Below are positions 1-41,682 of a DNA stretch of 41,682 nucleotides, piece after piece. The DNA comes from a virus. Below the pieces are notes generated by a model. The model was not told the origin of the DNA. It worked only from the letters and a program-made list of their open reading frames with translations, and made no database searches. Where the stretch lies: IMG/VR virus record IMGVR_UViG_3300045738_000609, positions 1 through 41,682 of that record. One strand, written 5' to 3'. The translations under genes and the position numbers were made by a program. Each line of letters begins with the position of its first letter. Position 1 is the first letter of the stretch.

Positions 1-181
1 CGCGCGAGGCCAACTCGGCCCAGCCCAGGCGCGCGCGGAGATCAGACGCGAGGCCAGCTCAGCTCGCCCGTGCGCGGTTAGAGCAGGCCAGCCACCGCTT
101 CGGTGACGATCCGGTGATTCGTGGCTGCTACCGCGCAGGCGTGACGCGCCCGGGTCCCGCGCGGTGGGGGGGGGTGGGCCG

Positions 182-226
182 AAAAAAAGGGATCCCATCG
201 CATTGGGGCCCCGTATTAGGGACCCC
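182..226 (-). terminator. candidate rho-independent terminator for the left minus-strand genes
   Basis: On the minus strand an 8-bp stem (226-219 with 212-205, one G-U pair, 6-nt loop) is followed after about 16 nt by seven U (plus-strand A run 182-188). The spacer holds a GGGATCCC palindrome directly next to the U run. It lies downstream of the minus-strand gene ending at 365. The gap between main stem and U run is longer than usual, so termination efficiency is uncertain. Confidence 0.45.
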
Positions 227-326
227 TCTCCACACACATGCTCGTTTTATCTCAGTTTTTTTGATTAAAGAGTGGAAGGCCCCGGGTCTCCACAGGGGTG
301 GGGGTGACCTGGGACCTTCCTATGTA

Positions 327-358
327 GCAGCCCCCTGGAGGCGTATTGCCGGGGCTGC
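327..358 (-). terminator. hairpin just after the last left-end minus gene
   Basis: A perfect 8-bp inverted repeat, GCAGCCCC and GGGGCTGC, with a 16-nt loop lies 7 nt past the stop codon of the minus-strand gene ending at 365. There is no U tract, so it may be an RNA 3' stabiliser or part of a composite terminator with the 182-226 structure. Confidence 0.35.
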
Positions 359-364
359 GTCTGT

Positions 365-535
365 TCAGAGATTTTTGGAGAGGCGTCGATTTTGTGCGAT
401 GTGATTGATCCCGTTGAGTACGCGCTGGATTTTTCGGTTTCCCGAGGAGTTTGGTGTGTATGGAGCGACGCAGGCGAAGCCTCCGATCACGCTCAGTGCG
501 GTCATTACCAGCTCGACGATCTGTAGGAAATTCAT
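365..535 (-). CDS. small membrane protein, possible holin
   Basis: The 56-residue product has one N-terminal hydrophobic segment (about residues 3-28, ending VAPYTPN) followed by a basic, Arg/Lys/Asn-rich tail. That layout resembles small phage membrane proteins found near lysis genes. The ATG at 535 was chosen over an upstream in-frame start because a GGGGGG purine run lies 5-8 nt before it. It shares strand and neighbourhood with the endolysin (1252-1650), so a holin or pinholin role is reasonable, but that is inferred from topology and position only. Confidence 0.6.
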   Translation of the reverse strand: MNFLQIVELVMTALSVIGGFACVAPYTPNSSGNRKIQRVLNGINHIAQNRRLSKNL

Positions 536-601
536 TTTCCCCCCCTGTTCGATTGGAAGCACCCGAATCCATGTCTTGGAAAGAGCACCGGGCGCGCGAG
601 A

Positions 602-630
602 GCGTTATTTGAGTTTTCAAATCTTGTCAA
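602..630 (-). promoter_or_regulatory. possible promoter for the 365-535 gene
   Basis: On the minus strand a perfect TTGACA (plus 625-630) lies about 70-90 nt upstream of the small membrane protein start, in an AT-rich stretch. The -10 is weak (ATAACG at 16-nt spacing). A further inverted repeat, AATCGT and ACGATT at 678-698, lies upstream. Confidence 0.3.
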
Positions 631-712
631 GTGTGGTGAGGAACCCTTCGGGAATCCTTGAGACTAATAACACACCTAATCGTGTGGTAATTACGATTTG
701 TCCCTCGAGACC

Positions 713-985
713 CTACACTTTAGGGTTGTTACCCGCGGGCGATCGGACTGGGACCCATTTTGCGGATTTATCGCGTCCTGCGGCGGTGTTTTTGTTGGCA
801 AAGTGGCCTCCTTTCCGTTTTTCGAAGTATTTGAGGCTGCAGGCCGCACGAAGGCGCTCTTTTGAGGCCTCCTCGCCGGCCTTGATTTCGTCAGGCGTCA
901 TATTTTTGACTTTATTGATCAGCGCGCGTGAGATTCCGTTCAACGTCTTGCCCCGTACGTCCGGTTGGGTGCCGGCGTCGAGCAT
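713..985 (-). CDS. small basic protein of unknown function
   Basis: About 90 residues if started at the ATG at 985. It is rich in Lys/Arg and Ala, with a central helix-like stretch (NKVKNMTPDEIKAGEEASKE) and a basic C-terminus. It overlaps the end of the upstream gene by about 46 nt in another frame. No clear ribosome binding site precedes 985, so the true start could be downstream. The family was not recognised; expression may be coupled to the upstream CxxC protein. Confidence 0.5.
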   Translation of the reverse strand: MLDAGTQPDVRGKTLNGISRALINKVKNMTPDEIKAGEEASKERLRAACSLKYFEKRKGGHFANKNTAAGRDKSAKWVPVRSPAGNNPKV

Positions 986-1146
986 GTTCTGCACAGGTCC
1001 AGGTCCGCTCCGGTGGTTTGGCTTCCACGTGTCCAGCCTTCGGCTTTGGCTGCGCGTCGTATTGGCTCGGCGGTGCACAGGAAGAGGCTGTTGTCATACT
1101 GTAAAGTACAGTTGTCACACGCGATGGTCTTGTACGTCGAGATCAT
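940..1146 (-). CDS. small CxxC (zinc-ribbon-like) protein
   Basis: The 68-residue product has CDNC near residues 10-13 and CRTC near 52-55, with an additional Cys between, a pattern typical of small phage zinc ribbons. A GAGGAGG box precedes the start; ATG 1146 (10-nt spacing) is preferred, with TTG 1152 as an alternative. The last dozen residues overlap the next gene in another frame. Metal binding is inferred from the paired cysteines; the role is unknown. Confidence 0.55.
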   Translation of the reverse strand: MISTYKTIACDNCTLQYDNSLFLCTAEPIRRAAKAEGWTRGSQTTGADLDLCRTCSTPAPNRTYGARR

Positions 1147-1251
1147 ACCCAATGAGCCTCCTCGGCCTCATGTGGTAAGTTAGCCGACGTGCGCTTGCAC
1201 GGCGCCATCGAGCTGGTCGGAGGTTTTGGGTCACCTCCTCCTCCGGCCAGT

Positions 1252-1650
1252 TCACCTGTGCAGTTCGTAGTGCGCGAGATCCATGAACGTCTGGTCGTTG
1301 AGATCCATGTCTCCGTCCCAATCGCCGCCCCACCAGATCTCGGTGCCCATGTTGTTTGCGACGCCCCGTACGATCCCGGCGAAGTGGTAGAAGCGTTTCG
1401 TGTCGGCCCAGTCGATCGGGTACGGCGCGACATCGACACCCAAGCTCGGCATCTGGTTGTGGTACGAGTTCGGCCACTTCACCTCGGACAACTTGGTTCT
1501 GAAGGCTTCGTCTTGGGCCTCCTGGCCGCGGTGCCCGATCAGGATCGTGCAGTCGCAGACGTTGGCGACCGATTTGAACAGGTATTGCAGATCCTCGTGA
1601 CACGACTCGAGGTTCTCTAGCGACCTTTGACTAAACGGAAACTGTGGCAT
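1252..1650 (-). CDS. endolysin, M15-family (VanY/L-alanyl-D-glutamate) peptidase
   Basis: A 132-residue zinc peptidase expected to cleave peptidoglycan stem peptides at lysis. The M15 signature is visible: GHRGQEAQDEAF (39-50), SYHNQMPSLGVD supplying His64 and Asp73, and DLAHYEL supplying His127. The length equals a bare catalytic domain with no cell-wall-binding domain or signal peptide, so it needs a holin. ATG 1650 is chosen because GGGAGG lies 8-10 nt upstream; an earlier in-frame ATG lacks such a site. It is divergent from the packaging operon and far from the holin-like and lipoprotein genes near 25 kb. Confidence 0.88.
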   Translation of the reverse strand: MPQFPFSQRSLENLESCHEDLQYLFKSVANVCDCTILIGHRGQEAQDEAFRTKLSEVKWPNSYHNQMPSLGVDVAPYPIDWADTKRFYHFAGIVRGVANNMGTEIWWGGDWDGDMDLNDQTFMDLAHYELHR

Positions 1651-1688
1651 GTATGGGCCCTCCCTTGCTCGCTTTATACCATTCAACC

Positions 1689-1703
1689 CGTGGAATATCC
1701 ACG
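1689..1703. promoter_or_regulatory. palindrome in the divergent endolysin/packaging intergenic region
   Basis: A 15-nt inverted repeat, CGTGGA-ATA-TCCACG, lies between the divergent starts at 1650 and 1726. On the minus strand a TATAAA box (about plus 1673-1678) lies downstream of it, so the palindrome falls near the -35 position of a possible endolysin promoter. It could be an operator for one of the phage HTH proteins; nothing shows which. Confidence 0.35.
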
Positions 1704-1725
1704 AGAACTTGCGGTCTAGCTGCCT

Positions 1726-2136
1726 ATGGCTAGGTTTCTCGTCATGGCGCGAGCAGGCACTGGACCGTGGGATCGCAGGAACAAGACGACCGCCATGTTC
1801 TTGGATGGCGAGATCGCCGACTTGAAGATCATCGCGGCGGCCTGGGAGGTAGAGGTTCCCCAGGTGATCTGGGCCGTGATGGCCACCTGGCTCTCCGATC
1901 GCCGCGGTCGCGACATTATGAAGCTGCCCTACCGGCTGAGGGCGAAGAGAATCCTACGCAAGGCCCGAGGGAGGAAGAAGGACATTGAAGACCAACGCAA
2001 AGCGGATTCGTCTCTCGCTGAACCGGACGAAGGCCCAGGCGGCGACCTACGCCGGACTCTCTATGGACACGATTGGGAAAATCGAGAAGGGGGAGGCAAA
2101 CGTGCAGGTGAAGTCGATCCTGAACCTGGCGTTTAG
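1726..2136 (+). CDS. unknown basic protein, first gene of the packaging operon
   Basis: Up to 136 residues. The convincing part is residues 1-90: a helical segment (DLKIIAAAWEVEVPQVIWAVMATWLSDR) followed by a Lys/Arg-rich stretch, suggesting a small nucleic-acid-binding protein. The C-terminal third overlaps the next gene by 152 nt in a different frame and looks like read-through of that gene's sequence. ATG 1744 is an alternative start; neither has a strong ribosome binding site. Family not recognised. Confidence 0.5.
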   Translation: MARFLVMARAGTGPWDRRNKTTAMFLDGEIADLKIIAAAWEVEVPQVIWAVMATWLSDRRGRDIMKLPYRLRAKRILRKARGRKKDIEDQRKADSSLAEPDEGPGGDLRRTLYGHDWENREGGGKRAGEVDPEPGV

Positions 2137-2275
2137 TTACTCTGTTTCGGCCACCGAGCTCCTGCCGGGCCTCGCGGTCTCGCCAGGGAGGGAGATGCGA
2201 TTTGACCACGAGATCGAAGAACGACAGCGACGGCGCACTCGCAACGCTGCCAAAGCCGCTTCCGCTCGCCAGTAG
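1985..2275 (+). CDS. XRE-family helix-turn-helix protein
   Basis: The 96-residue product contains an XRE/Cro-like HTH: RTKAQAATYAGLSMDTIGKI (about 14-33), then EKGEANVQVKSILNLAFSYSV, the usual fourth and fifth helices. It begins with TTG, preceded by AAGGA at 5-nt spacing. The last 74 nt overlap the next gene in another frame. Its place just before the terminases suggests a regulator of late or packaging genes, possibly acting at palindromes such as 1689-1703; this is inference. Confidence 0.7.
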   Translation: MKTNAKRIRLSLNRTKAQAATYAGLSMDTIGKIEKGEANVQVKSILNLAFSYSVSATELLPGLAVSPGREMRFDHEIEERQRRRTRNAAKAASARQ

Positions 2276-2705
2276 CGCGGATGTCAGCGATGAACTTTAC
2301 GAAGAGCAGCTCAGGGAGCATGCGCAGCAATTCATGCCCTCGGCCATCGAGAGACTGACCGAACTGGCCACCGACGCGCCGGCCGCGGTCCAGCGGGGTG
2401 CGCTCAACGACATCATCGCCTATGGGCGCCGCGTGCCGAAGCTCGAGTTGACGACACCGCTCGCGGGTGATCGCGCCATCACAATCAACATCATGAACTT
2501 CAAGGAGTCCGATTACGGCAAGGCCGTCGAGGCCGGCGAGATCAGCACCGCGGTCATCGCCATGGCGCCATCGGCAGACGACGAGGACACCGCCGAGGCC
2601 CACAAGGCGCAGAGGCTCCTCGTGGACGACGCAGAGCCGGTCGCAGAGCCGGAAGATGAGCCCGCGGACCCGTTACTCGTGAGGATCAAGAAGTTTGGAG
2701 CTTAA
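2202..2705 (+). CDS. putative terminase small subunit
   Basis: A 167-residue acidic, helical protein directly preceding and overlapping the large terminase by 11 nt. Residues 30-90 are helical (LREHAQQFMPSAIERLTELA, then AAVQRGALNDIIAYG), resembling the repeated-helix DNA-binding part of many small terminases. The C-terminal third is Glu/Asp/Ala/Pro-rich, which fits a flexible tail contacting the large subunit. The TTG start has GGGAGG about 10 nt upstream. The assignment rests mainly on position; no family signature was recognised with certainty. Confidence 0.55.
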   Translation: MTTRSKNDSDGALATLPKPLPLASSADVSDELYEEQLREHAQQFMPSAIERLTELATDAPAAVQRGALNDIIAYGRRVPKLELTTPLAGDRAITINIMNFKESDYGKAVEAGEISTAVIAMAPSADDEDTAEAHKAQRLLVDDAEPVAEPEDEPADPLLVRIKKFGA

Positions 2706-4092
2706 TCTCCCCTACAACTACCAGCCGCGCTGGTACCAGCTCCCGAGCTGGAACGCGCTCATCAACACCGGCACGCCCGAAGGCGACCCGAAAACCGACG
2801 TCCGGCGCATGTTCGAACTGGTGCACCGACGCGGTGGCAAGGATCTTGAGTTCTTCAACGTCATGCAGTGCAAACTCGCTCAGCGGGTCGGCACCTACAT
2901 CCACGTGTTCCCAACCCTTAAGGAAGGAAGGCGGGTCATCTGGAATGGGATCACGAAGGACGGCCGGAGGTTCCTCGACTACATCCCCGACCAGACCGAG
3001 TACGCCAGGACCAAAGCGAAGAACCTGTGGGTCACCAAGAAGCGCGATGACGACATGTTCATCGAGTACCAAAACGGCTCAATCTACCAAGTTCTGGGTG
3101 CTGATGACCCTGATTCAATCCGTGGAATGGGACCAATTGGGGTAATCCTTAGCGAGTACGCGTTCTTCAAGGGTCCCCAGGTATGGGACATTATCCGCCC
3201 GATGCTCGCCGAGAACGGCGGATGGATTGTGTTCGTTACGACTCCAGACGGTAGAAATCACGCCTACGCGCTGCACCAGAACTACAAGCGGCTCGTGCGC
3301 CAGGGCAAGAAGCAGTACTTCGAAGAGACCCTGCCGGCATCCCACACCAAGGCCGTGCCCGAGTTCATGATCGAAGAGGACCGCGAGAGCGGCATGAGCG
3401 AGGAGAAGATTCGCTCCGAGTACGAGGTCGACTACGACGCCGCGGTCGAAGGCAGCTTCTACGGCATGTACATGGACAGCGCGCACAAGCAGGGCCGGAT
3501 CACCGACGTCCCCTGGCAGCCGAATCTCCCGGTTGACACCTTCTGGGACATCGGGGTCGACGATCCCACCGCAATCTGGTTCACGCAGAAGGTCGGCAAC
3601 CGCCTGAACGTGATCGACTTCGAATGGCGCACAGGCGAGGGGATCCACGAGATCTCGAAGATGGTCCTCAACGAGAAGCCCTACACGTACCGGCGCCACT
3701 TCGGCCCCCACGATCTCAAGCAGCGCGCATGGTCTGCGGCCGGCGCCGCGAGGAGGACAGAAACCGCCCGATCACTCGGGATCAACTTCTCCCTGGTCGA
3801 CAAGGACGCGATCGAGGACGGGATCACCGCAGTACGAGCTCTCTTTCCGAGCCTCTGGTTCGACGAGGTCAAGTGTGAGCTGGGCCTGGCGGGCCTCGGC
3901 CAGTACCGGAAGACCAGGATCGAAGGTCTCGTGGGCCCAAACAACGAGAACCTGTATTCGAACGTCCCGGTCAAAAACTGGGCCACCCATCCCGCGGATG
4001 CACTCCGCACCGGGGCCATGGGCTTGGTGGGGTTCCGCTACGACAGTGACGACCTTCCCGAGTCTCTCGCACCGAAAATCGCGATGGTCTAG
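2695..4092 (+). CDS. terL: terminase large subunit (packaging ATPase/nuclease)
   Basis: A 465-residue motor that pumps DNA into the prohead and cuts it. ATPase: adenine-binding region PRWYQ (11-15), a variant Walker A HRRGGKD (44-50), a Walker B-like GVILSEY (149-155) and coupling motif VTTPDG (181-186). Nuclease (RNase H fold): WDIGVDDPTA (284-293) supplies acidic residues and HPADALRTG (432-440) the C-terminal Asp. The start is TTG at 2695, overlapping the small-subunit stop. The usual Lys-Thr/Ser of Walker A is Lys-Asp here, seen in some podoviral terminases. Identification is strong. Confidence 0.92.
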   Translation: MELNLPYNYQPRWYQLPSWNALINTGTPEGDPKTDVRRMFELVHRRGGKDLEFFNVMQCKLAQRVGTYIHVFPTLKEGRRVIWNGITKDGRRFLDYIPDQTEYARTKAKNLWVTKKRDDDMFIEYQNGSIYQVLGADDPDSIRGMGPIGVILSEYAFFKGPQVWDIIRPMLAENGGWIVFVTTPDGRNHAYALHQNYKRLVRQGKKQYFEETLPASHTKAVPEFMIEEDRESGMSEEKIRSEYEVDYDAAVEGSFYGMYMDSAHKQGRITDVPWQPNLPVDTFWDIGVDDPTAIWFTQKVGNRLNVIDFEWRTGEGIHEISKMVLNEKPYTYRRHFGPHDLKQRAWSAAGAARRTETARSLGINFSLVDKDAIEDGITAVRALFPSLWFDEVKCELGLAGLGQYRKTRIEGLVGPNNENLYSNVPVKNWATHPADALRTGAMGLVGFRYDSDDLPESLAPKIAMV

Positions 4093-4097
4093 CCAAA

Positions 4098-4499
4098 GTG
4101 CCCAACTTCCTCCATGATATGTCGCAGTTGCAGAAGGAGGTGGCCGACCTCCGGGAGCAACTCGAGACAGAGCGCAAGGAGCGGAAGCACCAGTTCTGGC
4201 AAGTGGTGTGGAAACTTCGACGGTACCGCGCGGCGATCATCCGTCTGGAACAAGGCGTCAGCGGTGAGCGCTGGCATGTCGGCCGGGAATACACAAGGGG
4301 GACGCGACTACTGCTGCCGGGTAAACCGAAACTCCTCGTAGAGCGCCTCGCGATGACGAGGCCCAGCGGGAAGCAACCGGAATCCCCCTCCGCAGTACGC
4401 GACCTCCTCAGAGACGAGGATATTTGCCGTGGCGTTCGGAATGGAATACCAGCAAGCGTCGGACCCGATGCTCCAGCAGATCCTGCTTGCCCAGAATGA
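4098..4499 (+). CDS. unknown coiled-coil protein between terminase and portal
   Basis: Up to 133 residues from GTG 4098, or about 127 from an ATG near 4116. The N-terminal 55 residues form a charged heptad-like helix (SQLQKEVADLREQLETERKE); the rest is Arg/Pro-rich. The final 71 nt overlap the portal gene in another frame. No good ribosome binding site is seen, so the start is uncertain. Function not recognised; position suggests a packaging or portal-associated accessory. Confidence 0.5.
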   Translation: MPNFLHDMSQLQKEVADLREQLETERKERKHQFWQVVWKLRRYRAAIIRLEQGVSGERWHVGREYTRGTRLLLPGKPKLLVERLAMTRPSGKQPESPSAVRDLLRDEDICRGVRNGIPASVGPDAPADPACPE

Positions 4500-6579
4500 A
4501 GGGCAGCAAGCCTCACCAGCGCAGACGACCGGCGGCATTCGACCGCTCACCCAAGACGAAATCAAAGAGGCCGTTCAGTCGGAGATCAACGACGCGCTAG
4601 GCGCGTACGGCTCGGTCATCCACGAACAGCGTCGCACCAACCTGCGCCGCTACTACGGCAAGCCACTCGGCAACGAAGTCGAGGGTCAGTCCCAGGCGCA
4701 GATGTCCACGGTCGCAGATGCGGTCGAGTGGATGATGCCGTCGCTTATGAAGTCGACCTTTGGTTCCACGCGGAACATCTGGGACTTCCAGCCCACCCGG
4801 CCCGGCGAAGAGCAGATGGCTGCCCAGGCCAGCGATGTCGTGAACCATATCTTCCGCAACGAGTGTGGCGGCTTCGAAAAAGTCTACGACATGTTCAAGA
4901 CCGCGCTGCTGGAGAAGCGCGGCTACCTCGCGGTCTTCTACGAAGAGGTCTTCGAACCGACGCGCGAGACGTACCGCGGTGTCAGCGAGCAGGCGCTCGG
5001 CATGCTGGGCCAGGACCCTAACGCTGAGATGGTGGAGTTCGGGCCGCACGAAGGAGAGGCTGCGGTCGACCCCATGACAGGCCAGCCCGTCGAGACCTTC
5101 GATGTCACCGTCCGGCGCACGAAGAAGCGCGGGCGCATCGTGATCGATTCCATCGCACCGGAGAACATGCTCCTGGCGCGGCGCGAGACCACACTCGACG
5201 ACAACACCCAGTTCTCCGGCTACCGCAAGCGGATGACGGTGGGCGAACTGATCTCTCTCGGGTACGACCCGGATGTCGTCTCAACGCTCCCGTCCGGCAA
5301 CAGCCGCGCCGAGTTTTCTCAGGGACGCATGGAGCGGCTGCACGACGAGAACTCCTTCCCGACTGATCTCACCAACCGCTCCGATGGCGCGTCTCGCGAG
5401 CTGTGGGTGAACTTCATCTGGATCCGGCTCGACGAGGACGGCGACGGTTTTGCCGAACTGCGCAACATCGTGTGCGTGGGCGACGCCGGCACCACAATCC
5501 TCGACGATCGCGAGGTTGCCCGCATCCCGTTCGTGAGCGTCTGCCCGATCCCGATGCCGCACAAGTACCAGGGCCAGTGCCCGGCGGACTCAGCAGCCGA
5601 CATCCAGGTAATCGAATCCACCGTGCTCCGGCAGATCCTCGACAACATGTACCGGATCAATAACGGCCGATTCACTGCGGTTGAAGGCCAGGTCAACATG
5701 AAGGATCTGGTAGAGAACAAGCCCGGCGGGATTGTGCGCATCTCGCAGCCGGGTGCCGTAGATGCCCTGCAGACCCCTGCGCTGCCCAATTCGAGTTTCG
5801 AGATGCTGAACTTCATGCAGTCCGTGGGCGAGAAGCGCATCGGTGTGAGTTCCTGGCAGCAGGGACCCGATGCGGCAGACATGAAGTACCAGACCTCGGG
5901 TGCCGTGAGCAACGTGCAGACCGCCTCCGAGGGCCGCATCAGCCTGATCAACCAGATTTTTGCAATGACCGGGGTCAAGGCGCTCGGCATCAAGATCTAC
6001 CAGCTCATCGTCGAAAACGCGATGGCGCCTTTCCTGTACCGACTGCACGGGACCTGGGCGCAGGCGGACCCGCGAAGCTGGAACCGGAACATGGACTGCA
6101 CAGTCGAGGCCGGCATGGGCGTTGGCGACATGGAACAGCGCATGCAGAAGCTCTCGATGGTGCAGGCGATGCAGAGCGAGATGCTCAAGAACGGACTCCG
6201 CAGCGCGGTCACTCCGCGAAACATCTACAACGTGGCGAAGGAGATGGTCAAAGTGTCAGGTGTCGGTCTCGAGGGGTACTTCTTCACGGACCCGGGCGAT
6301 CAGCCATGGCCCGAGCCGCAGCCGGACTTTGTAGAACAGGTCAAGTTCAAGGAGAGCGATCGCCGGGCACTTGAGGATAAAAACGTGGACAACCAGGCAA
6401 CGCTTGCCCTGGCGGTTCAGGCCTCCAGCCAGCAGGACATGGCGCGCTACCGCTACGCGGAACTGGACACGAAGGAACGGATCGAAGCGGCGCGCATCGT
6501 CAGCCAGAGGGAAGTTGTGGAGATGCAGATGCGGGCCCAGATCGAGTCCGCGATGGTGAGCCGAAACCAAACCGCGTAG
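4429..6579 (+). CDS. portal protein
   Basis: A 716-residue protein of podovirus portal size. It forms the dodecameric ring at the capsid vertex that docks the terminase and later the tail. Features: an early helix with RRTNLRRYYGK (66-76), VEWMMPSLMKSTFGSTRNIWDFQP typical of podoviral portals, the central YQGQCPADSAADIQVIESTV motif before the long pore helix, and a Gln/Glu-rich C-terminal helix like a barrel (from about 620). GTG 4429 follows a GAGG box; ATG 4441 is an alternative. Placement after TerL and before scaffold supports the call. Confidence 0.9.
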   Translation: MAFGMEYQQASDPMLQQILLAQNEGQQASPAQTTGGIRPLTQDEIKEAVQSEINDALGAYGSVIHEQRRTNLRRYYGKPLGNEVEGQSQAQMSTVADAVEWMMPSLMKSTFGSTRNIWDFQPTRPGEEQMAAQASDVVNHIFRNECGGFEKVYDMFKTALLEKRGYLAVFYEEVFEPTRETYRGVSEQALGMLGQDPNAEMVEFGPHEGEAAVDPMTGQPVETFDVTVRRTKKRGRIVIDSIAPENMLLARRETTLDDNTQFSGYRKRMTVGELISLGYDPDVVSTLPSGNSRAEFSQGRMERLHDENSFPTDLTNRSDGASRELWVNFIWIRLDEDGDGFAELRNIVCVGDAGTTILDDREVARIPFVSVCPIPMPHKYQGQCPADSAADIQVIESTVLRQILDNMYRINNGRFTAVEGQVNMKDLVENKPGGIVRISQPGAVDALQTPALPNSSFEMLNFMQSVGEKRIGVSSWQQGPDAADMKYQTSGAVSNVQTASEGRISLINQIFAMTGVKALGIKIYQLIVENAMAPFLYRLHGTWAQADPRSWNRNMDCTVEAGMGVGDMEQRMQKLSMVQAMQSEMLKNGLRSAVTPRNIYNVAKEMVKVSGVGLEGYFFTDPGDQPWPEPQPDFVEQVKFKESDRRALEDKNVDNQATLALAVQASSQQDMARYRYAELDTKERIEAARIVSQREVVEMQMRAQIESAMVSRNQTA

Positions 6580-6590
6580 GAGAGAAGCGG

Positions 6591-6629
6591 ATGGCGGCGG
6601 GAAAGACCAAGGCCCGAAGCAAGAAGTAA
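6591..6629 (+). CDS. 12-residue basic micro-ORF
   Basis: The sequence encodes MAAGKTKARSKK, starting 11 nt after the portal stop and preceded by a good AGGAGAGAAGCGG ribosome binding site. It could be a genuine tiny basic peptide or a relic/leader sustaining ribosomes toward the next gene at 6663. No family can be assigned to so short a product. Confidence 0.35.
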   Translation: MAAGKTKARSKK

Positions 6630-6662
6630 ACCGATCGCCAGCCGGCGGCACAGGAGATAGAC

Positions 6663-6917
6663 ATGTCCGACAAGGTCCGATGGAACTACAAGAAGAAGAT
6701 CACCGCCCAGGGAGTGATGGACTGCTTCGAAGCGGCACCGAATCCCCAGATGTTCCAGTTTCGGATGGTCCGGTGGGCGCAGGAGCAGGGTGCCAAGGAG
6801 GCTTCACAGGTCGGCCAGGAAGAGGCCGATGAGGTGCGCAAGGACGAGGTGGCCGCGCGCGACAAGAAGGATACCGCGCGCAAGGCAGCCAAACAGCCCG
6901 ACCAGCCCGCCACATGA
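6663..6917 (+). CDS. small unknown virion-cluster protein
   Basis: An 84-residue hydrophilic protein. The N-terminal half (VRWNYKKKITAQGVMDCFE) may fold; the C-terminal half is Lys/Glu/Ala-rich, probably helical and charged. The start ATG has AGGAGA 6 nt upstream, and the stop overlaps the next start by 4 nt (ATGA). Not recognised; position between portal and scaffold suggests a small assembly factor. Confidence 0.65.
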   Translation: MSDKVRWNYKKKITAQGVMDCFEAAPNPQMFQFRMVRWAQEQGAKEASQVGQEEADEVRKDEVAARDKKDTARKAAKQPDQPAT

Positions 6918-7195
6918 GTGAGCGACAGGACCGGGACAACCGGATCCATGCAGGCAATCAGGCGCAGACGTTTCTGCAGAATCCTCAATACACAAAGGCA
7001 CTTGAGGAGTTGTACGACGACATCTACACCGCATGGGTTCGGTCGAATCCCGGGGACGTCGATCTCCGCGAGCAACTGTGGGCAAAGCAACATGCCCTAG
7101 ATGATTTACAAAAGCGCTTGCGAAATCCGATCGATGAGGGAACAATTGCCGCCGAAGAGAAGAAGCGCGACATTTTTCAGCGCAATTTGGAGTAG
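6914..7195 (+). CDS. small conserved-type phage protein before the scaffold
   Basis: A 93-residue helical protein of a kind often seen between portal and scaffold/capsid genes of phages: a DDIYTAWVRSNPGDVDLREQ core followed by LWAKQHALDDLQKRL. From memory these are usually annotated only as hypothetical. It is translationally coupled to the upstream gene (ATGA) and ends 3 nt before the scaffold start. No catalytic motif is seen. Confidence 0.7.
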   Translation: MSERQDRDNRIHAGNQAQTFLQNPQYTKALEELYDDIYTAWVRSNPGDVDLREQLWAKQHALDDLQKRLRNPIDEGTIAAEEKKRDIFQRNLE

Positions 7196-7198
7196 TTG

Positions 7199-8302
7199 AT
7201 GGGCGCACCACTGCTAGGACCAGACGGCCAGGTACTCATCGGCGTCGATCCCAACGCATACGGTGCTTCTCCAATACACGATCCGCAGAGTCCCTCGGCG
7301 GTCGCCAGCGTATTCCAACAACTCGAAGACACCCGCCAGGGTGCTGCCGGCCCCGTCCAGCCGGCCCCTCAAGCGCCCGCGCCGGCTGTGCCCCAGCCGG
7401 TCGCGGCAGCGCCTGTGGTCCCTGATCCCCTGGCGCCGCAGGCAGAACCAGCTCAGCAAGAAGAGACCGGCTACTCAACCGAAGATCTGCGCGCACTGTT
7501 CGAAGGCAACATATCCGCCGACGACATGCTCGGCGCAGTGACCCACACGGTGGGCGAGCAGGAGTTCACGCTCGCCGAGGCGGTCGACGGATTTCTTGCA
7601 CAGCCAGACGCAGCGATCGTCGCGCAGCAACGCGGGTCGCTCGAGTCAGAGTTCGTGCACCGCGACGGCCAGCGGCAGGAACTATTCGATACTGCGATGG
7701 AGCACCTCGCCTCGCAGACCAACGCGATCCGCGTTGAGCTTTCCGCCGACCAGGACCACGCCGCGATGGCACAGCTCCTGGCCACGGACCCCGAAGGCTA
7801 CCGGCAGCGCATGGTGGCCTCCGAAGCGCGCAAGGGAATGCTCGCCAACGCAGAGGCTGAGCTGCAGCGCGGCAAGGATCACAAGGCCCGGCAGCGCGCT
7901 GAAGACGCCGACCGCAAGGCCGACCGCGAGAACCGACTCCTCATCGCTGCGATCCCCGAATGGCACGACCCGGTAAAGGGTCCGGTGATCAAGCAGGCGA
8001 TCGAAGGCTACGCCCGATCAATCGGGTACACGCCCAAAGAACTCAACGGGTTGACTGACAGCAAGCAGATCATCGCCTTGCGTGACGGTGCACTCGGACG
8101 AAACGTGCAGACGAAGGGCAAGGCCGTACTCCGCGCCGCCCGCGCTGCGAAACTTCCCGCCCCATCTGGTCGACCGCATGCTCGCGGTGAGATCCAGTCG
8201 CAAGCGGAAGTCAGTAACAAGAGCCGTGCAGACGCCTTCAACCAACTCCGCAATGACGGTTCGCTCGATAGTGCAGCGGCTGTCTTCGAAGGGATGAAAT
8301 AA
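7199..8302 (+). CDS. scaffolding protein
   Basis: A 367-residue protein directly before the major capsid gene, with the composition of a scaffold: a Pro/Ala/Gln-rich disordered N-terminal third (40-95), an acidic central part (EDLRALFEGNISADDMLG), then long charged helices (residues about 205-250, EAELQRGKDHKARQRAEDAD) and an Arg/Ala-rich C-terminus. Scaffolds guide capsid assembly and then leave. ATG 7199 is taken (GGAG 7-8 nt upstream) over TTG 7196. The stop overlaps the capsid start by 1 nt. Confidence 0.78.
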   Translation: MGAPLLGPDGQVLIGVDPNAYGASPIHDPQSPSAVASVFQQLEDTRQGAAGPVQPAPQAPAPAVPQPVAAAPVVPDPLAPQAEPAQQEETGYSTEDLRALFEGNISADDMLGAVTHTVGEQEFTLAEAVDGFLAQPDAAIVAQQRGSLESEFVHRDGQRQELFDTAMEHLASQTNAIRVELSADQDHAAMAQLLATDPEGYRQRMVASEARKGMLANAEAELQRGKDHKARQRAEDADRKADRENRLLIAAIPEWHDPVKGPVIKQAIEGYARSIGYTPKELNGLTDSKQIIALRDGALGRNVQTKGKAVLRAARAAKLPAPSGRPHARGEIQSQAEVSNKSRADAFNQLRNDGSLDSAAAVFEGMK

Positions 8303-9270
8303 TGGCGTACGGCCCCACCCATACATACGAGACGTTCGATGTTGAAGGCATGCGGGAAGATCTCGGCCCGGTGATTTACAATATCGACCCAACTGACAGT
8401 CCCATGATGAGCGCAATCAGTCGTGGCTCAGCGAATCAAACCACGCACGAGTGGCAGACCGATGGTCTCGACGCGGCCGGCTTCAACACCAGCGACGAGG
8501 CGGACGTCACGGGTCCCTACGTCAACCCGGCCGCAACGGTTCGCCCTTCGAACACGCTGCAGATTTCGCAGAAGAAGCTCTCTCTGTCTGGCACTATTCA
8601 GGCGGTGGTCCTCGCAGGCCGGCAAAGCGAAATGGGATACCAGCTCGCACGCCTGGCCAAGAGCCTCAAGCGCGACTGCGAGTTCACGATCTGTCAGGAC
8701 CAGGCACGAATCGTTCCGACAGACGACGGCGCAGGTACCGGCCGCGCGCTCGCTTCGTACGAGTGCTGGATCACGGGGGCAAACGCCAACCGCGCCAGCG
8801 ATGGTGCCGATGCGACGTTCAGCGGTGGATCTCCGACCACCACCACCACGGACGGCACGGTTCGCGCTCTGCAAGAGAGCATGGTTCAAAGTGTCATCCA
8901 GGCCTGCTGGACTGCAGGAGGGGACGTAAATCTTTTGATCGCTGCTCCCTTTCAAAAAAGGGTGATCTCGGGCTTTGCTGGCAACAGCACTCGCTTCGAC
9001 ATCGGCGAAGACCAGCGGCTTACAACTGCGATTTCGGTATATATTTCAGATTTCGGTGAGCACCGAATCGTAGCCTCAAGATTCAATCGCGTTGAGTCCG
9101 TGCTGCTCCTCGACACCCAGTACTGGAGCATGAACTTCCTGCGACCGTTCAAGGAGATCCCGCTCGCAAAGAGCGGCGACTCCGACCAGCGTCTCATGAA
9201 TGTTGAGTACACACTGGCGGCGTATAACCGAGCCTCTTCGGGTCTCGTTACGGACCTCTCCTTCAGCTAA
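8302..9270 (+). CDS. major capsid protein (DUF5309/SU10-like)
   Basis: The 322-residue protein resembles the DUF5309 (SU10-type) capsid family, which adopts the HK97 fold. The start MAYGPTHTYETFDVEGMRED with NIDPTDSPMMSAISRG is characteristic, followed by a Gly/Thr/Ala-rich loop (SGGSPTTTTTDGTVRA) and a C-terminal strand region (DTQYWSMNFLRPFKEIPLAK) typical of the P-domain. It follows the scaffold and is followed by a strong hairpin, as often seen for the most abundant virion protein. The family name comes from pattern memory, not a search. Confidence 0.88.
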   Translation: MAYGPTHTYETFDVEGMREDLGPVIYNIDPTDSPMMSAISRGSANQTTHEWQTDGLDAAGFNTSDEADVTGPYVNPAATVRPSNTLQISQKKLSLSGTIQAVVLAGRQSEMGYQLARLAKSLKRDCEFTICQDQARIVPTDDGAGTGRALASYECWITGANANRASDGADATFSGGSPTTTTTDGTVRALQESMVQSVIQACWTAGGDVNLLIAAPFQKRVISGFAGNSTRFDIGEDQRLTTAISVYISDFGEHRIVASRFNRVESVLLLDTQYWSMNFLRPFKEIPLAKSGDSDQRLMNVEYTLAAYNRASSGLVTDLSFS

Positions 9271-9287
9271 TCAACGCTTAGCCTGCA

Positions 9288-9313
9288 AGGGCCCCTGTAA
9301 GAACGGGGGCCCT
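9288..9313 (+). terminator. hairpin after the major capsid gene
   Basis: A perfect 8-bp inverted repeat AGGGCCCC/GGGGCCCT with a 10-nt loop lies 18 nt after the capsid stop. There is no U tract, so it probably acts as an mRNA 3' stabiliser or partial terminator, raising capsid mRNA relative to downstream genes. Confidence 0.55.
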
Positions 9314-9335
9314 GGTCGGGCCTGGGGGTACAGTA

Positions 9336-10433
9336 ATGCGCGATCTAGCTCTAAAGGTGACGACTGGCGGCGTCGATGTAGCCTTCGATATTCTCGGAGC
9401 CCAAAGCCGAAGTCGGGTAGTTCCGTTCGCGTGCGAACTGGTCGGCGTCGTCTACGACATCAGTGCGACACCAACCAACGCACATACCGCGGACATCCTT
9501 GTGAACGGTTCCGAGATGTCTACCGTGACTGATATCGACTTTCCGGCCACCACCACGCAGGGCTTCGCAACTCCAGACGGCCGCGTTTTCCTGCAAGCCG
9601 GGGATCGAGTCAACCTAAAGAGCAATGGCGAGAACGCCACCCCCGACGCCTACGACATCACGCTGGCCTGGATCTTCAGGCCACTCTCAACACGACCCGT
9701 TGGCGAGATATGGCTTGACGGTGAAAGTTTCACTGACATCGACACGGCCGCAGCTTCCATCTCAAAATGTATACCGATCGCCTGCGAGTTGACGGAGGTA
9801 GCCATCGCGTCGCTCGCGGCCACTGACGCTCAGATGCTATTGAGCATCTTTACTGACAACGCGGACAGCACAATCGACATCGTACTCCCAACCGCCACGA
9901 CCAACGCGGTCATCAAGCCGACCAGCAGATTATTCTGCAAGACTGGCGGCATGATCTCCCTGAGTTCGGACGGCGTATCATCAACAGGTGGTTTTACCGC
10001 AGTCACCTACGTGCTCAGGCCAGAGAGCAACGAGATCCCGGCGGGCTGGATCTACTCCGGGTTCTACGGGGGACGCGCTTTCCACACGCCAACCACCGAG
10101 TTCGAGGCCATCGTGGCTCCGTGTCACGGCAAGGTCCGCAACTTGGTTACGCACTGGCCGCAGCCGATTAACACGACCCCAAACACCGGGGCGACGTTTG
10201 ACCTACTCGTGAACGGAAGCACCCCTACCGGAACGCCGATCTACCGGAACACCGAAGACACGCGTGACGAGATGGGACTCTCGGTGCCAATCGAGAACCA
10301 GCACGACGTGTTCGTGCGTCAGGGCGATCTAATCACCATCGAGATCAACGGCGAGCAAGCGGCAACCACGGCCAACAGCCTCGCCGGAATTTGGATCGAA
10401 CCCATGGGTCAAGCAGCCGGCGGCGGCATCTAA
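9336..10433 (+). CDS. probable capsid decoration/fibre protein with three related beta domains
   Basis: The 365-residue protein is made of three tandem, diverged domains of about 95-105 residues. Each has a PFACEL-, PIACEL- or VAPCHG-like opening, a D(I/L)LVNG-like middle strand, a (L/V)xxGDxVxLxxxG-like strand and a closing WIFRP, YVLRP or WIEP strand. Low charge and Thr/Asn/Val richness suggest beta-sandwich folds. Position directly after the capsid gene and its terminator-like hairpin suggests a head decoration or fibre protein. ATG 9336 is used; the ribosome binding site is weak (CTGGGGGT). Confidence 0.6.
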   Translation: MRDLALKVTTGGVDVAFDILGAQSRSRVVPFACELVGVVYDISATPTNAHTADILVNGSEMSTVTDIDFPATTTQGFATPDGRVFLQAGDRVNLKSNGENATPDAYDITLAWIFRPLSTRPVGEIWLDGESFTDIDTAAASISKCIPIACELTEVAIASLAATDAQMLLSIFTDNADSTIDIVLPTATTNAVIKPTSRLFCKTGGMISLSSDGVSSTGGFTAVTYVLRPESNEIPAGWIYSGFYGGRAFHTPTTEFEAIVAPCHGKVRNLVTHWPQPINTTPNTGATFDLLVNGSTPTGTPIYRNTEDTRDEMGLSVPIENQHDVFVRQGDLITIEINGEQAATTANSLAGIWIEPMGQAAGGGI

Positions 10434-10443
10434 GGAGATAGCG

Positions 10444-10797
10444 ATGAGTCACTTTCAGCACCCAGATGATCTGTGGGTCGGCGGCGATTCGGTTACGGAT
10501 ACGATTGCGGCAGCCAGCACGGCTATCGCGTTGCCAACATTGGACGCCGGGGACAGCGGCGTGCCCGGTGCGACGGCCATTCCGAAGCGTGTGGCCGTGA
10601 CTACCAATGCGTCCACCGGGGTTTGGATCAAGTTCGGCCAGTCTGGCGTATCGGTATCCTCGGCTGGCGACGGGTCAGACGGGTTCTTCTTGCAGAAGCA
10701 AATCGGGTACGTGACATTCGTTGTGGCTGGGCATACGCACATCGCCCATTTCGGAACCGCCTCGGATCTCATCACCATCACACCGCTGAACGACTGA
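10444..10797 (+). CDS. small virion-associated protein, unknown
   Basis: A 117-residue, beta-rich, nearly uncharged protein (AASTAIALPTLDAGDSGVPG; VTFVVAGHTHIAHFGTASD) with an excellent AAGGAGATAGCG ribosome binding site. Its stop overlaps the next start (TGATG). The composition resembles the domains of the preceding decoration protein, so it may be a capsid accessory. No family was recognised. Confidence 0.65.
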   Translation: MSHFQHPDDLWVGGDSVTDTIAAASTAIALPTLDAGDSGVPGATAIPKRVAVTTNASTGVWIKFGQSGVSVSSAGDGSDGFFLQKQIGYVTFVVAGHTHIAHFGTASDLITITPLND

Positions 10798-11246
10798 TGA
10801 GCAGCACTCCCTGGGAATACGACGGTGTCGGTGGCCTGAACAACAAGTACCACCACGACCCGACTTCGAATCAGGTCACCATCCAGTACAGCCAGCCGGT
10901 CAATGCGATCATCCGCAACAACCAGCTACGCCGGAAGACCGAGAACAACTCGGCCAGGCGCCGGAGTGGCGAGCTGTTCCAGATTGCAGAGATCCCGGTG
11001 GGCATCATCCACATGTGGAAGGTCAAGCACGGGGTAGACATCCACAACCGCGACCACTGGCAGGGGGTAAAGCAGCTCATCGCGAGCCGCGAGTACAACG
11101 CAGCGGTGGGCGTCACTGACGGTGAGTACCTGACCGCCCCCGTGAAGCAGCACTTCATCGGCCAGCGCAACTCGGCCTCACACCCGCTCGGGTCTAATCG
11201 AGCCGGAACGGGAAGAGGTCCGCTGGTCAAGTCTGGAGTTTTCTAA
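10797..11246 (+). CDS. probable head-completion protein, unknown family
   Basis: 149 residues from the ATG at 10797, which overlaps the previous stop. The frame stays open upstream, but those codons read through the neighbour and are not gene-like. The sequence has RRRSGELFQIAEIPVGIIHMW then VDIHNRDHWQGVKQLIASREYN, a pattern I associate with a common unnamed phage protein between capsid and adaptor genes. It ends with a basic Gly/Arg tail. A role in head completion is inferred from position. Confidence 0.65.
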   Translation: MSSTPWEYDGVGGLNNKYHHDPTSNQVTIQYSQPVNAIIRNNQLRRKTENNSARRRSGELFQIAEIPVGIIHMWKVKHGVDIHNRDHWQGVKQLIASREYNAAVGVTDGEYLTAPVKQHFIGQRNSASHPLGSNRAGTGRGPLVKSGVF

Positions 11247-11899
11247 TGCCGGCGAACTACGCAGAACTCTTCACCGATGTGGTCGAGCTGATCGGGAAGC
11301 CACGGTACTCGAGTAGGGTCCCGCGCTGGGTGGGCTACGCCGAGAAGGAAGCGGTGCGCCGTATCCGTGAGCTGCGCGAGGTGATCTACCAAATCACAGG
11401 CACGATGACCGACGCGAGCGACTCGCTCACGATGCCCGCCGGCATCACCGGTATCGAAGGCCTGCAGATCAACACCGATCCGATCCGCATGCTGAAGCAG
11501 GTTTCACTCAGCGAACTGCAGGATCACCGGGCGCGTCAGTCGGTGAGCTCCAGTTCGTACCCAACCGTGTTCACCTGGGTTGGCGCCGAGACGATCGAGA
11601 TGCACCCGACTCCTGGCGATGCCCACGCCTACACCCTGTACTACAAGGGCGCGATGACCGAGGCCGATCACGAGAAGGTCACGAGCCAGACCCTTGAGCA
11701 AGCGCCTGACTGGCTGCTCTACAAGGCTGCCTACCACGGGTTCATGTACGCGCGGAACTTCGCGAGTGCCAACGAGTACAAGGCCGAGGCCGAGGCACAG
11801 CTCCTGGCCTATGCCCAACTCCTCGCGCGCGGTGACTTGCAGACTCCGCAAGTCCAGCCGTTCAGCCACGTGCATGACCACCCATCGAGAGCGAACTGA
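11246..11899 (+). CDS. head-to-tail adaptor-like protein
   Basis: A 217-residue protein of the size and layout of podoviral adaptors: helical N-terminus (VELIGKPRYSSRVPRWVGYAEK), a beta-rich middle with the PTVFTWVGAETIEMHPTPGD segment often seen in these proteins, then two long helices (LYKAAYHGFMYAR; EYKAEAEAQLLAYAQLLARG). Adaptors attach below the portal after packaging. Start and stop overlap neighbours by one or a few nt. The name rests on pattern and on the next gene being a tail hub. Confidence 0.7.
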   Translation: MPANYAELFTDVVELIGKPRYSSRVPRWVGYAEKEAVRRIRELREVIYQITGTMTDASDSLTMPAGITGIEGLQINTDPIRMLKQVSLSELQDHRARQSVSSSSYPTVFTWVGAETIEMHPTPGDAHAYTLYYKGAMTEADHEKVTSQTLEQAPDWLLYKAAYHGFMYARNFASANEYKAEAEAQLLAYAQLLARGDLQTPQVQPFSHVHDHPSRAN

Positions 11900-13404
11900 T
11901 GCGATTGCCCTTTGGCGCATACGCGCCAGATCTGCCCGACATCTTGAACGGGAAGGGCGGCTGCGTCCAGGCGAAGAACATGTTCCCGATCACCGGGGGC
12001 TACGACTCAATGCGCGGGCTCAGCAATATCGCGAGTGCTACTGCGATCGGCTCCACTCCAAAGGGGTCTCTCGCGGGGCTCGACAACAACGGCAACTCGT
12101 TTCTGTTCGTCGGCGAGGCGTCGGTGCTCAGGAGTCGCGGGGTGAGCATGCAGGACGTGTCTAGGGTCGGCGGGTACGGCCTTAGTGAATCCGATCGCTG
12201 GAGCTTCGCCCGATTCGGTGGCAACGTGTTCGCGGCTACTTTCTCCGAGAACATGCAGTACCGGACGTTGTCCACAAGTGGCGCGCTCTTCGCCGACGTA
12301 CCCACGCTTGCCCCGAAGGCCAGGCACATTGCGACCATCGGCAACTTCCTGATGGCGGGAAACCTGCTTGACCAGGAGGGCGGTCTGCTCCCCGAGTCCG
12401 TTCGGTGGTGCGCGATAGACAACCCGCTCAACTGGCCAGCCTTCGGCAGCGACGCTGCGGTGCAGGTGCAGGCAGACAGGCTCCCGCTGGAAGGCAATGG
12501 TGGATGGGTGCAGGATCTGGTCAGCGGCGCAGAGGTTGGCGTGATCTTCCAAGAGCGCGCGATACATCGCCTCGACTACCGCGGTGCCCCGGACGTGTTC
12601 GAGCGCAACCGGGTCGAAGAGGGCAACGGGATGTTCATCCCGTACTCTGCCGTGCCGTACGAGCGCCAGGTGTTCTACATCGCGGAGGACGGGTTCCGCG
12701 TGTTCGACTACACGACCTCGCACCCAGTCGGTAAGAGCAGGGTGAGCGAGACATTCCTGGCAGACCTGGATACGGGCTACCTGCATCGCGTGGAGACCGC
12801 GCGCGACCCAGACCGCACGGTCATCTGGATCGCGTACCCCGGATCTGGTCACACGAACGGCAGGCCGAACAAGCTGATCCTGTACGACTACCGCCTTGAC
12901 CAGTTCACTCACGCGGACGTTGAGATGGAGGGTCTGATCGAAAACGCCTCGGGTCAGGTGGCGTCGATGGATGCTGGTGCCACGCCGGGAGACCCGGACG
13001 ACGTTGATGCAGCAGCAGACCTTGACTCGTACGATGACAGGCCGGGCGGAGTCGGTGCGTCTCGCATGGGCGCGTTCAGCACCACGTTCTTTGCATCGGA
13101 GTTTGAAGGGGATGTACTCGAGGGAATTATTGAAACAGGGGACTTCGAAGGCGTACCCGATCGGATGTTCTGGCTGGACGAAGTGCGCCCGCTCGTGGAG
13201 GGCCGGGCGCCCGAGGTCGCGATCTCTTCCAGGGACAAGATCGACGAAGAGGTTGTGTTCGGCCCGTACCAGCGGGTGGATCCTGACGGGACGATCTCGT
13301 TCAGGAGCGACGCTCGGTACCATCGATTCCGCGTCAGGCTGCAGTCCGGCTGGGGCAAGGCGGTGGGATTGGACATCTATGGTGAAGCATCCGGTGAACG
13401 CTGA
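11899..13404 (+). CDS. tail hub / packaged-DNA stabilisation protein (P22 gp10-like)
   Basis: A 501-residue protein with the hallmarks of P22 gp10-like hubs: an opening with PDLPDILNGKGGCVQAKNMFPITGGY, a beta-propeller-like repeat pattern, the QERAIHRLDYRGAPDVFERN segment, and YEGQVFYIAEDGFRVFD-like strands (residues about 254-275). Such proteins plug the portal channel after packaging and carry the needle and tailspikes. Start and stop both overlap adjacent genes. An Asp-rich loop (GDPDDVDAAADLDSYDD, about 363-380) might bind metal. Confidence 0.8.
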   Translation: MRLPFGAYAPDLPDILNGKGGCVQAKNMFPITGGYDSMRGLSNIASATAIGSTPKGSLAGLDNNGNSFLFVGEASVLRSRGVSMQDVSRVGGYGLSESDRWSFARFGGNVFAATFSENMQYRTLSTSGALFADVPTLAPKARHIATIGNFLMAGNLLDQEGGLLPESVRWCAIDNPLNWPAFGSDAAVQVQADRLPLEGNGGWVQDLVSGAEVGVIFQERAIHRLDYRGAPDVFERNRVEEGNGMFIPYSAVPYERQVFYIAEDGFRVFDYTTSHPVGKSRVSETFLADLDTGYLHRVETARDPDRTVIWIAYPGSGHTNGRPNKLILYDYRLDQFTHADVEMEGLIENASGQVASMDAGATPGDPDDVDAAADLDSYDDRPGGVGASRMGAFSTTFFASEFEGDVLEGIIETGDFEGVPDRMFWLDEVRPLVEGRAPEVAISSRDKIDEEVVFGPYQRVDPDGTISFRSDARYHRFRVRLQSGWGKAVGLDIYGEASGER

Positions 13405-13736
13405 TGGACAACAGGTACAAGACGGTGCCGGAGGCGCACTTCGGTACGCCAGAGGAGCACCTTCGCAGGCTGGTGCAGGCAGTGAACGGGCTGCAGAACG
13501 GACAGGGGAACAACCACTTCGTGGTCACCCTGGTCCCCAGCGCCGCAACGACGACGGTCACTTCGAGGAAGTGCAACGTGAACAGTGCCATTCAGCTATC
13601 GCCTATGAGTGCCTCAGCGGCGTTGTCTTTTGGCACTGGACTGGTGTGGGCTAGCGCAGGCGACGAAACGGTTACAATCAACCACAATTCTTCATCGGTG
13701 ACCGACCGGGACTTCGCGATCCTGGTCAACGGGTAG
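13404..13736 (+). CDS. small conserved podovirus tail-cluster protein
   Basis: 110 residues: an N-terminal helix (PEEHLRRLVQAVNGLQNG) followed by a beta-rich domain with ATTTVTSRKCNVNSAIQLSP and ETVTINHNSSSVTDRDFAILVNG. I recall this layout (helix, then TTVxDxRxxxxSxIxLxP) as very common in podoviral tail regions, where it is left unnamed. It sits between the hub and an S74-domain protein, so it is probably a minor virion protein. Confidence 0.7.
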   Translation: MDNRYKTVPEAHFGTPEEHLRRLVQAVNGLQNGQGNNHFVVTLVPSAATTTVTSRKCNVNSAIQLSPMSASAALSFGTGLVWASAGDETVTINHNSSSVTDRDFAILVNG

Positions 13737-13745
13737 GAGTGAGAG

Positions 13746-15473
13746 ATGGCTTTTGAAATGTTTGACGGTGGGACGTCAGGGCAGCGGGGTCGCTACAATC
13801 CGTACCAGCTAGAGGCTTTCCAAAATCTCGGTCCCGGACACAATAGCCCTTATAATCGTCCGGGATCTCCTGGGTACGCCACTCCGCAGGCGTTCCAGGG
13901 CGGTGGTCCGCAGTTCGAAAACGTCGGGCAACCTGGGAATCAGGTGCAGTTCGCCGACCGGCCGGACCTTCCGAAGGGCTACTCGACCTCAGCAGGCTAC
14001 TCCCGCAGCGTGCAGGATGGCAGCCCTTGGCTAGGGCAGCAGCCGCATGCGCTCGACGTCTACGATCTTGCGAACGAAAATGCGCGAACGCGCATGAACT
14101 ACTTCGGCGGGCCGCTGTCTACCGGAATGTCCGGTCTCGGCATGGGCGCGCAGCAAGCCGCGGGTCGGCAACTACAGGGTGGACCTGGGCAGGGCTACTT
14201 CGGCCAATCGATCGGCGGAGGACATCTCGGCCAGGGAGCTGGTGCCGGCCTGGGCTACTACGACGACGCGTTGTCTGGCGCCAATGTTGCGGGAGGTGCA
14301 GGCGCCGGGCTCGGGTTCTACGGCAGCACGGGTGCTGGTGGGTTCCTGCAGCAGGGTGCGGGTGCGGGCCTCGGGTTCTACGACGAGGCGCTTTCTGGTA
14401 GCCGGCTAGACCAGAGTTCCAACCCCGCTCTTCGAGGACTAGCCGATCGCGGCGCGGCAGACATCCTGCGTCAGTACTCAACCGTCGCGGCGCCATCCGT
14501 TTACCACAAGGGAAACATCGGTTCCGGCGCAGAGCAGAACCGCATGGCCGCAGCGAACATCGGCCTGGGTGACGCGCTGGGTCGCAACTACGACAATGTC
14601 TTCGGCGCCGACTACGGTCGCGAGCGTGGCTACATGGAGCAGGCGCGGATGGCTGCGGCAGGGCAATTCGGGTCTCAGTACGGTAGGGAGCGCGGGCTCA
14701 TGGAGAACGCGCAGATGGCGCAGGCCCAGCAGTACGGCTCGCAGTTTGGTCAAGAGAGAGGATTCACGGAGCAGGCCCGGAGGGCCGCTGCCGGGCAGTT
14801 CGGATCTCAGTACGGTCGCGAGCGCGGGTTCCAGCAGGACTCGGCCGGCATGTACGGGTCCGAGCAACGCGCGAACATCGGCCAGGCGCAAGGCATCGGC
14901 GCGTACGGTCGCGGCGTGTCGGAAGAGCAGCGAGCTGCACAGCAGGCAGGATTTGACTGGACTCGCGACGAGCCCTGGCTCCGACAGCAGCGCTTCCAGC
15001 AAGGGATCATGGGCGCCGGCTACGCGGGTAACGTCAGCTACTCCGAGAGCCAGAATGCGGACTGGTCGAGGGCCCCCAAGAACAACAGCGGTGGCACGAG
15101 CACAGCGAACTGGTTGGGCCTGGGCATCGGCGCCCTCGGCCTCTTTTCGTCACGAGCTGTCAAGGACCACGTCGATGACGTGAACGGCGAGGCTTCGCTC
15201 GACGCGATGCGCAACCTGCAGATTGCGATCTGGAAGTACAAGCCTGAGGTCTCCGACAAGAACGGCGACCGCGCGCACCACATGGGCCCGTACGCTGAGG
15301 ACTTTGCTCAGATCCTCGGGCTCGGTGACGGCCACTCGATCGCGTTCATCGACATGATCGGCTTCACCATGGCAGCGATGCAGGGTGCCGCTCAGAGGAT
15401 CGAAGCACTCGGTAATCGAATTGCAGAACTCGAATCACTCGTGCTGCCAAAGGCGAAGCTCGCGGAGGCGTAA
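13746..15473 (+). CDS. repeat-rich virion protein with C-terminal S74 intramolecular chaperone domain
   Basis: A 575-residue protein. Residues 1-130 are Gly/Pro/Gln-rich. Three GAGAGLG(Y/F)Y blocks follow (about 165-215), then tandem 22-residue repeats (about 290-365; consensus YGRERGxMEQARxAAAGQFGSQ). A WLGLGIGALGLF hydrophobic stretch precedes the S74 domain: SSRAVKDHVDDVN (about 467-479), IWKYKPE, HHMGPYAEDFAQILGLGDG, then a terminal coiled coil (RIEALGNRIAELESL). S74 domains normally trimerise and self-cleave from fibres at the Ser near the domain start; here the Ser-Ser-Arg and following Lys are present. The N-terminal part is unlike a fibre and more like an internal or tail protein. Confidence 0.75.
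   Translation: MAFEMFDGGTSGQRGRYNPYQLEAFQNLGPGHNSPYNRPGSPGYATPQAFQGGGPQFENVGQPGNQVQFADRPDLPKGYSTSAGYSRSVQDGSPWLGQQPHALDVYDLANENARTRMNYFGGPLSTGMSGLGMGAQQAAGRQLQGGPGQGYFGQSIGGGHLGQGAGAGLGYYDDALSGANVAGGAGAGLGFYGSTGAGGFLQQGAGAGLGFYDEALSGSRLDQSSNPALRGLADRGAADILRQYSTVAAPSVYHKGNIGSGAEQNRMAAANIGLGDALGRNYDNVFGADYGRERGYMEQARMAAAGQFGSQYGRERGLMENAQMAQAQQYGSQFGQERGFTEQARRAAAGQFGSQYGRERGFQQDSAGMYGSEQRANIGQAQGIGAYGRGVSEEQRAAQQAGFDWTRDEPWLRQQRFQQGIMGAGYAGNVSYSESQNADWSRAPKNNSGGTSTANWLGLGIGALGLFSSRAVKDHVDDVNGEASLDAMRNLQIAIWKYKPEVSDKNGDRAHHMGPYAEDFAQILGLGDGHSIAFIDMIGFTMAAMQGAAQRIEALGNRIAELESLVLPKAKLAEA
14613..14840 (+). repeat. tandem 66-bp repeats inside the S74-domain gene
   Basis: Units begin at 14613, 14679, 14745 and 14811, each exactly 66 bp apart, encoding a 22-residue repeat. 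Three units are full; the fourth diverges after about 24 bp. Units 2 and 4 share a run of about 36 bp with only a few substitutions, while unit 3 has drifted (TTTGGTCAAGAG in place of TACGGTCGCGAG). Confidence 0.85.
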
Positions 15474-16234
15474 TGGGACTTTTCTACGACAACAAGTTCA
15501 CGCGTGCTGCCAGCGGTATAGGGCAGGGCCTCCTGGGTGCGAGCAAGAGCGAGGGCTGGGCGCCGGCTCTATCGCGCGGCCTCGGTCTCGCAGCTCAGAA
15601 TCTCCAGAACTATGAGGACGAGAAGTTCAAGGACCAGCAGGAGCGGTGGGAAGCCGACCGCCAACGCCGGCTGGAAGAGCAGGACCGCCGGGTGGAAGAG
15701 CAGGGCATGCGCGACGCTGCGCTGCGCGACTACCAGTACGGCATCGCGAACGACCCGAACAAGACTCCCTACGAGCGCGAGGTCGCCGGCATGGCACAGT
15801 ACATGACCGGGTCCGGTATCTCGCAACTCATCTCCCAGCAGTCCGCTGCCCAAGCGAACACTGCCTCCGCCAGGAGAGCGCGCGACAATCGGAACATTGA
15901 CGCGAAGGCCGGAGAGGTGCGCCGGTCCAATATCAGGACCAACGAGAAGATCGCCACCGAGCAGCGCAAGTCTGCATCGCCGGAGCAGCAGGCAGAGCAG
16001 CGCATGCGCGACATGATCAGCTTTCAGGATCCGAAGAGTCCTAACTGGGCCTCTGCAGCCGAGGCACTTGGACTGAAGAAGGGCGATTCACTGACACCCG
16101 AGATGGTCACGTGGATGGAGAACATGCTGAAGTACACCCAGGAGCGACAGTTCACCGAGAGCATCTACCGCGGCTTGAACCGGCCCCCTGGCGGGGCTGA
16201 AGATCTCAACGATCAGGTCACGGAACTAAAGTAG
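15473..16234 (+). CDS. coiled-coil internal virion/ejection protein candidate
   Basis: A 253-residue highly charged helical protein: small hydrophobic N-terminus (AASGIGQGLLGASK), then a long Arg/Glu/Gln heptad region (about 48-85, DQQERWEADRQRRLEEQDRR), and further helices (110-190) rich in Ala, Gln and Arg. Its place right before a giant ejection-type protein, and the composition, fit a podoviral internal core protein released into the cell during DNA entry. The start overlaps the previous stop (TAATG). No specific family recognised. Confidence 0.6.
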   Translation: MGLFYDNKFTRAASGIGQGLLGASKSEGWAPALSRGLGLAAQNLQNYEDEKFKDQQERWEADRQRRLEEQDRRVEEQGMRDAALRDYQYGIANDPNKTPYEREVAGMAQYMTGSGISQLISQQSAAQANTASARRARDNRNIDAKAGEVRRSNIRTNEKIATEQRKSASPEQQAEQRMRDMISFQDPKSPNWASAAEALGLKKGDSLTPEMVTWMENMLKYTQERQFTESIYRGLNRPPGGAEDLNDQVTELK

Positions 16235-19200
16235 GTGGACCCGTACTTCGAACAAGAGCGCGGCAACTTCCCCGAAGAAGAGGAGGAGGTTGGACCGTAC
16301 CGCGCACTCGCCGACCACATGGCCAAGGAGTACCTGCCGAAAGTGGTGGGACCCATCGCTCAGGGCTGGGGGTCGATCGCCGATGTCATCGCGGCTCCGG
16401 CGATCTGGGCGATGAGCATCGGTAGCGCTGAAGAGCGCAAGTCGCTCGGCAGCAACATCGCCGCTTCAATTCCCAGGCAGAAGGCCATGTTCCAGCACAC
16501 GCTGGCGAACATGCTCTCCGCAGTGGAGGGCCCGCTGCAACGCTACGGCGATGCGCAGCGCAACATGGGTGAGGCCGCGCTCGGTCGACCGATGACTCCC
16601 TCAAGCCAATACCCGAACACGATCAGGGATACGTCCGACGCGATCCGCTTGGACTCACAGCGCAACATCGCCGCGGCGAACGTCGGTCAGGGCATGGACG
16701 TGGAAGGTCGCGGTGAAGTCCCCTTCGCTCACCAACTGGCTCACGGCTTTGCGAGTGCACCGGGAGCGTTGGCTGAGGCCGCGGGCTCCGTGGCGATTGG
16801 TGGTCCCGCTGGGCTGCCGGCGCTGATGGCTCTCAAGTATGCGTTCGACGACAAGGGCGGTAACACCGGCACGATGCAGCAGCTCAAGGGCGCTGCCTTC
16901 GGTACGGCCATGCACATGATCGCCAAGGGATCCGCTGGCCTCGCGACCCCAACAGCCCGAGCTGTCCTTGGTGGCGCAGGGTTCGGTGGGCTCGCCGCGA
17001 TCGGCGGTGGCACGAACGAGCAGGTCGCGGAGGCAGCGATCGTCGGTGGTGCACTGACCGCCATGATGCCAGGTCGCCGCGACTCCGAGATCGAGTACAT
17101 GCACCGCAAGCAGCAGATCGAAGCGGAGTACCGGCTCAACAACGGGCGCGAGGTTTCAGAGCAGGGCGTCGGTCGGCCGGGCATTGACCGCGAGGGCGTC
17201 GAGCCGCCGCCGGGCGAAGCACCGCCGGAAGGTGCGGCCAATCCTCGCAACGAGATCGAGCTGTGGCAGGAGACCATGCAGCAGCGGCGCATCGACCCGA
17301 ACACTGATGTGGGTCGGTGGGCGCGCGATTTGGACATCCCGAACAATCTTCCTTCTGGTCTGGAGGTCGACTTCGTCACTGAGCAGATGATGAAGATGGG
17401 CGGCTCGAGGGCGGTGTTCGAATCCATGGGCGGCACGCGTACCTACGATCAGGTAGTCGCGGAGTCGAGGGCCCTGGTAGAGCGAGTGGGTCTGCAGGAA
17501 AGCCCCGACGCCTCAATGCTGCGCCAGCGCGAGGGCCGTGGGTGGGACGACTCGGAGCTCTTCGCTGCACACCTGATCCTGCAGAAGCGGTTCGATGCGT
17601 TGCACGACGCGAAGGTGAGGGCCGAGCGCGGGGAAGATGGCGCCCAGGCAGAATACATCCGAGCCTTCGAGCGGACTGTCGAAACTAGCTACGCGCTGGA
17701 GTCCGGCAAGCGAGACGCCGGCCGCTCACTACAGCGCCTGAAGGACGTGAAGGCTGACCAGCTCCGGCGCACTGCCGAGCGACAGGTCGAGCAAGAAGCA
17801 CGCGAGAGCGTGATGGGCGACAAGAAGGGCGAGAAGGGCGACCCGACAAGCGACCGCGAACTGGTCGAGAAGTACGGCGGGACCGAAGAGATCGCGAACA
17901 TGATGTCCCGGCTTGGGAACCTGAGCGATCCGGCTGAAGTGATGTCCGTCCTACGGGTCAAGTCCTTCGACGCGCACAACAGCCTCGGCCGACAGTTCAT
18001 TGACATCTGGCTCGCCGGCCTCTTGTCTGCACCGCAGACGCACATGGGCAACATCGGGAGCGGCGCGATGTACCAAGTGCTGTTCCAGGCTGAGCAGGTG
18101 ACGGCAGCAGCCTACGGCATCGCGGAATTGCCGTTCCGCATGAGCGCTCGCGCTGGCGATCGGTTCCGGGTGAAGCGGGAAGCGAAGAAGGAGTGGGACG
18201 AACTGACACCCGAGGCGCAGGAGCAGATGCGTACCCGTAAGATCGACCCCGAATCGCAGGAGCAGGTACTCGATCCTCTGTCCCAGGCGCGAGACGCATT
18301 CATCGAGCGGCGCGTAGCACAGCAGCGCGCATCCGAGTCCGACCTGGCCCTCGACCGCGTGACGCCTGAAGAGGTGATCGCCGGCATGATCGGATCGATA
18401 CGCGGAGCCAACCCGGCACTCGGTGCAGTGCAGCGAGCCTGGGAGACGGGGGCTGAGTTCTCGATCGGCGGCGTGAAGTCGCGCTCACCATTCGACGCAG
18501 CTCATGCGAAGAAGTCGTACTGGCCCTTCAAGGCACTCACCGCAGAGGACGCACTCGCCAAGAGCATCGCAGCGTACGGACGGCTCCACGAGTTGGGCAT
18601 GCGCGAAGCAAAGGCCATGAAGATTCCGTGGGGCGAGCGAGCTGGGTACATCGACAAGTTCGTACAAGAGGTACTCAAGCCCCCGCGCAGTACGAGTCCG
18701 CAGCGGGTCCGCGAGATCAAGCGGTACCAGTTCGAAGCTCTCGATCGCGCCGAGCTTCTGACGTTCACGCAGGCAGGTGGCAAGCGGGCCAAGGCCTTCG
18801 CCCGCTGGATTCACACCGGCCCTGAGTTTCGCAGCGTGTTCTCGTTCTTCGAGACCCCGCTCAACGTGACCAAGCAGGTGATCTACCGGACGCCAGGCAT
18901 CAACCTAGTGGCGCCAAAGAACTGGGCAGACATCGCGGCCGGCGGTGAGCGTCGCGGCCGAGCGATGGCACGCATGACCGTGGCTAGTGTGATTGCCGCT
19001 TCGATGTGGAACGACGAGATGCAGTCCGGGGAGGTGACCGGCGCTTCGAACCGCGACCCGCGCTCCCGAGAGATCGACCGCAGCCGTGGCGTGACCCCGT
19101 TCTCGTTCATGTCAAAGACCCAGGGTGGCAACGACATGATGCAGAGCTTCGCGAAGCTGGAGCCGCTGGCGACTCCCATCGCGGTGACTGCGACCATCAA

Positions 19201-20164
19201 AGACTGGTACCAGCGCGGGTACATCAACGACGAAGAACTGGGTGACATCTTCCCCCTGATCGTCGCCGCCCTGGCCGAGAACATCACGAACAAGTCGATG
19301 CTCCAGGGCCCGCAGCAACTGTTCAATGTGCTGGCAGCTCCTGACCGCAACACGATCATCTACTCCGAGCGCATGCTTGGCTCGCTCGTGCCGTCCCTGT
19401 CCAACGCGGCAGCTCGGTCGATGGACCCACAGCGCCGGGATCAGAGCGGACTGGTAGAAGCGGTGATGGCTCGCGTGCCGTGGCTGCGTGATGAACTTCC
19501 CGTGATGTGGGACCTGGCCGGCAGACCGTACAAGGCCGGCGACCCCGACCACGAGTTCTTCGCGCGCATGTTCAGCGAGTACAAGTCCGAGATGACGCCG
19601 ACGATGGTGCTCGACGCGATGGAAATGAGCGGTGCCAGGATCGACCGCGTGGCTAAGGACCTGACGATCACGCCTGACCGTCTGGCGCTAGCTGACCCGC
19701 CTAGAAGTCTGTACCTGGACATGCTCGGCACCGGTAACCTGCGTATCGAACTGAGCCCGATAGAGCGCGAGTACATCAACGGCAACGCGAACAAGAAGGC
19801 GCACGACCACCTGCTCAAGACGCTTCCGAAGTACATGAAGAACATGGACATGGACAGGCCGGCGAGTCTGGATGTTCTGCGCCTGAATGGAGCTCCAGCG
19901 GAAGTCATCGACCAGCTACGGTACGAGCGCATCAAGCACACGACAATGAAAGAGATCGTCAAGCGACACATCTCTGACACGTACCGCTTCTACCGCGAGG
20001 GCTACACGCAGAAGGTGGTCAACTTCTGGATGCAATCCGGGCAGCTCAGGACGATGTCCGAACGGGCGATCATGCGACAGGACAAGGCAAACGACTCAGC
20101 AACTGGACCCTACCGCTCGAGGCACCGCGCTGGTGCGGAGCGGTTCCCCGTTACACAGGAGTAG
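16235..20164 (+). CDS. large internal virion / DNA ejection protein
   Basis: A 1,309-residue protein, by far the largest in the window. In a genome lacking a tape measure this size is typical of podoviral ejection proteins. Residues about 170-290 contain Gly/Ala-rich hydrophobic stretches (VAIGGPAGLPALMALKYA; GGAGFGGLAAIGGG) able to enter membranes. The middle holds LAGLLSAPQTHMGNIGSG, a motif I associate with large ejection or polyvalent proteins, followed by helical charged regions. No lytic transglycosylase or peptidase motif was found. It starts with GTG immediately after the previous stop. Confidence 0.7.
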   Translation: MDPYFEQERGNFPEEEEEVGPYRALADHMAKEYLPKVVGPIAQGWGSIADVIAAPAIWAMSIGSAEERKSLGSNIAASIPRQKAMFQHTLANMLSAVEGPLQRYGDAQRNMGEAALGRPMTPSSQYPNTIRDTSDAIRLDSQRNIAAANVGQGMDVEGRGEVPFAHQLAHGFASAPGALAEAAGSVAIGGPAGLPALMALKYAFDDKGGNTGTMQQLKGAAFGTAMHMIAKGSAGLATPTARAVLGGAGFGGLAAIGGGTNEQVAEAAIVGGALTAMMPGRRDSEIEYMHRKQQIEAEYRLNNGREVSEQGVGRPGIDREGVEPPPGEAPPEGAANPRNEIELWQETMQQRRIDPNTDVGRWARDLDIPNNLPSGLEVDFVTEQMMKMGGSRAVFESMGGTRTYDQVVAESRALVERVGLQESPDASMLRQREGRGWDDSELFAAHLILQKRFDALHDAKVRAERGEDGAQAEYIRAFERTVETSYALESGKRDAGRSLQRLKDVKADQLRRTAERQVEQEARESVMGDKKGEKGDPTSDRELVEKYGGTEEIANMMSRLGNLSDPAEVMSVLRVKSFDAHNSLGRQFIDIWLAGLLSAPQTHMGNIGSGAMYQVLFQAEQVTAAAYGIAELPFRMSARAGDRFRVKREAKKEWDELTPEAQEQMRTRKIDPESQEQVLDPLSQARDAFIERRVAQQRASESDLALDRVTPEEVIAGMIGSIRGANPALGAVQRAWETGAEFSIGGVKSRSPFDAAHAKKSYWPFKALTAEDALAKSIAAYGRLHELGMREAKAMKIPWGERAGYIDKFVQEVLKPPRSTSPQRVREIKRYQFEALDRAELLTFTQAGGKRAKAFARWIHTGPEFRSVFSFFETPLNVTKQVIYRTPGINLVAPKNWADIAAGGERRGRAMARMTVASVIAASMWNDEMQSGEVTGASNRDPRSREIDRSRGVTPFSFMSKTQGGNDMMQSFAKLEPLATPIAVTATIKDWYQRGYINDEELGDIFPLIVAALAENITNKSMLQGPQQLFNVLAAPDRNTIIYSERMLGSLVPSLSNAAARSMDPQRRDQSGLVEAVMARVPWLRDELPVMWDLAGRPYKAGDPDHEFFARMFSEYKSEMTPTMVLDAMEMSGARIDRVAKDLTITPDRLALADPPRSLYLDMLGTGNLRIELSPIEREYINGNANKKAHDHLLKTLPKYMKNMDMDRPASLDVLRLNGAPAEVIDQLRYERIKHTTMKEIVKRHISDTYRFYREGYTQKVVNFWMQSGQLRTMSERAIMRQDKANDSATGPYRSRHRAGAERFPVTQE

Positions 20165-20167
20165 ACG

Positions 20168-22291
20168 ATGGCCACCACCTCTTGGTTGAAAGACTGGCTC
20201 GCAGACGCGGACCTGAACGTCGGCACGCCCCCGCTTGGGGCCCCTGAGTTCATGGCGCGCTCCGCGGTGAACAACGTGATGCGCGAGATGATGGGATCGC
20301 TCCGCCAGGACTGGGACGGCAGCGCGACCGGTGGTGGCGAGTGGCGCAACCCGAACGGGTCAGCGGGCATCTCGTACTCGTCTGCCTCGGCAGTGCTGAT
20401 CTCCGGCATCGACGCCAGGGTCTTCTTCCCTGAGGGCCGCAAGGTCAAGATCACGTACGACGCAGACGAGCCAGGCTACTGCTTCGTCACCAGCTCTACG
20501 TTCTCGACGAACACGACGGTCAACGTGGCGTTCTTCGACGACATCGCCCCGGACGACGTGGTGCGTAACGCTGCCATGGCGTCGCTGGAGTTCTACAACG
20601 CCTTCGGCGGGACCGGTGATCACGGCCTGGGCAGAGCTGCGTTCACAGATGACGCGACCGCGGATCAGACCTTTGTCACGCCAGCGGCGTTTACGGGTGC
20701 CGCCATCAACGCTGCGATCGTAACAGCAGCCTCTTCCGGCAAACAAGGCGTTCTTCTGGACGTAGGCACCTACGTGATTGAGACGTCCGTCAACATACTG
20801 GATAAGACCGTGCTGGTCGGCCGCGGTGTCAACAGGTCGATACTGCAGGCAAGCCCCGCCCCGCTCGACGATGCCGTGATCCAGTTTGCAGAGGGTGCGG
20901 GTGACTGCGTACTGCGGGACTTTTCGGTGGACGGGAATGCCTCCAACCAGACGAACAACAACGCCCACGGGATCGTAGGGCCACCGCTGTCACCGGGTAG
21001 AGGTGTGCGCATAGATAGCGTGCGAGTTCATGACACCTACGGAAGGGGGATCTCGCTCAGCTCATCTACCATTGGATACGACGACTGGCGCCTCATCAAT
21101 GTGTCCGTTGACACCACTGGGGACGCCGGGGTCCACATGGACGGGCCCGACGTGTTCGGTCAGGAGTCCTTCCTGAGCAGCATCTACATCCGTAACCCAG
21201 GCACGGGCGGGCGCGCGCTATTCACGTCGCAGGCTCTGTTCCTCAACGGTCAGTACGTCGTGAATGGCCTGATCATCGATTGTGATCTGACCGCAAGCCA
21301 CTCTGGCGCTGCGATAGAACTCGAAAACCAAAATCCGTCGTCACTCCTCATGGGTACGCAGCTCACGAACTTCATGATTGCGATCGGCTCTAGTACCGGA
21401 ACCGGCTTCAAATGTATCGTCATGCGGGATAAGCACATCTCGGTTTCTAACGGGGTTGTTTCCGCAGCGTCCGCCTCGCTCGGATTGATGTCCACGTTTG
21501 AGCAAACGATCAGCAACGTGAGCTTTTTTGGCGGCGCCGTAGGCTTTTCTGTCGTCACATCAGGCAACATCGTGACTGGATGCAAGTTCGTCGGTGGACT
21601 CGGTGACGGCATGAACGTCTCCGGCACCGGAAATATCATCACGGGCTGTCTATTTCAGGACAACGCCTTAGATGGCGTAGAGCTTAACGGCACCATCCAC
21701 GCGTTCACTGGGTGCGTCTTCCGGGGGAACGGCTTGTTCGGTGTGAAATTTGGTATCGCTGGACGTTCCAGCAAATTCACCGGCAACATATTCTACGGGA
21801 ACGGGAGCGGCAACTACGGAGGAACTCTGATAGACGAGAACTACACCAGGCTTGAGAATACGGTCATTGGCGTTGCGCAAAACGCGATCGGCACCTCTGA
21901 GGTCGTCGTTACGGGCATGCAGGAAGTCTGGTACCCGTCACCGTTTGACGGTGTCATCGAGTTCGAGATTGAGCTGTGGATCACTATGGAGATCGACACC
22001 TCGACAACCACGGTGACGATCAATATCCACTCGGGGTCACTTAAGTCGCTGTCTGACCCAGTGGTAGCCAGCGACCAGACGACCGGGGTAGCCGCCGGCA
22101 CTGACTTGCAGTTCCACGTCGGTCCAATCCTGTACGCTCCTACTGATACGGTCCTCAACGAATTCATTACGATCGGAGTCGAGACTCCAACCGGAGCGAG
22201 CCACGACATCAAGGCCCACGGGTCAAAGAGTGCCACTACGGTGCGCGAGGCAGCCCGCACGTACCTGACGATTAGAGCGGCAGAAGGCTGA
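20168..22291 (+). CDS. tailspike / beta-helix receptor-binding protein
   Basis: A 707-residue protein. The N-terminal 150 residues (TTSWLKDWLADADLNVGTPP; RSAVNNVMREMMGSLRQDW) look like a virion-anchoring domain. Residues about 175-560 form a right-handed beta-helix of pectate-lyase type: VLLDVGTYVIETSVNILDKT, DFSVDGNASN, GIVGPP and short rungs such as NIVTGCKFVGG, NIITGCLFQDN, AFTGCVFRGN. The C-terminal 150 residues are beta-rich, like a jelly roll. Such spikes bind and often cleave surface polysaccharide; no catalytic pair can be named from sequence. Confidence 0.8.
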   Translation: MATTSWLKDWLADADLNVGTPPLGAPEFMARSAVNNVMREMMGSLRQDWDGSATGGGEWRNPNGSAGISYSSASAVLISGIDARVFFPEGRKVKITYDADEPGYCFVTSSTFSTNTTVNVAFFDDIAPDDVVRNAAMASLEFYNAFGGTGDHGLGRAAFTDDATADQTFVTPAAFTGAAINAAIVTAASSGKQGVLLDVGTYVIETSVNILDKTVLVGRGVNRSILQASPAPLDDAVIQFAEGAGDCVLRDFSVDGNASNQTNNNAHGIVGPPLSPGRGVRIDSVRVHDTYGRGISLSSSTIGYDDWRLINVSVDTTGDAGVHMDGPDVFGQESFLSSIYIRNPGTGGRALFTSQALFLNGQYVVNGLIIDCDLTASHSGAAIELENQNPSSLLMGTQLTNFMIAIGSSTGTGFKCIVMRDKHISVSNGVVSAASASLGLMSTFEQTISNVSFFGGAVGFSVVTSGNIVTGCKFVGGLGDGMNVSGTGNIITGCLFQDNALDGVELNGTIHAFTGCVFRGNGLFGVKFGIAGRSSKFTGNIFYGNGSGNYGGTLIDENYTRLENTVIGVAQNAIGTSEVVVTGMQEVWYPSPFDGVIEFEIELWITMEIDTSTTTVTINIHSGSLKSLSDPVVASDQTTGVAAGTDLQFHVGPILYAPTDTVLNEFITIGVETPTGASHDIKAHGSKSATTVREAARTYLTIRAAEG

Positions 22292-22965
22292 TGCCACTCT
22301 TCCGCCCCATCGACATGACCGAAGAGATCCGCTTCTTGGACGCGCGCTCACCCATGCCGCGGAATGACAAGCAGGCGGCGCTCGACGTGTTCTACGCGGA
22401 GTTCCACCGGCTCCTAGATGAGGTCTCCGAGACTGCCGAGACCGAGCCAGGTTGTCACAGGATGTGGCGATCCAAGGACTCTCGTTTGTTTTTGGAGCAG
22501 CGCAACGAGCTAGGAGGGTTTCAGCACTTCAGCGCGTTCCGGGCAAACCTCAAAGAGGGAAGGAGCCTGTCCGGCCTGCACGGCACGAGTAGAACCCTGC
22601 TCGCTTGGAACGGCCAGACCCCGATCGGTGGCGTGGTGCTCTACAACGACGCGATCACTACGGTGCGCGGTGACGGTACGATCGAGTTCGTGTCCCACAT
22701 CGGACCCTTCCTCACTCCCCCCAGTCTCAACGTCGAGTTCATGCGATGGATGCTTTACAACGCTGTCGGCGCTGATGCTGACGACGGGACTCCGCTTGTC
22801 GTGCAGCTCGTAGAGTGGAGACATGACAGCCAGGAGCGAGGGAACCTGTGGCGACCCAACACCCCAAGCGCCGCCCTGTGGGATGTCACCGATGGTATTG
22901 AAGCCGATTTCGAGACCATCGATGGGCAGCTAGTCCGCACGGCCACCCGAAAGATGCCAACGTGA
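22291..22965 (+). CDS. unknown protein, weak acetyltransferase-like pattern
   Basis: A 224-residue protein overlapping the tailspike stop. The centre reads SRTLLAWNGQTPIGGVVLYNDAITT followed by FVSHIGPFLTPPSLNVEFMRWML, which loosely recalls the GNAT beta4-beta5 layout (substrate strand, then strand plus helix). The usual acetyl-CoA pyrophosphate loop (Q/RxxGxG/A) is not evident. It may instead be a tailspike-associated assembly or receptor accessory protein. Confidence 0.5.
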   Translation: MPLFRPIDMTEEIRFLDARSPMPRNDKQAALDVFYAEFHRLLDEVSETAETEPGCHRMWRSKDSRLFLEQRNELGGFQHFSAFRANLKEGRSLSGLHGTSRTLLAWNGQTPIGGVVLYNDAITTVRGDGTIEFVSHIGPFLTPPSLNVEFMRWMLYNAVGADADDGTPLVVQLVEWRHDSQERGNLWRPNTPSAALWDVTDGIEADFETIDGQLVRTATRKMPT

Positions 22966-22998
22966 TGGTCCGATCAGACACCAGGAAGAGGCGAGCCG

Positions 22999-24405
22999 GT
23001 GCCCGTTAGTACCTTCAACAACGTGCCCGATGGCGCCAACTGGGGCTCCGGTAACAGCGGTGGGATCAACGTCACCTACGACGACGTCGAGATTCAGATG
23101 GGTGACGATGGCACGCTCGCCGGCCCAGACATCAGGATCCAGGCTGCATTTGTCTTCGACCTGTCGACGAGTGGCGGGCTCCCGAAGGGCGCATCGATAT
23201 CAGACGTTAAGGTGATTGTCGGCGCGGCCGGGAACCTGACCCTCTCGGGTGGAGATGCGGATCACCGGATGGCGCTGATGTCCAGTGACGGGCAGTGGGA
23301 CAGGGCGACTTCTCACGCGCTGCACAAGAGCAACAGCGGGATCGTGTACGGCGCTCCTAGCGTGATCGCGACTACCGAGTTCCGGGGAGTCGACTCCGAC
23401 GCGGTCGAGGTGTTCGACACGGTCACGGCCGCGATCGTCTACGACACCTACACGACCAGCGCGACTCGCCCGTCTTACGGCTGCACATTCAAGCTGCCTG
23501 CGAACAAGAACATCTCGGATATCTACCCGTTCCTGGCCAGGGCTGATGTCGGGACCTCAAGCGAGGTGACGCTGGCGGTCTATTCGTTGGCTGGAAACGC
23601 AAGACACTATGCCATCGACGAATTGCTTGGCAGAACCTTCCGGGTCCCGTACAACGTGCTGCCCGCTGTAGGAGCAGAGCGCATATTCCACTTCGTCGAT
23701 CCGATCGCGGCCACCGACGCTGACCGCTGGCTCGCTGTGGTGCTTGAAGGAGAGATCTTCGACGATGGCACGATAAAGACCAACCACCGCATTACCTACA
23801 GAGACTGGTACGGGAGCAGCCCAGCCGCGTATCGCGGGCTCACGGAAGGGAGCATGTTCCTGGTCAGCAAGGACGAGGCTAACGACAACAGCCTGAACGG
23901 CATCGCCCGCATTAAGAACCCAGACGTGCCGCACTTTATGCTCAGCGGAGTCACCACCTTCTACACCACCCCGTTCGAACGTCACGTCGGCAACGTGCTG
24001 GCCTCATCAGACTCAAGCGTCACTTACGTCGACGGCACGCCGTACAACTACGGGTCACCGGCAAGTGGACAGCTCAACGAGGTGAGCGGCATCGTCGCTG
24101 AGGTGCAGACCTGGGTGGACAGCGCGGCCTTCGATCCATCCACCGGCAAGCACTTCCTGGGCCTGATGGTCAGCCCGTTCGATCCCGACGATGAGCTTTG
24201 GGAGATCGCCGGTACCGGTCACGGCTCGATCATCCCGTGCAAGCTGGAGATCACCTACACCAACCTGTCGAACGTCCGGTCTGACTCTGAGACGCGCAGC
24301 AGAATCTTCGTGGCCACTGAGGTCCGCGATCGAGTACGTCCACGGAAAGAAGAGACCCGGGCTCGAGTCCGAGCTCCACAGTCCAGCGCGAGGAGTAACC
24401 AATGA
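22999..24405 (+). CDS. beta-rich virion protein of unknown role
   Basis: A 468-residue, Ser/Thr/Asp-rich beta protein. The N-terminal 130 residues (FNNVPDGANWGSGNSGG, QAAFVFDLSTSGGLPKGASISDVKVIVGA) and a similar later stretch (ATRPSYGCTFKLPANKNISDIYPFLAR) resemble jelly-roll or DNRLRE-type surface modules. The final 40 residues are basic. GTG 22999 is supported by AGGAAGAGGCG upstream. Position after the tailspike suggests a second spike or exposed head/tail protein. Confidence 0.6.
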   Translation: MPVSTFNNVPDGANWGSGNSGGINVTYDDVEIQMGDDGTLAGPDIRIQAAFVFDLSTSGGLPKGASISDVKVIVGAAGNLTLSGGDADHRMALMSSDGQWDRATSHALHKSNSGIVYGAPSVIATTEFRGVDSDAVEVFDTVTAAIVYDTYTTSATRPSYGCTFKLPANKNISDIYPFLARADVGTSSEVTLAVYSLAGNARHYAIDELLGRTFRVPYNVLPAVGAERIFHFVDPIAATDADRWLAVVLEGEIFDDGTIKTNHRITYRDWYGSSPAAYRGLTEGSMFLVSKDEANDNSLNGIARIKNPDVPHFMLSGVTTFYTTPFERHVGNVLASSDSSVTYVDGTPYNYGSPASGQLNEVSGIVAEVQTWVDSAAFDPSTGKHFLGLMVSPFDPDDELWEIAGTGHGSIIPCKLEITYTNLSNVRSDSETRSRIFVATEVRDRVRPRKEETRARVRAPQSSARSNQ

Positions 24406-24977
24406 GCGAAAGCGTCAACTGGTGCATCGGCAACGGGCTGCAGCTAAACGTGGTTGCCCCACTCGACTACTCCCCCAACCCGAGCGTGCCGGTGGTGATG
24501 GACGCTGCGACCACGGTCACGGGGTACATCTTCGACAAGCTCGCGAAGAACACGTGCAGCGCTGCGGCTTCGGCTTCGGCCGTGTTGGTCGTGGTCGACA
24601 GCGTGTCCCACTTCACGGACGGGGACGACATCACGGTCGAGGAGACCGATGGGACCCTCACCCGGCACACGAACATCGTCATCACTGCCTCCACCAAGAC
24701 GATCGCCTTCACGACGGGCCTAACGGTGGGCGCTGCGGTTGGCGCAAGGGTGTGGAAACACTACGGAGCGGAGGTTGTAACGGGGGTTTTCTACGGCACC
24801 GCAGCCGTTGACTCGTCTGCCTGGGGCTACCTGTACGACTTCAGGTATGATTACGACTCTGCTTTGAGACGGAACCTGCGCCTGGAGGCCATGGCGGTGC
24901 TGCATAAGTCGAGCACTAGCGGGCACTTCACCCAGACGTGGGACGTCGTGATGACTGAACCGTTCGGAAACCCCTAA
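24402..24977 (+). CDS. small beta-rich virion protein
   Basis: A 191-residue protein with alternating Val/Thr strands (ASAVLVVVDSVSHFTDGDDITVE; TNIVITASTKTIAFTTGLTVG) like a short beta-sandwich found in virion accessory proteins. It overlaps the preceding gene by 4 nt (ATGA) and has GAGGAG upstream. Not recognised further. Confidence 0.6.
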   Translation: MSESVNWCIGNGLQLNVVAPLDYSPNPSVPVVMDAATTVTGYIFDKLAKNTCSAAASASAVLVVVDSVSHFTDGDDITVEETDGTLTRHTNIVITASTKTIAFTTGLTVGAAVGARVWKHYGAEVVTGVFYGTAAVDSSAWGYLYDFRYDYDSALRRNLRLEAMAVLHKSSTSGHFTQTWDVVMTEPFGNP

Positions 24978-24985
24978 GGAGCCAT

Positions 24986-25237
24986 ATGGACAGCGGACTC
25001 AGCACTTCAATCTTGGGTTGGCTCACCGCCGGAGCGGCTGGCGTTGCTGCGCTAGTTACTGCTTCCGTCCGAGGAGAGAAACTACGGAATAAAGTCGCCG
25101 TCATCGACGCCACCGGAGTGCGGCACGCAGCCTCGCTCGCCAAGCACGACGAGACGATCGGTTTCATCAAATCAGACTTGCACGGCATCCGGGAGGACCT
25201 CCACGTTATGCGAGCCCTTTCAGAGCAGGACAATTGA
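24986..25237 (+). CDS. holin-like single-span membrane protein
   Basis: An 83-residue protein with one hydrophobic segment (about 9-28, LGWLTAGAAGVAALVTASV) followed by a basic turn (RGEKLRNK) and a charged helix likely to form a coiled coil. The start follows AAGGAG. Together with the next lipoprotein gene it resembles a lysis-accessory pair at the end of a late operon: a holin, or an inner-membrane spanin (i-spanin) partner of the lipoprotein. Sequence alone cannot separate these. Confidence 0.55.
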   Translation: MDSGLSTSILGWLTAGAAGVAALVTASVRGEKLRNKVAVIDATGVRHAASLAKHDETIGFIKSDLHGIREDLHVMRALSEQDN

Positions 25238-25270
25238 AGATTCCACTAGGCATTTAATAGGAGGTCACCC

Positions 25271-25555
25271 ATGTACCAGAAGATGGCTCTCGTTTGTTTT
25301 GCCCTGATGTTTCTCGGCTGCAAGACACCGATCAGCCCCGAACAGTGCGTGGCCATGGTTGCTGCGCTGCACGAGTTGGAGATGACCGCCGTCGCGCTCG
25401 CGGAAGACAGCGAAGAGAAGCGCGCGAAGATTCAGGAGAAGGCAGACCTGATTGCCAGCGGTCTGGCGGTCGGCTGCAGCCTCACCCCCCTGCTCCAGAA
25501 GGGTGATACTGCAACCTACATCCCGTACGTGGACGTCCTGGCGTTGCGCCGCTAG
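25271..25555 (+). CDS. small lipoprotein, possible outer-membrane spanin
   Basis: A 94-residue protein with a short signal peptide and lipobox: hydrophobic core LVCFALMFLGC with Cys17 as the lipidated residue. The mature part is a helix rich in Ala/Glu (HELEMTAVALAEDSEEKRAK). The AGGAGG ribosome binding site is strong. A lipoprotein beside a single-span membrane protein at the late-operon end suggests an o-spanin-like role. Its stop codon shares the tetranucleotide CTAG with the stop of the opposing gene. Confidence 0.6.
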   Translation: MYQKMALVCFALMFLGCKTPISPEQCVAMVAALHELEMTAVALAEDSEEKRAKIQEKADLIASGLAVGCSLTPLLQKGDTATYIPYVDVLALRR

Positions 25556-26502
25556 AGCGGGCCTTCGTCCGGCCCATCCCAGTCACAGTTGCCCGCGTGT
25601 TTGGGTTCCTGCATGCAGTCTTGGATGCCGCAGATCTCCACGCCCTCGAATGACGAGCCTGCCTCGTCTGCCTCAGGCTCTTCCGTGAACACTTCTCCCG
25701 TGTTGCAGTCCCACTCGTGACCGAGAGGGCAAGGGCACGGGCTGCCACTGTCGAGTTCGGCGCCACACAGGATCACGTCTGACTCCGGCTCCTCTGTCAC
25801 CGGCTCCAACACCTCGACCACCGGCTCCGGCAACAGCAGCGGATCAGGTGCCGGCGCCTTGAGTGGCAACTCCTCCACCACCTCCGGCGTGATGTCCCGC
25901 GTGTTGTCGTACACCTCGCGAGCGGTCATCTCCAGCATCATCCCGTGCGTCAGGTCGGAGTAGTACTTGTTGCAGTGACGTGCGACCGCCTTCCACTGGA
26001 GCATGTCCTCGCCGTACTTTGCGTAGATTGACGGGTGCCCGCCTCGCGGCTTGGTGAGCCCGGCCGTGACTGCCTGCTTCCACGAGAACTCAGTGCGCCT
26101 CGCCTTCGGCCAGCTACTGCGCCACGACTCGCACCACCCGACGCGATCGTCACCCTCGCCAGAGCACCCGCAGTCGATCGGGCCGCGCCCATCGTCCACG
26201 CCACGTGACTGCACGAGCGCGAGCATGGCCTTGCCTTCCAGCGTGGGCCTGCCCTTGACCACGGGGATCGCGGTCACGGACTGCAGTGGCGGGAACCCCA
26301 GCTCCCGGCCCTTCGTGACAGAGATCATGATCTCATCCACCGTCACGTTCGGAGGCACCATGCTCGTGCGCTTCACGAGCTGCGCGAACCGCCACACGTC
26401 CTCGAAGTTGTCGAAGCGCAGCCCCTCGTCCGTGAGCTGCATCTCCGAGCCCGTCGCCCACTTGTTGATCACCTGCACTGCCGTCTCTTTCTTGTTGCTC
26501 AT
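25552..26502 (-). CDS. RecT-like single-strand annealing protein
   Basis: A 316-residue protein. Residues 30-215 match the RecT/Bet-like annealing core: NFEDVWRFAQLVKRTSMVP (32-50), EIMISVTKGRELGFPPLQSV (57-76), the KGRPTLEGKAMLALV block (83-97) and FSWKQAVTAGLTKPRGG with YGEDMLQWKAVARHC further on. It would anneal complementary strands during phage recombination or replication. The C-terminal 100 residues are Pro/Glu-rich with a Cys cluster (CPCPLGHEWDC), unusual for the family. ATG 26502 has AGGAGG upstream; an upstream extension of the frame is ignored. It is coupled to the RecE-like gene by a 4-nt overlap. Confidence 0.82.
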   Translation of the reverse strand: MSNKKETAVQVINKWATGSEMQLTDEGLRFDNFEDVWRFAQLVKRTSMVPPNVTVDEIMISVTKGRELGFPPLQSVTAIPVVKGRPTLEGKAMLALVQSRGVDDGRGPIDCGCSGEGDDRVGWCESWRSSWPKARRTEFSWKQAVTAGLTKPRGGHPSIYAKYGEDMLQWKAVARHCNKYYSDLTHGMMLEMTAREVYDNTRDITPEVVEELPLKAPAPDPLLLPEPVVEVLEPVTEEPESDVILCGAELDSGSPCPCPLGHEWDCNTGEVFTEEPEADEAGSSFEGVEICGIQDCMQEPKHAGNCDWDGPDEGPL

Positions 26503-27368
26503 GCCCCACCTCCTGATGCTTCTTCGAGTTCGCGCTCGGAGACCCTGTCCCAGGTCTTGAGTCCAAGCTGTGTGATGACTTGCGGGTACCCCGGGTACAC
26601 CCCGGTCTTCTCGCACTCGGCCCAGGTCCTGATCGCTGCCTTGTACTTGATCCGGCCCTGGAAGATTGCCTCCGGGTCAGGCTCGACCACCCTGCACTGG
26701 AACGGAAGCGATGAGCTGCAGAAGATGATGAAGAACCGCCGGTCGAGTGGCGATAGCGTGAAGAGCCCGTCCGTATAGAACGCGTCCTGCACGTCGTAGC
26801 CCCACTTGCCCATCTCTCGTTCCAGCGAGTCGTCTGTCATCTCCGCGGACGTGGACTTCACGTCAGCGATGGAGCTCCACTTGCGGTACATCCCGAACTT
26901 GTCGAGCCGGCCCTTGCACAGGAGCGAGGTGTCCTCGTCCTCCCAGGTCATGGACAGCTCGGTCTCCTGCATCGAGAGCAACTCCATGGCGAGCGAGTAC
27001 TTCTGGATCTGCTCGGCTGCCTCGTACACGAGGTCGAAGTCCTTCTGCTTCAGGATGATCTTGCCGAAGTTCGCCTCTTCGAACGCTGCGTGCTTGGACA
27101 GGTTGGCCTGGCCGGCGCGGCGCAGCGACAAGCCGCAGACCACGTGGTCTTCGAGCTTCTCCGGTTCCATCAACGCGTAGTGCAGGGCCTGGCCCACCGA
27201 TTGGGCACTGGTCTGGTCGAACGGGTTGTTCATGTCGCCCAGCGCGCGCTGCGCGTGGTACTTCCGCAGGGTCTTGAGCGTGCTCTGGTTGATCGCCCCA
27301 GTCCATTGGTGGTACTCGACGTCCGGGATGTCCCTGTGAAGGCCCGGTGGTGGTGCTTTCTCTGGCAT
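26499..27368 (-). CDS. RecE-like PD-(D/E)XK exonuclease (ExoVIII/DUF3799 type)
   Basis: 289 residues. The N-terminus GLHRDIPDVEYHQWTGAINQSTLK is characteristic of exodeoxyribonuclease VIII-type proteins. Nuclease motifs visible: GQALHYALMEPEKLE (His region), CKGRLDKFG with SSIADVKSTSA giving the D...D-x-K pair, then WGYDVQDAFYTDGL (the conserved YxxQ-like helix). It would resect double-stranded ends to load the RecT-like partner. ATG 27368 has AAGGAG upstream and is preferred over 27389. It is divergent from the XRE regulator. Confidence 0.82.
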   Translation of the reverse strand: MPEKAPPPGLHRDIPDVEYHQWTGAINQSTLKTLRKYHAQRALGDMNNPFDQTSAQSVGQALHYALMEPEKLEDHVVCGLSLRRAGQANLSKHAAFEEANFGKIILKQKDFDLVYEAAEQIQKYSLAMELLSMQETELSMTWEDEDTSLLCKGRLDKFGMYRKWSSIADVKSTSAEMTDDSLEREMGKWGYDVQDAFYTDGLFTLSPLDRRFFIIFCSSSLPFQCRVVEPDPEAIFQGRIKYKAAIRTWAECEKTGVYPGYPQVITQLGLKTWDRVSERELEEASGGGA

Positions 27369-27384
27369 GTCACTCTCCTTTTGC

Positions 27385-27432
27385 GACACCCTGCCTCAAC
27401 GGGGTGTCAGATGCGGTCACTACTGTAGTCAA
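27385..27432. promoter_or_regulatory. divergent regulatory region with two inverted repeats
   Basis: Between the recombination genes (minus) and the XRE gene (plus) lie a perfect 7-bp repeat GACACCC/GGGTGTC with 10-nt spacer (27385-27408) and a near-palindrome TCACTAC-T-GTAGTCA (27417-27431). On the minus strand TTGACT (27432-27427) with TGACAC at 17-nt spacing is a candidate promoter, and the palindrome overlaps its -35. These are plausible operators for the adjacent XRE protein; binding is not shown. Confidence 0.4.
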
Positions 27433-27460
27433 CCGGTGGAAAATTGGGTATGGTGCTCGC

Positions 27461-27730
27461 ATGGGAAAATCGCTCAGCGAGAAGCTCATCAGCGCACGCG
27501 AGGATCGCGGGTGGACCCTGTCTGAGGCTGCCGAGAAGATGCCGAACACCGGCTATGGAACCTTGCAGCATCTCGAGGGACGCTCGCGGAAGGAGGGTGC
27601 CCTCCGGTCCCCGCCCACCCCCGGCAGCATCCAGACCCGCACCGCAGCGGACCTGATCGTCGCCTACTGGCCCGCGATCAAGCTGAAGGACATCGTCCCT
27701 GGCCTGCCGATCGAGGTCTTCAAGGTATGA
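27461..27730 (+). CDS. XRE-type helix-turn-helix regulator
   Basis: An 89-residue protein: LSEKLISAREDRGWTLSEAA then a short turn and NTGYGTLQHLEGRSRKEG, matching a Cro/C1-like HTH with a somewhat unusual insertion (PTPGSIQTRT) before the last helices. ATG 27461 is chosen, with little upstream Shine-Dalgarno sequence; the mRNA may be leaderless or weakly translated, as for many repressors. It is divergent from RecE/RecT and begins the plus-strand early operon, so it may control the divergent promoter. The stop overlaps the next start. Confidence 0.65.
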   Translation: MGKSLSEKLISAREDRGWTLSEAAEKMPNTGYGTLQHLEGRSRKEGALRSPPTPGSIQTRTAADLIVAYWPAIKLKDIVPGLPIEVFKV

Positions 27731-28323
27731 ATCTCAAGGACTACCAGAAGATCGCGGAGTCCATGTTCGAAGGCGGGCACGAGCTTGATCTGTTCCTAGA
27801 ACAGGTCTGGGACTCCGGCGTGCGCTCGGGTGCAGCGAGTGCAGCCACCCGCAAGAAGTCCTGCCTCTATGTGGACTGGGTCTGGCCCGACAACGTCTAC
27901 CAGGAACTCATCGATTACGTGGTCACCCATGCGCCGGTCGAAGTGACCCGCGTTGAGGCGTGGCCTTTCATCCAAGACGAAATGGAGGCGATGGCGCTAT
28001 GGGCAGCGAGCAAGGGCGAACGCAAGGTCGATTGGAACTCAGCACTCAAGGGGTGGATGCGCAGGACGTGGGGATCATCGACCCTCCCCACCACGGGCGA
28101 TTCACTCAACCCCCAGGCCAGCCTCTTCGGGGACAGCTCGACAAAGCGATTGTCGGGATCCAGCAGGGTCGAGGCGGAGCAAGCCGAGACGTACCGCAAG
28201 GCAATCGAGATGAACTCCCGGCGAGAACCTCCCTCGCGATGGAACACCTCACAGCCTACGGCCAAGGCCGTGATGCAGCGAGGATCTCCATCCTCGTCTC
28301 GGATACCTCCCCAGTCCCACTGA
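27727..28323 (+). CDS. putative replication/helicase-loader protein
   Basis: A 198-residue protein. Residues 75-115 contain WPFIQDEMEAMALWAASKG then VDWNSALKGWMRR, the pattern of DnaT/replisome-organiser C-terminal domains, where a DW...W.RR helix binds single-stranded DNA or helicase. The N-terminal half (YQKIAESMFEGGHELDLFLE) is helical. The last 60 residues are Ser/Arg-rich and overlap the next gene by 85 nt in another frame. It is coupled to the XRE gene by a 4-nt overlap. The call is moderate. Confidence 0.5.
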   Translation: MNLKDYQKIAESMFEGGHELDLFLEQVWDSGVRSGAASAATRKKSCLYVDWVWPDNVYQELIDYVVTHAPVEVTRVEAWPFIQDEMEAMALWAASKGERKVDWNSALKGWMRRTWGSSTLPTTGDSLNPQASLFGDSSTKRLSGSSRVEAEQAETYRKAIEMNSRREPPSRWNTSQPTAKAVMQRGSPSSSRIPPQSH

Positions 28324-28556
28324 GCATCTTAGGTGGGGCGATGCAGCACTCACGAAGGATCACCGAGTCAGACTTCCCGCCCACCGCCTACCTCATCATC
28401 AAACTCGCCGTCAAACTCTGCCACGACGCCCGACCCGACCTCTACCGCACAGACCAGGGATACCTGCGCAGCCCCAAGTGGTACAAGCGCATGAAGCAAT
28501 CAGCCTTCCGCGATGTCGAGGTACTGCGCATTGCTCCCGGACTTCCCCAGGCATAG
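28239..28556 (+). CDS. small unknown early protein
   Basis: About 105 residues if started at ATG 28239; an alternative ATG at 28341 gives 71 residues. Codon use in this frame is good from 28239 on. The clearest part is SDFPPTAYLIIKLAVKLCHD followed by YLRSPKWYKRMKQSAFRDVEV, a compact helical domain. The start overlaps the end of the upstream gene, and a frame change between the two cannot be excluded. Not recognised. Confidence 0.5.
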   Translation: MEHLTAYGQGRDAARISILVSDTSPVPLSILGGAMQHSRRITESDFPPTAYLIIKLAVKLCHDARPDLYRTDQGYLRSPKWYKRMKQSAFRDVEVLRIAPGLPQA

Positions 28557-28574
28557 ATCCTCCAAGGAGATCGC

Positions 28575-28868
28575 ATGCCCGAAACAGCAGGTGTTTCACA
28601 GATCGACCCGATCGAAGCCATGAAGCAGCAGATCCTCTCGGATGTCGAGAAGGACCTGAAAGCCTACCTGGGTAACGCGCAGACCGCTGCGTGGAACACG
28701 GACGGCAAGATGAACTGCAGCTTCACCACCACGGTGAGCATCTCGAAGAAGGTGGTCTCCGAAGAAGCCAGGTACTCGCTGAAGATCGAGTCTCGGGAAC
28801 GTATCCCGCGGCCGGTCATCATCCGCGAGCTGGAGTTCAACGAAGGGAAACAACTGGTACTCATATGA
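28575..28868 (+). CDS. small unknown protein in the plus-strand early operon
   Basis: A 97-residue protein with an excellent AAGGAGATCGC ribosome binding site. A helix (IEAMKQQILSDVEKDLKAYL) is followed by beta strands (KMNCSFTTTVSISKKVVS; ARYSLKIESRERIPRP). The stop overlaps the next start by 4 nt. The strand-rich half has the look of a small nucleic-acid or protein-binding domain; family unknown. Confidence 0.65.
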   Translation: MPETAGVSQIDPIEAMKQQILSDVEKDLKAYLGNAQTAAWNTDGKMNCSFTTTVSISKKVVSEEARYSLKIESRERIPRPVIIRELEFNEGKQLVLI

Positions 28869-29623
28869 ACGGACAGACCGACGACCATGGACAGATAGCA
28901 GTGGGCATGGCGGCATCGATCGCCACCAAGATTGCGGAGGTGATGCCGGCAATCGAGAAGCACCTCCGCGAGGGTGTCGACCGGCATGGTCTGGTTGCCA
29001 ACATCATGTTCCGCCTGGGCCAGCCTGGACGGGGCGAGGCGCAGGTTGTCGCTGAGTTGGAGTTTTCGATGACCACGGGTGAGTTTCAGCAGTTCATGCT
29101 GGCCCCCTCGCCGGTCACTGGGATGCTCAGCATCATCAGCCCGCTGCCCCAGCAGCCAGCCCCGCCGCAGGGCATGAACGGAGGCTCGCACCCTGAGATG
29201 CCGACCATGAACGAGTACCCAGGTCAGCAGGCCGTGCTCGATCAGCGACCGCCTCCGCTCGTACCCCAGGTGATCCAGCAGCAGCGCGCACACATGGCGC
29301 CGCCGAACCCTGGCCAGCAGCTCACCGCACCCCCGGTGTCGGAACTCACCGCTCCGCTGCCGCCGTATCTTGGTGACCCGACGCCCTACATGCAGCCTCA
29401 GCAGCAGCCGATCCCGGGTGTGCCTCCGGGCACAAGCGTGGTGCCGGTGCCGGGCCCACCCGTGCAGCCGCCGCCGCCGCAGATGACGCAGGATCAGTAC
29501 GCCCAGTGGCACCTGCAGACTCACGGCACGATGCCTCCGCCCCCTGTTCCGGTGCAAGCTCAACCCCAAAGACCGGTGCGTCTCAAGCGGCCAGCGATGG
29601 CTGACGAGGGCGGCATCCGGTGA
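28865..29623 (+). CDS. protein with Pro/Gln-rich C-terminal two-thirds
   Basis: 252 residues from ATG 28865 (coupled, ATGA). Residues 1-85 appear folded: AASIATKIAEVMPAIEKHLR then ELEFSMTTGEFQQFML; the helix followed by a TT-strand loosely echoes the preceding gene product, perhaps an old duplication. Residues 90-252 are low-complexity Pro/Gln/Gly-rich (PQQPAPPQGM, PQQQPIPGVPPG) and surely disordered. Function unknown. Confidence 0.6.
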   Translation: MNGQTDDHGQIAVGMAASIATKIAEVMPAIEKHLREGVDRHGLVANIMFRLGQPGRGEAQVVAELEFSMTTGEFQQFMLAPSPVTGMLSIISPLPQQPAPPQGMNGGSHPEMPTMNEYPGQQAVLDQRPPPLVPQVIQQQRAHMAPPNPGQQLTAPPVSELTAPLPPYLGDPTPYMQPQQQPIPGVPPGTSVVPVPGPPVQPPPPQMTQDQYAQWHLQTHGTMPPPPVPVQAQPQRPVRLKRPAMADEGGIR

Positions 29624-30159
29624 TACGCCGGAAGTCCACGAAGTCGACCGGGCAGACTTCGATGGCGCACGCGAGGGCCTGGGTGGGACAAGTCTTCCCA
29701 GGCTCTCTCGTGTTGGAGGCCGGCGCCCGGCTCTCCCGATTCCCGGACAAGAAGAAGCCCGGCGAGTTCATCACCCACACCGTGCGCGAGGATCTTTTCG
29801 GGGTGTTCGACCTGGCGGTGTTCCCGGTGGCTGGACCCCGACCACGAGTACAGTTCGTTCAGGTCACGTCATTGACGGGGGATTCGATGAGCGCGGTGCG
29901 CTCGAGGCAGGCCAAGGTCGCGAACTGGATTCGACTGAACCTCAGCTCGCGACCCGTCTGGTTGGGCGATATCAGTTTAGTTGCTTGGGTTTCAAGGAAA
30001 CACCTGCGGATCTGGGAGTGGGACTGGACTCAGCAGGACGCTCACCGACAAGGGGGATGGCGTGAGCAGCCGTCGCATCCTGCGAAACTTCCCAAAGTCT
30101 CGCGAAGTGCCGCCTTGCCGTTGGGGTCTTCATCGGATGGCCGTCATCCGTTTGCCTGA
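29620..30159 (+). CDS. PD-(D/E)XK-like nuclease family protein
   Basis: Up to 179 residues from GTG 29620 (GTGA overlap). The core reads AHARAWVGQVFPGSLVLEAG, EDLFGVFDLAVFPV, VQFVQVTSLTG, AVRSRQAKVANWIR and KHLRIWEWDW. The DLFG..D...VQVT pattern is that of a PD-(D/E)XK-like family where the catalytic E-x-K has become Q-x-T, so activity is uncertain. The last 63 residues overlap the opposing minus-strand gene by 188 nt, and only the part up to about residue 140 looks functional. A role in DNA processing is inferred. Confidence 0.55.
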   Translation: MIRRKSTKSTGQTSMAHARAWVGQVFPGSLVLEAGARLSRFPDKKKPGEFITHTVREDLFGVFDLAVFPVAGPRPRVQFVQVTSLTGDSMSAVRSRQAKVANWIRLNLSSRPVWLGDISLVAWVSRKHLRIWEWDWTQQDAHRQGGWREQPSHPAKLPKVSRSAALPLGSSSDGRHPFA

Positions 30160-30397
30160 ACCGGACCTTTACGTCCCGGCGCTTGCCCACCGACCCAGAC
30201 TTGTCCCCGCGCTTCTTCCCGTCCGAGATATCCCAGCTCACAAACCGGTACCCCTCCGGCACGATGCGCTGCGCCACACACACGACGTTGGCTGCGGCCT
30301 CCGGCGTCCTGGCACGCAGCATCACCAGGATCCGACCACCCTTACGCCCCTTGGGCGGGTGTATCACCACGAACATGGATCTCATTGCCTTGTTCAC
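29972..30397 (-). CDS. unknown basic protein
   Basis: A 141-residue protein beginning with GTG 30397 (GTGA overlap with the upstream stop, GAGGTG before it); ATG 30385 is an alternative. Residues 1-55 (MFVVIHPPKGRKGGRILVML; ANVVCVAQRIVPEGYRFVSW) look like a small alpha-beta domain; the rest is Lys/Arg-rich. The C-terminal 60 codons overlap the convergent plus-strand gene. Family not recognised. Confidence 0.55.
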   Translation of the reverse strand: MNKAMRSMFVVIHPPKGRKGGRILVMLRARTPEAAANVVCVAQRIVPEGYRFVSWDISDGKKRGDKSGSVGKRRDVKVRFRQTDDGHPMKTPTARRHFARLWEVSQDATAAHAIPLVGERPAESSPTPRSAGVSLKPKQLN

Positions 30398-30963
30398 ACT
30401 CTCACCTCTTCCGAGTCGGCAGGTTTCGCCTTGCGCTTCGCCGCCTTCTTCTTCGCCGCCTTCTTCTTGGCATTCTTGGCCGGCCTGGCATTGACCGGTG
30501 GCGCCGGCACCTCACCGAACAGCGGCGCCTTCTCCAAGTCGTCGAGCGGGAACGAGCACGCGAAGTAGGGCGCCGATCCCACGATCTCCGGGAACCCGCG
30601 GCCCCCGTACGTGGTGACCGTGGCGTCCATCAGGTTCACGATCACAACCCCGATGCCACCGACTGCATTCTCTCGCCGGTAGATCCAGCCGAGCTGCAGC
30701 CCGAAGTTGCCTGCGTTGGGCGGCGCATTGACTGACACGTGGTTGCCGGTTGCTACCGCCTGATACGTGAGCGCAGCGGTCGCCACACCCAGGGTCGGAG
30801 GCCACAACTCTTGTCGTTTTAGCTCCGCGAATGCGGCCAGGATCAGAGAAGGCAGCTCGCCCCCGACGTCCTTCATGGCCACGCTCGGGCTGAGGTTCAC
30901 GCCATCCGTGAAGTACACCTCCGCCACGTCCGGGTACTTGTCCTGCGGGTTGATCGGGTTCAT
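30394..30963 (-). CDS. unknown protein with lysine/alanine-rich tail
   Basis: 189 residues. The N-terminal 150 appear folded (YFTDGVNLSPSVAMKDVGGE; GNFGLQLGWIYRRENAVGGIG). The C-terminal 35 residues are a Lys/Ala tail (KNAKKKAAKKKAAKRKAK), likely nucleic-acid binding. The start overlaps the stop of the upstream gene (ATGA) and is itself in a CCAATG context. No enzymatic motif seen. Confidence 0.6.
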   Translation of the reverse strand: MNPINPQDKYPDVAEVYFTDGVNLSPSVAMKDVGGELPSLILAAFAELKRQELWPPTLGVATAALTYQAVATGNHVSVNAPPNAGNFGLQLGWIYRRENAVGGIGVVIVNLMDATVTTYGGRGFPEIVGSAPYFACSFPLDDLEKAPLFGEVPAPPVNARPAKNAKKKAAKKKAAKRKAKPADSEEVRV

Positions 30964-31286
30964 TGGGTCGTCGCTCCTTCAGTGTTGAACTCGACGGAAG
31001 CAGGCAGAGGCACGTCCTCGATTCCCATTGCCGCCATGAGTGCGAGTTGCCCGCTGCCCTGGGTGATCCCAGCACAGTGGACTGCCATTTGAATGTTGAG
31101 CAGGGACACGTACATGGTCGAGTACGGTTCGCCTGCCTTCTTGCTTGCCTTGAGGTGCTCCGCGATCTCCGCGCCCACTGCCCCGACTGCGACCTTGTGG
31201 GTCTGCACCATCTGCACCAGCCCGGCCAGGTGGATCTTGATCAACGCGCCCCGGTCCTCCTCCGCCTTCTCTCCTACAAGCTCCAT
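30960..31286 (-). CDS. small unknown helical protein
   Basis: 108 residues from ATG 31286; the frame extends upstream but only as antisense of the integrase. GGAGG precedes the start, inside the end of the integrase gene. Helices dominate (ALIKIHLAGLVQMVQTHKVA; YSTMYVSLLNIQMAVHCAGI). It lies 1 nt after the integrase stop, so it is probably co-translated. No family recognised. Confidence 0.6.
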   Translation of the reverse strand: MELVGEKAEEDRGALIKIHLAGLVQMVQTHKVAVGAVGAEIAEHLKASKKAGEPYSTMYVSLLNIQMAVHCAGITQGSGQLALMAAMGIEDVPLPASVEFNTEGATTQ

Positions 31287-31287
31287 G

Positions 31288-31875
31288 TCACACCTCCCAC
31301 GTTCGGTTGCTCGTGATGGCGACCACCTCGGTAGCTCCGATGCTGTCGAGGTAGACCGCCGTGGTTGCGAGGTTCGTATGCCCCAGGGCCTTCTGGATGT
31401 GCACCATCCCGACGCCCTCGTCGTACAGTGCCCGCGCATACGTGTGGCGCAGGCAATGCGGGTGGACCCGTCGTGCGATCCCAGCGAGCTTGGCTCCGGT
31501 TGCCACCAGATCCCGGAGGTCACGGCCTGTGATTCTCCTGCCGCTGTACGTGATGAACAAGGGTCCCGGCTCGGTACCCCGGTGCTCAATCCACGCGTCG
31601 ATCAGGGCCATGGTGGTCTGGTCGACACCCACCGTGCGTGGCTTCTTCCCATTGCGGTAGCCCTTCGGGCGTGTGATCCGCAGTGCCTCACCCTCGTGGG
31701 ACACGTGGGACAGGTCCAGGTTGCGCAGCTCTCCATTGCGCAGCCCGCACCGCCACAGGACACCGAAAATCGCGCGGTTGCGCGTCCCGGTCCTGCTCTT
31801 CGTGCTCTGTCGTCGTACAAGCGCGAGCGCTTCGCTCGGCTCGAGTGGCTCGGCTGGAAAATCTCCGATAGGCAT
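31288..31875 (-). CDS. int: tyrosine recombinase/integrase, catalytic core only
   Basis: 195 residues covering just the catalytic domain of the phage-integrase family. All key residues are visible: Arg46 in CGLRNGEL, Lys78 region (GKKPR), His140 and Arg143 in HPHCLRHTYA, His166 in LGHTNLATT and the nucleophile Tyr175 in AVYLD. The N-terminal arm-binding and SAM-like core-binding domains are absent, so it is about half the usual size. It may act in integration or in dimer resolution (Xer-like). ATG 31875 has GGAG 9 nt upstream; ATG 31884 is an alternative. No att site was identified. Confidence 0.85.
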   Translation of the reverse strand: MPIGDFPAEPLEPSEALALVRRQSTKSRTGTRNRAIFGVLWRCGLRNGELRNLDLSHVSHEGEALRITRPKGYRNGKKPRTVGVDQTTMALIDAWIEHRGTEPGPLFITYSGRRITGRDLRDLVATGAKLAGIARRVHPHCLRHTYARALYDEGVGMVHIQKALGHTNLATTAVYLDSIGATEVVAITSNRTWEV

Positions 31876-31936
31876 GGCGTACATCTCCGTGGGCTCCCGG
31901 CCCGGACTGTGTTTCAGTTTACTTCAACTCGTTGAA

Positions 31937-32125
31937 TCAGGCGAGATCCTTCTTCAGTTCACGCAGCCGCCTCATTGCAGCCGCGTATGCCAACTCACGC
32001 TTCCACTCCCACCCGGTCGAACTCTCGATGGGCGAGTCGTCGTCCTCGCGCACCCTCCACCACCAGACGCGCCCGCTCGTGGGCTCGCCTTTCAGGCGGA
32101 GGGCTTCGATCATGTAAATTTTCAT
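31937..32125 (-). CDS. small unknown protein
   Basis: 62 residues from ATG 32125, overlapping the methyltransferase stop (ATGA). The composition (VWWWRVREDDDSPIESSTGW then KRELAYAAAMRRLRELKKDL) suggests a small beta segment plus a basic helix. It may be an accessory of the methyltransferase by coupling; function unknown. Confidence 0.6.
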   Translation of the reverse strand: MKIYMIEALRLKGEPTSGRVWWWRVREDDDSPIESSTGWEWKRELAYAAAMRRLRELKKDLA

Positions 32126-33618
32126 GCCGCCAGTTGCTCCTCGATCACAGCCTGCGCCACCTGCGGGCACACGCTGTTGCCGACCATCGCGGTCTGCTGT
32201 GTCTTCGTGAAGCCCCTGCCGTAGAGGTCCACGTCGATCTGGTAATCCTCGGCGAACCCCTGTGCCCGGTACAGCTCCCGCGGCTGCAGCATGCGCATCC
32301 CGATGTCGACGATCCGGTACGGGGTCCCGAGCACTTCGACCAGGGCGAAGCGATCCTTCGTCGTGACCGTGTCGAGCGGGTTCTTGACGCTGTGCGCCAC
32401 CCCGGTGCCGTAGTACTTGATCAGGAAGGCATTGACCTGGGCACTGCGGTCAGTCGCTCCCGCCGGCACGAGCAACGCCTTGGCCAGGGCCTGGGAGTCG
32501 CGGCTCGTGATCGTGCCCACCGTCTGGCGTATGTCGTTCCCGGTCATGCCCCCGTAGTGCTTGATCAGCCACGGGATCACGAGGCCGTGGTGCGCCTTCG
32601 TCATCACCGTACCGAGTGGCTTCTCGATCGACTGCCCCCGGAAGCGGCTGCTCGCATTGCTGCAGTTCACCGTGAACGGGGCGAGCAACGGAACCACGAG
32701 GTTCTTGTCGTTCGTTGCGCACACCGTCGCCAGCGGCTGATGGATCGACTGCCCGCGGAACAGGCCCGCACCCTTGCCCGGTACCAGCCCGGCTCCGGTG
32801 CGCTTGCTGTAGTGCCCGTGCCTCACGATGTACGGGTCACCCCCGGTCACGAACTTGGGGATCCCCATAGCGATGCGGTTCATGGTCGCTGGGGCGAGCG
32901 GGCGCTTGCGATTGAAGATCGACTTGCACTCGTAGTCGAAGTCCAGCACCGCGTGAGCTGGCACCCAGGGGAGCAGCCCATTGCCCTTCTTCGAGTGCGT
33001 GGCGTCCGGGAACGTGATCTCCGTGCGGTCCCTGCGTGCGACGATGAACAGCCGCTTCCGCGTGGTCGGAGTCCCGTGGTCCGCGGCCATGATCGAGCGG
33101 TACTCGATCGCGTACCCCTGGCCACGCAACTTGCCCAGCCAGATCTTGAACGTGAGACCCTTCTTGTCTGGGTCCGGCACGTACCCGCCCTTGGCTGCGT
33201 CCCAGCGGAGCGGGCCCCAGTCCTGAAACTCCTCGACGTTCTCGAGTACGAACATGCGGGGCTTGACGGCCTTGGCCCATCGCAGCGCCGCCCACGCCAG
33301 GCCCCGCACCTTCTTGTCCACGGGCACCGTGCCCTTGGCTCGCGAGAAGTGCTTGCAGTCCGGCGACATCCAGACCAGACCCACCGGCAGCCCACCGCAG
33401 GCCACCCGTGGATCGACCGCCCAGATGTCCTCGACGTAGTGCCGAGTCTCCGGGTGGTTGGTCTCGTGCATCCGAATTGCGTGTTCGTTGTGGTTAAGCG
33501 CGATGTCAACCGGTCGCCCGATTGCCGCTTCGATCCCGCTGGTGGCGCCGCCACCTCCGGCGAAGCAGTCGATCACGAGTTCGCCTTCGAACCCTCGTTG
33601 CGTTACTTGCATGGTCAT
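32122..33618 (-). CDS. C5-cytosine DNA methyltransferase
   Basis: A 498-residue enzyme transferring methyl from SAM to cytosine C5. Motif I IDCFAGGGGATSGIE (16-30); motif IV is MSPDCKHFS with catalytic Cys88 (PDC instead of PPC); motif VI LENVEEF (125-131); motif VIII GTPTTRKRLFIVARR (182-196); motifs IX-X RMLQPRELYRAQGF (442-454) and MVGNSVCP (478-485). The region 285-430, expected to recognise the target, has four diverged PL.TV.T....LV-type repeats. The start is ATG 33618 with GAGGAG; a hairpin abuts that site. It would protect phage DNA from host restriction. Confidence 0.9.
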   Translation of the reverse strand: MTMQVTQRGFEGELVIDCFAGGGGATSGIEAAIGRPVDIALNHNEHAIRMHETNHPETRHYVEDIWAVDPRVACGGLPVGLVWMSPDCKHFSRAKGTVPVDKKVRGLAWAALRWAKAVKPRMFVLENVEEFQDWGPLRWDAAKGGYVPDPDKKGLTFKIWLGKLRGQGYAIEYRSIMAADHGTPTTRKRLFIVARRDRTEITFPDATHSKKGNGLLPWVPAHAVLDFDYECKSIFNRKRPLAPATMNRIAMGIPKFVTGGDPYIVRHGHYSKRTGAGLVPGKGAGLFRGQSIHQPLATVCATNDKNLVVPLLAPFTVNCSNASSRFRGQSIEKPLGTVMTKAHHGLVIPWLIKHYGGMTGNDIRQTVGTITSRDSQALAKALLVPAGATDRSAQVNAFLIKYYGTGVAHSVKNPLDTVTTKDRFALVEVLGTPYRIVDIGMRMLQPRELYRAQGFAEDYQIDVDLYGRGFTKTQQTAMVGNSVCPQVAQAVIEEQLAA

Positions 33619-33630
33619 GCGGTACTCCTC

Positions 33631-33644
33631 GGGGCGCGAGCCCC
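33631..33644 (-). promoter_or_regulatory. leader hairpin abutting the methyltransferase ribosome binding site
   Basis: On the minus strand GGGGC-TCGC-GCCCC is followed directly by GAGGAGTACCGC and the ATG at 33618. The same arrangement, with different stem sequences, precedes four other right-arm genes. It could tune ribosome access or protect the mRNA 5' end. Confidence 0.5.
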
Positions 33645-33651
33645 ACTAGTG

Positions 33652-33852
33652 TCAAGCCTTCTTGGCCTTGCGTGCGTTAGCCTCGATCTTGTAGTACAGG
33701 CCCTGCCGGGAAATTCCCAGCGTCTCCGCGGCCTTGGACTTGTTCCCCTTGTGGTGGCGCAGCACGCTAGAGATCACGTGCCGCTCCACGTTGCCCATCA
33801 GGAGCGCGAGGCTATTGCCCTTGATGTCGGGGTGCTTGCCCAGGATCAGCAT
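33652..33852 (-). CDS. Fis-type helix-turn-helix protein
   Basis: A 66-residue protein. Residues 23-58 (VERHVISSVLRHHKGNKSKA, then AETLGISRQGLYYKI) match the HTH_8 domain of Fis and the C-terminus of NtrC-type activators. It is a bare DNA-binding domain preceded by about 20 residues. ATG 33852 has GGAGG upstream; a longer upstream frame is the antisense/read-through of the neighbour. Start and upstream stop overlap (TAATG). It probably regulates phage transcription or DNA architecture. Confidence 0.75.
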   Translation of the reverse strand: MLILGKHPDIKGNSLALLMGNVERHVISSVLRHHKGNKSKAAETLGISRQGLYYKIEANARKAKKA

Positions 33853-34139
33853 TAGTTGGTCCTCCTCCGCTCGGTGTATATCCACTTGACAGGTAGTGTC
33901 AAGCGGTGTTGACCCTTTCCGTCGCAAGTCCTGCACTTCAGGCCCCCTGCGTACCCACCCTTGCCGTCGCACGGGGAGCAGGTTGTCCACCCCTCCGCCA
34001 TTGCGGCGTCGAGCGGAGCCGGCTCGGTGGTCTCGACCTCGACCACCTCCGCCTCCTCCAGGGGGGAACGAATCTCCGCCGGTTCCTCGGAGATAGATTC
34101 CCCTGCCCTCAGTCGTGCCAGTGCCTCTGCTGCTGTCAT
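33852..34139 (-). CDS. DnaJ-type CxxCxGxG zinc-finger protein
   Basis: A 95-residue protein. It opens with AEALARLRAGESI, a peptide shared with two other proteins of this arm; an acidic linker (EEAEVVEVETTEP) follows. Near residues 55-76 there are two DnaJ-like repeats, CSPCDGKGG and CRTCDGKGQ, expected to bind zinc. The start is in GGAGGGCAAGTGATGAC context, overlapping the previous stop. Likely a small protein-binding zinc module; no J domain is present. Confidence 0.7.
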   Translation of the reverse strand: MTAAEALARLRAGESISEEPAEIRSPLEEAEVVEVETTEPAPLDAAMAEGWTTCSPCDGKGGYAGGLKCRTCDGKGQHRLTLPVKWIYTERRRTN

Positions 34140-34348
34140 CACTTGCCCTCCCGCTGGTACTCGATCATGCACATGCGATCGTTCGCGACCCACTTGCCAG
34201 GTGCTACGCCTCGCTCGACGCCGTACTCCTGGCTGATCCAGGTCAGGAACGCGATCCTCTGATCGTTGTCCATCTTGCGCCACGCGTTCTTGCCGTCTGC
34301 CATCCTTCTCGGGTGGCCGTCCGGTAGTGCTTGTGCTTTTCCGCCCAT
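34139..34348 (-). CDS. small unknown protein
   Basis: A 69-residue basic protein (WRKMDNDQRIAFLTWISQEY; KWVANDRMCMIEYQREGK). GGAGGACTGAGCA precedes the ATG at 34348, in the GCAATG context common to this arm. It is coupled to the downstream gene by TGATG. No family recognised. Confidence 0.55.
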   Translation of the reverse strand: MGGKAQALPDGHPRRMADGKNAWRKMDNDQRIAFLTWISQEYGVERGVAPGKWVANDRMCMIEYQREGK

Positions 34349-34360
34349 TGCTCAGTCCTC

Positions 34361-35167
34361 CTACGCGACCTTGCGGTCGAGTTGCAGCGCGGCTTGCTGG
34401 ATCGGCGCCTCAATGCGCCGTGCCAACTCCCGTGCCCGTCCTTCTCCGTGCGACTCACGCAGCCTGCAGTGGTTGCGGGCCACGTTCGTCGAGTCCGCGG
34501 AGTCCGCCCACGCGACATCCTTGAAGACTCCAAGGCCCCGCATCAAGTGGATCCACGGTCGCCTGCCATGCATTGCGTCCATCGCCTCACGTGCCACCCG
34601 GACCTTCTCCATCCGCTCCAGGTAGCCCGCTCGGTTGCCCTGCACGTCGTACTCCTGGCAGCTCCCCATGCCCACGAAGTTGCAGAGCTTGAGGTGCATC
34701 GCGAGCTGGTCGAACGACTCGTTCATGTGCCAGATAGACATCGTCCGCGCCGGGTACTTCGCGAGCCCTTCGCGCAGTGCCCACGACATCTCGACCTTGT
34801 TCTCGTCCTCGGTCCCTCCGATCACGTCCGGGATCACAGCCACGGCCTGTGCGCACCGGTCCTGCGCGTCATTCGCCCAGGCCCAGAACTTGTCTCGATC
34901 GATCGCCCCATTGCCCTTGCGCCAGTGTGAGAAGGCGCCGTTGTCGAGTACGAGAATCTGATCCTCGCCCACGAGTTCGATGCACCGGTCGAGTTGCTCC
35001 GGTGCCGCGAACGACACGCAGAACGACCCACCTGCCAGCGTGTCCAGCAACCTGATCGGGGTGATCGGGGTGCCGTGCACGATCCTGCGACCGCCGTCGA
35101 GCGCGATCCCACTCTCACCCCCGCCGCGCAATGCGGCGAGGGCCTCCTCGGGTGACTGCTTGATCAT
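34361..35167 (-). CDS. DpdA-like (TGT-fold) 7-deazaguanine DNA-modification protein
   Basis: A 268-residue protein with a TIM-barrel, tRNA-guanine-transglycosylase-like pattern. It shows LVLDNGAFSHW (72-82, compare LDSGGF of DpdA), VIPDVIGG (111-118), CNFVGMGSCQEY (162-173), IHLMRGLG (206-213) and ADSADSTNVARN (221-232), the same order of blocks as DpdA proteins, which exchange guanine in DNA for a 7-deazaguanine such as preQ0. It is shorter than typical cellular DpdA but in the range of compact phage forms. It opens with EEALAALRGGGE, a peptide shared with two neighbours. No QueD/QueE/FolE-like gene is seen, so the base precursor would come from the host. Assignment is by motif memory, not by search. 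Confidence 0.72.
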   Translation of the reverse strand: MIKQSPEEALAALRGGGESGIALDGGRRIVHGTPITPIRLLDTLAGGSFCVSFAAPEQLDRCIELVGEDQILVLDNGAFSHWRKGNGAIDRDKFWAWANDAQDRCAQAVAVIPDVIGGTEDENKVEMSWALREGLAKYPARTMSIWHMNESFDQLAMHLKLCNFVGMGSCQEYDVQGNRAGYLERMEKVRVAREAMDAMHGRRPWIHLMRGLGVFKDVAWADSADSTNVARNHCRLRESHGEGRARELARRIEAPIQQAALQLDRKVA

Positions 35168-35415
35168 GGGGTCACCTCGCCCGGGTGGTCGCGGTCAGGC
35201 GGCTCCGAGCAGTCGTCCGTGTCCTCGATGTGCGCCCGGCCGACCTTCAGCCCGTTGCTGTCGCACAGCGTGATGTTGAATATCCCGCTGCCGTCCACCG
35301 ACGCGTCCCACCTGCGGAGACGCCTGGCCTCGTCCGCGAGTATCCCCGCGACCTCGGTCTCCAAGTGCTCTGCAAACGCGTCGTTGCTCGTGTCGATCTC
35401 GATCGTGTACTTCAT
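35164..35415 (-). CDS. small acidic unknown protein
   Basis: An 83-residue protein (MKYTIEIDTSNDAFAEHLET; GIFNITLCDSNGLKVGRAHI) with a beta-helix-beta pattern and AGGAGG before the start. It overlaps the DpdA-like start by 4 nt (ATGA), so the two are made together; an accessory role is possible but unproven. Confidence 0.6.
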   Translation of the reverse strand: MKYTIEIDTSNDAFAEHLETEVAGILADEARRLRRWDASVDGSGIFNITLCDSNGLKVGRAHIEDTDDCSEPPDRDHPGEVTP

Positions 35416-35424
35416 GTCTACCTC

Positions 35425-36381
35425 CTACGGCCGCAGCGCGGCCACCTTGCCTACCTTGCCACCCATCGCACGTATGGCGTCTCTCGCCATCGCCGGATCG
35501 GTCACATCCTTCAGCCACTTCCAGTACCACCGCCCCATTGCCATGCCGCGAGCGCCCTCCCGCAGCTTCGCCTGCGCACCCTCCTCGAGTGCGAGCGCTC
35601 GCTTGAACAGCTCAGGCTGCTCGTTGCGCAACTCGACCACCTCCTCAGGCTGCATCGCCGGGCAGAAGAAGCAGCAACTCTTGCGTGGCACCGGCAACCC
35701 CGCGGCCTCGATGATCGCCGGCAGTGCCTCGCGAGCGAGCCCCCAGTCCTGCAGCAGGTAGGTCTCGTCGCACGTGCTGACCTCCCATTGCTCGGCCAGC
35801 GGCTTGAGCCCACGCGAGGCCCGCTCCTCGATGCCCGCCCGGTGTCGCGACCGGACCTTGCGTGCCTTGTCTGCCCGCTTCCGATCACGCACGCCATCGT
35901 CGTACCCGATCACATGCAGGATCTTCTCGCCTCTCGCGGTAGCTGCGAGGCCAGGTGCCCACTGCCGTTCGTACTTCACCTGCACCGCGGCCTTGAACAC
36001 GAGCGCACACGAGTGGAACCCGCCCCCGTACGCCAGCGACGGGAACGTCCCGTTGGTGAGGCACTTGGTTTCGAGCGAGTCGTACGTGACCTTCTTCGGT
36101 TCGTACTTGCACACCGTGACTCGCGGGAAGCCCACGCTCTCCAGCCACACGTCGAACAGCTTGATGTACTCGTACGTCTCCGGCCTCTCCCCGCCCGTGT
36201 CTGCGAACAGGATCAAGTCCGGTCGCATCTTGCGATTGTGCATCTCGACCAGCATTGCAGTCGAGTCGAGCCCTGCCCCGTAGCTCACGATGATGAGCTG
36301 GCCGGGCTTGTACACGTCCCGTGCTACCACGATCTCCTCCGGCCCCGATCGCAACTGGGCCAGCGCTTGTCTTGCGTCCAT
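35425..36381 (-). CDS. PP-loop ATPase, PAPS-reductase-like family
   Basis: A 318-residue protein. The PP-loop SYGAGLDS (33-40) binds ATP; LILFADTGGERPETYEY (56-72) is the typical PAPS-reductase/adenylyltransferase second block. Later there are GYDDGVRDRKRADKARK (159-175) and a Cys cluster KSCCFFCPAMQ (234-244) that could bind zinc or an Fe-S cluster. Family members reduce PAPS, transfer sulfur or, like QueC, adenylate carboxylates. It lies one small gene upstream of the DpdA-like gene and shares the QALAQLRSG N-terminal peptide with it, so a role in nucleobase modification is attractive but inferred. GGAGGTATAGGCA precedes ATG. Confidence 0.72.
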   Translation of the reverse strand: MDARQALAQLRSGPEEIVVARDVYKPGQLIIVSYGAGLDSTAMLVEMHNRKMRPDLILFADTGGERPETYEYIKLFDVWLESVGFPRVTVCKYEPKKVTYDSLETKCLTNGTFPSLAYGGGFHSCALVFKAAVQVKYERQWAPGLAATARGEKILHVIGYDDGVRDRKRADKARKVRSRHRAGIEERASRGLKPLAEQWEVSTCDETYLLQDWGLAREALPAIIEAAGLPVPRKSCCFFCPAMQPEEVVELRNEQPELFKRALALEEGAQAKLREGARGMAMGRWYWKWLKDVTDPAMARDAIRAMGGKVGKVAALRP

Positions 36382-36384
36382 TGC

Positions 36385-36906
36385 CTATACCTCCACTTCG
36401 TCGAACGGTTTGAGTGCGACCCGCAGGCGCTCCTGCGCCTTGATCGCGTCCTGCCAGTACTGCTCGTGCACAAACTCACCGTGATCGATGCACGTCTCGC
36501 CGATCACCGTGAACAGGTCACGCGCGGCTGCGACCAGCTCCTGCAGCCCAGGCTCCACGAGTTTCGCCTCCGCGTTGTGCTTGAGGAATCCTCGTGCGAC
36601 CGCCATTGCCGCAGCGTCAACGGTCCAGACATCCACGCCACCATCGAGATTGAGCCCACCCTCGCCTGACCCGTAGTCGTCCTTGCCGAGAATCGTCTCG
36701 ACGTAGTACCGGGAGACGAACTGCCCCTCCGGGTCGAACCCCTCCTTGCCTGCGTACGTCTCGTCGTAAAACTCGACCATCGCGCCCCATCCTTTCTCGT
36801 CGTCGTGCGTGAGGCACTTGTTGAGGCCGTACTTGTCACCCTCGCGCACGATCTTGACCACGAACGCTCGACCGTTCGCGTTCACCACTCGAATTGCTGT
36901 CGTCAT
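36385..36906 (-). CDS. unknown protein
   Basis: 173 residues. N-terminal strands (TTAIRVVNANGRAFVVKIVR), central GAMVEFYDETYAG and SRYYVETILGKDDYG, then helices (AMAVARGFLKHNAEAKL). ATG 36906 has GGAGGGCAAGTG upstream and overlaps the stop of the preceding zinc-finger gene (TGATG). Not recognised; no catalytic motif evident. Confidence 0.6.
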   Translation of the reverse strand: MTTAIRVVNANGRAFVVKIVREGDKYGLNKCLTHDDEKGWGAMVEFYDETYAGKEGFDPEGQFVSRYYVETILGKDDYGSGEGGLNLDGGVDVWTVDAAAMAVARGFLKHNAEAKLVEPGLQELVAAARDLFTVIGETCIDHGEFVHEQYWQDAIKAQERLRVALKPFDEVEV

Positions 36907-37040
36907 CACTTGCCCTCCTTCGCTTCAATCTGCGCCTCGCACGGCACGCAGTACGTTCCGAACCCGAACTTGCTGAAGATGCTGAACAGGACACCGCGTC
37001 CGCTCGCACCACAGGCCTTGCACGTGGGGTTGTTGCTCAT
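36906..37040 (-). CDS. 44-residue double-CxxC zinc-finger protein
   Basis: A very short gene. The product starts MSNNPTCKACGASGRG and ends with FGTYCVPCEAQIEAKEGK; CKAC (7-10) and CVPC (31-34) make a compact zinc ribbon. GGAGCGAGGGCT precedes the ATG at 37040, which overlaps the upstream stop (ATGA); its own stop overlaps the next ATG. Coupling on both sides supports that it is real. Role unknown. Confidence 0.65.
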   Translation of the reverse strand: MSNNPTCKACGASGRGVLFSIFSKFGFGTYCVPCEAQIEAKEGK

Positions 37041-37228
37041 AGCCCTCGCTCCTTCGCCACGCGCTTGAGGATGCGTTGCCGCAACTCGATGCGCTTTTGC
37101 GTGTGCTCCTCCAGCTCGAACTCTTCGAGCTTCTCCGCGCAGAACTTCAGCTCGCGCTCGACACCCCAGTCACTCAGGGTCGCCGCGACTCGCGTCCACG
37201 CGCTTTCCAGGTCGCTCATTGCACTCAC
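37037..37228 (-). CDS. small helical unknown protein
   Basis: A 63-residue protein dominated by charged helices (LKFCAEKLEEFELEEHTQKR). GTG 37228 is preferred because it overlaps the previous stop (GTGA) and has GGAGG 7 nt upstream; ATG 37219 lies three codons later in GCAATG context. Function unknown. Confidence 0.6.
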   Translation of the reverse strand: MSAMSDLESAWTRVAATLSDWGVERELKFCAEKLEEFELEEHTQKRIELRQRILKRVAKERGL

Positions 37229-37968
37229 TGCGTCACCTCCGGGGCGCGGTGTGTCGCGCCCGGTCCATGGACATCCAGCACGAGCGAGGGCCCTGTGCCC
37301 CCGTTACATGCGATCGGACATCCGATGCATTGCACTTGCGACCGCTCCGGCACTGCCGGACACGGCTTCTCGCCTGGCAGACGCGCATCACCTGGCGCCT
37401 TCGTGCGAAACACACGCCAGCCTTGCGACTCCGCCCAGTACTTCTCGTCCGGCGTGTCACACGAGGCCATGAGCAGCGACTGCCAATCGGCCCGCTCGCG
37501 AGGCTCCATTGTCTTCCACTGATGCGTGTACCCCGTCCACCGGGGCGAGAGCTTGGCCACTGCTGCGACTCGCTCGAAGGGCACCGCGACCGGGTCCCCG
37601 TATGCGCCCAGACGTGAGGGCCTGTCGAAGTCGTCGAGCGTGGCCGGCGGATAGATGCCGCGCGCCCATGCTTTCCACACCATCGCCACGGCCTTGCCGA
37701 TCTCCAGGTAACACTGGCGCTCGACCCAGGCCCCCGTCGCGGGATCCAGGTACCCACGCAGCGCGCAGTTGCCGCACATTGCGCTATCGAGGCCGGTCCT
37801 GATCGCCTCTTGCGGGTGCATGTCTGCGCGCTCGATCCAGAGCTGAGCCATCGGCCCTGTCTTGCCATTGCGCGAGTCGTTCACGAGCCCCGTGAGCACC
37901 GCGAAGATCGGTGCCCCGTTCAACATACTCGGACCCTCGTATACGAGAACCCCATTCGGTCTTGCCAT
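37225..37968 (-). CDS. conserved-type phage/plasmid protein with Cys clusters (DUF7227-like)
   Basis: A 247-residue protein. The start ARPNGVLVYEGPSMLNGAPI, then CGNCALRG, QCYLEIGKA, SRLGAYGDPVAVP, TGYTHQW and a C-terminal CIGCPIACNG follow a family I know only as uncharacterised and common in phages. The conserved RLGAYGDP block and the Cys pairs suggest metal binding, perhaps an Fe-S or zinc enzyme. ATG 37968 has GAGGAGTACGA with a hairpin abutting it. It is the first gene after the promoter cluster at 38016-38080. Confidence 0.65.
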   Translation of the reverse strand: MARPNGVLVYEGPSMLNGAPIFAVLTGLVNDSRNGKTGPMAQLWIERADMHPQEAIRTGLDSAMCGNCALRGYLDPATGAWVERQCYLEIGKAVAMVWKAWARGIYPPATLDDFDRPSRLGAYGDPVAVPFERVAAVAKLSPRWTGYTHQWKTMEPRERADWQSLLMASCDTPDEKYWAESQGWRVFRTKAPGDARLPGEKPCPAVPERSQVQCIGCPIACNGGTGPSLVLDVHGPGATHRAPEVTQ

Positions 37969-37980
37969 TTCGTACTCCTC

Positions 37981-37996
37981 AAGGCCACATGGCCTC
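37981..37996 (-). promoter_or_regulatory. leader hairpin abutting the ribosome binding site of the 37225-37968 gene
   Basis: On the minus strand GAGGCC-ATGT-GGCCTT (5 Watson-Crick pairs and a G-U) is followed immediately by GAGGAGTACGAA and the ATG. Position matches the hairpins before 33618, 40038, 40333 and 40658, but the stem sequence differs. Confidence 0.5.
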
Positions 37997-38015
37997 ACAA
38001 TTGGCTGTCAACACC

Positions 38016-38080
38016 ACTTTACACTACTTTGGCAAAGTTGTCAAACAGCCTTTACAATCAGGGGGTTAGCCCATTGTCAA
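38016..38080 (-). promoter_or_regulatory. tandem minus-strand early promoters with an operator-like palindrome
   Basis: On the minus strand TTGACA (38044-38039) is followed after 17 nt by TAAAGT (38021-38016), a good sigma70-type promoter. The perfect palindrome ACTTTG-G-CAAAGT (38026-38038) fills its spacer, so a bound repressor would block it. A second TTGACA (38080-38075) has only a weak -10 (TTGTAA at 17 nt). A third TTGACA (38011-38006) lies downstream, and the TGTAAAG-N5-TTGACA arrangement occurs twice. They would drive the operon starting with the gene at 37968. Confidence 0.6.
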
Positions 38081-38217
38081 GTCTTACTAGACACTCTCCT
38101 CAGGAGTGTCGTTTGCACCTGCGTGTCGCCATCATCCGCATCCGTGCGTATATGCTCGGGATTCGGGAAGCGCTCTGCCTCCAGGCTCGCGAGATCCTCG
38201 AACACGTACTCGTCCAT
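38077..38217 (-). CDS. 46-residue acidic protein
   Basis: The product starts MDEYVFEDLASLEAERFPNP and ends in a basic RRVSSKT tail. The ATG at 38217 is in GGGCAATGG context with only a GAGAG-type ribosome binding site. The stop lies within the -35 box of the outermost promoter. The gene is plausible from strand, spacing and composition, but unconfirmed. Confidence 0.45.
   Translation of the reverse strand: MDEYVFEDLASLEAERFPNPEHIRTDADDGDTQVQTTLLRRVSSKT
38090..38110. terminator. hairpin at the 3' end of the upstream right-arm operon
   Basis: A perfect 7-bp repeat GACACTC/GAGTGTC with a 7-nt loop lies inside the last codons of the 38077-38217 gene, just before the early promoters. There is no U tract. 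It may be a weak terminator insulating the promoters, or a second operator. Confidence 0.35.
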
Positions 38218-38253
38218 TGCCCACTCTCGTGCCCACGAGAGCCAGTGGTACTG

Positions 38254-38430
38254 TCAGTCGGGTGCGAGCGGGCCCGCCTCCGGCTTGCGCGCGGCCAGCG
38301 TGACCGCGCACATCTCCACGAACACGAGGCTTGGAAACTCCAGCAGCCCGCGCTCGTGCCCGCCTCCGCACTGGCCCACACGACACTCGTGCGGGATGCA
38401 GTGCGCGAGGATTGTCTCGCGTTCGGTCAT
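38254..38430 (-). CDS. 58-residue Cys/His-containing small protein
   Basis: The product begins MTERETILAHCIPHECRVGQ with further Cys21 and His25, so a zinc site is possible, followed by LLEFPSLVFVEMCAVTLAAR. GGAGGACTTGGA precedes the ATG at 38430, and the start overlaps the upstream stop (ATGA). It is short but well supported by its start signals. About 36 nt separate it from the next gene. Function unknown. Confidence 0.6.
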   Translation of the reverse strand: MTERETILAHCIPHECRVGQCGGGHERGLLEFPSLVFVEMCAVTLAARKPEAGPLAPD

Positions 38431-38624
38431 TCCAAGTCCTCCGATGTGATGGGCGCGAGCCCGTGAATCACGGATATCTCAATCGCGTCGCCACCGATGC
38501 AGGTCGCCATCGCACGTACTTCGCGCTGCTCCGATGTCGTCTCGATCGCGTGCGCCAGGCGCATGATGCTCACCATCACGCGTCGCAAGCGCTCGGCCTT
38601 CGTCCCGCGTCGTGGATCGTCCAT
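38427..38624 (-). CDS. small unknown protein
   Basis: 65 residues from ATG 38624 (GGGGCAATGG context); a longer upstream frame overlaps the previous gene and is not used. The sequence is one long helix region (AERLRRVMVSIMRLAHAIET) plus a short C-terminal strand (GDAIEISVIHGLAP). Coupled to the following gene. Not recognised. Confidence 0.55.
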   Translation of the reverse strand: MDDPRRGTKAERLRRVMVSIMRLAHAIETTSEQREVRAMATCIGGDAIEISVIHGLAPITSEDLE

Positions 38625-38632
38625 TGCCCCGC

Positions 38633-39064
38633 TCACAGGTACACCCTCCCGAACGCATCCGAGAACGCCTTGATGCATGCGCGATCGATGATCTCCAGGT
38701 GAAACCTCACCACCGATCCTCGCTTGCGCTTGCCCGTGGTCTTGGATCCCTCGTTCTGGTCCGTGAACATGCGCTCCCGCGACTCCGTGCCCAGGTGTAC
38801 GCGTAGCTCGAGTGCGTGCACCGGCATGTCGCGAGCGACCGCAGCTCGAATGATGTGCTGCCGCGCCATTGGAACCAGCGCAGTCAGGTCACGCGAGCGC
38901 AGGTGCCCGATGAACCCGAGCGCGGGGATGTCCGCGAACCCGATCCGCGCGAACCCCACCGGCTCGAACGCGTAGGGCGCGTCCGTCCCGAACTCGATGC
39001 TCTGCGACGCGCTCATTGCGCGAAGCAGTCTGTCGCTCTCGTTTTCCAGTCTCGTGACGCCCAT
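38633..39064 (-). CDS. unknown protein
   Basis: 143 residues from ATG 39064 (GGAGG upstream, TGATG overlap with the previous stop). The sequence includes RLENESDRLLRAMSASQSIE, AFEPVGFARIGFADIPALGF and a basic stretch (EGSKTTGKRKRGSVVRFHLE) near the end, suggesting a small nucleic-acid-binding alpha-beta protein. No known family recognised. Confidence 0.6.
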   Translation of the reverse strand: MGVTRLENESDRLLRAMSASQSIEFGTDAPYAFEPVGFARIGFADIPALGFIGHLRSRDLTALVPMARQHIIRAAVARDMPVHALELRVHLGTESRERMFTDQNEGSKTTGKRKRGSVVRFHLEIIDRACIKAFSDAFGRVYL

Positions 39065-39315
39065 CAAATCGCCCTCCTGTAGGTCTCGCGTGATTCTTCG
39101 TGCTTCGCTCGCAGCCACTCCACGAGCGCAACGTGCATCGCGATGTCCGGCTCATTGTCGTCGTCGCGCGCCTCCTCCAGCCACGCGTCCGCCAGCTCCT
39201 GCGCCCGCTCGATCGCCTCGGGGCGGCTGCCCTCCAGGCGCACGAGACCCGTCAAGATCAGGTCCGCGGCTGCTGCCGCATGCTCGATGTCTGTCATCCG
39301 CCATCTTCCAGTCAT
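39064..39315 (-). CDS. small acidic helical protein
   Basis: 83 residues from ATG 39315 (GGAGGAGCGAGA upstream). Two helices (DIEHAAAAADLILTGLVRLE; AIERAQELADAWLEEARDDD) and a Lys/Glu/Arg-rich end. It could be an anti-repressor or inhibitor-like small protein, but nothing specific supports this. Confidence 0.55.
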   Translation of the reverse strand: MTGRWRMTDIEHAAAAADLILTGLVRLEGSRPEAIERAQELADAWLEEARDDDNEPDIAMHVALVEWLRAKHEESRETYRRAI

Positions 39316-39521
39316 TCTCGCTCCTCCTTCGGTACCCACCCAGGCTCGAAGAACCCGCGCCGGTCCATCTCGTCGAACACCTTCTCGCCGCGCGCCCTGT
39401 GCCCGCGGTACATGCAAAACTCCTCGTGCATTCCCAGCTCATTGTCCGAGTACTTCGCGAGCGGGTAGCGCACGTTCATGTACGGCTGCGGGATCGTGCC
39501 CGTCTTCTCGTTGCGGCTCAT
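39312..39521 (-). CDS. small unknown protein
   Basis: 69 residues from ATG 39521, which overlaps the zinc-ribbon gene's stop (ATGA) and has GGGGGTGC upstream. The sequence (IPQPYMNVRYPLAKYSDNEL; MHEEFCMYRGHRARGEKVFD) has no clear motif. Confidence 0.55.
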   Translation of the reverse strand: MSRNEKTGTIPQPYMNVRYPLAKYSDNELGMHEEFCMYRGHRARGEKVFDEMDRRGFFEPGWVPKEERE

Positions 39522-39697
39522 TGCGCACCCCCTTCGTTGCGTTCTTCGAGATAGGCGAGTGCGCCGCATTTCGGGCACTCTCCGGCAGGAACCGTCCCAC
39601 CCGGATCGAGTCGCTCGGACAGTCTGGGAACGTCCCCCGGACATTTGATTTCCGACTCGGGGCCAGTCCAGTCGCAGTCATCGCAGGCCGCGGTCAT
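39518..39697 (-). CDS. 59-residue zinc-ribbon protein
   Basis: CDDC (5-8) and CPKCGALAYLEE (from about 41) form a rubredoxin-like zinc ribbon of the kind often found in phage small proteins; another Cys lies between. ATG 39697 is in GCGCAATGACC context. It is coupled on both sides by 4-nt overlaps. Possibly modulates a host protein; not known. Confidence 0.6.
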   Translation of the reverse strand: MTAACDDCDWTGPESEIKCPGDVPRLSERLDPGGTVPAGECPKCGALAYLEERNEGGAQ

Positions 39698-40038
39698 TGC
39701 GCACCCCCTCGCGCGGCCACTGCCTCGCGCACGATCTCGTGTGCCTTCGCGACCCACTCCTGCGAGTACCCGAACCCTGCGAAGTGCTTGTACTTGCGGA
39801 TATGCGAGTCCCCGCGATTCGGCTCGCGCTCGACCACGTTCGGCAAGCAACCGTGCGCGCTCACCCAGGCGGCTGCGAACAGCACCTCGTCGCAGTCCTC
39901 CTCCAGATACGCGTAGCTCCCATTGCGGTACGAGAAGCTGCTGGGTCGCACGCCCAGCGCGTCGATCACCTCAAGCGGCACGCGCAGCCACCCGTGGCCT
40001 GGATCCGTGAAAAACTGGAATTTCTGCGTCTTCGTCAT
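39694..40038 (-). CDS. unknown protein
   Basis: 114 residues from ATG 40038 with GAGGAGTACGC upstream, directly after the structured leader. The frame is open upstream through the leader but that part is non-coding by composition. The sequence contains DPGHGWLRVPLEVIDALGVR and NGSYAYLEEDCDEVLFAAAW; I recall a similar GHGWLxVP..ELxxLG pattern in unnamed phage proteins. No catalytic motif assigned. Confidence 0.6.
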   Translation of the reverse strand: MTKTQKFQFFTDPGHGWLRVPLEVIDALGVRPSSFSYRNGSYAYLEEDCDEVLFAAAWVSAHGCLPNVVEREPNRGDSHIRKYKHFAGFGYSQEWVAKAHEIVREAVAARGGAQ

Positions 40039-40138
40039 TGCGTACTCCTCGGGGCATTGCCCCACTTGCGAACCGATTAGCCGGTTCGGTCTCGCGCACC
40101 CGCCCGTCTGGGCGCAGGCCGCGAGGCCGAACTTGCTA
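40039..40138 (-). ncRNA. structured leader cassette A
   Basis: The complete spacer from the stop of the 40136-40333 gene to the start at 40038. Minus-strand order: GGCCTCGCG, an inner hairpin CGCCC-AGAC-GGGCG, CGCGAGACC closing the outer stem with one mismatch, then GAACCG-GCTAAT-CGGTTC, then GGGGC-AAT-GCCCC and GAGGAG. Cassette B at 40334-40436 is a diverged copy with different sequence but preserved pairing in the inner and last stems, which argues for RNA function. It may control translation, processing or termination. Confidence 0.6.
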
Positions 40139-40333
40139 GCGCCACACGCTCGTGCCTTCGAGCGTCTCGCCGCGCACCTCGCCACTCGAAATCCACGTCA
40201 CGCTCTCGCCTGCCGCGCGACCCTCCTGCTGCAGCGACTGCCGCCGATAGTGCTGGTACGTGAGGCGAGCCTCGCTGACGCTCTCGCCGTCGTACACGGT
40301 CCCGATGTTGCCCACGATCACCTCTTGCTGCAT
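40136..40333 (-). CDS. small unknown protein between the two leader cassettes
   Basis: 65 residues: MQQEVIVGNIGTVYDGESVS, then LTYQHYRRQSLQQEGRAAGE, then a beta end (ESVTWISSGEVRGETLEG). I recall similar small phage proteins with VGNIGTVYDG..E as strongly beta and unnamed. The start is in ACGCAATG context after GGAGGAGG, with the cassette-B hairpin just upstream. Confidence 0.6.
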   Translation of the reverse strand: MQQEVIVGNIGTVYDGESVSEARLTYQHYRRQSLQQEGRAAGESVTWISSGEVRGETLEGTSVWR

Positions 40334-40436
40334 TGCGTCCTCCTCCGGGCATTGCCCGACTTTGCGAACCGATCAGCCGGTTCGGTCTCGCGCACCAGCG
40401 CACCCCCATGCGCCGGCCGCGAGGCCGAACTTGCTA
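40334..40436 (-). ncRNA. structured leader cassette B
   Basis: A diverged duplicate of cassette A, running from the stop of the 40434-40658 gene to the start at 40333. The outer stem and GAACCG-GCTGAT-CGGTTC are kept; the inner hairpin is GCGCA-TGGGGG-TGCGC instead of CGCCC/GGGCG, and the last stem is CGGGC-AAT-GCCCG instead of GGGGC/GCCCC. Changes on one side are matched on the other. GGAGGAGG follows the last hairpin. Confidence 0.6.
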
Positions 40437-40658
40437 CCAAGCCTCCGCTTGGATGTCCCTGCGGTGGTCATTGCGCAGCTTCACGAGCCTCCGAGTCCAG
40501 GCGACCGCGCCCTTGACCGTGCTCGGCTTGTACCCGTCCTCGTGCCACGCTTCGGCGAGGTCGCCCACGCTGTAACACTCGACGATCTCGTCCCACCCGT
40601 CTGCGTAATTCGCTTCCGCGTGGTCGAGCACCTTCCGTGCGATTTCGTGCTGATTCAT
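40434..40658 (-). CDS. small unknown helical protein
   Basis: 74 residues from ATG 40658: MNQHEIARKVLDHAEANYAD, EIVECYSVGDLAEAWHEDGY, TVKGAVAWTRRLVKLRNDHR. I recognise the general pattern of small helical phage proteins but no family. GGAGGAGTACGAC precedes the ATG, with a short hairpin (40671-40683) abutting it. Confidence 0.6.
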   Translation of the reverse strand: MNQHEIARKVLDHAEANYADGWDEIVECYSVGDLAEAWHEDGYKPSTVKGAVAWTRRLVKLRNDHRRDIQAEAW

Positions 40659-40670
40659 GTCGTACTCCTC

Positions 40671-40683
40671 CGGGCATTGCCCG
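40671..40683 (-). promoter_or_regulatory. leader hairpin abutting the ribosome binding site of the 40434-40658 gene
   Basis: CGGGC-AAT-GCCCG on the minus strand is followed directly by GGAGGAGTACGAC and ATG 40658. It equals the last stem of cassette B without the upstream stems, so it is the minimal form of the repeated leader. Confidence 0.5.
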
Positions 40684-40686
40684 ATG

Positions 40687-40764
40687 CTAGAAACCAAACC
40701 TCTGCCAAATCGCGTACGCGAGCCAGGCGAGCGCGATCACGGTCACGAGCGCGGCGCCCGCCAT
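40687..40764 (-). CDS. 25-residue transmembrane peptide
   Basis: The product begins MAGAALVTVIALAWLAYAIW and ends QRFGF: a single hydrophobic span with a short basic end. Its ATG overlaps the stop of the upstream 52-residue membrane protein (TGATG), which supports translation by re-initiation. Such peptides can act as mini-holins or membrane regulators; the role here is unknown. Confidence 0.5.
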   Translation of the reverse strand: MAGAALVTVIALAWLAYAIWQRFGF

Positions 40765-40922
40765 CACCACCACCCTGCCCAACGCCCGAACATGGCGGTC
40801 ATCATCGCGAGCCCGCACCCGAGCGGGACCACGACCGTGAGCCTGCGCAAGCGCTCCTCGCGCGCCATTCGCGCGATGTACCGGTTGCGTGCGCTGTCGT
40901 ACGTGATGCCTTCTTCAATCAT
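40764..40922 (-). CDS. 52-residue single-span membrane protein
   Basis: The product begins MIEEGITYDSARNRYIARMA, continues with a basic cytoplasmic-type stretch (REERLRRL) and then a hydrophobic span TVVVPLGCGLAMMTAMFG, ending in a Trp-rich tail. The start is in AGGGCAATG context and overlaps the upstream stop (ATGA). Paired with the 25-residue peptide it looks like a tiny membrane module, possibly for lysis or exclusion; this is inference. Confidence 0.5.
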   Translation of the reverse strand: MIEEGITYDSARNRYIARMAREERLRRLTVVVPLGCGLAMMTAMFGRWAGWW

Positions 40923-41035
40923 TGCCCTGCCTCCATGGCTGCGCGGAGCGCCGCCAACTCGCGAGCACGTGCCAGCTCGCGCAAGCCCGTGACCGGGGTG
41001 GTGCTCGTTCCGAACGGTACGCTTGCGACCGTCAT
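40919..41035 (-). CDS. 38-residue helical peptide
   Basis: The product begins MTVASVPFGTSTTPVTGLRE and continues as an Ala/Arg/Leu helix (LARARELAALRAAMEAGQ). GAGGAGTAGGGCA precedes the ATG at 41035, and its stop overlaps the next start. Too short for family assignment. Confidence 0.45.
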   Translation of the reverse strand: MTVASVPFGTSTTPVTGLRELARARELAALRAAMEAGQ

Positions 41036-41039
41036 TGCC

Positions 41040-41267
41040 CTACTCCTCAATCCGATACGCGAGCTGTCGCTCACGCAGGTTTACGTTCAGGTGAAACCGA
41101 ATCGCAGCCTTGTGCGCCCGGATGCGCCCCTGCTCGAAGCGCCCACGCGAGGTGCGCATGCGCTCGCGCATCTCGTTCATTGCCCCCGCGAGCGCGACCG
41201 GCGTCATGCTCGCGTATGCCCGCCTGAGGGCCGTGCGGTCTGCGTACTTCGCAGCTTTCTTGCCCAT
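41040..41267 (-). CDS. small basic protein
   Basis: A 75-residue Arg/Ala-rich protein (MGKKAAKYADRTALRRAYAS; MNEMRERMRTSRGRFEQGRI; RAHKAAIRFHLNVNLRERQL), probably binding nucleic acid. GAGGAGAATTGGGCA precedes the ATG. Not recognised. Confidence 0.55.
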   Translation of the reverse strand: MGKKAAKYADRTALRRAYASMTPVALAGAMNEMRERMRTSRGRFEQGRIRAHKAAIRFHLNVNLRERQLAYRIEE

Positions 41268-41347
41268 TGCCCAATTCTCCTCAAGGCAGCGCGCCCTCGC
41301 GCCTGCCTGCCTGCGTCCGTGCGTCGTGCGCGGACACGCATACCCGT

Positions 41348-41395
41348 GTGTGCGGATATGCGTGACCGCACACGGGCGCCTGTGTGGGGCGCCCG
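41348..41395 (-). promoter_or_regulatory. overlapping strong inverted repeats in the last intergenic region
   Basis: Two 8-bp inverted repeats lie between the edge gene and the 41040-41267 gene: GTGTGCGG/CCGCACAC (41348-41355 with 41366-41373) and CGGGCGCC/GGCGCCCG (41373-41380 with 41388-41395). They abut at 41373. They could form tandem hairpins in the transcript between the two genes; no U tract follows, so leader structure or partial termination are both possible. The rest of 41268-41415 shows nothing gene-like. Confidence 0.4.
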
Positions 41396-41415
41396 GGTGC
41401 GTCCTGCGTGAGCGC

Positions 41416-41682
41416 CTATGCGAGCAGGCTCACGTAGCTCACGAACCGTGCCGCGAGGGTGCGCTTGGGTGCGACGTGGTGCGCATCCGAGGCGCGGTAG
41501 CCCGCGTCGCCACCGCTGCTCATTGCGTCAGCCGGGAATTGCCGTGCATGCGCGGCCGCCTTGCGGGCCTCCGAGCGCGCCTTCCCGGCGAGCATGCGCT
41601 TGGTCGCGGCCTTCTGCGCGGGGGTGCGTTCGCGCTTGGTCCCGGGCGCCTTCGCGGCCTTGGGCGCCTTGGCGCGCTTGGC
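41416..41682 (-). CDS. partial gene for a Lys/Ala/Pro-rich basic protein (5' end beyond the window)
   Basis: The minus-strand frame is open from the window edge to the stop at 41416 (88 residues seen). It begins AKRAKAPKAAKAPGTKRERT, an AK-repeat like histone H1 or bacterial histone-like tails, continues KAARKAAAHA-like and ends with HHVAPKRTLAARFVSYVSLL. A DNA-binding, nucleoid-associated role is plausible. The N-terminus is missing. The last part contains an internal Met in GCAATG context that might itself be a start. Confidence 0.55.
   Translation of the reverse strand, partial: AKRAKAPKAAKAPGTKRERTPAQKAATKRMLAGKARSEARKAAAHARQFPADAMSSGGDAGYRASDAHHVAPKRTLAARFVSYVSLLA

Follow-up and report, generated by a model that had tools for sequence, protein, structure and literature searches.

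Diverged stop-to-start spacers and hairpins abutting Shine-Dalgarno sequences in the leftward gene block of a bacterial virus genome

Near the right end of a complete IMG/VR virus record (41,682 bases, analysed in full and termed the window), which belongs to a virus infecting bacteria, two spacers between small genes resemble each other far more closely than the genes surrounding them. This locus raises the question of whether the spacers hold an RNA structure that has been kept by selection and, if so, what such a structure would do to the transcript, or whether merely a piece of DNA was copied.

Genome setting and the two spacer copies

The portal protein encoded in the window matched the Pfam family SU10_portal and is about 32-34% identical to portals of Pseudomonas podoviruses; SU10 we take to be a member of the phiEco32-like phage group. 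Structural genes are directed rightward and small genes leftward in the part between about 31 kb and the right end, and as the spacers lie inside this leftward block, all of their elements are read on the minus strand. In the phiEco32-like phage 7-11, early genes are transcribed leftward from the right end as a long polycistronic mRNA, and an intergenic hairpin mapped ahead of a gene start was argued to have a role in mRNA processing or stability (PMC8948821).

Several other features of the window were recorded. Within 32122-36381 (minus strand), matches to queuine tRNA-ribosyltransferase and PAPS-reductase-like phage families were found near a C5-cytosine methyltransferase, so that these genes possibly form a DNA modification set. 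The 66-aa protein of 33652-33852 (minus strand) was judged by eye to resemble a Fis-type helix-turn-helix (KSKAAETLGISRQGLYYKI), and upstream of its gene a TTGACA box is located inside the inverted repeat TTGACA-ctacc-TGTCAA. The stretch 37969-38090 (minus strand), directly ahead of gene 37225-37968, is AT-rich with several TTGACA-like boxes and includes a good leftward sigma-70-like promoter match at 38044-38016. Tandem repeats of 60 and 66 bp occupy 14235-14843 (plus strand) inside gene 13746-15473.

As the initial annotation had proposed, the two spacers (hereafter cassettes) are diverged copies, with 89% identity over ungapped columns and two small indels of 1 and 2 nt (Table 1). Their homology starts exactly at a TAG stop codon and ends exactly at the next ATG, while the coding flanks, 60 bases on each side, are merely 25-28% identical and the flanking proteins (74, 65 and 114 aa) lack any mutual similarity. 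Because the homology is bounded by stop and start and the neighbouring genes are unrelated, the repeated unit is a stop-to-start module rather than a duplicated gene. A third spacer precedes the 74-aa gene (start 40658); it likewise opens with TAGC and possesses the terminal hairpin and the Shine-Dalgarno sequence (SD), without the long hairpin described below.

Simple alternative identities were discarded: a coding function, since the 1-nt and 2-nt indels leave no common frame throughout the copies (alignment read); a tRNA or tmRNA, none of which was detected; and an integron attC-like site, for which the GTT/AAC order is wrong (direct reading).

Table 1. Coordinates of the spacers, hairpins and palindromes discussed in the text.
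Feature	Position	Strand	Remarks
Spacer copy 1	40138-40039	-	TAG stop to next ATG, exact
Spacer copy 2	40436-40334	-	TAG stop to next ATG, exact
65-aa orphan gene	40136-40333	-	between the cassette copies; direct repeats, 295-bp unit
Long hairpin, copy 1	40078-40138	-	61 nt, 24 bp; begins at UAG stop of gene 40136-40333; UAGC:GCUA pairing
Long hairpin, copy 2	40374-40436	-	63 nt, 26 bp; begins at UAG stop of gene 40434-40658; UAGC:GCUG pairing
Palindrome CGAACCG-N6-CGGTTCG, copy 1	40069-40088	-	first half is 3' arm of long hairpin
Palindrome CGAACCG-N6-CGGTTCG, copy 2	40365-40384	-	same arrangement as copy 1
Start hairpin GGGGC-AAU-GCCCC	40051-40063	-	abuts SD GAGGAG (40045-40050), gene 39694-40038
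Start hairpin CGGGC-AAU-GCCCG	40346-40358	-	abuts SD (40340-40345), gene 40136-40333
Start hairpin CGGGC-AAU-GCCCG	40671-40683	-	abuts SD, gene 40434-40658; minimal form in short spacer
Start hairpin AGGCC-AUGU-GGCCU	37982-37995	-	1 nt ahead of SD, gene 37225-37968; other stem and loop
Start hairpin GGGGC-UCGC-GCCCC	33631-33644	-	abuts SD, C5-methyltransferase gene 32122-33618; other loop
Longer start hairpin AGGCAGGCGCGAGGGCGCGCUGCCU	41284-41308	-	1 nt ahead of SD, gene 41040-41267

Predicted fold and recurrence of start hairpins

Each cassette was predicted to fold into a long hairpin followed by about 14 nt of linker and a second hairpin of 13 nt, the 3' arm of which touches GAGGAG; the initial annotation's observation that the cassette ends directly at the SD is thus exact. 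Compared with shuffled sequences, the folding z was -2.3 for one copy (6 of 200 shuffles folded equally well) and -4.2 for the other (0 of 200). Placed on a common structure, none of the 11 substitutions between the copies breaks a pair. Two pairs are changed on both sides (in the common register 28:35, C-G to A-U, and 79:91, G-C to C-G), two others are changed on one side to G-U (29:34 and 1:63), and the 2-nt insertion corresponds to two extra pairs. The G-U changes retain pairing in the sense RNA only and do not pair as a DNA palindrome. It had been claimed that an inner stem and the last stem were exchanged on both arms; what stands of this claim is compensation at two pairs and not across two entire stems. 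The identical outer arms are without covariation information.

As the two sequences compared also supplied the structure tested, all P values for it are optimistic: 8e-4 for the lack of broken pairs and 4e-5 if the two double changes are included (both on random columns), and 0.025 for the compensation when the changed columns are kept and the letters alone are randomised. In the direction from copy 2 to copy 1, random letters folded equally well in half of the trials.

The arrangement of a short hairpin against the SD recurs in the window. Under a strict test (perfect stem of 5 or more pairs, loop of 3-8 nt, end 0-1 nt before GAGGAG), applied to every GAGGAG in the window, such hairpins were found at the starts 40658, 40333, 40038, 37968 and 33618, with the longer hairpin at 41267; as background, such stems end at 1.7-1.8% of positions. 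The three hairpin-SD elements with AAU loops were recovered by a DNA pattern search of the window at a chance expectation of 0.64. With one automatic gene caller used throughout, start hairpins were counted in the window at 5 of 14 starts not translationally coupled to the preceding gene. In other phage loci they precede 3 of 241 such starts, including 0 of 38 in loci above 55% GC (Fisher P 1.2e-5 for 5 of 14 versus 3 of 241). Counting the AAU family once, they were found at 3 of 5 leftward non-coupled starts versus 2.3% (P 1.2e-4), and among coupled starts at 1 of 16. The criterion was chosen post hoc, with examples already in view, and the enrichment is stable under most settings of stem, loop and gap and lost at stems of at least 6 pairs. 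A test of abutting hairpins by energy alone was uninformative, because nearly any GC-rich site folds, and was dropped in favour of the strict stem test.

Between 36.3 and 41.3 kb (minus strand) the context GGGCAATG or CGCAATG is common to many leftward starts; the AAU start hairpins contain GGGCAATG and hence may have arisen by duplication of a gene start. Ahead of gene 41040-41267 lies a 148-nt leader (41268-41415, minus strand) with dense inverted repeats including GGGCGCC-N7-GGCGCCC, and a 157-nt stretch of this leader region was predicted at -82.9 kcal/mol.

These observations bear on the possibility of a recent DNA duplication without selected function, in which the repeats would result from the gain of the 65-aa orphan or serve as footholds for gene-swap recombination, and the hairpins would be chance products of a region with 64% GC. 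That the 65-aa gene sits precisely between the copies, in a unit of 295 bp, would be explained in this way, 89% identity is compatible with a recent copy, high GC yields many chance folds, and compensation reached only P 0.025 with columns fixed. However, the substitutions left every pair intact, start hairpins of different sequence occur at three further genes, and none was present at the non-coupled starts of other GC-rich phage loci, for which reasons we regard a functionless duplication as unlikely. The hairpin-spacer pattern is real and unusual, and the selected RNA structure suggested in the initial annotation is supported, at the level of sequence, by the absence of broken pairs, the two compensated pairs, the changes that pair as G-U only and the repeated hairpin-SD geometry.

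Candidate functions of the spacers

Most likely, the spacers would tune the cutting, stabilisation or translation of a shared mRNA. Our preferred reading, still tentative at a probability of roughly 0.45, is that they act as intercistronic RNA elements which, for processing or stability, cut or insulate the polycistronic early mRNA transcribed leftward in a podovirus. One long leftward early transcript would carry both spacers as sense-strand RNA elements. The minimal unit would be the short hairpin against the SD of genes not translationally coupled to the preceding gene, and the two cassettes would extend it by a hairpin of 24-26 bp opening on the upstream stop codon. This long hairpin may offer a double-stranded substrate of the RNase III type, or a barrier protecting the 3' end of the upstream message, and the short hairpin may become the protected 5' end of the downstream message beside an intact ribosome-binding site.

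RNase III acts on irregular double-stranded RNA of roughly two helical turns, from about 22 bp upwards, and the predicted long helices of 24 and 26 bp are of sufficient length, so that processing of the RNase III type would fit. In T7, intercistronic RNase III sites are long irregular hairpins between early genes on polycistronic mRNA. The cassettes, with their predicted long intercistronic hairpins as candidate cleavage sites, are similar and differ in that they add an SD-abutting hairpin and start on the stop codon.

Two other functions named in the initial annotation were not borne out. Termination is not supported: there is no U-tract, a terminator scan of 37900-41682 (minus strand) found none, and the start hairpins are followed by GAGGAG. 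For control of translation by hiding or exposing the SD, predicted accessibility was the same as with shuffled upstream sequence, and the SD is not contained in the short hairpins; the idea that the hairpin keeps the SD open was rejected too, accessibility being no better than in shuffles. Thus, neither an SD switch nor simple insulation of the SD is supported.

Translation could also be addressed by a phage protein binding next to the SD, on the AAU-loop hairpin, and jointly repressing three downstream genes in the manner of T4 gp43 acting on its own mRNA. The translational operator of gene 43 in T4 and RB69 is likewise an RNA hairpin adjoining the ribosome-binding site of the regulated gene (PMC3014915), and an identical AAU loop is present at 40038, 40333 and 40658. 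Yet that operator serves one gene with one bound hairpin (PMC3014915), whereas here several genes have varied loops (AUGU at 37968, UCGC at 33618), a known candidate binder is lacking and the SD itself is outside the hairpin, which makes joint repression of this kind very unlikely.

Further options arise from the palindrome CGAACCG-N6-CGGTTCG, which lies 30-31 bp upstream of the start codon. As its first half doubles as the 3' arm of the long hairpin, the two structures are mutually exclusive, and in the folding model the palindrome hairpin forms once the first 10-15 nt are blocked, for example by a ribosome positioned at the stop codon. The palindrome could accordingly be modelled as a switch or as a DNA operator. 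As a switch, it may be part of a phage-wide RNA system of SD-abutting hairpins on non-coupled early genes, some with a stop-anchored long hairpin: a terminating ribosome would cover the 5' arm of the long hairpin, the 3' arm would change over to the second hairpin, and translation of one gene would set the processing or fate of the message of the next. We consider this extended system quite unlikely.

As a DNA-level operator, the palindrome would be bound by a phage protein and the RNA fold would be a by-product. Its arms are identical in both copies, no other site in the window lies within 1 mismatch, and similar start-associated inverted repeats exist in phages of Clusters K, O and EG, those of Cluster K having been read as DNA sites or promoters. 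However, a simple consensus scan found no sigma-70-like promoter within or near the cassettes, and there are just two sites, both within a gene run. Moreover, the start hairpins keep their geometry and vary in sequence, as is expected for RNA and not for a DNA site, and the G-U substitutions pair in RNA only. A DNA operator is therefore doubtful, and processing or insulation of the shared mRNA remains the reading we favour.

Search for relatives and comparison with known systems

Among the collections searched, the cassette is present in one genome only. Exact DNA patterns retrieved no further instance from IMG/VR or species genomes, blastn yielded none in phages apart from one chance-level match and none in plasmids (copy 1 as query), and a covariance model gave no further copy in a scan covering 164 loci and 18 whole records. 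The gene that follows copy 1 (39694-40038) encodes a protein with hundreds of distant homologues among viral contigs, and the loci surrounding the 80 best are devoid of the cassette. The nearest relative found is a fragment of 5.9 kb from the structural region, with 66% identity in the portal; in the 21 kb of the second nearest (portal 42%), start hairpins of this kind are absent. Because no close relative is contained in the collections, the empty search says little on the spread of the element.

The statement that no named motif matches the cassette holds for Rfam, where none of 4227 families scored above its curated threshold, but start-associated repeats with upstream inverted repeats have been described in other phages (PMC3203893, PMC7302621). 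The closest analogues are the SAS/ESAS start-associated repeats of actinobacteriophages and the 5'-leader hairpins of T4. SAS/ESAS are known from Cluster K mycobacteriophages and Cluster EF Microbacterium phages (PMC3203893, PMC11373665, PMC7302621), with the conserved 13-mer GGGATAGGAGCCC at the ribosome-binding site in Cluster K and the variant GGGAAAGGACCCC in Cluster EF. As in these, a repeated element covers the SD of some non-structural genes, all in the same orientation and in intergenic gaps, and part of the copies are extended directly upstream, in Cluster K by inverted repeats. Unlike SAS/ESAS, pairing is kept in the cassettes despite changes, and the SigA-like promoter of ESAS is without counterpart in a simple consensus scan. 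The Cluster K 13-mer had 10 matches in the window at up to 3 mismatches, compared with 13 expected, none of them at the starts concerned; according to the Cluster K authors, RNA pairing is in general not supported by the changes seen in ESAS arms, and promoters in ESAS were proposed later. For both reasons the cassettes are not members of SAS/ESAS and are better described as new start-associated repeats with an RNA-type constraint.

A 5' hairpin is reported to stabilise the gene 32 mRNA of T4 (cited in PMC8948821), and this leader and the CUUCGG intercistronic hairpins of T4 resemble the elements described here as short stable hairpins between genes or upstream of ribosome-binding sites. Unlike the CUUCGG hairpins, the five strict start hairpins have no C(UUCG)G loop; their loops are AAU, AUGU and UCGC.

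Start-associated phage repeats have so far been without known function and were read as DNA sites where they were examined. The similar layout reported here, in which pairing and geometry are kept while the sequence drifts, allows an RNA role to be put to a direct test in a small system. Should the elements prove to set mRNA ends or stability, they would represent compact modules, running from stop to start, for the expression of polycistronic messages in high-GC bacteria.
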